A program made the translations under genes and the position numbers. Shown here in pieces: positions 1 through 40,107 of a DNA stretch of 40,107 nucleotides. The notes under the pieces were generated by a model, which did not search any database, was not told the origin of the DNA, and worked only from the letters and a program-made list of their open reading frames with translations. The stretch's first letter is position 1. Each line of letters begins with the position of its first letter. The stretch is from an uncultured Clostridia bacterium (lineage in GTDB: Bacteria; Bacillota; Clostridia; UMGS1883): positions 1 to 40,107 of the forward strand of contig CANRJP010000013.1 of assembly GCA_947630975.1 (NCBI GenBank), given 5' to 3'.

Positions 1-381
1 GCTCATGCGGAAATATGGTTTAAGCTCATTCACGGAGGAAATTTTGCCGGAACTGCGGAAAACCTTCGGGACGCGGCGGCTGACGAGCACTTTGAATGGG
101 CGGAAATGTATGAGGACTTTGCGCAGACGGCTAAGGAGGAGGGCTTCGAGCATATCGCCTTCCTTTTTGAAAAGGTCGGCGAAATTGAGCGCGCCCATGA
201 GGAAAGGTATCTCAAGCTTATGGAAAACGTAAAGGACAAGATAGTTTTCTCCAAAGACGGGGACGCCGTATGGATCTGCCGCAACTGCGGCCACGTCTGC
301 GTAGGCAAGGCGGCGCCGGGCGTCTGCCCTGTCTGCTCTCACCCCCAGTCTTATTTTGAGCTTAAGGCGGCAAACTATTGA
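1..381 (+). CDS. Rubrerythrin, C-terminal part (5' end outside window)
   Basis: This is an incomplete gene whose reading frame is open from base 1 to a TGA at 379-381. The translated part starts AHAEIWFKLIHGG, typical of the last helices of a rubrerythrin diiron four-helix bundle, with EHFEWAEMY and a later EIERAHEERY supplying metal-ligand type Glu/His residues. It ends with a rubredoxin-like iron site made of two Cys-x2-Cys knuckles (CRNC and CPVC). Rubrerythrins reduce hydrogen peroxide in the cytoplasm of anaerobes, using electrons passed through the rubredoxin domain. The stop is followed by a GC-rich palindrome (GGGGCC/GGCCCC at 394-407) without a T-run, and then by a folded repeat. The family call is safe; whether the missing N-terminal half is normal cannot be seen. 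Confidence 0.93.
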   Translation, partial: AHAEIWFKLIHGGNFAGTAENLRDAAADEHFEWAEMYEDFAQTAKEEGFEHIAFLFEKVGEIERAHEERYLKLMENVKDKIVFSKDGDAVWICRNCGHVCVGKAAPGVCPVCSHPQSYFELKAANY

Positions 382-407
382 AAAACAGATTTTGGGGCCA
401 CGGCCCC

Positions 408-680
408 TAATACTAATCCTTAATTAAAATCAGACACCGAGCGGCGAGAATTTTTCGTGTCAGGCAAGGAAGAAGCCGCAGGCAATACTTTATGTATTGT
501 CAAGCGCTGCGGGCCCCACAAAAACAACAAGGTTGTTTTTGTGGGAAGAGGAGAAGCGACCGATTGAGCCAAAATTCTAATTTTCGTAAAAATTAGAATT
601 TGCGATATGAGGTCAGCTTCGACGAGATGGCGCGAAAAAGGCCGTCGCAAATGTCTGATTTTAGTTGGGGATTAGTATTA
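408..680. repeat. Folded palindromic repeat element with 29-bp inverted ends
   Basis: This fills the non-coding gap between the rubrerythrin gene and the chromate transporter pair. The ends, 408-436 and 652-680, are inverted repeats matching at 26 of 29 positions. The three differences are T on the left facing G on the right, so as plus-strand RNA they remain G-U pairs. Inside lie two perfect hairpins, 515-528 with 532-545 and 572-584 with 589-601, and a smaller one at about 483-499. No transposase and no convincing protein frame is present. It resembles a MITE or a dispersed structured intergenic repeat. No second copy lies in this window, so its repeat status is inferred from form only. Confidence 0.7.
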
Positions 681-699
681 CATATTTACGGAGGAATAT

Positions 700-1254
700 A
701 TGCGGTTCAAAACTCTTTCAAGGCTCTTTTTCACCTTTATGAAAATCGGAGCTTTCACCTTCGGCGGAGGTTATGCCATGATACCCCTTATCCAGCGTGA
801 AATCGCCGAAAAGCGCGGCTGGATAACCGAAGAGGACATTTTGGACATATTTGCCATAGCCGAGTCCACGCCCGGCCCTATCGCCATCAACGCCGCCACT
901 TTTGTGGGTCTGCGGGTCTGCGGCTTCGCCGGAGCCTTTCTTGCCACGCTGGGCGTAGTGCTGCCATCGTTTGTTATAATAGGCCTTATCGCCTTTGTGC
1001 TTCGGCAGTTTCAGGACATTCGGGCGGTGCGCTGGGCCTTCAGCGGCATAAGGGCGGGAGTGCTGGCCCTGATCGTTAAAGCTCTCGCGTCAATGTACGG
1101 ACAGTGCCCAAAGTCGGGCCTTTCATATACCGTTATGGCGTTGGCTTTTGTTGCCGTGGCGTTTTTTAAGGTCAATGTCCTCCTTGTCATAGCACTCTGC
1201 GCAGCCGCCGGTCTTGCCGTCGCTATGACCGCCGAAAGGAGGAGCGGGACATGA
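700..1254 (+). CDS. Chromate transporter family protein, half-size subunit A
   Basis: The product is 184 residues, one CHR domain, about half the length of the two-domain ChrA proteins. The family carries chromate/sulfate-like anions across the membrane; the short forms are found as neighbouring pairs thought to work together. The diagnostic N-terminal segment is present: a GGGYAMIPLIQ stretch near residues 24-34 and an ESTPGPIAINAATFVG stretch near 65-80, followed by several hydrophobic helices. The start is supported by GGAGG at 690-694, six bases before the ATG. The last four bases overlap the next gene (ATGA), so the two are very likely translated in a coupled manner. Substrate cannot be read from sequence; chromate resistance is a family name, not a demonstrated role here. 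Confidence 0.9.
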   Translation: MRFKTLSRLFFTFMKIGAFTFGGGYAMIPLIQREIAEKRGWITEEDILDIFAIAESTPGPIAINAATFVGLRVCGFAGAFLATLGVVLPSFVIIGLIAFVLRQFQDIRAVRWAFSGIRAGVLALIVKALASMYGQCPKSGLSYTVMALAFVAVAFFKVNVLLVIALCAAAGLAVAMTAERRSGT

Positions 1255-1799
1255 TTTATCTAACTTTGTTCTGGACATTCTTCAAGATCGGGGCCTTTAC
1301 CTTAGGCGGCGGCTATGCCATGCTGCCCCTTATTCAGGCGGAGGTCGCGGCCCACGGCTGGATGAGCGGAGCCGAGCTTGTCAACTTTGTGGCCGTGAGC
1401 GAGAGCACTCCCGGCCCATTCGCCGTGAATATTTCCACTTATGTGGGCGCTGAAACGGGCGGCATCATCGGAGCGGTCTGCGCCACGGCCGGAGTGGTCC
1501 TGCCCTCGTTTATAATAATCCTTATTGTCGCAAAATTCTTTGAAAAATTCAAAAACAGCCGCACGGTAAGCGGCTGCATGAGCGGGCTGCGCCCGGCGGT
1601 CGTCGGACTTATCGCCTCGGCTGTGATAAGCGTGGGGCGGACGGTTTTCCTGCCATGGAACGGCTTGACGGCTTTTCTCGCCTCCGGCGGAATATTCGGG
1701 CTTTCGCTGCTGTTGGTGTTCAGAAAGCTACACCCCATAATTGTTATTGTAATCTCCGGCGTATTGGGCATAGCGCTGGGCTATGCGGGCGTGTTTTAA
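1251..1799 (+). CDS. Chromate transporter family protein, half-size subunit B
   Basis: This is the second half-size CHR-domain protein, 182 residues, starting inside the stop of the preceding gene (ATGA). It repeats the same signature, GGGYAMLPLIQAEV near residues 20-33 and ESTPGPFAVNISTYVG near 60-75, so the two proteins are paralogues that most likely form a heterodimeric membrane transporter. The C-terminal half is a run of hydrophobic segments rich in Ile, Val and Gly. The TAA stop at 1797-1799 is formed by the left end of the 54-bp inverted-repeat element that follows. A pre-insertion protein may therefore have ended differently, although the length is normal for the family. Confidence 0.9.
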   Translation: MIYLTLFWTFFKIGAFTLGGGYAMLPLIQAEVAAHGWMSGAELVNFVAVSESTPGPFAVNISTYVGAETGGIIGAVCATAGVVLPSFIIILIVAKFFEKFKNSRTVSGCMSGLRPAVVGLIASAVISVGRTVFLPWNGLTAFLASGGIFGLSLLLVFRKLHPIIVIVISGVLGIALGYAGVF

Positions 1800-1849
1800 G
1801 GCAATACAACACAAAGCTCACGAGCGGTCTCTGTGCGGTATTGCCTTAA
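1796..1849 (-). repeat. 54-bp deletion derivative of the TTAAGGCAATACC inverted-repeat element (MITE-like)
   Basis: The ends read TTAAGGCAATAC... and ...GTATTGCCTTAA. Read on the minus strand, the first 39 bases match the left end of the full 178-bp elements at 23031 and 32738 at 36 of 39 positions, then join directly to a 14-base right end. It is therefore an internally deleted copy lying in the opposite orientation. Both ends are flanked by TA, as expected for insertion at a TA dinucleotide. It lies exactly between two convergent genes and contributes the TAA stop codon of each. As RNA it folds into a stem, so it may also act as a bidirectional terminator, though it has no T-run. Confidence 0.85.
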
Positions 1850-2463
1850 TCACTGTAAATGTCCGCCGCTATGGCGCCGCTGTCAAAGCTGACCTCCCCC
1901 TCGCCGGACACAAGCACATTGCTGAGCCATATGGAGCGGTACATATCTATATTGGCCTTATTCAGCGGATATTTGAAGCCCTTAAGCGTCACTCCGGTCA
2001 CAGGCTCAAGGGGAATGAAGGAAATGCTCATTCCCGGACGGCCATGGATAATATGGTGTTTTTCCAAAGCAAAAATATAATTGTGGCCGTCGGCAATGAC
2101 GGCCTTTTTTCCCGCGCGGCGCAGATATTCCAACATTCCGATGTTGGAAATCGTGTGATCGAGCCGTGTGCCGGTACACCCCAGCATAAGCAGCTCGTCA
2201 AAGCCGCGCTTCAAGGCTTCGGCCACGGCGACGTGAGTGTCGCTGTAATCCTTCTCCGGCTGCAATCTGATCACTTCCGTACCCGCCGGAGGCTCGCCTG
2301 TAAAAGAGTCGAAATCGCCGACCGCAAGGCTCGGTTTCAGTCCCATATTCATACAGTGGGCAAGTCCGCCGTCGGCGCAGACGATAAAATCGTCCTCCCT
2401 GACAAGACCCTTAGAATACCCGTAATCCGAAACGGTTCCCGCACTGATTATTACCGCCCGCAT
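1846..2463 (-). CDS. thiN: Thiamine diphosphokinase
   Basis: The product (205 residues) transfers pyrophosphate from ATP to thiamine to give thiamine diphosphate. The N-terminal catalytic part shows the family signature, with ADGG followed by a long conserved stretch ending GLKPSLAVGDFDS near residues 30-53, LQPEKDYSDTHVAV near 87-100, and GCTGTRLDHTISN near 115-127. A C-terminal beta-rich thiamine-binding domain follows. It is the last gene of the 16-gene operon and overlaps the upstream rpe by one base (TAATG). The same order, rpe then thiN (yloS), is found in Bacillus subtilis. Its stop codon lies in the right end of the 54-bp repeat element. Confidence 0.94.
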   Translation of the reverse strand: MRAVIISAGTVSDYGYSKGLVREDDFIVCADGGLAHCMNMGLKPSLAVGDFDSFTGEPPAGTEVIRLQPEKDYSDTHVAVAEALKRGFDELLMLGCTGTRLDHTISNIGMLEYLRRAGKKAVIADGHNYIFALEKHHIIHGRPGMSISFIPLEPVTGVTLKGFKYPLNKANIDMYRSIWLSNVLVSGEGEVSFDSGAIAADIYSD

Positions 2464-3107
2464 TACATCATCCCCTTGAAGCTGCGCACGGCCTCCGCCG
2501 GGTTCTCGGCACGGAAAACGGCGCTGCCCGCCACGATAACGTTGGCTCCCGCGTCGGTTATCTCCTTAAGATTACCGAGAGTTATTCCGCCGTCCACCTG
2601 AATATCGATCTCATCGCCGACAAGGGCTCTTGCGTCCCTGACCTTTTTTGTCATGGCGGGAATAAATTTTTGGCCGCCGAAGCCGGGATTTACCGTCATT
2701 ATCAGCACCATGTCCGCGTCGTCGAGAACGTAATTGAGACAGCTTATGTCGGTGGCCGGATTGAGGGCCACGCCGGCCTTAAGGCCGAGGGAGCGTATGT
2801 AGCTCAAGGTGCGCTGAAGGTGGGGCGCCGCTTCGGCATGAACGGTAATTATATCGGCTCCGGCCTTGGCAAAAGCGTCAATATGCCTGTCCGGGTCGTT
2901 TATCATAAGATGGCAGTCGAATACCAGCTTTGAAGTCTTGCGCAGACAGGAGATAACCGGAGGGCCGATCGTTATGTTCGGGACAAAGCTCCCGTCCATG
3001 ACGTCAATGTGCAGATAGTCCGCCCCCGCCTCCTCCACAAGCCTGACGCTCTCCCTGAGAGCGCCGTAGTCCGAAGCAAGTATCGACGGTGAAAGCTTGA
3101 TGCTCAT
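2463..3107 (-). CDS. rpe: Ribulose-phosphate 3-epimerase
   Basis: This is a TIM-barrel enzyme of the pentose phosphate pathway that interconverts ribulose 5-phosphate and xylulose 5-phosphate. The start chosen is the ATG at 3107, giving MSIKLSPSILASDYG (214 residues): it overlaps the rsgA stop as ATGA, and GGAGG sits six bases upstream. A start at 3122 would add five residues without family support. Visible motifs are SPSILASDYG at 6-15, HIDVMDGSFVPNITIG near 33-48 (metal-binding His and Asp), VHAEA, MTVNPGFGGQ near 135-144 and QVDGGI near 170. Metal ligands and phosphate loop are intact. Position between rsgA and thiN is as in other Firmicutes. Confidence 0.95.
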   Translation of the reverse strand: MSIKLSPSILASDYGALRESVRLVEEAGADYLHIDVMDGSFVPNITIGPPVISCLRKTSKLVFDCHLMINDPDRHIDAFAKAGADIITVHAEAAPHLQRTLSYIRSLGLKAGVALNPATDISCLNYVLDDADMVLIMTVNPGFGGQKFIPAMTKKVRDARALVGDEIDIQVDGGITLGNLKEITDAGANVIVAGSAVFRAENPAEAVRSFKGMM

Positions 3108-3976
3108 TTTTTCTCCTCCCATTCCTTTATTCCCTTAAGTACCCCGTACATCTCTTTATAGCTGTCATAGCGGCTGGCGGCTATTTCACCTTTTTCAACG
3201 GCGGATATAACGGCGCAGTCCGGTTCGGCGGTGTGGGTGCAGCCGCGGAAGCGGCACTGCCCTTCCATTTTTTTCATTTCAGGGAACAGCAGCCTTAGCT
3301 CCTGAGCCTTTATGCCTTCCACCTCCAACCGGGAAAAGCCGGGAGTGTCCAGCACATAGCCGCCGTGAGCGGAAATCAGCTCCACATGGCGGGTGGTGTG
3401 GCGGCCCCTTTCTATTCGGCTCACGTCGCCGACTTCCAGACTTCGACCGGTAACAAGGCTCAACAGGCTGGATTTACCTACTCCGCTAAGACCGGCAAAG
3501 GCCACGGTCTTACCCTTTATCAGGCCGCATATCTCATCAAGGCCCTCTCCGGTCTTGGCACAGGCGGTCAACGTTCTGTATCCGGCCCTCCGGTAAACGT
3601 CGGTTATTGAACCGGCGTCGCTGACAAGGTCGGTTTTGTTTACGCAAACGACGCCCTCGATGTCCTTGCAGGCCGCGATAGCCAGCAGCTTGTCGAGGAG
3701 ACCGAGATCCGGCTCCGGTGAAGCCGCGGCACACACCACCAACAAAATATCGATGTTGGCGACGCTGGGACGAATGAGACAGTTTCGGCGCGGCAGAATT
3801 TTTTCGATGCTGCCGGTGCCGTCGCGACCGATATTTATGCTCACACGGTCACCTACCGTGGGTGCCAGCTCACGTCGCAGCCTGCCCCGGGCGCTGCATT
3901 CTATAATTCTGTCCCCGGCGCTTATATAATAGTTGCCGCCAACGCCCTTTACAATGGTTCCTTCAGCGCTTGTCAA
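3104..3976 (-). CDS. rsgA: Ribosome small subunit-dependent GTPase A (RsgA/YloQ)
   Basis: This circularly permuted GTPase helps the 30S ribosomal subunit mature. The domain order is an N-terminal OB fold (about 5-65), then G4 NKTD at 113-116, the P-loop GLSGVGKSS at 162-170, G3 DTPG at 210-213, and a C-terminal zinc knuckle with Cys241, Cys246, His248 and Cys254. The length of 290 residues is normal. The start codon is TTG at 3976, overlapping the prkC stop (TTGA), with an AGAGAGG ribosome site about ten bases upstream; no ATG fits better. Between prkC and rpe its place is that of B. subtilis cpgA. Confidence 0.95.
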   Translation of the reverse strand: MTSAEGTIVKGVGGNYYISAGDRIIECSARGRLRRELAPTVGDRVSINIGRDGTGSIEKILPRRNCLIRPSVANIDILLVVCAAASPEPDLGLLDKLLAIAACKDIEGVVCVNKTDLVSDAGSITDVYRRAGYRTLTACAKTGEGLDEICGLIKGKTVAFAGLSGVGKSSLLSLVTGRSLEVGDVSRIERGRHTTRHVELISAHGGYVLDTPGFSRLEVEGIKAQELRLLFPEMKKMEGQCRFRGCTHTAEPDCAVISAVEKGEIAASRYDSYKEMYGVLKGIKEWEEKK

Positions 3977-5991
3977 TCGAACGAAACCTCTCTTGTCACA
4001 ATAAATTCGTTGTCATAGTAAATGTCCACCTTTATGGTCCCACGGCTCTTCAGGCTTATATCCGCCGTTCCGGAGGCGGTGTTGTGTTCCTTTTCGTAAA
4101 TAACTTTACCGTCGCATATCAGCTTTATAGTCACCTTTGTCCTGTCGGTGGGCAGTATCAGGGAAAGGTATTTGGTTTTCATTTCCGGTATGCTTTCCGG
4201 ATCGTCCACGGAAACTCCCGGACTCTGCTGCTGAGTCTCCGGTTCTTCTTCCTGAGGCGGATCTTTAGACTCGCCGTTCTCCTCATTCTCCGGCTCCGAA
4301 GAACCGGTATCGGGCCCGGTGCTGACAAAAAAGTCTATCTTGCTGCCGCTCGGTATCTTAGTATAGGCGGTGTAGCTCTGGTCATAAACCCGACCGCTGA
4401 CCTCATCGCTGTGGCCGTGAACCACCTCGCCCACCTCAAAACCGCTGCGCTCGATGAGGGCTCGGGCGTTAGCCTCGCTCATACCGAGAAGGTTGGGCAC
4501 GGTGGAGTTTTTGCTGCCGGTGGAAACGTGAAGGACTACCGTCTCGCCCACGTTCACCATGGTGCCGGAGGCCGGTTCCTGTGCGACGATTATTCCCGAG
4601 GGGTAGACATCACTGCTCTCCTCCACTTTTTCAACAACAATGCCTTTTTCCGTAAGCTCCTTTTCGACCTTGGCATAGGTCTCATTGACATAGCTGACTA
4701 CGGAGACCGAGCCGGGGCCGTTGCTTACGATGACCTTTATTGCTCCGGAAGATTCGACCGGTGTATCCGCTTCGGGGTCTTGCGAAATTATGGTGTCCTT
4801 GGGGGCCTCGTTGTTTTCATAAGCCTCAATGGAAACGGTAAATCCCTCGCCGTCCGCCGCAAGCCTGCTTTCGGCTTCCGCAAGGGTGACGTCAAGCAGA
4901 TTGGGCACGGTAAGGTCTTTGGCCGGATTTTTTATATGTGCGTACACAAATACGGCCAATGCGATGATTATAAGCGACGCCGTGGTGATTATTGCCGCAA
5001 TTATCGGCGCGTTGCTCTTCTTTTTCCTCTTTTTCCGTTTTTCCGGAGTTTCCTCCTGAGGGCGCTTATGGATATTCGTATCGTTGTTTCTGCGCTTGAT
5101 TTCACTGACATCGATTATCTTTGTTTCGTCGCCAGCGTCATCTGTCACAAGCTCAAGATCAGGATTTATATAGAGCATCTTCAGGTCATTGAGCACCTCC
5201 TCGGCGCTGGAATACCGAAGCCGAACCTCCTTGCTCATGGCCTTTAAAATTATTTGCTCTATCCCTCGGGGGATTGCGGAATTCAATTTTCTCGGAGGGA
5301 CGGGTTCCTCCTGTATATGCTTCATCGCGACAGCCACGGGAGTTTCGCCGTCAAAGGGAAGCTGGCCGGTGAAAAGCTCGTACATTACCACGCCAAGGGA
5401 ATAAATATCGCTGCGCTGATCGGTATAACCCCCTCTGGCCTGCTCCGGGGAGAGATAGTGAGCGCTCCCTATGGCGGTGCTGTTCATTTTCGTGGTGTTA
5501 TTGTTTGAGGCTCTCGCAATTCCAAAGTCAGTGACCTTGAGTATGCCCTCGGGAGTAATGACAATGTTCTGCGGCTTAATGTCCCGATGGATTATGTGCT
5601 TCTGGTGGGCGTGCTCGAGGGCGCGGCATATTTGCATGGAATAATCGGCGGCTTCCTTCCAGTAGAGAGGGCCGTTTTTGTCTTTGATATATTCCTTCAA
5701 AGTCTTTCCGTTCAGAAATTCCATTACAATATACTGTATTCCGTCCTCGTCGCCCACGTCATATATTTGTACGATATTTTGGTGAGACAAGCTGGCGGCG
5801 GCCTGGGATTCGATATTAAATCTTCGGATGAACTCCTCGTCCTCTTTGTATTCGCTGTGAAGTACCTTTACGGCCACAAAACGGTTAAGCATCCGGTCTT
5901 TGGCCTTATAAACGTTCGCCATACCGCCGCTGCCGACTTTTTCGATAATTTCGTATCTGTTCCCAAGAATTTTCCCGATCACTGTCATCAC
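3973..5991 (-). CDS. prkC: Membrane serine/threonine kinase with three PASTA domains (PrkC/PknB/Stk1 type)
   Basis: This is the sensor kinase of the cell-wall signalling pair. The cytoplasmic kinase domain (about 12-270) has the glycine loop GSGGMANVY at 20-28, Lys42, HRDIKPQN at 135-142 and DFG at 155-157. A basic juxtamembrane stretch precedes one membrane helix at about 328-350. Outside are three PASTA repeats (about 357-425, 426-490 and 491-560), which in this family bind muropeptides or lipid II. A Glu/Pro/Gln-rich linker and a roughly 60-residue beta-sandwich-like tail complete 672 residues. The frame opens at GTG 5991; ATG 5988 is an equally good start, one residue shorter. The upstream phosphatase gene is its usual partner. 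Confidence 0.95.
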   Translation of the reverse strand: MMTVIGKILGNRYEIIEKVGSGGMANVYKAKDRMLNRFVAVKVLHSEYKEDEEFIRRFNIESQAAASLSHQNIVQIYDVGDEDGIQYIVMEFLNGKTLKEYIKDKNGPLYWKEAADYSMQICRALEHAHQKHIIHRDIKPQNIVITPEGILKVTDFGIARASNNNTTKMNSTAIGSAHYLSPEQARGGYTDQRSDIYSLGVVMYELFTGQLPFDGETPVAVAMKHIQEEPVPPRKLNSAIPRGIEQIILKAMSKEVRLRYSSAEEVLNDLKMLYINPDLELVTDDAGDETKIIDVSEIKRRNNDTNIHKRPQEETPEKRKKRKKKSNAPIIAAIITTASLIIIALAVFVYAHIKNPAKDLTVPNLLDVTLAEAESRLAADGEGFTVSIEAYENNEAPKDTIISQDPEADTPVESSGAIKVIVSNGPGSVSVVSYVNETYAKVEKELTEKGIVVEKVEESSDVYPSGIIVAQEPASGTMVNVGETVVLHVSTGSKNSTVPNLLGMSEANARALIERSGFEVGEVVHGHSDEVSGRVYDQSYTAYTKIPSGSKIDFFVSTGPDTGSSEPENEENGESKDPPQEEEPETQQQSPGVSVDDPESIPEMKTKYLSLILPTDRTKVTIKLICDGKVIYEKEHNTASGTADISLKSRGTIKVDIYYDNEFIVTREVSFD

Positions 5992-6717
5992 CTACCTTTT
6001 TATAAGAATAACCGTAATATTGTCCTGTCCGCCGTTGTCGTTTGCCATATCCACCAGCTTTCTTGCCTTTTCCTCCAAACCGGTGGTCTGTTCGCTGAGT
6101 ATATATGCGATGTCAATTTCCGCCACCATATTGGTGAGTCCGTCGCTGCACATCAGCATAATATCTCCGGGCCGGAAAGCCATCAGATAGGTGTCGGCCT
6201 GCACGGCGCCCTCGGTGCCCAGGGCACGGGTTATGTAGTTGCGCTTCTCATAGGTGTAGGACTCCTCCCTTGTAAGCTCACCGCTGTCTATCATTTCCTC
6301 CGCCAGAGAGTGATCCTTGGTTATCTGGTACAGTCCCCGTTCGGTAAAGACATACACCCGGCTGTCGCCCACATGGCCGATATGTACCCCGTCGGGAGAA
6401 ATCACGCATACGTCGCAGGTCGTGCCCATACCGCTGAATCTCGGCTCCTTAAGGGACATATCGTACACCTTGTTGTTGGCGTGGTTCATAGCGGAAGAAA
6501 TCTTGATAAACAGACTGCCGTCGTCCTCGCCGATAAGCTCCTCGAGCGTATTCACTATATCGGCTGCAGCCACGGCGCTGGCAACTTCTCCGGCCTTGTG
6601 GCCGCCCATACCGTCGCACAGAACGAAAACAGGATACTTTCCGCTGTCGGAAACGGCGTAGCTGTCCTGATTTTGTTCCCTGAGCTTTCCCTTGTCTGTC
6701 AGTTCAAAGTGTTCCAT
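5992..6717 (-). CDS. prpC: PP2C-type protein phosphatase (PrpC/Stp1)
   Basis: This manganese/magnesium-dependent phosphatase (241 residues) reverses phosphorylation by the neighbouring PASTA kinase. PP2C motifs are in order: REQNQDS near residues 13-19, the metal-binding DGMGGHKAGE at 35-44, HVGDSRVY near 116-123, CSDGLTN near 190-196 and GGQDNITVI near 229-237. All canonical metal-binding aspartates are visible. It is a soluble single-domain protein with no membrane helix. GGGAGGG lies six bases before the ATG. The stop is directly adjacent to the kinase reading frame, so the two are almost certainly co-translated; this pairing is conserved throughout Firmicutes. Confidence 0.95.
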   Translation of the reverse strand: MEHFELTDKGKLREQNQDSYAVSDSGKYPVFVLCDGMGGHKAGEVASAVAAADIVNTLEELIGEDDGSLFIKISSAMNHANNKVYDMSLKEPRFSGMGTTCDVCVISPDGVHIGHVGDSRVYVFTERGLYQITKDHSLAEEMIDSGELTREESYTYEKRNYITRALGTEGAVQADTYLMAFRPGDIMLMCSDGLTNMVAEIDIAYILSEQTTGLEEKARKLVDMANDNGGQDNITVILIKR

Positions 6718-6739
6718 TGCTTTCCCTCCCTGTATGTGC

Positions 6740-7765
6740 TCACAACTCGCTGTTACGGAGCTGGCCGCAGGACGCGTTTATGTCGGCCCCCAACTCGCGG
6801 CGGAGCGTGGAGTTTACTCCGTTTTTATTTAAATAATCCATGAACGCGGCGACACTTTTTTTGTCGCTGCGGACATAATCCCTTTCCTTTACGGGATTGA
6901 CCGGAATAAGATTGACATGGCAATTCCTGTTTTTCAGAAGCCGCGCCAACTTTTCGGCCCAATCAAGGCTCCCGTTCTTTTCCGAGAGAGCGTATTCAAA
7001 CGTTATACGGCGTCCGGTTTTTTCAAAATAGAAGTCACAGGCGGCCAAAACCTCATCGAGTGGATAAGCCTTGGCAACAGGCATCATTTCCCGCCGAAGT
7101 CCGTCCTCGGGAGCGTGAAGGGAAAATGCCAGATTTATCGGCATATTTTCACCGGCAAAGCGGCGTATCTTATCCGCCAGTCCGCAGGTGGAAACGGTAA
7201 TATGTCTCCACCCCAGGCCGAGACCGGCTGGGTTATTTATATTTTTCAGGAATTTTATGAGACTGTCATAATTGTCAAAGGGCTCCCCTATGCCCATTAC
7301 CACAATACTGCTTATCTCTATGCCCATATCCTTTTGCGCGGCGATAACCTGACCGGTCATCTCGTGGGGCGCCAGATTGCGAACCAACCCGTTCAGCGTA
7401 GAAGCGCAGAAGGTACAGCCCATCCGGCAGCCCACCTGCGACGATATGCAGATAGAATAACCATGGTGATAACTCATGACAACCGACTCTACCGTGTTTC
7501 CGTCCTTTAGCTCGAACAGATACTTAACCGTACCGTCCAGCTTTGAGACCAGCTTACGGCGCGCCTTTGGGAGATATATCTCCGCATCGGCCGCCAGCTT
7601 TTCCCGTAATGCTTTGCTCAGGTTGGTACACTCATCAAGGCTGTCCGCTCCCTTGGCGATCCAACCAAAAATTTGTCTGGCGCGGAACTCCTTTTCTCCG
7701 TGGGCTTTTACATAGTCGGTCAATTCCTCGAGGGTGAGGTCGCCTAAATTTATTTTCATGTCCAT
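6740..7765 (-). CDS. rlmN: 23S rRNA (adenine2503-C2)/tRNA methyltransferase RlmN
   Basis: This radical-SAM methyltransferase modifies A2503 of 23S rRNA and A37 of some tRNAs. The iron-sulfur cluster motif is Cys113-x3-Cys117-x2-Cys120 (CRMGCTFC), preceded by the segment VVMSYHHGYSICISSQVG. The second essential cysteine near the C terminus is Cys333 in NASCGQL. At 341 residues it matches the family length. Its ATG overlaps the rsmB stop by one base (TGATG), and 22 bases separate it from prpC. The same neighbours occur around B. subtilis yloN. A Cfr antibiotic-resistance methyltransferase would share the motif, but the operon position makes RlmN much more likely. Confidence 0.95.
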   Translation of the reverse strand: MDMKINLGDLTLEELTDYVKAHGEKEFRARQIFGWIAKGADSLDECTNLSKALREKLAADAEIYLPKARRKLVSKLDGTVKYLFELKDGNTVESVVMSYHHGYSICISSQVGCRMGCTFCASTLNGLVRNLAPHEMTGQVIAAQKDMGIEISSIVVMGIGEPFDNYDSLIKFLKNINNPAGLGLGWRHITVSTCGLADKIRRFAGENMPINLAFSLHAPEDGLRREMMPVAKAYPLDEVLAACDFYFEKTGRRITFEYALSEKNGSLDWAEKLARLLKNRNCHVNLIPVNPVKERDYVRSDKKSVAAFMDYLNKNGVNSTLRRELGADINASCGQLRNSEL

Positions 7766-9039
7766 CAGGCTTCACCCTCTTTTCTTTCAAATGCCGCCAT
7801 GAAAAAGCCGTCCGTGCCGTGTATATCGGGTCTGAGCTGTATTTGGGGGGCGTCGGGCTCCGGCCCGGCATTAAGCGGTACGGGGTCGAAATCGGAATGA
7901 TTTTTTAAGAACCATTTGGTTATGCCCTCGTTTTCGGCCTTATTTACCGTGCAGGTTGAATATATCAGCCTACCGCCGTGACGTAAATATTTTGAGGCGT
8001 TGTCAAGTATGCTCTGCTGGATATGTGCCAGCTCGCCGCCGTCACCTTCGGTCCTGGCCCATTTTATATCCGGCTTACGGCGCAGTATTCCGAGGCCGGA
8101 GCAGGGCACGTCGGCCAGCACCCGGTCGAAGCCCTCATTAAAATCGGGGTTATACGAACAGGCGTCGTTTACAAAGGTACTCACCTTTACATTTAACCTT
8201 GCGGCGGCGTTATTGATAAGCTCGATCTTATGCTCATACAGATCGCAGGCGGTCACATCGCCGCCCAGATATGCGGCAAATACCGACTTTCCCCCCGGCG
8301 CGGCGCAGAGGTCAAGCACCTTCATGTCCGGTTTTATGTTTAAAGCCAGCACCGCCAACTGGGACGCCGGATCCTGCACTGTCACAAGACCGTGTTTATA
8401 TGCTTCCGAATGGGTAACTCCGCCCTTACCGGTGTAAATTGCGGCGTATGGCGTTATCCCGTCCCGGACAAAGTCCGGAGGAGGCTCCGCACAGTTGAGC
8501 CTGCAATAGGTTTTTGGCTCTTCATTCATGGCCGCGATAAGCTTTTCGTAATCCGGCTGCTCCCGCTTCCATTTTTCTACCAGCCAAAGGGGCATTGAGT
8601 ATTTTACGGACAGCAGCCCGTCTCCACGGAGATTTTCAAGAAAATCGCCGCTTTCAGCCGCCTTGCGCAATACGGCGTTCACATATCCGGCCGACTTATC
8701 GTGGCCGTAGCGGCGGCTTAGCTTGACGCACTCGTTGACTGTGGCGGCGGCGGGGATCTTGTCCATGAACTTCAGGCAGTAAACACCGATGCGGAGAATG
8801 TTCAATATCCAAACCGACAGCTTTTTAATTTTCACAGATGAGATGCGGCTAATGATATGATCTATATAGAGCCGGTTTTTTACAACGCCCATAACGATAC
8901 CCGTACAAAGGGCGTTGTCCCTCGAATCCATATTCGCCCGAGCGAGAGCGCTTTCCAACGCGAGGTTAAGATAGGCGCCGTTTTCGTCCATGCTGTGAAG
9001 AACCTTGAGCGCCGTCTCTCTCGGCGGCGAAAGGGGCAT
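7765..9039 (-). CDS. rsmB: 16S rRNA (cytosine967-C5)-methyltransferase RsmB
   Basis: This is a 424-residue RNA m5C methyltransferase. The N-terminal third (about 5-130) is a NusB-like helical RNA-binding domain. The Rossmann methyltransferase domain has the SAM motif DLCAAPGGKS at 243-252, motif IV with Cys313 in PCSGLG, and motif VI with Cys363 in STCTV. The 50-residue spacing of the two cysteines is as expected for RsmB. The start ATG overlaps the yugP stop (TGATG) and has CGGAGG about nine bases upstream. It normally follows fmt directly in Firmicutes; here a peptidase gene lies between them. Confidence 0.94.
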   Translation of the reverse strand: MPLSPPRETALKVLHSMDENGAYLNLALESALARANMDSRDNALCTGIVMGVVKNRLYIDHIISRISSVKIKKLSVWILNILRIGVYCLKFMDKIPAAATVNECVKLSRRYGHDKSAGYVNAVLRKAAESGDFLENLRGDGLLSVKYSMPLWLVEKWKREQPDYEKLIAAMNEEPKTYCRLNCAEPPPDFVRDGITPYAAIYTGKGGVTHSEAYKHGLVTVQDPASQLAVLALNIKPDMKVLDLCAAPGGKSVFAAYLGGDVTACDLYEHKIELINNAAARLNVKVSTFVNDACSYNPDFNEGFDRVLADVPCSGLGILRRKPDIKWARTEGDGGELAHIQQSILDNASKYLRHGGRLIYSTCTVNKAENEGITKWFLKNHSDFDPVPLNAGPEPDAPQIQLRPDIHGTDGFFMAAFERKEGEA

Positions 9040-9728
9040 CAGTCGTTCCTCCGCCGGCTGTTAGCCATGGCCATAAATCTTAAAAGGTTAGCCACCGACA
9101 CAGCCGCCGCGGCCACATATGTCATGGCGGCGCTGCCCAGCACCGATTTAACCATCGGAACCTCGTCGGCATCAAGATAGCCGCTGCCGCTCAATATTTT
9201 TATGGCTCGGCCGGAAGCGTTCAGCTCGACGGGCAGAGTTATTATCTGAAAAGCCACGCTTGCGGCGAAAAAGATTATTCCCACATTCATCAGAAGCTGG
9301 CTCAAATACGACATATAGTACATCATAAAACCGATGATTATAAGATACGGGCCAAAGCGGCAGCCGATGTTTGCCACGGGAACGATGGCGTTCCGTACCT
9401 TTATCGGCACATAGCCCGTGGCGTACTGTACCGCGTGACCGGCCTCATGAGCGGCAACCCCAACCGCCGCCACGGAAGTGGAGTTGCGAACCGAATCCGA
9501 CAGACGTATTACATTGTCCCTGGGATCGAAGTGATCGGTAAGATTGCCCGCGATGGCCTCTATACCGACATTCCTCAGACCGTTCTGATCCAGTATCATT
9601 CTTGCCGCCTGAGCGGCTGTGAGGCCGCGGCGGGTTGCGACAGCCGAATATCTTTTATATGTGCTGTTTACCTTGGCGCTTGCCCATATGGAAAAAAACG
9701 AGGCCGCGAGCACGAGCAGCAAATACAT
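9039..9728 (-). CDS. Membrane zinc metallopeptidase, YugP family
   Basis: This 229-residue integral membrane protein starts with a hydrophobic helix (about 2-18) and carries the zinc-protease motif HEAGH at 94-98, with more hydrophobic helices at about 115-165 and 195-215. A possible third zinc ligand is the Glu in LPVELNASGRA near residue 168. The family (B. subtilis YugP) is conserved, but its substrates are not well known. It has GGGAGG nine bases before the ATG, lies seven bases after fmt and overlaps rsmB, so it is a true member of the operon. B. subtilis lacks it at this place; I believe other Clostridia have it here, but that is from memory. Confidence 0.9.
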   Translation of the reverse strand: MYLLLVLAASFFSIWASAKVNSTYKRYSAVATRRGLTAAQAARMILDQNGLRNVGIEAIAGNLTDHFDPRDNVIRLSDSVRNSTSVAAVGVAAHEAGHAVQYATGYVPIKVRNAIVPVANIGCRFGPYLIIIGFMMYYMSYLSQLLMNVGIIFFAASVAFQIITLPVELNASGRAIKILSGSGYLDADEVPMVKSVLGSAAMTYVAAAAVSVANLLRFMAMANSRRRND

Positions 9729-9734
9729 AAAGCC

Positions 9735-10664
9735 TTACCTCCCTAATATAATGCCTTTTTCTATTTTATGGCCGCGGAGATAGTCCTTTACGGTCATTCT
9801 TCCCTTACCTTCAAATTTCACATTCTCTATTTTTACGGCTCCGTCGCCGCAGGCTACAGTCAATCCGCTGTCGTCGGCGGCGATTATTTCACCGGCCGCG
9901 CCGCTGCCGCCTGACATTCGCACCATATCTATCACAAAGCGCCTGCCGTCAAGATAGCTGAAAGCCATAGGCCATGAATTCAGCCCCCGAACAAGGTCGT
10001 ATATCTCCTTTGCCGTCCGGCTCCAATCTATTTCACCCTCGGCTTTTGTGAGCATATGAGCGTAACAGGCAAGGCTCTCGTCCTGCTTCTCCGCCGAAAG
10101 ATCGCCGCGCTTGAAGCGCTCGACCGTTTCAAGCAGAACCTTACCCCCCACATCGGCGAGCACGTCATGCAGCATGGAGGCCGTCATATCCTCGGCCACC
10201 GGCACTTTGGCCTTCAAAATCATATCGCCGGTGTCGAGACCTTTCTCCAGATACATGGAAGTCACGCCGCTGACGCTGTCGCCCGCCATGACGGCCCGCT
10301 GAATGGGCGCGGCTCCACGGAAACGGGGCAGCAGTGACGCGTGTATATTGATACAGCGGTATTTCGGATAATTCAAAATATATTCCGGCAGTATCTTGCC
10401 GTAGGCAACGACCACGATCAGTTCCGGATCAAGCTCCCGAAGAAGGGGCAGTATGGCGTCGTTTTTCAGCGTTTCGGGCTGATAAACCGGAAGGCCCTTT
10501 TCAAGAGCGTAGGCCTTGACCTCGGGCATGGCGAGTTCCATTTTCCGCCCCTTGGGCTTATCCGGCTGGGAGATAACGCCCACAATTTCATTGGTGCCGT
10601 CCTCCACCAGAGCCTCAAGGCTTTTCTTTGCGAATTCCGGAGTACCCATGAAAAGAATTCTCAT
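9735..10664 (-). CDS. fmt: Methionyl-tRNA formyltransferase
   Basis: This enzyme formylates initiator Met-tRNA with 10-formyl-tetrahydrofolate, the partner reaction to peptide deformylase encoded just upstream. It is 309 residues. The N-terminal hydrolase-like domain begins MRILFMGTPEFA and holds the catalytic Asn106, His108 (in NIHASLLPRFRGAAPIQ) and Asp144 (GLDTGD), which is exactly the E. coli numbering. The C-terminal domain (about 205-309) is the tRNA-binding OB fold. AGGTGA sits four bases before the ATG. The 17-base gap to def supports co-transcription, and nothing looks disturbed. Confidence 0.96.
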   Translation of the reverse strand: MRILFMGTPEFAKKSLEALVEDGTNEIVGVISQPDKPKGRKMELAMPEVKAYALEKGLPVYQPETLKNDAILPLLRELDPELIVVVAYGKILPEYILNYPKYRCINIHASLLPRFRGAAPIQRAVMAGDSVSGVTSMYLEKGLDTGDMILKAKVPVAEDMTASMLHDVLADVGGKVLLETVERFKRGDLSAEKQDESLACYAHMLTKAEGEIDWSRTAKEIYDLVRGLNSWPMAFSYLDGRRFVIDMVRMSGGSGAAGEIIAADDSGLTVACGDGAVKIENVKFEGKGRMTVKDYLRGHKIEKGIILGR

Positions 10665-10681
10665 TTAATCACCTGACTTAA

Positions 10682-11143
10682 TTATTCATCAACTTCCACG
10701 AAACGGATCACCTTTTCCACATAGAGTATGCCGTCCAGATGGTCGATCTCATGGCAAAGACAGCGGGAGTACAGTTCTTCGCCGGTATACTCGAAGCGCT
10801 GACCCTTTCTGTCGTAGGCTATGACGGTGGTCTTAACGGGGCGCTCCACCTCGCCGGCCTTGCCGGGCACGCTGAGGCAGCCCTCGGAATCCACGTAGCT
10901 GCCCTCGGTGCTGACTATGACGGGGTTGACAAGCTCGAGGATCCTGTCGTCGCCAAGGTTTATTACTATTACCCGCTTAAGTATACCCACTTGCGGAGCC
11001 GCCAATCCCACGCCGTTATATTTGATGAGGGTCTCCCTCATATCGTCAAGCAGCAGATGGAGCCGCTCGTCAAATTCCTCCACGGGACGGCATTTTTTCT
11101 TGAGACAGGGGTCGCCGATTTCTCGTATCTTTCTGTATGCCAA
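10682..11143 (-). CDS. def: Peptide deformylase
   Basis: This metalloenzyme removes the formyl group from new proteins. All three motifs are intact: GVGLAAPQ at 44-51, EGCLS at 87-91 and HEIDH at 131-135. I chose the TTG at 11143 (MAYRKIREIGDPCL, 153 residues), not the ATG at 11152. GAGAGGA ends directly against the ATG, which is too close, but stands about eight bases before the TTG, and the product then begins like other deformylases. It lies between priA and fmt, the usual arrangement. Confidence in the function is very high, and in the TTG start about 0.75. Confidence 0.95.
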   Translation of the reverse strand: MAYRKIREIGDPCLKKKCRPVEEFDERLHLLLDDMRETLIKYNGVGLAAPQVGILKRVIVINLGDDRILELVNPVIVSTEGSYVDSEGCLSVPGKAGEVERPVKTTVIAYDRKGQRFEYTGEELYSRCLCHEIDHLDGILYVEKVIRFVEVDE

Positions 11144-11181
11144 AGAATTCATTCCTCTCAGTTATATTATTGCACGTTTGT

Positions 11182-13635
11182 TCAGTTCATACTGTTGGGA
11201 TTTATATCCACCGCCACGGAAAGCTCCGCGCCGAACCTCGCCCGAATTTTTTTTACTATTCTGTTTATGACCGGGACAAGCTCGTCCGCACGGGAACACT
11301 TGAGCCACAGGCGCCAACGGTGACGGCCCTGAATTTTGCTTATCGGGGCCTCGGACGGGCCGTAGACCGTCACATCGCCGAAGCCCTCCGACTCGACGGC
11401 TCCGCGCAGCTCCCCGCCCGCCTCTGACGCTCCGTCCTTTGCCTTTTCCGGATCGGCGGAGCTGAAAATAAACAGTATTATTTTACAGAAGGGAGGATAA
11501 CGGAATATCCTGCGGTACTCTATTTCTTCTTTGTAAAAAGCCTTATAGTCCTGACGCGCGGCGGCCCGAATGACGCTGTTTTCCGGGTCGTAAGTCTGAA
11601 CGATCGCGCGGCCCGGAACGTCGCCCCGTCCCGCACGGCCGCAAACCTGTGTTATCAGGTTGAACGCCCTTTCACTTGAGCGAAAATCGTCGTTGTTGAG
11701 GGCCGCGTCCGCCGCCAGCACCCCCGCCAGCGTCACTCCGGAAAAATCAAGACCTTTAGCCACCATCTGCGTGCCGAGGAGGATATCCACTCCGTCCTTT
11801 TCAAAGCTTTCGATGATTTTTTCATGTCCCCGCTTGCCGCTTGTGGTATCCACATCCATTCGCAGCAAAGTGGCGTTCGGGAAAATATCGTGAAGCTGAG
11901 CCTCGGCTTTTTGGGTACCCTTTCCGAAATCTCTGACTTTGTTGCTGCCGCACTCGGGACATACGGCGGGCACCGGCTCAGTGCAGCCGCACATATGGCA
12001 GACCAGAGATTCCCCGTCCCTGTGATAGGTCATGGATATGCTGCAATTCGGGCAGGTAAACACATGGCCGCAGCTTCTGCATGATACAAAGGTGGAGTAG
12101 CCCCGGCGGTTCAGAAAAAGTATGCTTTGCTGTCCTTTTTTTAAATTTTCGCTCAGCTCGACCGCCAGTCGGCGGCTGAACACCGTCCTATTCCCTTCCA
12201 CAAGCTCCTTCCTCATATCGACTATGCTCACTTTGGGCAGGGGATTTTCGTTATAGCGTTCGGTCATCTCTATGAGCTTACAGGCTCCGGTCATAGCCAT
12301 ATAGTATGTTTCCACCGACGGCGTCGCCGAAGCGAGCACTACCTTACATTCATTGATGCGCCCACGCATAATCGCTATATTTTTTGCGTTGTACCGTGGG
12401 CTTGATTCTGATTTATACGAAGCTTCATGTTCTTCGTCAACAATTATCAGTCCAAGCTTTTCACAGGGGGCGAACACGGCGCTTCTGGCGCCGACAACGA
12501 TTTTGGCGTCTCCACGTTTTATCCGCCGCCAACTGTCCAGCCGCTCACCCATGGAGAGGGCGCTGTGAATCACGGCCACGCTGTCCCCGAAACGTCGGAA
12601 AAATCTGTCGGTGATCTGTGACGTGAGAGCGATTTCAGGCACAAGAATAAGCACCTGTTGTCCGCGTTCCATACAGGACGCCGCGGCCCGCATATAAACC
12701 TCGGTTTTGCCGCTGCCGGTAACGCCATGGAGAACGAAAACCGGCGACGGGTCGCTGAGAATGGCATCCAAAGCCGCCTGCTGCTGCTTCGTCAAGGGCA
12801 GTGGCTGCTTCGCGGTATATTCCTTATTTTCAAAGGGATTGCGGATACATTCAATGTTTTTTGTGCCAAGATAGCCTTTATCCGTCAAAAGCTCGACCTT
12901 GCCTCGGTCGACGCCGGTGGCCGTCTCGATGTCGGCGGCCGTATATTCGCCGCCGTCAGCCAGCAGATCTATCACCGCCGCTTGGGACGGTGCGCGGACG
13001 CTCATTCGGCGGCTCAGTTCATAGGGGTCGTCGGCGCCGATGTAATAATAAACACGAATGAACTTTTCGTTGGCCCTTTGTTTTTCCTTTACGGTTTTTT
13101 CAACAATGCCGTTTTTTATCAGGGCGGAAATAATGTTTCCCACCCCTTTGCCCATTTCTCCCTTGAGCTGCTCCACCTCGGCGCGGCCGCCTCCGCTGCG
13201 GAGTATTTCCACAAGCCTGCGGCGTTTTTCACTCTTGGCTATAAATTTTTTTCCTTCTTCGGTGTCCGCCGCGTCGGTGAGGTACACGCTTTCGAGGAAT
13301 TTCATTTCCAATCCCGGAGGGAGAAAGAGATGTACCGCCGAAACAAAGGTGCAAAAGCAGTATTTGCTTATATAACGGCAAAGTTCAATCGCCTCGGCGG
13401 TGAGCACGGGCTCGTCGTCAATGGGCCTGACTATATCCTTTAAGTGGGGGTAATCGGTATCCTCCAAAAGGTCGGTGACATAGGCCTCCATCTGACGGTC
13501 TCCGTTCCCGAACGGAACCTTGACCCGCATACCGGGCATGACTTTGTCGGCGTATTTTTCCGGCACACTGTAGTGGAACTCCCGATCCAGAGAGGGACTG
13601 GGACTGTTGATATATACCTGAACGATATGCGCCAA
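11182..13635 (-). CDS. priA: Primosomal protein N', replication-restart helicase PriA
   Basis: This 817-residue superfamily 2 DNA helicase reloads the replication machinery at stalled forks. The N-terminal DNA-binding region is followed by a helicase core with Walker A GVTGSGKTE near residue 305 and a DEEH box near 395. The zinc region has eight cysteines in pairs (CRSC, CPNC, CHMC, CPEC) near 510-560, and a late motif is QVCGRAGRG. The start codon is TTG at 13635, preceded by a purine-rich GGGGGGAGAGG ribosome site. The order coaBC-priA-def is the Firmicutes standard. A 38-base gap separates it from def. Confidence 0.95.
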   Translation of the reverse strand: MAHIVQVYINSPSPSLDREFHYSVPEKYADKVMPGMRVKVPFGNGDRQMEAYVTDLLEDTDYPHLKDIVRPIDDEPVLTAEAIELCRYISKYCFCTFVSAVHLFLPPGLEMKFLESVYLTDAADTEEGKKFIAKSEKRRRLVEILRSGGGRAEVEQLKGEMGKGVGNIISALIKNGIVEKTVKEKQRANEKFIRVYYYIGADDPYELSRRMSVRAPSQAAVIDLLADGGEYTAADIETATGVDRGKVELLTDKGYLGTKNIECIRNPFENKEYTAKQPLPLTKQQQAALDAILSDPSPVFVLHGVTGSGKTEVYMRAAASCMERGQQVLILVPEIALTSQITDRFFRRFGDSVAVIHSALSMGERLDSWRRIKRGDAKIVVGARSAVFAPCEKLGLIIVDEEHEASYKSESSPRYNAKNIAIMRGRINECKVVLASATPSVETYYMAMTGACKLIEMTERYNENPLPKVSIVDMRKELVEGNRTVFSRRLAVELSENLKKGQQSILFLNRRGYSTFVSCRSCGHVFTCPNCSISMTYHRDGESLVCHMCGCTEPVPAVCPECGSNKVRDFGKGTQKAEAQLHDIFPNATLLRMDVDTTSGKRGHEKIIESFEKDGVDILLGTQMVAKGLDFSGVTLAGVLAADAALNNDDFRSSERAFNLITQVCGRAGRGDVPGRAIVQTYDPENSVIRAAARQDYKAFYKEEIEYRRIFRYPPFCKIILFIFSSADPEKAKDGASEAGGELRGAVESEGFGDVTVYGPSEAPISKIQGRHRWRLWLKCSRADELVPVINRIVKKIRARFGAELSVAVDINPNSMN

Positions 13636-13653
13636 TCCTCTCCCCCCTTTGTG

Positions 13654-14850
13654 TTATTTCGATAACAGTTTTGCCGCCTCGGTGAGTATGACGTCGGCAA
13701 TTTCGGCCTTGGAGCCGCTTAACTCCATTCTGTCCCTTCCGTCGCGGAACAGCAAGGTGACAACGTTGGTGTCGGTGCCGAATCCGGCTCCCGGCGTGTT
13801 AAGATTGTTGGCGGCGATTATATCCGCATTTTTCTTTTCCAGCTTTTCCGCGGCGCTTTCCAGCAGATCGCGGGTTTCCATACAGAAGCCCACCAGCGCC
13901 CGCCTGTTTTTTCTCCGCCCAAGCTCCGCGAGGATGTCCGGATTTTGCGTGAGTTTTATCTCCGGCGGCCCGGCGGCCTTCTTGATTTTGTTTTCTGCCC
14001 GGCTTTCGGGACGGAAATCTCCCACGGCGGCGGCCATGACTATGATGTCAAACTCCGACTCCCTCTCCATGACCGCCCTGTACATATCCTCGGCGGAAAT
14101 TATGTCAATTACCTCAACACCCAGGGGGGGTTCGATGCTCACCGGCCCGCTGACAAGTGTCACCTCCGCGCCGCGAAGGGCTGCGGCTTCGGCCACGGCG
14201 TAGCCCATCTTTCCGGTTGAACCGTTGGAAATATAACGAACCGGATCGATGGCCTCGCGGGTAGGGCCGGCCGTTACAAGCACCTTAAGTCCGTTGAGAT
14301 CCTTTTCACAGGCGATTTCCATAAGGACGCGGCGGACTATCCCGTACGGCTCCGGCAGCCGTCCTTTCCCCTCCGTGCCGCAGGCAAGGCGTCCGCTGTC
14401 GGGCTCGACAAACTTATAGCCATAGCTCTTCAGCCGCTCAATATTCCCTTGTACAATGGGGTTTTCGTACATATTTGTGTTCATCGCGGGGCATATGAGC
14501 ACCGGCGCCCTTGTTGCCATGACGGTGGTGGAAACCATATCGTCGGCGATACCGTTGGCTATTTTACCGATAATGTTAGCCGTCGCGGGACAGATAAGGA
14601 AAAGATCGGCCTTCTCCGCCAGGGCGATATGTTCTATCTCCGTTACCTTCGGCTCCTCGAACATATCGGTCACGACCGGAGTTTTGGTTATGGAGCGGAA
14701 GGACAGCGGCGTAACAAACTCGGCGGCGTGCCGCGTAATGATAACGTCCACCGCCGCCCCCAGCTTAACCAGTGAGCTGACAACGCTGACGGCCTTAAAG
14801 GCGGCGATGCCTCCGGTCACGCAGACCACTATATTTTTCCCTTTAAGCAT
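13654..14850 (-). CDS. coaBC: Bifunctional phosphopantothenoylcysteine decarboxylase / phosphopantothenate-cysteine ligase
   Basis: This performs two successive steps of coenzyme A synthesis. The N-terminal FMN decarboxylase half (CoaC, about 1-180) has GGIAAFKA near 14-21, the substrate motif CPAMNTNMYENP near 118-129 and the active-site cysteine in LACGTEGKGRLPEP near 157. The C-terminal CTP-dependent ligase half (CoaB) has VLVTAGPTREAIDPVR near 190-205, the SNGSTGKMG loop and a NNLNTPGAGFG stretch near 347-357. At 398 residues it is full length. GGTGA lies shortly before the ATG. It is 14 bases from rpoZ, as in B. subtilis (yloI). Confidence 0.95.
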   Translation of the reverse strand: MLKGKNIVVCVTGGIAAFKAVSVVSSLVKLGAAVDVIITRHAAEFVTPLSFRSITKTPVVTDMFEEPKVTEIEHIALAEKADLFLICPATANIIGKIANGIADDMVSTTVMATRAPVLICPAMNTNMYENPIVQGNIERLKSYGYKFVEPDSGRLACGTEGKGRLPEPYGIVRRVLMEIACEKDLNGLKVLVTAGPTREAIDPVRYISNGSTGKMGYAVAEAAALRGAEVTLVSGPVSIEPPLGVEVIDIISAEDMYRAVMERESEFDIIVMAAAVGDFRPESRAENKIKKAAGPPEIKLTQNPDILAELGRRKNRRALVGFCMETRDLLESAAEKLEKKNADIIAANNLNTPGAGFGTDTNVVTLLFRDGRDRMELSGSKAEIADVILTEAAKLLSK

Positions 14851-14864
14851 TTTTCATCACCGGA

Positions 14865-15083
14865 TCAGTCCACGGTCTGATGCTCGTCTTGGAGTTGTTC
14901 CTGCGCTATGCCGGGAAGAATGGGATGCACATAACCCTCGGATATTTCCTTAATTGCTATTGTCACGGCCTTATCGCAGTCGCCGTCCTTAGCAAGCTGG
15001 CGCGCCCGCTTGCTTGTGGCCACCACCAGAGAATAGCGGGAATCAAATTCTTTCATCAAAGTTGCGATTTCGGGATAAATCAT
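14865..15083 (-). CDS. rpoZ: RNA polymerase omega subunit
   Basis: This is a 72-residue protein with the omega fold: DSRYSLVVATSKRARQLA (about 14-31) is the conserved contact with the beta-prime subunit, followed by a KAVTIAIKEISEG helix. Omega aids RNA polymerase assembly. It starts inside the gmk stop (ATGA) with AAGGAG eight bases upstream. The gmk-rpoZ pair is one of the most conserved in bacteria, which supports the call for so small a protein. The C-terminal tail (HPILPGIAQEQLQDE) is acidic and of ordinary length. No oddities are seen. Confidence 0.95.
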   Translation of the reverse strand: MIYPEIATLMKEFDSRYSLVVATSKRARQLAKDGDCDKAVTIAIKEISEGYVHPILPGIAQEQLQDEHQTVD

Positions 15084-15682
15084 TTTAAAAACTCCTTATT
15101 GATAAATTCTATATTTCTGGGCATATAGCACTTTTCGGCGTCGATTATTGCCTCAAGCCGACGAACGGCGGCGGCGACGTCGTCGTTCATAAGCATATAG
15201 TTATATTTTTTTGCCCTCGGGAACTCGGACTTTGCCTTTTCCAACCGCGCCTGTATTTCTTCCGGCGTTTCGGTGTCCCGGCCCTCGAGCCTGCGTTTCA
15301 ACTCCTCAAGGCTGGGAGGACACACAAAAATGAACACTGCCTCCGGAAAATGGGATCGAATATGCATGGCGCCGTCGCTCTCTATCTCCAAAATAACGTC
15401 CCCGCCGGCTTCGAGATGTTTCATGACCGGCTCCTTTGGGGTGCCGTAATAGTTGCCACAGTAAACGGCGTGCTCGAGAAACGCGTCCTTAGCTATACCG
15501 GATCGGAACTGCTCCTCATTGATAAAATAATATGTCACGCCGTCGGCATCCCCGGCTCTGGGATTGCGGGTGGTGGCTGATATGGAAAGATAGACCTCCG
15601 GATGCTTCTCGACATACGCCTTGCATACGGTGCCCTTACCTACTCCGCTGGGGCCGGAAACCACAAAGAGATTACCCTTCAT
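15080..15682 (-). CDS. gmk: Guanylate kinase
   Basis: This enzyme phosphorylates GMP to GDP. The P-loop GPSGVGKGT is at residues 9-17, the GMP-binding part has [21 protein letters not shown] near 33-53 and [15 protein letters not shown] near 68-82, and the lid includes [11 protein letters not shown] near 128-138. It is 200 residues long. It overlaps remA by 11 bases, its GAGGAGG ribosome site lies within the remA coding end, and it overlaps rpoZ by four bases, so these three genes are tightly coupled. All catalytic elements are visible. Confidence 0.96.
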
Positions 15683-15944
15683 TTTCGTCGTCCTCCTCTA
15701 CTATTGTCATTTTTGCCTCGTGACGCGAGGCTATTGTTTCGGGCTGGATGGCCGAGAGTATAACATGGCAACTGTCCATTATCAGTACGCTGCGGGTCTT
15801 TCGCCCGTATGTGGCGTCGATAAGCATTCCCTTTTCCCTTGTCTCCTGAATCAGGCGCTTGACCGGGGCGCTGTCCGGCGACACCACCGAAACAAGCCTT
15901 AAATCGGATATCATGTTTCCGTAACCTATATTAATAAGACGCAT
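15672..15944 (-). CDS. remA: RemA family regulator (DUF370, YlzA)
   Basis: This 90-residue protein begins [20 protein letters not shown] and holds a [20 protein letters not shown] segment (about 39-58), both diagnostic of RemA/DUF370. In B. subtilis RemA is a ring-forming DNA-binding activator of biofilm matrix and osmoprotection genes. In Clostridia, which often lack those targets, the role is less clear. It lies between yicC and gmk exactly as B. subtilis ylzA does. The acidic tail (EEDDENEG) overlaps the gmk start. The family call is certain; the regulatory targets here are unknown. Confidence 0.93.
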
Positions 15945-15953
15945 ATGTCGCTC

Positions 15954-16832
15954 CTATTCCACATTCTGGCACTGTTCGCGGAGCTTTTCGATCTCCGCCT
16001 TAACATCAATGACAAGCTTTGCCGTTTCGAGGTCGTTGCTCTTACTGCCCACGGTGTTGATTTCCCGGTTCATCTCCTGAATGAGAAAATCCAGCTTCCT
16101 GCCCACAGGCTCGGTGCTTCGGAGCATTTTGCGCATCTGTGAAATATGGCTCTTAAGCCGTACAATCTCCTCATTTACGTTGACTCTGTCGGAGAAAATC
16201 GCCACCTCGGAGAGCAGTCGGCTCTCGTCGTAGGGGATCTCCTCCAATATCTGTCTCATTCGCGCCTCGATGCGTTCCTTATATTCGGTCACAATGGACG
16301 GCGCGCGCTCCTCGATTTTATCGGTGAGCGCGGCCACAGCGTCCAGCCTGCCGTTCATGTCGGCAAAAAGGCGTTCGCCCTCGGCGGCCCGCATGGCGTC
16401 GAAGCTCTCCAGCGCGGCGGTCAGCGCCTCTTTGACGGCGGCAAGAATTGCGTCGTCGTCGTCCTCCGCCTTTTCCACATGGAACACGTCGGGCACCCTG
16501 AGAAAGTCGCGGGCATTGAGCTCGTATTCAAGGCCAAGCTCCTTCGCCAACAGCCGCATACCCTCGTAATAGCCCTTGGCCAGCTCAACGTCAACCCGTA
16601 CTTCTCCGCCCGAGGCCTCGCGGTTCTCCACGGTCATATATATGTCCGCCTTGCCCCGGGCTATGGTCTGTCCGGCCAGCTTTTTTATTTCGTCCTCGGC
16701 GAAGGCATAGACACGGGGACATTTTATATTGAAGTCGCTGTATCTGTGATTGACGCATCTGACCTCAAGAGTAAAGGCCTTACCGGCGGCCATGGCGGTT
16801 CCGCTTCCGTAACCGGTCATGCTTTTTATCAT
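15954..16832 (-). CDS. YicC family endoribonuclease-like protein
   Basis: The start chosen is ATG 16832, giving MIKSMTGYGSG, the canonical beginning of YicC proteins (292 residues). GGAAGGTGGAG stands just upstream, whereas the upstream GTG at 16862 has no good ribosome site. The N-terminal YicC domain (about 1-155) contains VEVRCVNHRYSDFNIK-like residues near 26-42. The C-terminal DUF1732 domain ends with LKSHISQMRKML, GRKLDFLIQEMNREINT and SKSNDLE motifs. Members in other bacteria act as RNases or RNase adaptors in the cytoplasm. It is the first gene of the operon and the site of its promoter, matching B. subtilis yloC. Confidence 0.94.
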   Translation of the reverse strand: MIKSMTGYGSGTAMAAGKAFTLEVRCVNHRYSDFNIKCPRVYAFAEDEIKKLAGQTIARGKADIYMTVENREASGGEVRVDVELAKGYYEGMRLLAKELGLEYELNARDFLRVPDVFHVEKAEDDDDAILAAVKEALTAALESFDAMRAAEGERLFADMNGRLDAVAALTDKIEERAPSIVTEYKERIEARMRQILEEIPYDESRLLSEVAIFSDRVNVNEEIVRLKSHISQMRKMLRSTEPVGRKLDFLIQEMNREINTVGSKSNDLETAKLVIDVKAEIEKLREQCQNVE

Positions 16833-16880
16833 TGGCTCCACCTTCCTGTCATTTTTATGCACATAACTTTCTAATATATA

Positions 16881-16909
16881 ATTATACCATTCAATGGCGG
16901 CAAAGTCAA
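16881..16909 (-). promoter_or_regulatory. SigA promoter of the yicC-thiN operon
   Basis: On the minus strand the -35 box is TTGACT (16904-16909) and the -10 box a perfect TATAAT (16881-16886), with a 17-base spacer. Transcription would start near 16874 and give a leader of about 42 bases before yicC. No other equally good promoter was noticed inside the following 15 kb, where genes overlap or are only bases apart. Confidence 0.88.
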
Positions 16910-16970
16910 CATTTTAAAAAAATTTTTAAATCAAAAGCGGAATTTGTTTAAAAATTATATACAATTTTCC

Positions 16971-16999
16971 TTTTGTACTGGACAAATTGCGTATATAAT
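16971..16999 (+). promoter_or_regulatory. Probable dprA promoter
   Basis: A perfect TATAAT at 16994-16999 lies 26 bases before the dprA ATG. The -35 is poor: TTTTGT at 16971-16976 at 17 bases, or TTGTAC at 16973-16978 at 15 bases. The weak -35 may mean a regulated or weak promoter. The region between this and the divergent yicC promoter is very AT-rich. Confidence 0.5.
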
Positions 17000-17025
17000 G
17001 GTAAAATAATTACGGAGTGATGACT

Positions 17026-18135
17026 ATGGATAAAGTGAAAAAATGGATAGCGCTGTCGGCGGCCTGCGGCGGCAGCCGTGCGGAGCTGGAACGCCTGTGC
17101 GCGGAATATGAGGCGGTGAGCGACAGCGACCCCCGTCTTTGCACCGAGGAGGCGGAGGCTCTGTTCAATTCGCTGGACAATCCGCCGGTGGACGGCGTGA
17201 CGGTGCTTATCTATCCCGACGCGGTGTATCCCCAAAAATTAAAGCAGTTGAAAAATCCTCCCGCCGCCCTGTATGTCCGGGGAGACCCCGGCATTATCAG
17301 CCGCTGTCCTTATATTGCCGTGGTCGGTTCCCGTGAAGCGTCGCTTTACGGCATGACCGTGACCGCCGACCTCTGCCGGGACTTCTGCGAGGCGGGCTTC
17401 GGCGTCATAACCGGCGGAGCTAAGGGCGTTGACAGCGCGGCCGCACAGACCGCCGTTAAATTCGGAGGAAAAGTGATCCTGGTGCTGGGCTGCGGAGTGG
17501 ACGTCGTATATCCGCCGGAAAACGGGGAGCTTTTCTCCCAAGTAGTAGACGGCGGCGGCGCCATAGTCAGCGAATTCCCCTTCGGCACCCTCCCTCTGCC
17601 GATACTCTTTCCCCGGCGCAACAGAATAATCGCGGCGCTCTGTGACGGCTGTGTGGTGACGGAGGCGGGTCTCAGGAGCGGGGCGCTCATAACGGCCGAT
17701 CACTGTCTCGACCTGCGGCGGCCGCTGTACGCCGTCCCCGGCAACATAACCTCCCCCGGCAGCGCGGGAACCAACGGTCTTATCCGTTCCGGCGCGCTGA
17801 TGGCTACCGACGGAATGAGCGTGGCGGCGGAAATCAAGCTCTCGCTTTCATTTGACGGAGAAAATCTCGCGGCTGAACCTACCGGGAAAGAAATTCACTC
17901 CGCGGGAAAAAAGGCCGTACCTTCCATAAAAAAAGAACCGGAGCGCCAAAAGCCCGCCGGATTAAGCGCCGAAGAGGAAAAAGTGATCGACGCCATTCAG
18001 TCCAACAAGACCTCGCCCGACGAAATATCACGTTTCACCGGCTTTGACGAGGCCGCGCTTGCGCCAATGCTGGTAATGCTTGAGTTAAAAGGCGTTATTG
18101 AGCGCAAATTCGGAGGGCGGTACATGGTTAAGTAA
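17026..18135 (+). CDS. dprA: DNA-processing protein DprA/Smf
   Basis: This single-strand DNA-binding protein loads RecA on incoming DNA during natural transformation, and is also conserved in bacteria not known to be transformable. The Rossmann-like DprA fold spans about residues 70-285, with VVGSREASLYG near 104-114, GFGVITGGAKGVDSAA near 125-142, FPFGTLPLPILFPRRNRIIAAL near 187-208 and PGNITSPGSAGTNGLI near 238-253. A winged-helix domain closes the protein (about 308-369). The ATG at 17026 is preferred over ATG 17020 and GTG 17017 because GGAG at 17014-17017 then has an eight-base spacing. It stands alone, divergent from the big operon and closed by a terminator. Confidence 0.95.
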   Translation: MDKVKKWIALSAACGGSRAELERLCAEYEAVSDSDPRLCTEEAEALFNSLDNPPVDGVTVLIYPDAVYPQKLKQLKNPPAALYVRGDPGIISRCPYIAVVGSREASLYGMTVTADLCRDFCEAGFGVITGGAKGVDSAAAQTAVKFGGKVILVLGCGVDVVYPPENGELFSQVVDGGGAIVSEFPFGTLPLPILFPRRNRIIAALCDGCVVTEAGLRSGALITADHCLDLRRPLYAVPGNITSPGSAGTNGLIRSGALMATDGMSVAAEIKLSLSFDGENLAAEPTGKEIHSAGKKAVPSIKKEPERQKPAGLSAEEEKVIDAIQSNKTSPDEISRFTGFDEAALAPMLVMLELKGVIERKFGGRYMVK

Positions 18136-18170
18136 TAATAATCCCTATATAAGTTTACGGTTACACTAAC

Positions 18171-18240
18171 GCCGCCTACGGCGGCTACACCTCATCAGTC
18201 GGCTTCGCCGACAGCTTCCCCTCGAGGGGAAGCCTTTTTT
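18171..18240 (+). terminator. Triple-hairpin repeat ending in a rho-independent terminator after dprA
   Basis: Three perfect hairpins stand in a row: GCCGCC/GGCGGC at 18171-18185, GTCGGC/GCCGAC at 18198-18212 and GCTTCCCC/GGGGAAGC at 18214-18233. The last is followed by CTTTTTT. Only the third is needed for termination. The string of hairpins looks like a dispersed repeat of the kind common in Clostridia, but no second copy is in the window. Confidence 0.85.
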
Positions 18241-18298
18241 ATCTGTCATTGTTACCATAATAAATTAGCATATTTATGTTTTTAATTTGGGATTGGTA

Positions 18299-18341
18299 TA
18301 AGACAGACCGGAAGCCTGTTTGGGACTTCCGGTCTGTCTTA
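18299..18341 (-). terminator. Perfect 16-bp hairpin after gltX
   Basis: The arms at 18299-18314 and 18326-18341 are perfectly complementary over 16 bases with an 11-base loop. The hairpin starts at the base next to the gltX TAG stop. No T-run follows directly on the minus strand; the nearest is about 15 bases on. It may terminate the trxB-gltX operon or protect the 3' end of its mRNA. Confidence 0.65.
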
Positions 18342-19979
18342 CTATATATTACTGCGCACCCGAGCAAGACTGCGCTCCTTGCCCAGCACCTGCTGTATGC
18401 ACCACAAATCGGGAGAGTTCTGCCGTCCTGTGACCGCGACCCGTATAACGGAGCTGACGTCTCCCACATGGCCCTTGTAAAGCTCGGGATTTTTCTTATA
18501 CAGCTTGGGCTGCGGAGCGTAACCCAGCTCCTCGGCTATCGCACGCACCTTGTCGAACCATTGGCTCTGGTCGTCGGAGTGGTCGTAGGTTTCAACATAT
18601 TTAGTCAAGATGGCCTTTCTGTCCTCCTCGGGCACGTTTTCGGGGAAGGGATCCTCCATTTTGAACAGCTCGTCGAAGAAAAAGCTGTAAAACTCCTTGG
18701 ACTGCTTCCAATGACTGATGTCCTTGCGGGGCTTTTTGTCGCCCCGGCCAATGGAGATCATACCGACGGAAAAATTCCTGTCACGGGTCAGCAGCTCATA
18801 ATACTCAGGATCGCAGTTTTGGGCCCAGTCGGTGATGTACTTATAGACCGTTTCGCTGTCAAGAGTAGCGAGGTAGTTTTTGCTCACGTCATTGAGCTTG
18901 TCTATGTCAAAGAGCGAACCGCTGACGCTCATTTTGTTGGGACTGAACTTGAACTCGTCGATGGGCGCCGCGGCATGGGCCAGCCGCCAGTCCTCAAAGT
19001 TGGAGTTGAGGACGGTCATAAGATATTCCCAAACCGCACCGGGGAGGTAGCCCTCGCTCTTGTAATAGTCGAGAGAAAGCTCGGGATCCTTGCGCTTGCT
19101 GAGCTTGCGCTTGATACCGTTGTCTATTTTCATAAGCTGGGCGGTGTGGCAGTAGACGGGAGCCTTCCAGCCGAAAGCCGCAAAAAGCGCTATGTGGAAA
19201 GGCAAGGTGCCCAGCCATTCCTCGCCCCGGACGACGTGGGTCGTGCGCATAAGGTGGTCGTCCACCACATGGGCGAAGTGATAGGTGGGTATGCCGTCGC
19301 TCTTGAGAAGCACAAAATCCATATCGTTGACCGGCATGGAAAGCTCGCCCCTTATGGCGTCCTTTATCTTGAAATACTTCCCCTCCGGCTCGGGAGCACG
19401 GAAGCGGAGAACGTAGGGCTTGCCCTGGGCAAGGGCGGCCTCTATCTGTTCAAGGCTCCAATTCCGGTGAACGGCCCATTTTCCGTAGTAACCGGGGTTT
19501 GCCTTTTCGGCCTCCTGCCGTTGGCGCATATCAGAAAGATCTTCCTCGGTGCAAAAGCAGGGATAGGCCCATCCGTCCTCAACCAGCTTTTTGGCGAAGC
19601 AGTGATAAATATCAGCTCTCTGCCGCTGCCAATAGGGGCCATAAGCCCCGGTTTCGCCGTCCTTGCCCGCTCCCTCGTCGAACTCCACGCCAAAGTAGCT
19701 TAGAGTGTCTATGACAACGTCCACGGCTCCCTCAACCTCACGCTTGTTGTCGGTGTCCTCTATGCGCAGAAAGAAAACGCCGCCGCTCTGGTGCGCCATG
19801 CGCTCGTCGGTTATGGCGCCGAACAGGTTGCCGAGGTGGATAAAGCCCGTGGGCGACGGGCCCAGACGGGTGACCCTCGCGCCCTCGGGCAAATTCCGAG
19901 GCGGGTAAAGGGTCTCATAATATTCGGGAGTTTTGTCCACGTTGGGGAACAGCAGCTCCGCAAGTTTTTTATTGTCCAT
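18342..19979 (-). CDS. gltX: Glutamate--tRNA ligase
   Basis: This class I synthetase charges tRNA-Glu. The HIGH-type motif is HLGN at 48-51 within RLGPSPTGFIHLGNLFGA, followed by FFLRIEDTDNKREVEGA. The active-site region has VLLKSDGIPTYHFAHVVDDHLM and the THVVRGEEWL stretch. The KMSKS equivalent is KLSKRKDPE near 294. At 545 residues it is longer than most bacterial GluRS (about 480), and the KLSKR motif is followed by KDPELSLDYY where many have HGA. This points to a divergent Clostridia-type GluRS. A GlnRS is unlikely because the IEDTD and VVRGEE segments are GluRS-like. AGGAG lies nine bases before the ATG. Whether it also charges tRNA-Gln cannot be told. Confidence 0.92.
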   Translation of the reverse strand: MDNKKLAELLFPNVDKTPEYYETLYPPRNLPEGARVTRLGPSPTGFIHLGNLFGAITDERMAHQSGGVFFLRIEDTDNKREVEGAVDVVIDTLSYFGVEFDEGAGKDGETGAYGPYWQRQRADIYHCFAKKLVEDGWAYPCFCTEEDLSDMRQRQEAEKANPGYYGKWAVHRNWSLEQIEAALAQGKPYVLRFRAPEPEGKYFKIKDAIRGELSMPVNDMDFVLLKSDGIPTYHFAHVVDDHLMRTTHVVRGEEWLGTLPFHIALFAAFGWKAPVYCHTAQLMKIDNGIKRKLSKRKDPELSLDYYKSEGYLPGAVWEYLMTVLNSNFEDWRLAHAAAPIDEFKFSPNKMSVSGSLFDIDKLNDVSKNYLATLDSETVYKYITDWAQNCDPEYYELLTRDRNFSVGMISIGRGDKKPRKDISHWKQSKEFYSFFFDELFKMEDPFPENVPEEDRKAILTKYVETYDHSDDQSQWFDKVRAIAEELGYAPQPKLYKKNPELYKGHVGDVSSVIRVAVTGRQNSPDLWCIQQVLGKERSLARVRSNI

Positions 19980-19984
19980 GTCTT

Positions 19985-21115
19985 TTACTCCTTTGTTATT
20001 CTTATGCCGTTTATAAAGACGGCTGTGGTCTTTGCTTCAAAATCCAGAGGAAATCTGTCAAACACGGCGATGTCTGCGTCCTTGCCGGGTTCGAGACTGC
20101 CCACTCTGTCTGAAATTCCGCACAGCAGAGCCGGATTAACCGTTATGGCTCTTAAAGCTGCCATTCTGTCCATGCCTGCTTTCACCGCGAGCGAGGCGCA
20201 CAGAGGGAGGTGCTTTTCCGGTATCTCCGGGTGGTCGGTGATTATTGCAACGGTAAGGCCAGCCCCGTCGAGGATCTTTGCGGTCTCGTATGTAAGCTCT
20301 TTAAGCTCCGGCTTGCTCCGGTCGCCCAAACTTGGCCCCACGCAGACGCCGATATTTTCCGCTTTGAGCTGATCGGCGATGAGATGACCCTCGGTGCAGT
20401 GCTCGACGGTCATTTTCAGTCCAAATTCCTTGGCTATCCGCAGGGCGGTGAAAATATCGTCCGCCCGATGGGCGTGAGCCTTGACTATCATTCCGCCGTT
20501 CAGGCATGGCAGCAGACACTCGCTCTTGAAGTCGAAGTCCGGCTCCTCCGTTTCCGCATACTTTTGAGCTCTTATCAAGCTTTCACGAATAGCGGCGGCG
20601 GTGCCCATGCGGGTCATGGGGAACTGCTTTTTTTCGCCGTAAACCGCCTTGGGATTTTCGCCAAAGGCGAATTTCATGGCGGCGGCTTCCTTTATAATCA
20701 TATCGTCAATGCGGCGTCCGAAGGTCTTTATCGCGGCGAATGCGCCGCCTATGGGGTTGGCGCTGCCGGGGCCTGTTACGACGGTGGTAACTCCCGCCGC
20801 CGCAGCCTCGGCAAAAGCCCTGTCCATGGGATTTATGCCGTCTATGGCCCGAAGCTGGGGCGTTATGGGATCGGTCTCCTCGTTCCCGTCGGCTCCCTCG
20901 GCGCCAAGACTGTCCTCCCACATACCAAGGTGGGAATGGGCGTCAACAAGGCCGGGGATTACGTAGCCGCCCTCCGCGTCGAAGGCTTCGCCCTCGGGAC
21001 AGTCCTCCATGGAGCCCACGGCGGTTATTTTGCCGCCGTCGAAGGTAACATAGCCGCTCACGTACTCCCGACCCGACATTGTCAGTATGTGTCCGTTTTT
21101 GATTATCACGCTCAC
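19985..21115 (-). CDS. Amidohydrolase family protein (metal-dependent, TIM barrel)
   Basis: This 376-residue cytoplasmic hydrolase of the amidohydrolase superfamily has the N-terminal beta-sandwich (VIIKNGHILTMSG...), the metal motif HSH in VDAHSHLGMW at 60-62, further ligands in KAHAHRADDI and EHCTEGH, and the Asp/His motif TDHPE. The C-terminal DADIAVFDRFPLDFEAKTTAVFINGIRI tail is typical of the imidazolonepropionase/dihydroorotase-like group. The substrate is not identifiable. The start is GTG at 21115, overlapping the trxB stop (GTGA); GTG 21109 is possible too. It lies between trxB and gltX, so it shares their promoter. Confidence 0.88.
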   Translation of the reverse strand: MSVIIKNGHILTMSGREYVSGYVTFDGGKITAVGSMEDCPEGEAFDAEGGYVIPGLVDAHSHLGMWEDSLGAEGADGNEETDPITPQLRAIDGINPMDRAFAEAAAAGVTTVVTGPGSANPIGGAFAAIKTFGRRIDDMIIKEAAAMKFAFGENPKAVYGEKKQFPMTRMGTAAAIRESLIRAQKYAETEEPDFDFKSECLLPCLNGGMIVKAHAHRADDIFTALRIAKEFGLKMTVEHCTEGHLIADQLKAENIGVCVGPSLGDRSKPELKELTYETAKILDGAGLTVAIITDHPEIPEKHLPLCASLAVKAGMDRMAALRAITVNPALLCGISDRVGSLEPGKDADIAVFDRFPLDFEAKTTAVFINGIRITKE

Positions 21116-21987
21116 ACCCCCGTTATGGCCGAAGCCGCCACCGCGCCGTCAGCGGCGGCGGTGACGATCTGCCGAAGCTCCTTCACCCGTAGGTCTCCCA
21201 CCGCGTATACGCCGGGGATTGACGTTTCCATGCGCTCATTTGTGGGTACGCAGCCGTTTTCCAGCTCGAGCTGTCCCTCCAAAAGGGCGGTGTTCGGAAT
21301 GGTTCCGACCGCAACAAAGGCCGCCGAAACGGTCACGGTCTCTCCGCTTTCGAGCCTTAAGCCTGTAAGCACACCGTTTTCGCCGGTAAATTCAGCGACT
21401 TTAGTATTCCAAAGCGGAATTACGTTCGGCAGTTTAACTCGCCTCATGGCGCCTTCTCCGCCCCGAAGCCTGTCACGGCGGTGTATGAGATATACCTTTT
21501 CGCATATTCGGCTCAAATATTCGCAGTCGTGGACGGCAGTGTCCCCGCCGCCAATTACGGCCACGGTCTTATTTTTGAAAAATCCACCGTCGCACACGGC
21601 GCAGTAGCTGACCCCCGCTCCCCTGTACTCGCTCTCACCCGGAACGTCCAGCGGCCGGGGAGCCGCGCCCATGGCAAGGATAATGTTTTTTGCGGCATAT
21701 TCACCTTTTCTGGTGAGCACCGTTTTGGCGGCAAGGTCGATTGTTTTCGCCTTTTCACGCTTGAGCTCGGCCCCGAACCTTTCCGCCTGAGTCCGCATGA
21801 GAGCGCTAAGTTCTTCACCGCTTACTCCTTCGGGAAAGGCGGGATAATTTTCGATCTCGCTGCTCAAGGTCATCTGGCCGCCGAAGGCTCCTCCCTCCAG
21901 CACCAGGGTTGACAGCCCCGCCCGGCCGCAATAAAGAGCGGCGGTCAGTCCGGCGGGGCCTCCTCCTGTTATTATCACGTCATACAT
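21112..21987 (-). CDS. trxB: Thioredoxin reductase (NADPH), TrxB type
   Basis: This FAD- and NADPH-dependent flavoprotein reduces thioredoxin. The start chosen is ATG 21987, giving MYDVIITGGGPAGLTAALYCGRAG (291 residues): GGGAG is eight bases upstream, while the upstream TTG at 22002 has none. Motifs seen are the FAD loop GGGPAG at 8-13, the redox pair Cys129-x2-Cys132 (CAVC), the NADPH loop VIGGGDTAVHD and the C-terminal GVYAVGDLRVKELRQI segment that holds FAD. It is the first gene of a three-gene unit with a consensus promoter upstream. No thioredoxin gene is nearby, and a ferredoxin-dependent form is not excluded. Confidence 0.94.
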   Translation of the reverse strand: MYDVIITGGGPAGLTAALYCGRAGLSTLVLEGGAFGGQMTLSSEIENYPAFPEGVSGEELSALMRTQAERFGAELKREKAKTIDLAAKTVLTRKGEYAAKNIILAMGAAPRPLDVPGESEYRGAGVSYCAVCDGGFFKNKTVAVIGGGDTAVHDCEYLSRICEKVYLIHRRDRLRGGEGAMRRVKLPNVIPLWNTKVAEFTGENGVLTGLRLESGETVTVSAAFVAVGTIPNTALLEGQLELENGCVPTNERMETSIPGVYAVGDLRVKELRQIVTAAADGAVAASAITGV

Positions 21988-22016
21988 GGCGATTTCTCCC
22001 AATAATGTTTTTCTAT

Positions 22017-22045
22017 ATTATATCCCAAATCGCCGGATATGTCAA
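22017..22045 (-). promoter_or_regulatory. SigA promoter of trxB-amidohydrolase-gltX
   Basis: The minus strand reads TTGACA (22040-22045), a 17-base spacer, then TATAAT (22017-22022), a full consensus. It lies in the 70-base gap after the SpoIIQ-like gene, so trxB does not depend on read-through from it. Confidence 0.9.
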
Positions 22046-22057
22046 GTGCGGAATTAT

Positions 22058-22741
22058 TTAAAATACATAGCAGTCGGGATTTACGCAGACGTCGTCCTGC
22101 CAGGTCTCAAAGTGAAGGTGGGACATGGCCTTGCTTTCGATGGGGCTTGTCCCAACGCCGCTGATTATGTCTCCGCCCTGAACCGACTGACCGACGCTCA
22201 CCATATCCAAGGTGGAAACTCCCTTATATATCGAGCGCAGGCCGCCCTTATGAGTAATCTCAATAACGTTGCCCCAGAGGCTGTCATTGTACGCCGCCGT
22301 GACGGTGCCCTCCGCCGTGGCAATTACGGCCGCGGCCAAAGGCGCCTCGATGTCTATTCCGGTGTGTGCCCGCCAGTCGCGGGTAGTCTCGGAGTACACG
22401 GACTGGAGAGTATAGGAATTGCTTACCGTTCCGTCCGTTGGCGAAAGAATGGGGCAGGGCGGCTCTTCCGCCTCGGGCTCCACCTCCTCGTCCGGCGCGG
22501 CAACACGCACCAGCGGCTCCTCCTCCCCTTTTGCCGACGCTTCCAGTTCTTCGGGTTCGGTCGGCGCGAGAAGCGGAAGCACCGCCGCCGCCCGCTCCGC
22601 CTCGTCAATGGCCGACGAAAGCTGGCGCTCGTTATCTCTTAGCGCGGTTCTGTGCCCCATAAAAAAGCTGACCGAAAAGACCAGAACAACGCCTAATATC
22701 ATGAGCGTCCGGTTTAATATCTTTACTAATTTTTTACTCAC
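22058..22741 (-). CDS. Membrane-anchored M23 (LytM) protein, SpoIIQ-like
   Basis: This 227-residue protein has a short cytoplasmic start, one membrane helix (about 12-29), a linker rich in Glu, Pro and Ala (about 60-98) and a C-terminal LytM/M23 domain (about 100-220). The zinc motif is complete: His126 and Asp130 in HTGID, and His208/His210 in HLHFE. The VYSETTRDWRAHTGIDI segment is like SpoIIQ, the forespore protein that joins SpoIIIAH across the engulfment space. With intact ligands it may be an active peptidoglycan endopeptidase, as the SpoIIQ of clostridia is held to be. The start is GTG 22741 with GAGGTGAT before it. A general cell-wall M23 peptidase is the alternative. Confidence 0.8.
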   Translation of the reverse strand: MSKKLVKILNRTLMILGVVLVFSVSFFMGHRTALRDNERQLSSAIDEAERAAAVLPLLAPTEPEELEASAKGEEEPLVRVAAPDEEVEPEAEEPPCPILSPTDGTVSNSYTLQSVYSETTRDWRAHTGIDIEAPLAAAVIATAEGTVTAAYNDSLWGNVIEITHKGGLRSIYKGVSTLDMVSVGQSVQGGDIISGVGTSPIESKAMSHLHFETWQDDVCVNPDCYVF

Positions 22742-22769
22742 TGTATATCACCTCAAACTAATCTTTAGC

Positions 22770-22796
22770 TTTTTTTGTAAATTTTATACAAAAAAA
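22770..22796. other. AT-rich perfect hairpin before the SpoIIQ-like gene
   Basis: TTTTTTTGTA (22770-22779) pairs perfectly with TACAAAAAAA (22787-22796) around a seven-base loop. It stands in the 61-base gap between the small ORF and the SpoIIQ-like gene. Being only A-T rich it is weak as RNA; it could be a regulator site or chance. Confidence 0.4.
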
Positions 22797-22802
22797 TTAT
22801 TT

Positions 22803-22928
22803 CTAATTCGTCAGATACCCCAAAACCACGGTGATCTTTTCAAAAACACATTCAAAATACACGGTTATTATCGGTATTCCGCCGGAAAATGCAACGAAAA
22901 ACGTCATAAATTTCAGCCATTGCTTCAT
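22803..22928 (-). CDS. Small 41-residue hydrophobic protein upstream of the SpoIIQ-like gene
   Basis: This small reading frame starts MKQWLKFMTFFVAFSGGIPI, continues ITVYFECVFEKITVV and ends LGYLTN with a TAG. A very strong ribosome site, GGGGAGG, stands five bases before the ATG, far better than expected by chance. The first half is a likely membrane segment with a basic start, so a small inner-membrane protein is plausible. I do not recognise a family. It is co-oriented with the SpoIIQ-like gene 61 bases downstream and may share its role or timing. Against it: it is short, and the intervening gap contains an AT-rich hairpin. Confidence 0.6.
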   Translation of the reverse strand: MKQWLKFMTFFVAFSGGIPIITVYFECVFEKITVVLGYLTN

Positions 22929-22987
22929 GAAAACCTCCCCTTTTTGTTATTAATATGTCCCATAAAAACTTTTAGAACATTTTTCAC

Positions 22988-23016
22988 TTGAAAAACCCTA
23001 GGTTTTGTGTTATAAT
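22988..23016 (+). promoter_or_regulatory. SigA promoter of the citrate synthase gene
   Basis: TTGAAA (22988-22993), a 17-base spacer and a perfect TATAAT (23011-23016). Transcription would begin near 23023, a few bases before the 178-bp repeat element, so that element forms most of the mRNA leader. The gap between the small ORF (ending 22928) and citrate synthase holds only this promoter and that repeat. Confidence 0.8.
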
Positions 23017-23030
23017 TAGCCAATATAATT

Positions 23031-23208
23031 TTAAGGCAATACCGCACAAAGACCGCAAGTGAGCTTTGTACCCGTCTTGCTTGCATTTTTTCCGACGTTT
23101 CTTACGAAAACTCCTTGAAATACGACAGTATTCCCGCGTCGTTTTCGTAATTCCGTCAAAAAATCTGCGGCGCAATACGGGCACAATCTCTGTGCGGTAT
23201 TGCCTTAA
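23031..23208 (+). repeat. 178-bp TTAAGGCAATACC inverted-repeat element (MITE-like), copy in citrate synthase leader
   Basis: The ends TTAAGGCAATACCGCACA and TGTGCGGTATTGCCTTAA are perfect 18-base inverted repeats. The copy at 32738-32915 has the same length and about ten differences (about 94% identity by eye). Both are flanked by TA, which fits insertion at TA as done by IS630/mariner-type transposases, although none is encoded here. The inside also folds: TACGAAAAC pairs with GTTTTCGTA, and CCCGT with ACGGG. Open frames cross it on both strands but have no ribosome sites; I do not call them genes. Confidence 0.9.
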
Positions 23209-23266
23209 CGAAATAACTCCGAACGGAGTCGGCAACAACAAGCAATAAGATATGGGAAGTGATAAT

Positions 23267-24616
23267 ATGGAAGAAAACAGAGAGTTTTTCCACGAGCTGG
23301 TGGATCTGTCAAAGTCGGTGTACACCATGGAGCCGGAGCTCTACCACACATATAACGTAAAGCGGGGGCTGCGCAACGCCGACGGCAGCGGCGTTCTGGT
23401 GGGCCTTACAAAGGTGGGCGAGGTTCACGGCTACGTGCTGGACGAGGGCGAAAAGCTGCCGATTTACGGCACATTGCGCTATCGTGGCATCGACGTGGAG
23501 GACATAGTTCGCGCCTGCCGAAAGGAAAAGCGCTTTGGCTTTGAGGAGGTGGCCTATCTCCTGCTTTTCGGAAGTCTGCCCACCAAGGAAGTTTTAAGCA
23601 AATTTCAGGCTTATCTCGGCTCAATTCGGGAGCTGCCGCCCAACTTCACCGAGGACATGATACTCAAGGCCCCAAGCCGCGACATAATGAACAAGCTGGC
23701 CCGCAGCGTGCTGGCTCTTTACTCCTATGACGAGGATCCGGACAATAACTCTCTCGAAAACGTACTGCGCCAGTCATTTGAGCTCATCGCCCGTTTCCCG
23801 GAGATCATAGCCCACGCTTATCAGGCAAAGTCGCACTACCACGACGGCAAGAGCCTTATCCTGCACACCTGCGTACCGGAGTATTCCACGGCCCAAAACT
23901 TTCTGCATCTGATGCGGACCGACAACGAGTTCACTCCTTTGGAGGCGGAGGTGCTTGACCTTGCTCTGATACTCCACGCGGAGCACGGCGGTGGCAACAA
24001 CAGCGCCTTTACAACTCACGTCGTTTCTTCCACCGGCACCGACACATACAGCGCCATCGCGGCGGCCATAGGCAGTCTGAAAGGCCCCAAGCACGGCGGA
24101 GCCAACGCCCGAGTAATGGGAATGATAGAGGACTTCAAGGCCAACGTCACCGATATTACCGACGAAAAGCAAATACGCGAGCATATTGTAAAGATTTTGA
24201 ACAAAGAGACCTATGACCGCAGCGGCCTTGTCTACGGTATCGGTCACGCGGTCTATACCAAGAGCGACCCCAGAGCCGTGCTGCTCAGAGAAAACGCCCT
24301 TACCCTTGCCAAGCAGAAGGGCATGGAGGACGAGTTCTATCTCTACGATATGATAGCCAGGAACACGCCAAAGCTCTTTGCGGAGATAAAGCAGAGCGAC
24401 AAGGTAATGGCCCCCAACGTGGACTTTTACAGCGGCTTTGTTTATAAAATGCTCAATATTCCGCCCGAGGTCTACACTCCCATTTTCGCCATGAGCCGAA
24501 TTGTGGGATGGTGCGCCCACAGAATTGAGGAGATAACCGTTTCCGACCGGATAATCCGCCCGGCGTACAAAGCCATACTCCGAAAAACGCCCTACGTGCC
24601 GCTGGAGGAAAGATAA
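23267..24616 (+). CDS. gltA: Citrate synthase
   Basis: This condenses acetyl-CoA and oxaloacetate to citrate. ATG 23267 (MEENREFFHEL, 449 residues) is chosen because GGAAGTGA lies five bases upstream, whereas ATG 23252 has no ribosome site. The catalytic triad is visible: His240 in LHAEHGGGNNSAF, His276 in KGPKHGGANARV and Asp386 in NVDFYSGFVY. The length is that of the roughly 450-residue citrate synthases of Clostridia. A 2-methylcitrate synthase is less likely, as no methylcitrate-cycle genes are near. It has its own promoter, with a 178-bp repeat in the leader. The TAA stop lies in a 13-base match to the same repeat's end. Confidence 0.94.
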   Translation: MEENREFFHELVDLSKSVYTMEPELYHTYNVKRGLRNADGSGVLVGLTKVGEVHGYVLDEGEKLPIYGTLRYRGIDVEDIVRACRKEKRFGFEEVAYLLLFGSLPTKEVLSKFQAYLGSIRELPPNFTEDMILKAPSRDIMNKLARSVLALYSYDEDPDNNSLENVLRQSFELIARFPEIIAHAYQAKSHYHDGKSLILHTCVPEYSTAQNFLHLMRTDNEFTPLEAEVLDLALILHAEHGGGNNSAFTTHVVSSTGTDTYSAIAAAIGSLKGPKHGGANARVMGMIEDFKANVTDITDEKQIREHIVKILNKETYDRSGLVYGIGHAVYTKSDPRAVLLRENALTLAKQKGMEDEFYLYDMIARNTPKLFAEIKQSDKVMAPNVDFYSGFVYKMLNIPPEVYTPIFAMSRIVGWCAHRIEEITVSDRIIRPAYKAILRKTPYVPLEER

Positions 24617-24626
24617 GGCAATACCG
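24614..24626 (+). repeat. Possible solo end of the TTAAGGCAATACC element
   Basis: TAAGGCAATACCG is identical to the first 13 bases of the 178-bp elements after their leading T. No matching right end follows within the gap. It supplies the citrate synthase stop codon, the same relation as at two other copies, so a decayed or truncated insertion is plausible; chance cannot be excluded. Confidence 0.5.
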
Positions 24627-24659
24627 ATAAAATAATTTTCCATATCTTACAACTTTTTC

Positions 24660-24687
24660 TTGCATTTTTATAAAAAGGTGATATAAT
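24660..24687 (+). promoter_or_regulatory. Promoter of pgk-tpiA-gpmI
   Basis: TTGCAT (24660-24665), a 16-base spacer and TATAAT (24682-24687), about 43 bases before the pgk start. It should drive the glycolytic genes and perhaps everything to the S41 protease. Confidence 0.78.
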
Positions 24688-24729
24688 AGGATAAGAGGAA
24701 ACTCAAAAAATATTTATGAGGTGATTCAA

Positions 24730-25920
24730 ATGAGCATGACAAACAAAAAAACCATTGAAGATGTGGCCGTTCAGGGAAAAAGAGTCCTTGTGCGCTGTGA
24801 CTTCAACGTTCCGCTGAAGGAGGGCGCCATCACCGACGACACCAGAATCGTCGCCGCTCTGCCCACCGTTCAGTACCTTATAAACAACGGCGCAAAGGTT
24901 ATCCTTTGCTCTCACCTGGGCAAGCCCAAGGGCCCCGCTCCCGAGTTCTCGCTGGCTCCCGTGGCCGCCCGTCTATCCGAGCTTCTCGGTAAAGATGTAG
25001 TTTTTGCCGCCGACGACAATGTCGTAGGTGAGAACGCTCAAAAGGCCGTGGCCGAAATGAAGGACGGCGACGTTGTTCTTCTGGAGAACACCCGTTACCG
25101 CGCCGAGGAGACCAAGAACGGCGAGGCTCTCAGCAAAGAGTTCTCTTCTCTGGCCGACGTATTCGTTGACGACGCCTTCGGCACCGCTCACAGGGCACAC
25201 TGCTCCAACGTGGGCGTTACCCAGTATGTAAAAGACAGCGTGGCCGGTTACCTCATTCAGAAGGAGATCCAGTATCTCGGCAACGCCGTGAACGCTCCCG
25301 TCCGTCCCCTTGTGGCCGTACTTGGCGGCAGCAAGGTTTCCAGCAAGATCTCCGTTATCGAAAATCTTCTTGACAAGGTCGACAAGCTGCTCATCGGCGG
25401 CGGCATGGCCTACACCTTCATGAAGGCAAAGGGATATGAGGTCGGCGACTCTCTGCTTGAGCCCGACTTTATCGACTACGCCAAGGATATGATGGCAAAG
25501 GCCGGCGACAAGCTGGTTCTGCCCGTTGACACCGTGATCGGCAAGGATTTCGACAACGACACCGAAACAAAGGTTGTTCCCGAGGGCGGCATCGAGGCCG
25601 GGTGGCAGGGTCTCGACATCGGCCCCAAGACCGTGGAGCTCTTCTCCAATATTCTCAAGACCGCCAAGACCGTTGTATGGAACGGCCCCATGGGCGTATT
25701 TGAGATGCCCAACTTCGCCAAGGGCACAAACGCCATCGCTCAAGTGCTGGCAACCCTTGAGGACGCCACTACCGTTATCGGCGGCGGCGACAGCGTCGCG
25801 GCGGTAAATCAGGCCGGTTTGGGCGACAAGATGACCCACATTTCCACCGGCGGCGGCGCCTCCCTCGAATACCTTGAGGGCAAGGATCTGCCGGGCATCG
25901 CGGCTCTCAACGACAAATAA
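24730..25920 (+). CDS. pgk: Phosphoglycerate kinase
   Basis: This glycolytic enzyme makes ATP from 1,3-bisphosphoglycerate and ADP. The chosen ATG 24730 has GAGGTGAT ending five bases upstream; GTG 24721 would lie inside that site, and ATG 24736 is a less likely start (396 residues for the choice made). Motifs: [12 protein letters not shown] near 19-30, [12 protein letters not shown] near 58-69, ENTRYRAEE near 118-126, the hinge region [13 protein letters not shown] near 320-332 and the nucleotide loop GGGDSVAAV near 347-355. Codon use is strongly biased to C-ending codons, as expected for a highly expressed gene. No gapA lies next to it. Confidence 0.97.
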
Positions 25921-25952
25921 AAGGATCGGGCCGAATTGCCCGTATCACCGTT

Positions 25953-25984
25953 TTCTGCCCCGGGCGGAACAGTCCGGGGCAGAA
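25953..25984 (+). other. GC-rich hairpin between pgk and tpiA
   Basis: Arms 25953-25963 and 25974-25984 pair perfectly over 11 bases (core TGCCCCGG/CCGGGGCA) around a ten-base loop. No T-run follows, so it is better read as an mRNA-stability or processing element that lets pgk and tpiA differ in expression than as a terminator. Confidence 0.6.
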
Positions 25985-26024
25985 TAGCGGCATGACTTAT
26001 ACATCAGCAAGGAGAATAACAGTT

Positions 26025-26777
26025 ATGGGTAAATATATAATTGCGGGAAACTGGAAGATGAACAAGCTTCCCTCCGAGACCTGCGCCTTTGTGAAGGAGG
26101 TGGCCGCCGCGACCGTCGGAGCTCAGTGCGAGGTGGTGTGCTGCACGCCCTTCACCAATTTGGCCGAGGCCGTAAAGGGAGCTCAGGGCACCCATGTTTC
26201 CATCGGCGCCGAGAACCTTCACTTTGAGGACAAGGGCGCCTATACCGGCGAGGTAAGCGCCGATATGCTGCTTGACCTTGGCGTAAAATACGTCATTATC
26301 GGTCACAGCGAGCGGCGTCAGTATTTTGCCGAAACGGACGAAACGGTGAACCTCAAGGTCAAAAAAGCCCTTGAAAAAGGTCTTATCCCCATTCTCTGCG
26401 TGGGCGAAAGCCTCGAGCAGCGTGAGGCCGGCATTACAATGGATCTCATCACTATCCAGATAAAGAAAGCCTTCGCCGGAATTTCCGCCGAAAACGCGGC
26501 AAAAGTGGTTATAGCGTATGAACCCATTTGGGCCATCGGCACCGGCAAGACGGCCACCGCCGAACAGGCCGAGGAGGTCTGCGGCGCTATCCGGGGCGTG
26601 TTGGCCGGGCTTTATGACGAGCCTACCGCCAAAACCGTCACCATTCAGTACGGCGGCAGCATGAACGCCGGCAACGCGGCGGAGCTGCTGGCAAAGCCCA
26701 ACATCGACGGCGGCCTTATCGGCGGAGCTTCGCTGAAATCCGCCGACTTTGCCAAAATAGTTGAGGCAGCAAAATAA
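26025..26777 (+). CDS. tpiA: Triosephosphate isomerase
   Basis: This interconverts dihydroxyacetone phosphate and glyceraldehyde 3-phosphate. ATG 26025 gives [14 protein letters not shown] (250 residues), the standard start, with AAGGAG ten bases upstream. Catalytic residues are seen: Lys12 in GNWKMN, the His in IIGHSERR near 95, the Glu in [11 protein letters not shown] near 166, and the phosphate loop GGSMNAGN and GLIGGASL near the end. It is full length. It lies 104 bases after pgk and 137 before gpmI, each gap holding a hairpin, so the three form one glycolytic cluster. Confidence 0.97.
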
Positions 26778-26789
26778 AACAAATATAAG

Positions 26790-26879
26790 GGAGAGCCTGA
26801 CGGCTCTCCCCTTAGTAGTGAGGAGCCGGGAGAAAGGGAATGTTACGGCTGACGGGCCGCGGACGCTTCCCGCTCCTCG
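26790..26879 (+). other. Structured gap between tpiA and gpmI
   Basis: Two stem-loops are visible. One is GGGAGAGCC/GGCTCTCCC at about 26790-26811. The other is longer: GAGGAG at 26820-26825 and CGGGA at 26827-26831 pair with TCCCG at 26868-26872 and CTCCTC at 26873-26878. Neither has a T-run. They probably affect mRNA decay or read-through in the glycolytic transcript. Confidence 0.55.
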
Positions 26880-26914
26880 CTTATGATACAAGCACTCTTT
26901 CAGGAGGAAACAGT

Positions 26915-28438
26915 ATGAGCAAAACCCCTATCGCGTTACTTATAATGGACGGCTACGGCATCAACCCCAATTCCGAGGGCAACTGCGTAATGGCCGCAAA
27001 AAAACCAAATCTCGACAAATATATGGCAACCTGCCCCAACACCATTATTTCCGCCAGCGGCCTTGACGTTGGCCTGCCCGACGGACAGATGGGCAACAGC
27101 GAGGTCGGCCACACCAATATAGGCGCCGGACGGATAGTTTACCAAATGCTGGTAAAAATCTCCAAGGACATTCAGGACGGCTCCATAATGAACAACGGCC
27201 CGTTGAAGGCCGCCATGGAGGCAGCCGCCGAGAGCGGAAAAGCCCTGCACCTTTTCGGCCTGCTCTCCGACGGCGGAGTACACAGCCATCAGGAGCACCT
27301 CTACGGCCTTATCGAAATGGCAAAAAAGCTGGGCGTAAAAAAGGCGTATGTTCACGCTTTTCTGGACGGACGTGACACTCCCCCCACATCGGGCGCGGAT
27401 TACATGGCCCAGCTCGTGAAAAAGATGAATGAGCTCGGTCTCGGCAAGGTGGCTACAATTTCCGGCCGTTACTACGCAATGGACCGTGACAACGCCTGGG
27501 ATCGCGTGGAAAAAGCCTATCATGCTCTTGTGCTCGGCGAGGGTGTTCAGGAGACTGACCCGGTACAGGCCATAAAAAATTCTTATGACAAGGGCGTTAC
27601 CGACGAATTCGTGCTGCCCACCGTTGTCGATGCCGACGGCGTTATAACCGAGGGCGACAGCGTTATCAGCTTCAACTTCCGCCCCGACCGGGCGCGGCAG
27701 ATAACCCGCTCCTTCGTCGACCCCGATTTCACCGGATTTGCCCGTCCGAAGGGCTTCTTCCCGGTAAATTATGTGTGCATGGCCCAGTATGACGCCACAA
27801 TGCCAAACGTCACGGTGGCCTATCCTCCGGAGTCCCTTTCCATGACCTTCGGCGAATACGTCAGCAAGCTTGGCCTCACCCAACTGCGCATAGCCGAGAC
27901 TCAGAAGTACGCCCATGTGACCTTCTTCTTCAACGGAGGCGAGGAAAAGCAGTTCCCCGGCGAGGGCCGCATCCTTATCCCCTCCCCCGACGTTCCCACC
28001 TTCGACCTCAAGCCCGAGATGAGCGCCTACGAGGTAAAGGACGCCGTTATAAAGGAGATCGAGGCCGACAAGTACGACGTTATCATACTCAACTTTGCCA
28101 ACTGCGACATGGTCGGCCACACCGGCATAATTCCGGCGGCTATTAAGGCTGTCGAGGCGGTGGACGACTGCGTGGGTCAGGTGACGGAAGCCGTGCTCAA
28201 AAAGGGCGGCGTGGTGTGCATAACCGCCGACCACGGCAACGCCGACCAACTCATCGACCCGGTGACGAAAGCGCCCTTTACCGCTCACACTACCAACCCC
28301 GTTCCTTTCATCGTTGTGGGCGCGGACTGCGGCCCTCTCCGGGAAGGCGGACGGTTGGCCGACATAGCGCCGACGATGCTCAAGCTCATGGGACTGGAAC
28401 AGCCGGCTGAAATGACCGGTCAAAGTCTGGTAAAATGA
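26915..28438 (+). CDS. gpmI: 2,3-bisphosphoglycerate-independent phosphoglycerate mutase
   Basis: This manganese enzyme interconverts 3- and 2-phosphoglycerate. ATG 26915 (MSKTPIALLIMDGYG, 507 residues) follows AGGAGG at normal distance; the open frame to 26840 upstream is unrelated to the family. The nucleophile Ser62 lies in MGNSEVGHTNIGAGR. Substrate and metal residues are seen in HAFLDGRDTPP, FNFRPDRARQ, NFANCDMVGHTG, TADHGNADQ and TAHTTNPVPF. It is full length and apparently intact. Its TGA overlaps the start of a metallophosphoesterase gene by four bases (ATGA). Confidence 0.97.
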   Translation: MSKTPIALLIMDGYGINPNSEGNCVMAAKKPNLDKYMATCPNTIISASGLDVGLPDGQMGNSEVGHTNIGAGRIVYQMLVKISKDIQDGSIMNNGPLKAAMEAAAESGKALHLFGLLSDGGVHSHQEHLYGLIEMAKKLGVKKAYVHAFLDGRDTPPTSGADYMAQLVKKMNELGLGKVATISGRYYAMDRDNAWDRVEKAYHALVLGEGVQETDPVQAIKNSYDKGVTDEFVLPTVVDADGVITEGDSVISFNFRPDRARQITRSFVDPDFTGFARPKGFFPVNYVCMAQYDATMPNVTVAYPPESLSMTFGEYVSKLGLTQLRIAETQKYAHVTFFFNGGEEKQFPGEGRILIPSPDVPTFDLKPEMSAYEVKDAVIKEIEADKYDVIILNFANCDMVGHTGIIPAAIKAVEAVDDCVGQVTEAVLKKGGVVCITADHGNADQLIDPVTKAPFTAHTTNPVPFIVVGADCGPLREGGRLADIAPTMLKLMGLEQPAEMTGQSLVK

Positions 28439-29313
28439 TAGAAAAATATCTGGAAGCCTTGGCCGGCCGGGCCATTCATCGGGTCTGGCTGGTCAGCGAT
28501 CTCCAGCAGCACGACCCTGACCGGAGCCGCCGCTGTATGTATACGGCGGCGGACGATTTTGCGAGCCTTGGTCTGGAATGCGAAAAGGTATGGTATCTGG
28601 GCGACAGCGTGGAGGGTTCGAACCTCGACAAGCTTCTTGACATGACAAAAATGCAGGAGGAGGTCTTTCTCCGGCTTGGTCTGCCTGTCTGCTACACTCC
28701 CGGCAACCATGACATGGACTACCTTGTCGCCTCCGGAGAGGCTCTTATCCCCTTTCGGGACATGGTGCTCGACCACAAAAAGGACGGCTGGAAAACCACC
28801 GAAAACATAACGGATTTTTACTTCTGGGATAAACTTGGGAGCTTCGACGTTCTGTTTTACGCCGACTGCGCCGCGCCCGACGCCCGCTGGCACTTTTGCC
28901 ACGGGCGGCCCTATGGCGGCGGCTATCCGTATACATATGAGGATTTCCGCCGTTTGGCGGACGAACGGGATAAAAAGACGGCGGTCATAACAGCCGGACA
29001 TTATTCCTATCCGGGCGGCAACCGTGCCACGGAGTATATGGGGGAATTTCTTCCTCTTAAAGACAATGTTAAGCTCCACGTCTACGGTCACGCTCATGTT
29101 GGCGACAAGGTTTGGGCCGGTAAGGATTGGGGACGGCAGATTTGCGGCGTCGACGGCCATACGCTCACTCAGGTCAATATTTCCAGCCTTGAGGTCGGAC
29201 GCGGCAACGCCATCCGCAGCGCTTTTTTAGAGGTGTACGGCGACAGTTCCCTCGCTGTGATTTTCCGCAATCACAGCGTAAAGAAATGGGACAAATTGCT
29301 TGTATTAAATTAA
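28435..29313 (+). CDS. Calcineurin-like metallophosphoesterase, substrate unknown
   Basis: This 292-residue cytoplasmic phosphoesterase has metal motifs in the usual order: SDLQ near residues 21-24, GDSVEGSN near 56-63, GNHD near 87-90, the His in TAGHYSYPG near 185 and GHAH near 217-220. The first motif is normally D-x-H; here the His is replaced by Gln, a variant also known in active members. The start overlaps the gpmI stop (ATGA). No signal peptide is present. Its function is not deducible, and the tight link with gpmI may be only transcriptional. Confidence 0.85.
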   Translation: MIEKYLEALAGRAIHRVWLVSDLQQHDPDRSRRCMYTAADDFASLGLECEKVWYLGDSVEGSNLDKLLDMTKMQEEVFLRLGLPVCYTPGNHDMDYLVASGEALIPFRDMVLDHKKDGWKTTENITDFYFWDKLGSFDVLFYADCAAPDARWHFCHGRPYGGGYPYTYEDFRRLADERDKKTAVITAGHYSYPGGNRATEYMGEFLPLKDNVKLHVYGHAHVGDKVWAGKDWGRQICGVDGHTLTQVNISSLEVGRGNAIRSAFLEVYGDSSLAVIFRNHSVKKWDKLLVLN

Positions 29314-29318
29314 AAACA

Positions 29319-29398
29319 GGGAGTCGGAAACCGGAAATAAATATGCGGCGGCCTCTCTTTTGCGGAGGGCTTGGCTCTTATATTTATTTCTTACTCCC
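29319..29398 (+). other. Imperfect stem-loop before murI
   Basis: GGGAG at 29319-29323 faces CTCCC at 29394-29398. Inside, GAAATAAATAT (29334-29344) pairs perfectly with ATATTTATTTC (29380-29390), and a GCCTC/GAGGGC stem closes the top. There is no T-run. It fills most of the 106-base gap before murI and could be a leader or a partial terminator. Confidence 0.5.
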
Positions 29399-29419
29399 GC
29401 TATTATTGGAGGTATATTC

Positions 29420-30217
29420 ATGGACAATCGCCCTATTGGGGTTTTCGACAGCGGTCTGGGAGGACTGACCGCCGTAAAACAACTGATAAGCGTTATGCCC
29501 GATGAGGATATAGTCTATTTCGGAGATACCGGCCGTGTGCCCTACGGCAACCGCAGCCGGGAAACAATTATTAGATACACGCGGGACGACATCAATTTCC
29601 TGCTTGAGCACAATATTAAACTGATAATAGCCGCCTGCGGCACCGCAAGCAGCGTGGCTCTGCCGTACATAAACGATGTCGGCGTAAAGATAATAGGTGT
29701 GCTTGAACCGGCCTGTCAAGCCGCCCTGAAACGTACAAGAAACGGAAAAATAGGCGTCATCGGCACGGCAGGCACCATAAAAAGCGACAAATATGCCCAG
29801 ATAATCAATTCACTCGACCCTGCGGCGCGGGTTTTCAGCGCGGCTTGCCCAATGTTTGTGCCCATTGTTGAAAACGGTTACGCCAACACGGAGGTTGCAA
29901 GGACAGTCGCCATGGATTACCTGTCCGGCCTGAAAAATGAAGGAGTGGACACACTTATCTTGGGATGCACACATTACCCCTTGCTTGAAGGTGTAATAAG
30001 TGATATAATGGGCGATGGAGTGGAGCTTATATCCTCCGGCAGCGAGGCGGCCCGATACGCAAAAAAACTGCTTGACCGTGAGGGTCTGCTGACTGACCGC
30101 CGCACGGAAGGCCATCGGGAGTTTTATGTTTCCGACGACGTGGAGAGCTTTGTCCAGTTGGGCGGACTGTTCCTGGGCCGGGAAATCGAACTGAACGTCC
30201 ATAGAATGAAATTTTAA
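29420..30217 (+). CDS. murI: Glutamate racemase
   Basis: This makes D-glutamate for peptidoglycan. ATG 29420 gives MDNRPIGVFDSGLGGLT (265 residues), with GGAGG seven bases upstream; the open frame to 29360 upstream is not family sequence. Catalytic residues: Asp10/Ser11 in GVFDSGLGG, the first cysteine in ACGTASS near 74 and the second in LGCTHYPLL near 184. Most racemases have ACNTA in the first motif, so the Asn is Gly here, a change I believe also occurs in other Clostridia. The PYGNRSRETI loop is normal. It lies before the DUF1934 gene. Confidence 0.93.
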   Translation: MDNRPIGVFDSGLGGLTAVKQLISVMPDEDIVYFGDTGRVPYGNRSRETIIRYTRDDINFLLEHNIKLIIAACGTASSVALPYINDVGVKIIGVLEPACQAALKRTRNGKIGVIGTAGTIKSDKYAQIINSLDPAARVFSAACPMFVPIVENGYANTEVARTVAMDYLSGLKNEGVDTLILGCTHYPLLEGVISDIMGDGVELISSGSEAARYAKKLLDREGLLTDRRTEGHREFYVSDDVESFVQLGGLFLGREIELNVHRMKF

Positions 30218-30250
30218 GTTTGTTTTCCACATTTTGGAACGGAGATCATT

Positions 30251-30667
30251 ATGAAACAAGTTTATGTTGAAATAAATGGAAATGTGACATCAAGCGGTGA
30301 AACGGATTCCATGAGCTATTCCACCGAGGGACGTTTCTATAAAAAATCCGGAAAATTTTATATCAACTACCCGGAAGGTGAGCTGCTGGGCAGGGAACAG
30401 TGCAGCACCACCCTCAAGGTGACGCCCGACGGGGTCGTAACTATGCTCCGCAGCGGCGAGACCAACACACGCATGGTGTTTGAAAAAGGCCAATGCCACA
30501 TGAGCTGCTATGAAACGCCTTTCGGCAATCTCACCGTCAGCGTTACCGCTAACGACGTGAAGATCGATATGGGCGAAAACGGCGGACGACTTGATTTGGA
30601 CTACAACCTCACTATCAACAGCACCTCCCACAGCCGCAACCGTTTGAGTATAAATGTGCGCCCATGA
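30251..30667 (+). CDS. DUF1934 family protein (YwiB-like)
   Basis: This 138-residue protein matches the DUF1934/YwiB pattern: a calycin-like beta barrel beginning VYVEINGNVTSSGETDSM, with YEETPFG-like CYETPFGNLTVSV near 96-108 and a DLDYNLTINSTSHSRNRLSI ending (about 115-134), the last typical of the family. Function is unknown. In B. subtilis the homologue ywiB is the neighbour of argS, the arginyl-tRNA synthetase gene. Here the next gene, overlapping by four bases (ATGA), is a core-less ArgRS-like protein, so the link is kept in altered form. ACGGAGATC supplies the ribosome site. Confidence 0.87.
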   Translation: MKQVYVEINGNVTSSGETDSMSYSTEGRFYKKSGKFYINYPEGELLGREQCSTTLKVTPDGVVTMLRSGETNTRMVFEKGQCHMSCYETPFGNLTVSVTANDVKIDMGENGGRLDLDYNLTINSTSHSRNRLSINVRP

Positions 30668-31296
30668 ACACGCGTATTGAAGAGGAAAAATCACGTATAA
30701 GGACGCTCTGCCAAAAGGCTGCCACGGAGCTTTACGGCTTTTGTCCGGAGTTCACCGTTGAACGTCCAAGGGACAGGCGGAACGGCGATTTTGCGTCGTC
30801 CGCGGCTTTGGCTCTCGGCGGAGCTCTTAAGCGCCGCCCATCGTTGATCGCGGCTGAAATGGCCGAAAAAATCACTCTGCGGGACGGCGAATGGCTGGAG
30901 CCGGGTGGAAAGGGTTTTTTGAACTTTCATTTACGTCCGGATTTTTTGCTTAGTTTTCTCGAACCGGCGGCTGAGCTTCCGTACCTTCCCATTCCCGACC
31001 CGGGTTCGCCGGAATTTGACGCCGTTTACCCTTATCACCGGCTGCGAAAGATATTGGAGCTGAGAGGCAGGGCGCCCGAGGGCCGTCAGGATACGGGGCT
31101 GCTGACGTCCCCTTATGAAGTGCGTCTGCTATGGGCGCTGGCGGACGGGAAACGTGACGAGCTGGCTTCGGCGGCCATGGAGTTCTATGACCGAGTGGAG
31201 CTGTCGCCGGACTTCCCTCCTTTGGCGGAGGCACGTTATATTTTGCTTAACAATGCGCTGCGCAAAATGTACTGCGCGGGAAAGGAGCTGTCATGA
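30664..31296 (+). CDS. ArgRS-like protein: N-terminal tRNA-binding domain joined to DALR domain, no catalytic core
   Basis: The product is 210 residues against about 560 for arginyl-tRNA synthetase. Residues 10-95 look like the ArgRS N-terminal domain: VERPRDRRNGDFASSAALALG, an IAAEMAEKI helix, and GKGFLNFHL where ArgRS has GPGFINFFL. After a Pro-rich linker (about 102-117), residues 118-210 resemble the C-terminal DALR anticodon-binding domain (YPYHRLRKIL, SPYEVRLLWALA, ELASAAMEFYDRVEL, ARYILLNNALRKM). The HIGH motif and whole Rossmann core are absent. Both ends overlap neighbours by ATGA, so the frame is kept rather than decayed. It should bind RNA but cannot charge tRNA. An argS remnant or an evolved regulator are the alternatives. 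Confidence 0.78.
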   Translation: MNTRIEEEKSRIRTLCQKAATELYGFCPEFTVERPRDRRNGDFASSAALALGGALKRRPSLIAAEMAEKITLRDGEWLEPGGKGFLNFHLRPDFLLSFLEPAAELPYLPIPDPGSPEFDAVYPYHRLRKILELRGRAPEGRQDTGLLTSPYEVRLLWALADGKRDELASAAMEFYDRVELSPDFPPLAEARYILLNNALRKMYCAGKELS

Positions 31297-32741
31297 AACA
31301 GAAATTTATCTCTCTTATGCTGGCGCTTTTGCTGACGGTAACGCCGACCTTTGCCGAAAACGGAGCCGGCGCCGAAGCGGAAAATAATACGCCGGTCATT
31401 TCCCCCTCCAGGCAGGAAAGCATTATCCGCGAATTTGCTCACACTTTGGCGGACAACTATTATTACGGCGCCACGGATCAGAATATACTTTATAATGTCA
31501 TTTGCGCCACGATTGAGAACGGCGGCGTGTTTGACCTGGACAAAGCCCTTGAAGCCATGATAATAAGCCTCAACGACGATTACGCCGAGTATTACAGCCC
31601 CGACTCCTATGACGAGCAGTCCCAATATTACAGCGCGGAATTTTTCGGAATCGGAGCGGTGCTCACGGTAAAGGACGGCGGCACCGTCATCGATACGGTC
31701 TACACCGGCAGCGCGGCCGATGTTGTGGGACTTAAGCCGGGCGACAAAATAATGCTGGTAGACGGGACGGACACTTCGAATATGCCCCCGGCCCAAACTC
31801 GCCAGCTTCTTGTTGGGGACGAGGGAACCTTTGTGGACATTACCGTACTGCGCGGCGAAGAGCTTATAAACGTCAGAGCCGTCCGCCAAAAGGTGACCGA
31901 AAGCCATTCCACCATGGAATTGCTGGACGGCGGCGTCGCGGTCATCGACATTGACTCTTTCACGGGCTCGCTGGACGGGGAGTTCGACTCATATCTCGAG
32001 GAACTGACCTCCAAGGACATTCGCAAGGTTATCATAGACCTGCGCGACAACGGCGGCGGCGATATAAACGCGGCCATCTCCGTGGCTCAAAAGCTTGTTT
32101 CCGCCGGGTTAATCGCCAAGCTGAAGTATAAGAACGAAGCGAACAACGAAAATATATATTCCGAAAACCTCAACGCTCCCAATTTGGACATTTTGGTGCT
32201 TACCAACGGAATGACGGCCTCGGCCAGCGAATTTCTGGCTATGGCTCTCCGAAGCAGGGGGCGGGCGAAGCTTCTCGGTGAAAAGACCTACGGGAAGGGC
32301 AGTATGCAGATAATGATGCGCACCCCGACGGGCAGCGGACTGAAATTTACCATAGGTGAATTTTATACTCCCAACGACGAGCGCGTCCACACCGTCGGCC
32401 TCACTCCGGACATTCCCGTCAGCAACATCGTCATTCCGGTGGACGAAAGTCAGTTTGCCGAAATCAGGTTGGATAAACTCAATCTGCCCGCCAGCAAAAA
32501 AGGCGTGGAGCAGCGGCTCAACGCTCTCGGCCTTCTTCCGGACAGCGCCGTGGACGGGTACTACGACGCTTATACCGAGGCGGCGGTGCGGATATTCCAG
32601 CAGAACAGAAACATTGAGGTGACCGGTCAGGTGGACTTTTACACAGCTTTCTACCTTAACGACTGGGAATATGACGGCCTGACAAAAATCATCGACGTTC
32701 AGATGGAAAAGGCGCTTGAATACTTCGGGGCAAATAATTAA
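31293..32741 (+). CDS. S41 C-terminal processing peptidase with peptidoglycan-binding domain
   Basis: This exported serine protease of 482 residues has a signal peptide (about 1-21, cut after TFA), a PDZ domain (about 112-198) and a catalytic domain with Ser310 in NGMTASASE and Lys335/Gln339 in KTYGKGSMQ. The spacing of 25 and 29 residues equals that of B. subtilis CtpB (Ser309, Lys334, Gln338). The C terminus (about 395-455) is a PG_binding_1-like repeat, GVEQRLNALGLLP...VDGYYDAYTEAAVRIFQQ, which tethers it to the wall. It overlaps the previous gene by ATGA. Its TAA stop is part of the left end of the 178-bp repeat. Role in sporulation signalling is possible but not shown. Confidence 0.92.
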   Translation: MKQKFISLMLALLLTVTPTFAENGAGAEAENNTPVISPSRQESIIREFAHTLADNYYYGATDQNILYNVICATIENGGVFDLDKALEAMIISLNDDYAEYYSPDSYDEQSQYYSAEFFGIGAVLTVKDGGTVIDTVYTGSAADVVGLKPGDKIMLVDGTDTSNMPPAQTRQLLVGDEGTFVDITVLRGEELINVRAVRQKVTESHSTMELLDGGVAVIDIDSFTGSLDGEFDSYLEELTSKDIRKVIIDLRDNGGGDINAAISVAQKLVSAGLIAKLKYKNEANNENIYSENLNAPNLDILVLTNGMTASASEFLAMALRSRGRAKLLGEKTYGKGSMQIMMRTPTGSGLKFTIGEFYTPNDERVHTVGLTPDIPVSNIVIPVDESQFAEIRLDKLNLPASKKGVEQRLNALGLLPDSAVDGYYDAYTEAAVRIFQQNRNIEVTGQVDFYTAFYLNDWEYDGLTKIIDVQMEKALEYFGANN

Positions 32742-32915
32742 GGCAATACCGCCCAAAGACCGCCAAGGAGCTTTGTACCCGTCTTGCTTGCATCTTTTCC
32801 GACGTTTTTTACGAAAACTCCTTGAAATACGACAGTATTCCGGCGTCGTTTTCGTAATTTCGTCAAAAAATCTGCGGCGAAATACGGGTACAATCTCTGT
32901 GCGGTATTGCCTTAA
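32738..32915 (+). repeat. 178-bp TTAAGGCAATACC inverted-repeat element (MITE-like), copy after the S41 protease gene
   Basis: This is the second full-length copy, same length and orientation as the one at 23031. Right end TGTGCGGTATTGCCTTAA is perfect; the left end reads TTAAGGCAATACCGCCCA, one base different. TA flanks both ends. It supplies the TAA stop of the protease gene and ends 19 bases before the -35 box of the transporter promoter. It may therefore end the first transcript and insulate the next. Confidence 0.9.
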
Positions 32916-32934
32916 AAAATTTTGACAAAACCTA

Positions 32935-32963
32935 TTGACAAACATATAAAAATCGTGTAAAAT
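32935..32963 (+). promoter_or_regulatory. SigA promoter of the pot transporter operon
   Basis: TTGACA (32935-32940), a 17-base spacer and TAAAAT (32958-32963). The start would be near 32970, giving a leader of about 140 bases before potA. Confidence 0.86.
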
Positions 32964-32975
32964 ATCACTTGATAA

Positions 32976-33027
32976 AAAACGGTACGAGTGGCGGATTGAC
33001 GTGCATAGTCCACCATAGTACCGTTTT
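32976..33027 (+). promoter_or_regulatory. Structured leader of the pot operon, possible attenuator
   Basis: AAAACGGTAC (32976-32985) pairs perfectly with GTACCGTTTT (33018-33027), and inside it GTGG (32988-32991) pairs with CCAC (33010-33013). The right arm runs into TTTTATTAATTTT, so the structure could stop transcription soon after it begins. I recognise no known riboswitch. The remaining leader (33028-33111) holds the ribosome site AAGGGGTGA and no clear structure. Confidence 0.55.
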
Positions 33028-33111
33028 ATTAATTTTGCGGGATCTGTTTTTTCCCGCAGAAAATCGTTTGAGCCGGATAGGCTCTGTAAAATTTAAAGGG
33101 GTGACGCGGTT

Positions 33112-34605
33112 GTGAAGGACAACAAAAACATTATTATCGAGCTGAAAAACGTCTCGAAGCATTACGGCCAGACCTATGCGGTGGAGGATTTTAATCTTTA
33201 CGTGAAAAAAGGTGAATTTATTACTTTTCTTGGGCCCTCCGGCTGCGGAAAGACCACTACCCTCCGCATGATAGCGGGCTTTGAAATGCCCACCGGCGGA
33301 GAAATTCTCCTTAACGGCAAGGACATTACGGGGCTGCCTCCATATCAGCGGCCCGTCAACACGGTGTTCCAAAGGTACGCGCTTTTCCCGCACCTGGACG
33401 TATACGACAACATAGCCTTCGGCCTGAAACTGAAAAAAATCGAGGACAGAGGCAAAGTCAGAAAGCTTACGACCAAAGAAATAAGCGAAAAGGTTCGGGC
33501 CGCTCTTAAAATCGTGGATTTGGAAGAGTACGAGGACAGAAATATCGCCACGCTCAGCGGCGGACAGCAGCAGAGAATAGCTATAGCCCGGGCTATCGTC
33601 AACGAGCCGGAGATACTTCTGCTGGACGAGCCTTTGGGCGCTCTGGATCTGAAGATGCGGAAGGATATGCAGCTTGAACTGAAGGAAATGCACAAAAAGC
33701 TGGGTATTACCTTCATTTATGTTACTCACGATCAGGAGGAAGCTCTGACGCTCTCCGACACCATTGTGGTAATGAAAGACGGAATGATACAGCAGATAGG
33801 CACGCCGGAGGGGATTTACAACGAACCCGCCAACGCCTTTGTGGCCGATTTCATCGGCGAGAGCAACATTTACAGCGGCACGATTATAGACCGGCTGAAG
33901 GTGCGTTTTCTGGGTCACGTTTTTGACGCGCTGGACGAGTTCGACAAAAACGAAAAGGTGGACGTTGTGGTTCGGCCCGAGGACGTCAAATTAGTTCCTC
34001 CGGGACAGGGAATGTTGGACGGCAAGCTTATAAGCAAAATCTTCAAAGGCATACACTACGAATATACCCTGATGGTGGGCCACTCGGAGGTAATTATTCA
34101 GGACACCCGCAATCTGGAAATCAACTGCGACGCGGGGATAATAATTGAGCCAGACGGCATTCACATAATGAAGAAGGAGCTTACAGCCAACGTCTACGAC
34201 GACGCTTACATCGACAAAAACAACAACGTCATTATATCGGATTTCGCCTTTCCCTGCGACGTTACAAAGCTGGTACCCGGTTCTAAGCTTGACAGCGAAG
34301 GCTACGTCATAGGCCCCGACGGCACAGTCTACGACTTCACCGACGCGGACATAAAGGCCACCATCGGCCTTGGCGATATTGAGATAATGGACAATATTGA
34401 AGAGAGCACCGCTTGGGGCAATATAGTCGAAAACATATACAAAGGCGACCACTATATGGTGACCGTCCGCACGCAGCAGGACGAGGACTTCACACTCGAC
34501 ACAGTATACACCTATGACGCCGGCGATCAGGTGGGCATAAGGGTAAAGCCCGAGCTTATCGGGCTGACCCTTAAGGGGGAGGCAAAGAAATATGCGAAAA
34601 AATAG
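33112..34605 (+). CDS. potA: Spermidine/putrescine-type ABC transporter ATP-binding protein, extended
   Basis: This is the ATPase that powers the neighbouring permeases. Motifs: Walker A GPSGCGKTT near 42-50, Q-loop VFQRYALFPHL near 83-93 (most PotA have QSYALFPH), signature LSGGQQQRIAIARA near 145-158, Walker B ILLLDEPLGALD near 165-176 and a switch His in VTHDQEEA. It has 497 residues where PotA is about 360. The extra C-terminal part carries two similar TOBE-like units, KIFKGIHYEYTLMVG (about 312-326) and NIYKGDHYMVTVRTQ (about 440-454), so this module seems duplicated. The start is GTG 33112. It overlaps potB by 14 bases. Confidence 0.92.
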   Translation: MKDNKNIIIELKNVSKHYGQTYAVEDFNLYVKKGEFITFLGPSGCGKTTTLRMIAGFEMPTGGEILLNGKDITGLPPYQRPVNTVFQRYALFPHLDVYDNIAFGLKLKKIEDRGKVRKLTTKEISEKVRAALKIVDLEEYEDRNIATLSGGQQQRIAIARAIVNEPEILLLDEPLGALDLKMRKDMQLELKEMHKKLGITFIYVTHDQEEALTLSDTIVVMKDGMIQQIGTPEGIYNEPANAFVADFIGESNIYSGTIIDRLKVRFLGHVFDALDEFDKNEKVDVVVRPEDVKLVPPGQGMLDGKLISKIFKGIHYEYTLMVGHSEVIIQDTRNLEINCDAGIIIEPDGIHIMKKELTANVYDDAYIDKNNNVIISDFAFPCDVTKLVPGSKLDSEGYVIGPDGTVYDFTDADIKATIGLGDIEIMDNIEESTAWGNIVENIYKGDHYMVTVRTQQDEDFTLDTVYTYDAGDQVGIRVKPELIGLTLKGEAKKYAKK

Positions 34606-35395
34606 TCTCCACTTTCAGCGGAAATTTCTTTCCATTCCCTACATGGTGTTCCTGATACTTTTCGTAGTGGTGCCCCTATTGCTTATCATAGCCTACGCGT
34701 TCACCGACAGCAGCGGCGTTCCGTCTGTTGCGAACCTTATCTCCTTTTTCAAAGATGTCAACAACATAAACACTTTGATAATCAGCCTTTTGATAGGTTT
34801 GGGCAACACGGTGCTCTGCCTTTTGGTCGGCTACCCTGTCGCCTATTTTCTGGCAAAGAAAAATCTCGGTTTTACCATGGCGACAGTTCTGCTCTTCGTG
34901 ATGCCCATGTGGATAAACTTTGTACTGCGCACGGCGGCCACCCGCGACCTGCTGTTCTGGCTCGGTCTCAACGGCGGCGACCACCCCTATGTCACAACCA
35001 TGATAGGCATGGTTTACAATTATCTGCCTTTTACCATTCTTCCGCTTTATACGACCATGATAAAGATGGATCAAAGCCAGATCGAAGCCAGCTACGACTT
35101 GGGCGCCGCGCCGCCTCAAACGTTTATAAAAATAATTCTGCCCATGACTATGCCGGGCATAGTCTCGGCGGCTACAATGGTGTTCATGCCCACCATGAGC
35201 AGTTATGTAATTTCCGACGTTATGGGCGAACGGAAAATATCCCTCATCGGCAACAGCATACAGCTCTACTTTGACCAGGGGCTTTGGCATATGGGCAGTC
35301 TTGTGGCTCTCATAATGCTTGTAATGATAGTCATAGGCAGCGCCGCCACCCACAACGTCAAAACCGAGGACGACGCGAGAGGAGGCTTATGGTAA
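34592..35395 (+). CDS. potB: Spermidine/putrescine-type ABC transporter permease PotB
   Basis: This 267-residue integral membrane protein of the MetI-like permease superfamily has about six membrane helices, beginning with IPYMVFLILFVVVPLLLIIAYAF. The cytoplasmic EAA loop that contacts the ATPase is EASYDLGAAPPQTFIKIILPMTMPGI (core EASYDLGA near 166-173). It starts inside the end of potA, with GGGGGAGG about nine bases upstream of the ATG. PotB and PotC together make the channel for a polyamine or similar small cationic solute. The exact substrate cannot be read from the sequence. Confidence 0.93.
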   Translation: MRKNSLHFQRKFLSIPYMVFLILFVVVPLLLIIAYAFTDSSGVPSVANLISFFKDVNNINTLIISLLIGLGNTVLCLLVGYPVAYFLAKKNLGFTMATVLLFVMPMWINFVLRTAATRDLLFWLGLNGGDHPYVTTMIGMVYNYLPFTILPLYTTMIKMDQSQIEASYDLGAAPPQTFIKIILPMTMPGIVSAATMVFMPTMSSYVISDVMGERKISLIGNSIQLYFDQGLWHMGSLVALIMLVMIVIGSAATHNVKTEDDARGGLW

Positions 35396-36207
35396 TGAAA
35401 ACCTCCAAGCTTACCGACCTGATACGGAAATTTTACATTTACATCGTGCTTTTTGTGATGTATGCCCCAATCCTGCTGCTGATAGTTTTCAGCTTCACCG
35501 ACACTAAGCTCATCGGCACATGGAACGGTTTCAGTCTGCGGCTTTACACCTCGCTTTTCCGTAATAAAGAGATAATGACGGCGGCAATAAATACCTTTGT
35601 CGTTGCCTTTTCCTCGGCGGCGGTATCGACAGTTTTGGGCACACTCGGCGCAATCGGAATATTTTACAGCGGCAAGCGCGGTAAGGCCGTAATGGAAGGC
35701 ATAAGTCAGATACCTATCATGAACGCGGAAATAGTTACCGCCCTCTCCCTCACCATTCTGTTTGTGTTCTGCGGAATAAAGTTCAACTTTCTGACATTGC
35801 TTGTGGGCCACGTGGTGCTGACAATACCTTTCGTTGTGTTAAGCGTCCGACCCAAGCTGATGCAGATGGATCCCAACATATATGAGGCCGCCCTTGATTT
35901 GGGCGCCACGCCCAACAAGGCCCTTATGCGGGTCATAATGCCGGAAGTAGTGCCCGGCATTATCAGCGGCTTTATTCTCTCGGTGACGCTCAGCCTGGAC
36001 GACTATATTATTACCGCTTTCACCCGTGACACCGCATATCAGACCTTAAGCACCTACGTCTACGGCGTCACAAGCAAAAAAGGCACTCTCCCCCCTTCTC
36101 TCCGCGCCTTAACAACCGTGATTACCCTGCTGGCGCTGGTGGTGCTCCTTATCGCGAACCGAAACGGCAAAACCGCGACAAAAAAACCGAAACACATAAA
36201 AAAGTAA
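35395..36207 (+). CDS. potC: Spermidine/putrescine-type ABC transporter permease PotC
   Basis: This second permease subunit has 270 residues from ATG 35395. That start has GGAGG (35381-35385) nine bases upstream and overlaps the last base of the potB stop. ATG 35389 is only three bases from the same site and is less likely. Membrane helices include YIYIVLFVMYAPILLLIVFSF near the start; the EAA loop is EAALDLGATPNKALMRVIMP. The mature order A-B-C-D is the classical pot operon. The C terminus ends in a lysine-rich cytoplasmic tail (KTATKKPKHIKK). Confidence 0.93.
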   Translation: MKTSKLTDLIRKFYIYIVLFVMYAPILLLIVFSFTDTKLIGTWNGFSLRLYTSLFRNKEIMTAAINTFVVAFSSAAVSTVLGTLGAIGIFYSGKRGKAVMEGISQIPIMNAEIVTALSLTILFVFCGIKFNFLTLLVGHVVLTIPFVVLSVRPKLMQMDPNIYEAALDLGATPNKALMRVIMPEVVPGIISGFILSVTLSLDDYIITAFTRDTAYQTLSTYVYGVTSKKGTLPPSLRALTTVITLLALVVLLIANRNGKTATKKPKHIKK

Positions 36208-36250
36208 CAGATACTAAATATCATATACAAAGAAAGGAAATCAAATCACC

Positions 36251-37696
36251 ATGAAAAAATTTCTTACTGCCCTTACCGTATTTTCACTGATAGCTTCCTC
36301 ATTCTGCCCGGCCTTTGCCGACGAGCCGGAGGAGCTTGTTCTCCGGGTCTATAACTGGCAGGATTATATTAATGACGGAACCGACGAGGACGGACGCAAG
36401 GTTGACCAATCTGTAATGGAGCTTTGGGAGCAGGACTATGAGGCCCGCACCGGTCAAAAGGTTCGCGTGCAGTACGATATGTTTGAGACTAACGAGACCA
36501 TGCTCAACACCCTGCGCACCGGAAAGACTCAGTACGACCTTGTCTGCCCCTCCGACTACATCATACAGAAGATGCTGATTGAGACACAGAAGGGCGACGC
36601 CGGGGAGAAAAATATTTCCCTTGAAAAATATGATATTTCAAAAATGCCCAACTATACGGCCAACGTATCTCCCTATATTTCCGATATGTTCGCCCGATAC
36701 GGCTGGACGGATTACGCCGTTGGCTATATGTGGGGCAGCGTGGGCATAATGTACGACCCCGAGGCCGTCAAGCTCGAGGACGTGAACACCTGGGACTTCC
36801 TTTGGAACACCGACTATAAGAAAATGGCCACCTGCAAGGACACCAGCCGCGACGCTTATGTCATCGGTCTGCTTGAAGTTTACGGCGATGAGCTTAAGAC
36901 CAACCGTCAGGCTTACAAAAACGGCGAAATAGACGGAACCGAGCTTCAGCGCCGCACCCACGAGATAGCCAACCGCACCGACGACGAATCCATCGCCAAG
37001 GTCGAGGCAGCACTTAAGGAAATGAAAGATAACCTTTACGGCTTCGAGGTGGACAGCGGAAAGACCGACATCGTCAGCGGCAAGATAGCGGCGAACGTCT
37101 GCTGGAGCGGCGACGCCGTTTACGCTCTTGACCTTGCGGAGGAAGAGGACGGCAAGTATCTGGAGTTTGTGGTTCCCGACGAGGGCAGCACGGTTTGGTT
37201 CGACGGCTGGGTAATGCCCAAGGGCGCCAATGTGGAGCTTGCTCAAGATTTTGTGGACTTCATGTGTCGGCCCGAAATAGCCGCCATGAATCAGGACTTT
37301 ATCGGCTACACCAGCGTAATTGCCGGAAACGAGATATTTGACCTTGTCCGTGACTGGTACGACGAGGAGGACGGCGAAATAGCCTATGACCTGAGCTATT
37401 TCTTCGGCGGCACACTGTCCGAGGACAGGCTTACCGACGGCAAGGCCATTGTCCGCACCAACGAGGAGCGCCGCCAGCTCATGACCCAGTACCCCGACCT
37501 TGAGACCACCTATCGCTGCGGCATAATGGAGGATTTCGGCGACCAGAACGACAAGGTTCTCGCCGCATGGAGCAAGGTAAAGGGAACCAGCCTTCCAGTA
37601 TGGATCTACATCATTCTCGCCGTTGTAATAATCGGCGCCATTGCCGCCGTGGCACTTTTTGCCGGCGGAAAAGGGAAAAAGAAAAAGAGAAGATAA
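36251..37696 (+). CDS. potD: Spermidine/putrescine-type substrate-binding protein with C-terminal membrane anchor
   Basis: This is the extracytoplasmic receptor of the transporter. A signal peptide (about 1-23) is cut after AFA; there is no lipobox (the only early Cys, in SSFCPAF, lacks the right context). The PotD-like bilobed domain starts LVLRVYNWQDYIN (about 30-42), with DLVCPSDYIIQKM near 98-110 and NVCWSGDAVYA near 279-289. At 481 residues it exceeds PotD (about 350), and it ends with a hydrophobic helix at about 450-471 followed by GGKGKKKKRR, a stop-transfer tail. It therefore seems held to the membrane by its C terminus instead of by a lipid. Confidence 0.91.
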   Translation: MKKFLTALTVFSLIASSFCPAFADEPEELVLRVYNWQDYINDGTDEDGRKVDQSVMELWEQDYEARTGQKVRVQYDMFETNETMLNTLRTGKTQYDLVCPSDYIIQKMLIETQKGDAGEKNISLEKYDISKMPNYTANVSPYISDMFARYGWTDYAVGYMWGSVGIMYDPEAVKLEDVNTWDFLWNTDYKKMATCKDTSRDAYVIGLLEVYGDELKTNRQAYKNGEIDGTELQRRTHEIANRTDDESIAKVEAALKEMKDNLYGFEVDSGKTDIVSGKIAANVCWSGDAVYALDLAEEEDGKYLEFVVPDEGSTVWFDGWVMPKGANVELAQDFVDFMCRPEIAAMNQDFIGYTSVIAGNEIFDLVRDWYDEEDGEIAYDLSYFFGGTLSEDRLTDGKAIVRTNEERRQLMTQYPDLETTYRCGIMEDFGDQNDKVLAAWSKVKGTSLPVWIYIILAVVIIGAIAAVALFAGGKGKKKKRR

Positions 37697-37715
37697 AAAA
37701 ATTTTAAAAAAACTC

Positions 37716-37744
37716 TTGACAAATATAATTCATAGTGCTATAAT
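37716..37744 (+). promoter_or_regulatory. SigA promoter of the trp operon
   Basis: TTGACA (37716-37721), a 17-base spacer and a perfect TATAAT (37739-37744), beginning 19 bases after the potD stop. No terminator for potD is visible in that short space. Confidence 0.9.
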
Positions 37745-37751
37745 AGCTTTA

Positions 37752-38030
37752 ATCAAATATTAAATCCTTTGACCAAAAGTAAGTAGCTTTAATTCCAACT
37801 GTCACAGAGAGCCGGGGCGCTGAGAGCCGGTACAGCGTGTTATTGTGAATGGATTTGCGAGGAGCAAGGAGAACACTTAAAAGGTAAGTATCTGCGCCGT
37901 TGTTCCGCGTTAAGGAACGGAAGTATGCTTGTACTTCTATGAGGAGGGTTATTCCCTTGAATTTGGGTGGCACCACGGAATAGTTATTTCGTCCCATTGA
38001 CTTCAACGTCAGTGGGACTTTTCATTTTAT
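37752..38030 (+). promoter_or_regulatory. T-box leader specific for tRNA-Trp
   Basis: This fills the 350-base gap before trpE. Stem I contains AGAGAGCCGG-type sequence at about 37806-37815 and the specifier loop GAATGGA, in which TGG (37850-37852) is the tryptophan codon. The T-box core GGGTGGCACCACGG is at 37965-37978. The terminator stem is 37991-38001 with 38008-38018 (one G-U pair), followed by a T-rich run. Uncharged tRNA-Trp should pair with the specifier and T-box, prevent the terminator and turn on trpE and trpG. Confidence 0.93.
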
Positions 38031-38033
38031 TTG
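37991..38033 (+). terminator. Regulated terminator of the Trp T-box
   Basis: An 11-bp stem (37991-38001 with 38008-38018) with a six-base loop, followed by TTTTCATTTTATTT. Its left side competes with formation of the T-box antiterminator at 37965-37978. Confidence 0.88.
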
Positions 38034-38046
38034 AGGAGGAATTACC

Positions 38047-39522
38047 ATGTTAAACCCCAGCTTGGGAGAAGTCAAGGAGCTTCTCGAAACACACTCGAAG
38101 ATAACTCACGTACCGGTGATTTATGAGCGTTTGTGCGACAGCGTAACGCCGGTCAGAATTTTTCAGGCCCTGAGTCAGGGCGCCGACCACGCTTTCATTC
38201 TCGAAAGCGCCGGCAGCGACCAGCATTGGCAGCGCTATTCCTTTATCGGTATCAACCCGAGGGCCGAGCTTGCCATAAAGGATCACAAGGGCGCCTATAC
38301 CGAAAACGGCGAAACAAAGACCTTTGAGGTCTATGACCTGCCCGGTTTTCTGAACGAACTGATGAGCAAGTACAACAGTCCCGCCGTCGAAAGCGGCCCC
38401 GGTCTTACCGGCGGCTTTGTGGGCTACTTCGGATACGACACGATACGTTATATCGAACCGAGGCTCTGTAACGCCCCCGTCGACGATTTGAATATCCCGG
38501 ACATAAACCTCTTCCTTTATGAAGAGCTGGTGGCCTACGACCACTTGAGCAACAAGGTGCTGTGCATATTCAACATCACCCGCGGCGACATAGAAAGCAA
38601 ATATTCTCTGGCGGAAGCCAAGGCCGAAAAAATAATACGGGCCATCGAGGATTATGTTCCGCCACGTCGCCCCTACCGTGAGATAAGACCGGTAAAAAAG
38701 ACCAGCAACATCACCCACGAACAGTATCTTAGCAATGTTGAAAAGTCAAAGGAATATATCAGGAAGGGCGATATTTTCCAGATAGTGCCCTCACAGCGGA
38801 TAGAGGTGGAGTCAATGGCCGACCCATATGACGTTTACCGTATGCTGCGCTCCACCAACCCCAGTCCCTATCTGTATTATTTCAAGCACCCAGACTACAG
38901 GATAGCCGGAGCCTCGCCGGAAAAGCTTCTGAGCGTCACCAACGGAATTTGCATGACAAAGCCCATTGCCGGTACGATCCGCCGGGGCAATACTCCCGAA
39001 TCAGATTTGGCAAACGAAAAGAAGCTCATAAACGATCCAAAGGAACGGGCGGAACATACCATGTTGGTCGACCTGGGCCGGAACGACATCGGCAAAGTCA
39101 GCAAATTCGGCACCGTACACGTGGAGAACCTTATGCACATCGAGCGCTATTCAAGAATAATGCACATCGTAAGCGACGTATACGGACAGCTCCAAGACGG
39201 AAAGACGGCGGTGGACGCCCTTATGAGCGTACTCCCCGCCGGTACGCTCAGCGGAGCGCCGAAGATTCGCGCCATGGAGATAATCGACGAGCTTGAGACC
39301 ACAAAACGGGCGCTTTACGGCGGAACCGTCGGTTATCTGGCCTTCGACGGAAATATCGACACCTGCATAGCCATAAGGACGGTGCTGTTCAGGAACGGAA
39401 AGGCCTATGTACAGGCGGGCGGCGGCGTAGTGGCCGACAGCGTACCCGAGAACGAGTATCAGGAGTCGAGAAATAAGGCTTATGCCGTGGTAAAAGCCAT
39501 AGAAATGGCCAACGAGATTTAA
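38047..39522 (+). CDS. trpE: Anthranilate synthase component I
   Basis: This makes anthranilate from chorismate and ammonia, the first step of tryptophan synthesis. It has 491 residues, with GGAGG before the ATG. The N-terminal regulatory part has the tryptophan-binding segment ILESAGSDQHWQRYSFIG near 55-72 (LES is the usual feedback motif). The catalytic part has IFQIVPSQR near 240-248, ASPEKLL, the PIAGTIRRG loop near 306-314, ERAEHTMLVDLGRNDIG near 333-349 and LPAGTLSGAPKIRAMEII near 397-414. All are intact, so it should be feedback-inhibited and active. It is controlled by the T-box and lies 13 bases before trpG. Confidence 0.96.
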   Translation: MLNPSLGEVKELLETHSKITHVPVIYERLCDSVTPVRIFQALSQGADHAFILESAGSDQHWQRYSFIGINPRAELAIKDHKGAYTENGETKTFEVYDLPGFLNELMSKYNSPAVESGPGLTGGFVGYFGYDTIRYIEPRLCNAPVDDLNIPDINLFLYEELVAYDHLSNKVLCIFNITRGDIESKYSLAEAKAEKIIRAIEDYVPPRRPYREIRPVKKTSNITHEQYLSNVEKSKEYIRKGDIFQIVPSQRIEVESMADPYDVYRMLRSTNPSPYLYYFKHPDYRIAGASPEKLLSVTNGICMTKPIAGTIRRGNTPESDLANEKKLINDPKERAEHTMLVDLGRNDIGKVSKFGTVHVENLMHIERYSRIMHIVSDVYGQLQDGKTAVDALMSVLPAGTLSGAPKIRAMEIIDELETTKRALYGGTVGYLAFDGNIDTCIAIRTVLFRNGKAYVQAGGGVVADSVPENEYQESRNKAYAVVKAIEMANEI

Positions 39523-39535
39523 AGGAGGGTAAGTC

Positions 39536-40107
39536 ATGATTTTAATGCTGGACAACTACGACAGCTTTACCTACAACCTTTATCAGCAAATCGGCGAAAT
39601 GTACCCCGATATAAAGGTCGTCAGGAACGACGCCGTGACGGTAGAGGACATCGAAAAGCTGGCCCCGGAGGCGCTTATAGTATCTCCCGGGCCGGGAACA
39701 CCGGACAGCGCGGGCATCTGTGTCGAGGCTATAAGACATTTCAGCGGGAAAATTCCGATCTTTGGAATATGTCTGGGTGAGCAGTCAATAGGTCAGGCCT
39801 TCGGCGGAGTTGTCGGATTGGCGAACGAGCCGCTGCACGGCAAGGCCACCAAGGTACACATAGACACACAGTGTCCGGTGTTCGAGGGCTTGACCGGAGT
39901 CATAGAGGTGGGCCGCTATCATTCGCTTATAGTCGAGCGCGACACCCTCCCCGACTGTCTCCGGATCATAGCCGAGGACGACCGGGGACAAATAATGGCC
40001 CTCCGTCACAAAGAGCATCCCACCTTTGGTATACAATTCCACCCCGAAAGCGTTCTCACGCCTGTGGGCGGGATAATCACCGCAAATTTCCTGCGAATAG
40101 CAGGCAT
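39536..40107 (+). CDS. trpG: Anthranilate synthase component II, glutamine amidotransferase (3' end outside window)
   Basis: This supplies ammonia from glutamine to TrpE. ATG 39536 is preceded by AAAGGAGG about eight bases upstream; 190 codons are visible, nearly the whole protein. Motifs: LMLDNYDSFTYNL at 3-15, SPGPGTPDSAG near 44-54, the nucleophile Cys in FGICLGEQSIGQAFGG near 79 and HPESVLTPVGG near 171 with catalytic His and Glu. The usual CLGHQ reads CLGEQ here; the Cys is kept, so activity is still expected. The gene runs off the window end, and trpD or trpC may follow. Confidence 0.94.
   Translation, partial: MILMLDNYDSFTYNLYQQIGEMYPDIKVVRNDAVTVEDIEKLAPEALIVSPGPGTPDSAGICVEAIRHFSGKIPIFGICLGEQSIGQAFGGVVGLANEPLHGKATKVHIDTQCPVFEGLTGVIEVGRYHSLIVERDTLPDCLRIIAEDDRGQIMALRHKEHPTFGIQFHPESVLTPVGGIITANFLRIAG

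Follow-up and report, generated by a model that had tools for sequence, protein, structure and literature searches.

Arginyl-tRNA synthetase (ArgRS) has a settled place in the relatives of the bacterium considered here, where a full-length argS directly follows DUF1934 in the order murI-DUF1934-argS-S41 peptidase. In the DNA analysed in this study, a stretch of 40,107 nucleotides from an uncultured Clostridia bacterium (the window), that place is occupied by an open frame for a protein of only 210 residues, which a reading of the sequence alone had described as an ArgRS stripped of its catalytic core. This raises three questions: what remains of the synthetase in the short protein, how the gene arose, and why it is kept. 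The features to which we refer are as follows, in window coordinates.

29420..30217, plus strand: murI (glutamate racemase), in the same syntenic block (PF01177; synteny)
30251..30667, plus strand: DUF1934 (ywiB-like) gene, upstream neighbour (PF09148, 125 bits; synteny)
30664..31296, plus strand: core-less ArgRS-derived gene, 210 residues, ATG start and TGA stop (open reading frame, PF03485, orthologues, dN/dS)
30664..30667, plus strand: ATGA start/stop overlap with DUF1934 (frame boundaries)
30664..30963, plus strand: ArgRS N-terminal (D-loop/A20-binding) domain, residues 1-100 (PF03485; hhalign; AlphaFold elements)
30904..30927, plus strand: A20-pocket strand, residues 81-88, GGKGFLNF (alignment with native ArgRS; pocket residues from PMC8975779)
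30964..31014, plus strand: proline-rich linker, residues 101-117 (alignment; no regular secondary structure in the models)
31015..31293, plus strand: shortened DALR-type anticodon-binding domain (ABD), residues 118-210, four helices (hhalign; VIA fold matches)
31293..31296, plus strand: ATGA stop/start overlap with the S41 peptidase gene (frame boundaries)
31293..32741, plus strand: S41 peptidase gene, downstream neighbour (PF03572, 143 bits)

Results

Both outer domains of ArgRS are retained, one of them shortened

The sole Pfam match in the short protein is to the N-terminal domain of ArgRS (Arg_tRNA_synt_N, PF03485; residues 12-90, E 2e-10, 41.6 bits against a cut-off of 21.5), and the N-terminal half aligns with the native N-domain of a sister genus at an hhalign probability of 99.7%, in agreement with the tRNA-binding domain originally assigned to this end of the protein. 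The same Pfam search matched neither the catalytic domain (PF00750) nor the HIGH or KMSK motif anywhere in the 210 residues. When the protein is aligned with native ArgRS a gap opens at about residue 117, and a proline-rich linker of about 17 residues stands where the native enzyme has its class I catalytic core of about 325 residues, so the absence of HIGH and the Rossmann core had been read correctly, as had the proline-rich join between the domains.

The C-terminal half is more diverged. Single-sequence HMMs (Pfam DALR) gave no match to it, and its assignment comes from profile comparison, in which it matched the ABD of the sister-genus native ArgRS at an hhalign probability of 93.7% and a score of 44.1; the best score among 200 column-shuffled control profiles was 11.1. 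The domain is about 26 residues shorter than the native one and lacks the C-terminal APE(K/Q/R)M tail. Of the proposal that a DALR-type anticodon domain is kept, the homology therefore holds, by profile and by fold, whilst the domain is not intact. Scores for ArgRS as a whole protein (TIGR00456) are 24.3-30.8 bits for the short proteins, under the cut-off of 261.65, and an NCBIfam search of the window protein returned weak N-terminal matches only, to ArgRS and NrtL. By family membership, then, the protein has the N-domain and a shortened DALR ABD of ArgRS, and neither the catalytic core nor the whole-protein score.

Predicted structures agree with this division. AlphaFold2 gave a pLDDT of 90.6 and a pTM of 0.82 for the window protein, and 91.2 and 0.82 for an orthologue (G006) that is 46% identical to it. 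The N-domain elements in the window model are helices at residues 3-24, 47-55 and 59-69 and strands at 43-45, 77-80 and 86-89. For each model the top 15 PDB entries by Z were all ArgRS (Z 11-16), 14 of which align over 187-202 residues covering both domains, at 2.8-4.2 Å, the remaining one being an N-domain fragment. The next fold matches were the ABDs of other synthetases (Z about 6-7); the VIA matches to the ABD were ArgRS, GlyRS, MetRS and CysRS. Foldseek likewise ranked ArgRS first, yet the global rmsd to full-length chains was large, and how the two domains sit with respect to each other is for that reason a prediction only. Profile and fold comparison with ArgRS, which had been proposed as the check on the original reading, thus gave a match for both halves.

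The short form is common to one genus

All eight genomes of the genus carry the short form. It is absent from the 13 others in the family, each of which has one PF03485 match, in a frame of 560-618 residues. The orthologues in the seven other genus members are 45-71% identical to the window protein over nearly its full length, with open frames. Further afield, a PF03485 survey of 391 genomes of the class showed no intact core-less ArgRS outside the genus among the matches listed; short frames in G092, G178, G306, G357 and G370, also among the matches listed, are cut by contig ends or a run of N. Searches of plasmids and viral contigs gave no relatives of the short gene, and a mobile-element source was rejected.

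A core-less gene in a single contig might reflect faulty assembly or binning, or a deletion confined to one strain. The genus genomes with named records are all MAGs, namely several uncultured Clostridia assemblies labelled Lapin (a label that probably denotes rabbit gut) and one Oscillospiraceae MAG, HAN083, and contigs break at the short gene in two of the eight genomes (G001 and G004). Against this, the short form is shared by eight separately assembled, species-level genomes, including several Lapin assemblies and HAN083, at 45-71% identity and with intact frames, and several copies lie well inside long contigs (442,858, 409,044 and 149,540 bases). Since relatives within the genus are short in every case, where a full core in any of them would have pointed to a deletion or an assembly error, we consider this explanation refuted, with a negligible residual probability.

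The native argS was cored in place

The position of the gene identifies its source. In the sister genus G010 the genes run pgk-tpi-gpmI-murI-DUF1934-argS (559 residues)-S41-like frame, and in the genus itself they run gpmI-(phosphoesterase)-murI-DUF1934-short gene-S41, so that the survey of the DUF1934 neighbourhood finds a full argS in the sister genera and the short form throughout the genus, in what had been recognised from the window as the argS position. A metallophosphoesterase gene (28435-29313 in the window) lies between gpmI and murI in G000 (the genome of the window), G007 and G003 and is missing from that gap in G006 and in G010, a smaller lineage-specific change within the operon-like block of murI and DUF1934. 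As also noted from the letters of the window, the frame is intact and overlaps its neighbours by ATGA on both sides. The upstream junction is ATGA or GTGA in each genus member in which it is visible, and the downstream overlap with the S41 gene is ATGA in seven of eight, that of G005 being longer. No methyltransferase gene, other modification enzyme or evident partner gene adjoins the short gene.

The genus also encodes a second, full-length ArgRS, as had been anticipated for a genome that carries a core-less one. In G000 it is a protein of 585 residues encoded on the minus strand of another contig (C74:7032-8789), unlinked to the short gene on C13; it matches TIGR00456 over residues 5-585 at 371 bits, has its own N-domain and ABD, and is the sole PF00750 match in the genome. 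In G000 its gene overlaps by one base a gene for a HAD-type phosphatase-like protein with a DLDGT motif. Six of the eight genus genomes yielded this second type (about 250 bits to PF00750), with the G005 copy lying in two pieces on separate contigs. None was found in the sister genomes that were tested, and their native ArgRS scores 67-83 bits. A direct search did not find the second type in G007 or G001, and these two genomes also lack the HAD-type gene next to it in G000 and G003; the locus is therefore probably unassembled there. From this distribution we infer that the second ArgRS was acquired on the stem of the genus, where it presumably charges tRNA-Arg.

The second enzyme was considered as the source of the C-terminal half of the short protein and rejected: the full-length ArgRS of the genus has an ABD that scores 10.9 against that half, at the level of the shuffled profiles (maximum 11.1), as compared with 44.1 for the native ABD. 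In a tree of N-domains the short and native forms are split from the second ArgRS with support of 100/99. It is almost certain that the short gene is the ancestral native argS, at its original place, and that it has been maintained. The in-frame loss of its catalytic core took place in the same lineage as the gain of the divergent second enzyme, and the takeover of tRNA-Arg charging by the acquired ArgRS would have been the event that permitted it.

Selection maintains the short gene

The sequence-only reading took the gene to be maintained and proposed dN/dS as a measure of this. The least saturated pair, G004-G006, has a dN of 0.12 and a dS of 0.79, giving a dN/dS of 0.16 (Fisher P 2e-21), and the other pairs computed give 0.09-0.29, ratios that are rough because dS in most of them is high and often saturated. 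Across computed pairs Fisher P runs from 2e-12 to 5e-34, and none of the eight species shows a frameshift or stop in the gene. Both halves contribute: for G004-G006, pN/pS is 0.11/0.53 in the N-terminal half and 0.10/0.43 in the C-terminal half, pN being well under pS in each. The gene is nevertheless the fastest-evolving of its block (71% protein identity between G000 and G007, where its neighbours have 78-97%), and it evolves faster than the second ArgRS too (80% against 94% for G004-G006). Purifying selection thus acts on both halves, and the constraint is real but loose.

Rapid evolution, together with ATGA or GTGA overlaps kept at both ends across the genus, is what would be expected of a relic still in decay, or of a frame kept only to couple the translation of DUF1934 and the S41 peptidase. 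A pure coupler, however, would leave its amino acids unconstrained, and the depression of pN in both halves, the dN/dS and Fisher values and the intact frames in eight species speak against either form of the idea. The dN/dS values largely exclude it, and we regard it as very improbable.

The D-loop pocket is better preserved than the anticodon domain

In E. coli ArgRS, residues F36, Q40, A78 and N84 hold A20 of tRNA-Arg, and F82 stacks on it (PMC8975779). With E. coli numbering mapped by motif alignment (xGxGFxN), positions 81, 85 and 87 of the short protein (G81, F85 and N87 in the window) correspond to A78, F82 and N84. Among the eight short proteins residue 81 is G or A, residue 85 is F or Y, and N87 is invariant. 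Four tRNA-Arg genes were found in G000 (anticodons TCT, CCG, ACG and CCT), and each has GGA in the D-loop, the A being A20. The tRNA-Arg(CCT) gene, on contig C11, is 75 nt long compared with 77 nt and clearly unlike the other three in sequence. Preservation of the pocket suggests that D-loop binding may still be under selection.

Conservation elsewhere in the protein is poorer. All eight short proteins keep 9 of 24 conserved native N-domain positions and 7 of 44 conserved native ABD positions, nine of the latter being deleted, and the ABD has lost the region of the FHSFY motif together with the AP..M tail that is invariant at the native C-terminus. A literature search on the C-terminal methionine gave nothing usable. 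The short proteins have a net charge of about zero to -9 and hence are not strongly basic. With most conserved ABD residues and the tail gone, anticodon recognition is doubtful and probably weakened; reading of the D-loop is likelier to have been kept than reading of the anticodon, given the contrast between the pocket and the ABD.

Discussion

Considering these results together, the explanation that we favour is that the native argS was cored in place after a second ArgRS took over, and was kept as a tRNA-Arg-binding adaptor or regulator; as a whole we put its chances just short of even. Its parts carry different weight. Whether the short protein binds tRNA-Arg is, to judge by its residues, an evenly balanced matter, with the retained A20 pocket favouring binding, and a non-catalytic adaptor or regulator role, proposed by analogy, is more tentative. 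The remaining D-loop-reading N-domain and trimmed ABD would constitute a non-catalytic tRNA-Arg-binding protein that might grip the elbow at A20 and the anticodon arm, leaving the acceptor end free, and in that way could serve another process, for example tRNA modification, the keeping of a tRNA reserve or regulation, by presenting tRNA-Arg, sequestering it or monitoring it. Regulator, chaperone and partner of a full ArgRS, the roles first suggested for this protein, are all plausible, an obligatory partnership being the least favoured of the three because the full ArgRS is itself complete.

The low proportion of conserved positions kept in all eight proteins (7/44 and 9/24) could also be read as the mark of a scaffold whose fold was exapted, tRNA binding having been lost or become secondary, and whose present ligand is a different RNA or a protein; it might, for instance, regulate its operon or be a partner of DUF1934. 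Positions newly invariant in the genus (for example L127, P150, A170 and D176) and the conserved operon position with its tight overlaps fit such a change of ligand. The A20-pocket residues, however, are among those kept, and no result indicates an alternative ligand; we think exaptation rather unlikely.

A further possibility is that the short protein serves the acquired ArgRS in trans, as an accessory subunit that improves its use of the native tRNA-Arg. Loss of the core and the second ArgRS are both limited to one genus, and SLIMP, a metazoan mitochondrial SerRS paralogue with an ablated active site and retained tRNA recognition that supports SerRS2-alpha, shows that a dead synthetase derivative is able to act as a subunit (PMC10570016). 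The acquired enzyme, on the other hand, is complete and has its own N-domain and ABD, its gene is unlinked to the short gene, and the two proteins would compete for one tRNA surface, all of which make this arrangement improbable.

Our preferred reading, a cored ArgRS kept as an adaptor or regulator, can be set against several known systems. The closest is the native ArgRS of the sister genera, with which the short protein shares its place after DUF1934 and before the S41 peptidase gene, both outer domains and the predicted fold; it differs in having lost HIGH, the Rossmann fold and KMSK (some 325 residues) and in its trimmed, tail-less ABD. NrtL (NF045898, 327 positions), an ArgS-related anticodon-binding protein, likewise derives from ArgRS by deletion of the central catalytic region. 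Its profile positions 41-151 match residues 36-155 of the second ArgRS, and positions 169-327 match residues 396-559 of the native G010 enzyme, from which it seems that NrtL still has some of the HIGH region, as well as the region from KMSK to the ABD. The short protein, unlike NrtL, lacks the HIGH and KMSK parts altogether, and three orthologues score 26.8, 36.8 and 25.7 bits against the NrtL profile, through the N-domain, where the cut-off is 340; it thus differs from NrtL in both score and architecture, and the two are not closely related and probably of independent origin. NrtL itself looks like an ArgRS minus about 230-240 central residues and may mark other replaced argS loci; a literature search on it gave nothing usable.

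DALRD3 of vertebrates resembles the short protein in combining an ArgRS-type DALR domain with the absence of the synthetase catalytic motif, a combination found here by Pfam and hhalign; it binds specific tRNA-Arg species and targets METTL2 to tRNA-Arg (PMC7237682). DALRD3 is larger, works with METTL2 for m3C and has an independent origin, and no METTL2-like partner was identified for the short protein. On the boldest view this lineage would have swapped its ArgRS and turned the displaced gene, where it stood, into a non-catalytic protein that reads the identity base A20 and controls or modifies the pool of arginine tRNAs. Such a protein would be the counterpart of DALRD3 in bacteria, with coring in place of duplication as its origin; we consider this possible though unlikely. 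SLIMP is similar in being derived from a synthetase and having no catalysis; it differs in its class II SerRS ancestry, in keeping a collapsed catalytic fold and in being a subunit of an active enzyme.

Gene duplication is the usual origin given for non-catalytic proteins derived from synthetases, whose history is hard to make out. Core-deleted derivatives of ArgRS are already catalogued, as NrtL; the short protein keeps even less of the enzyme, and its origin in place is traceable. The steps of coring can be read from living relatives, from the intact native gene through the second enzyme and the loss of the core in place to selection in at least eight species. What coring left behind is a protein of about 210 residues and two modules, a naturally minimal candidate for binding tRNA-Arg, with which it becomes testable how much of tRNA identity recognition survives removal of the enzyme, and to what use it is put.
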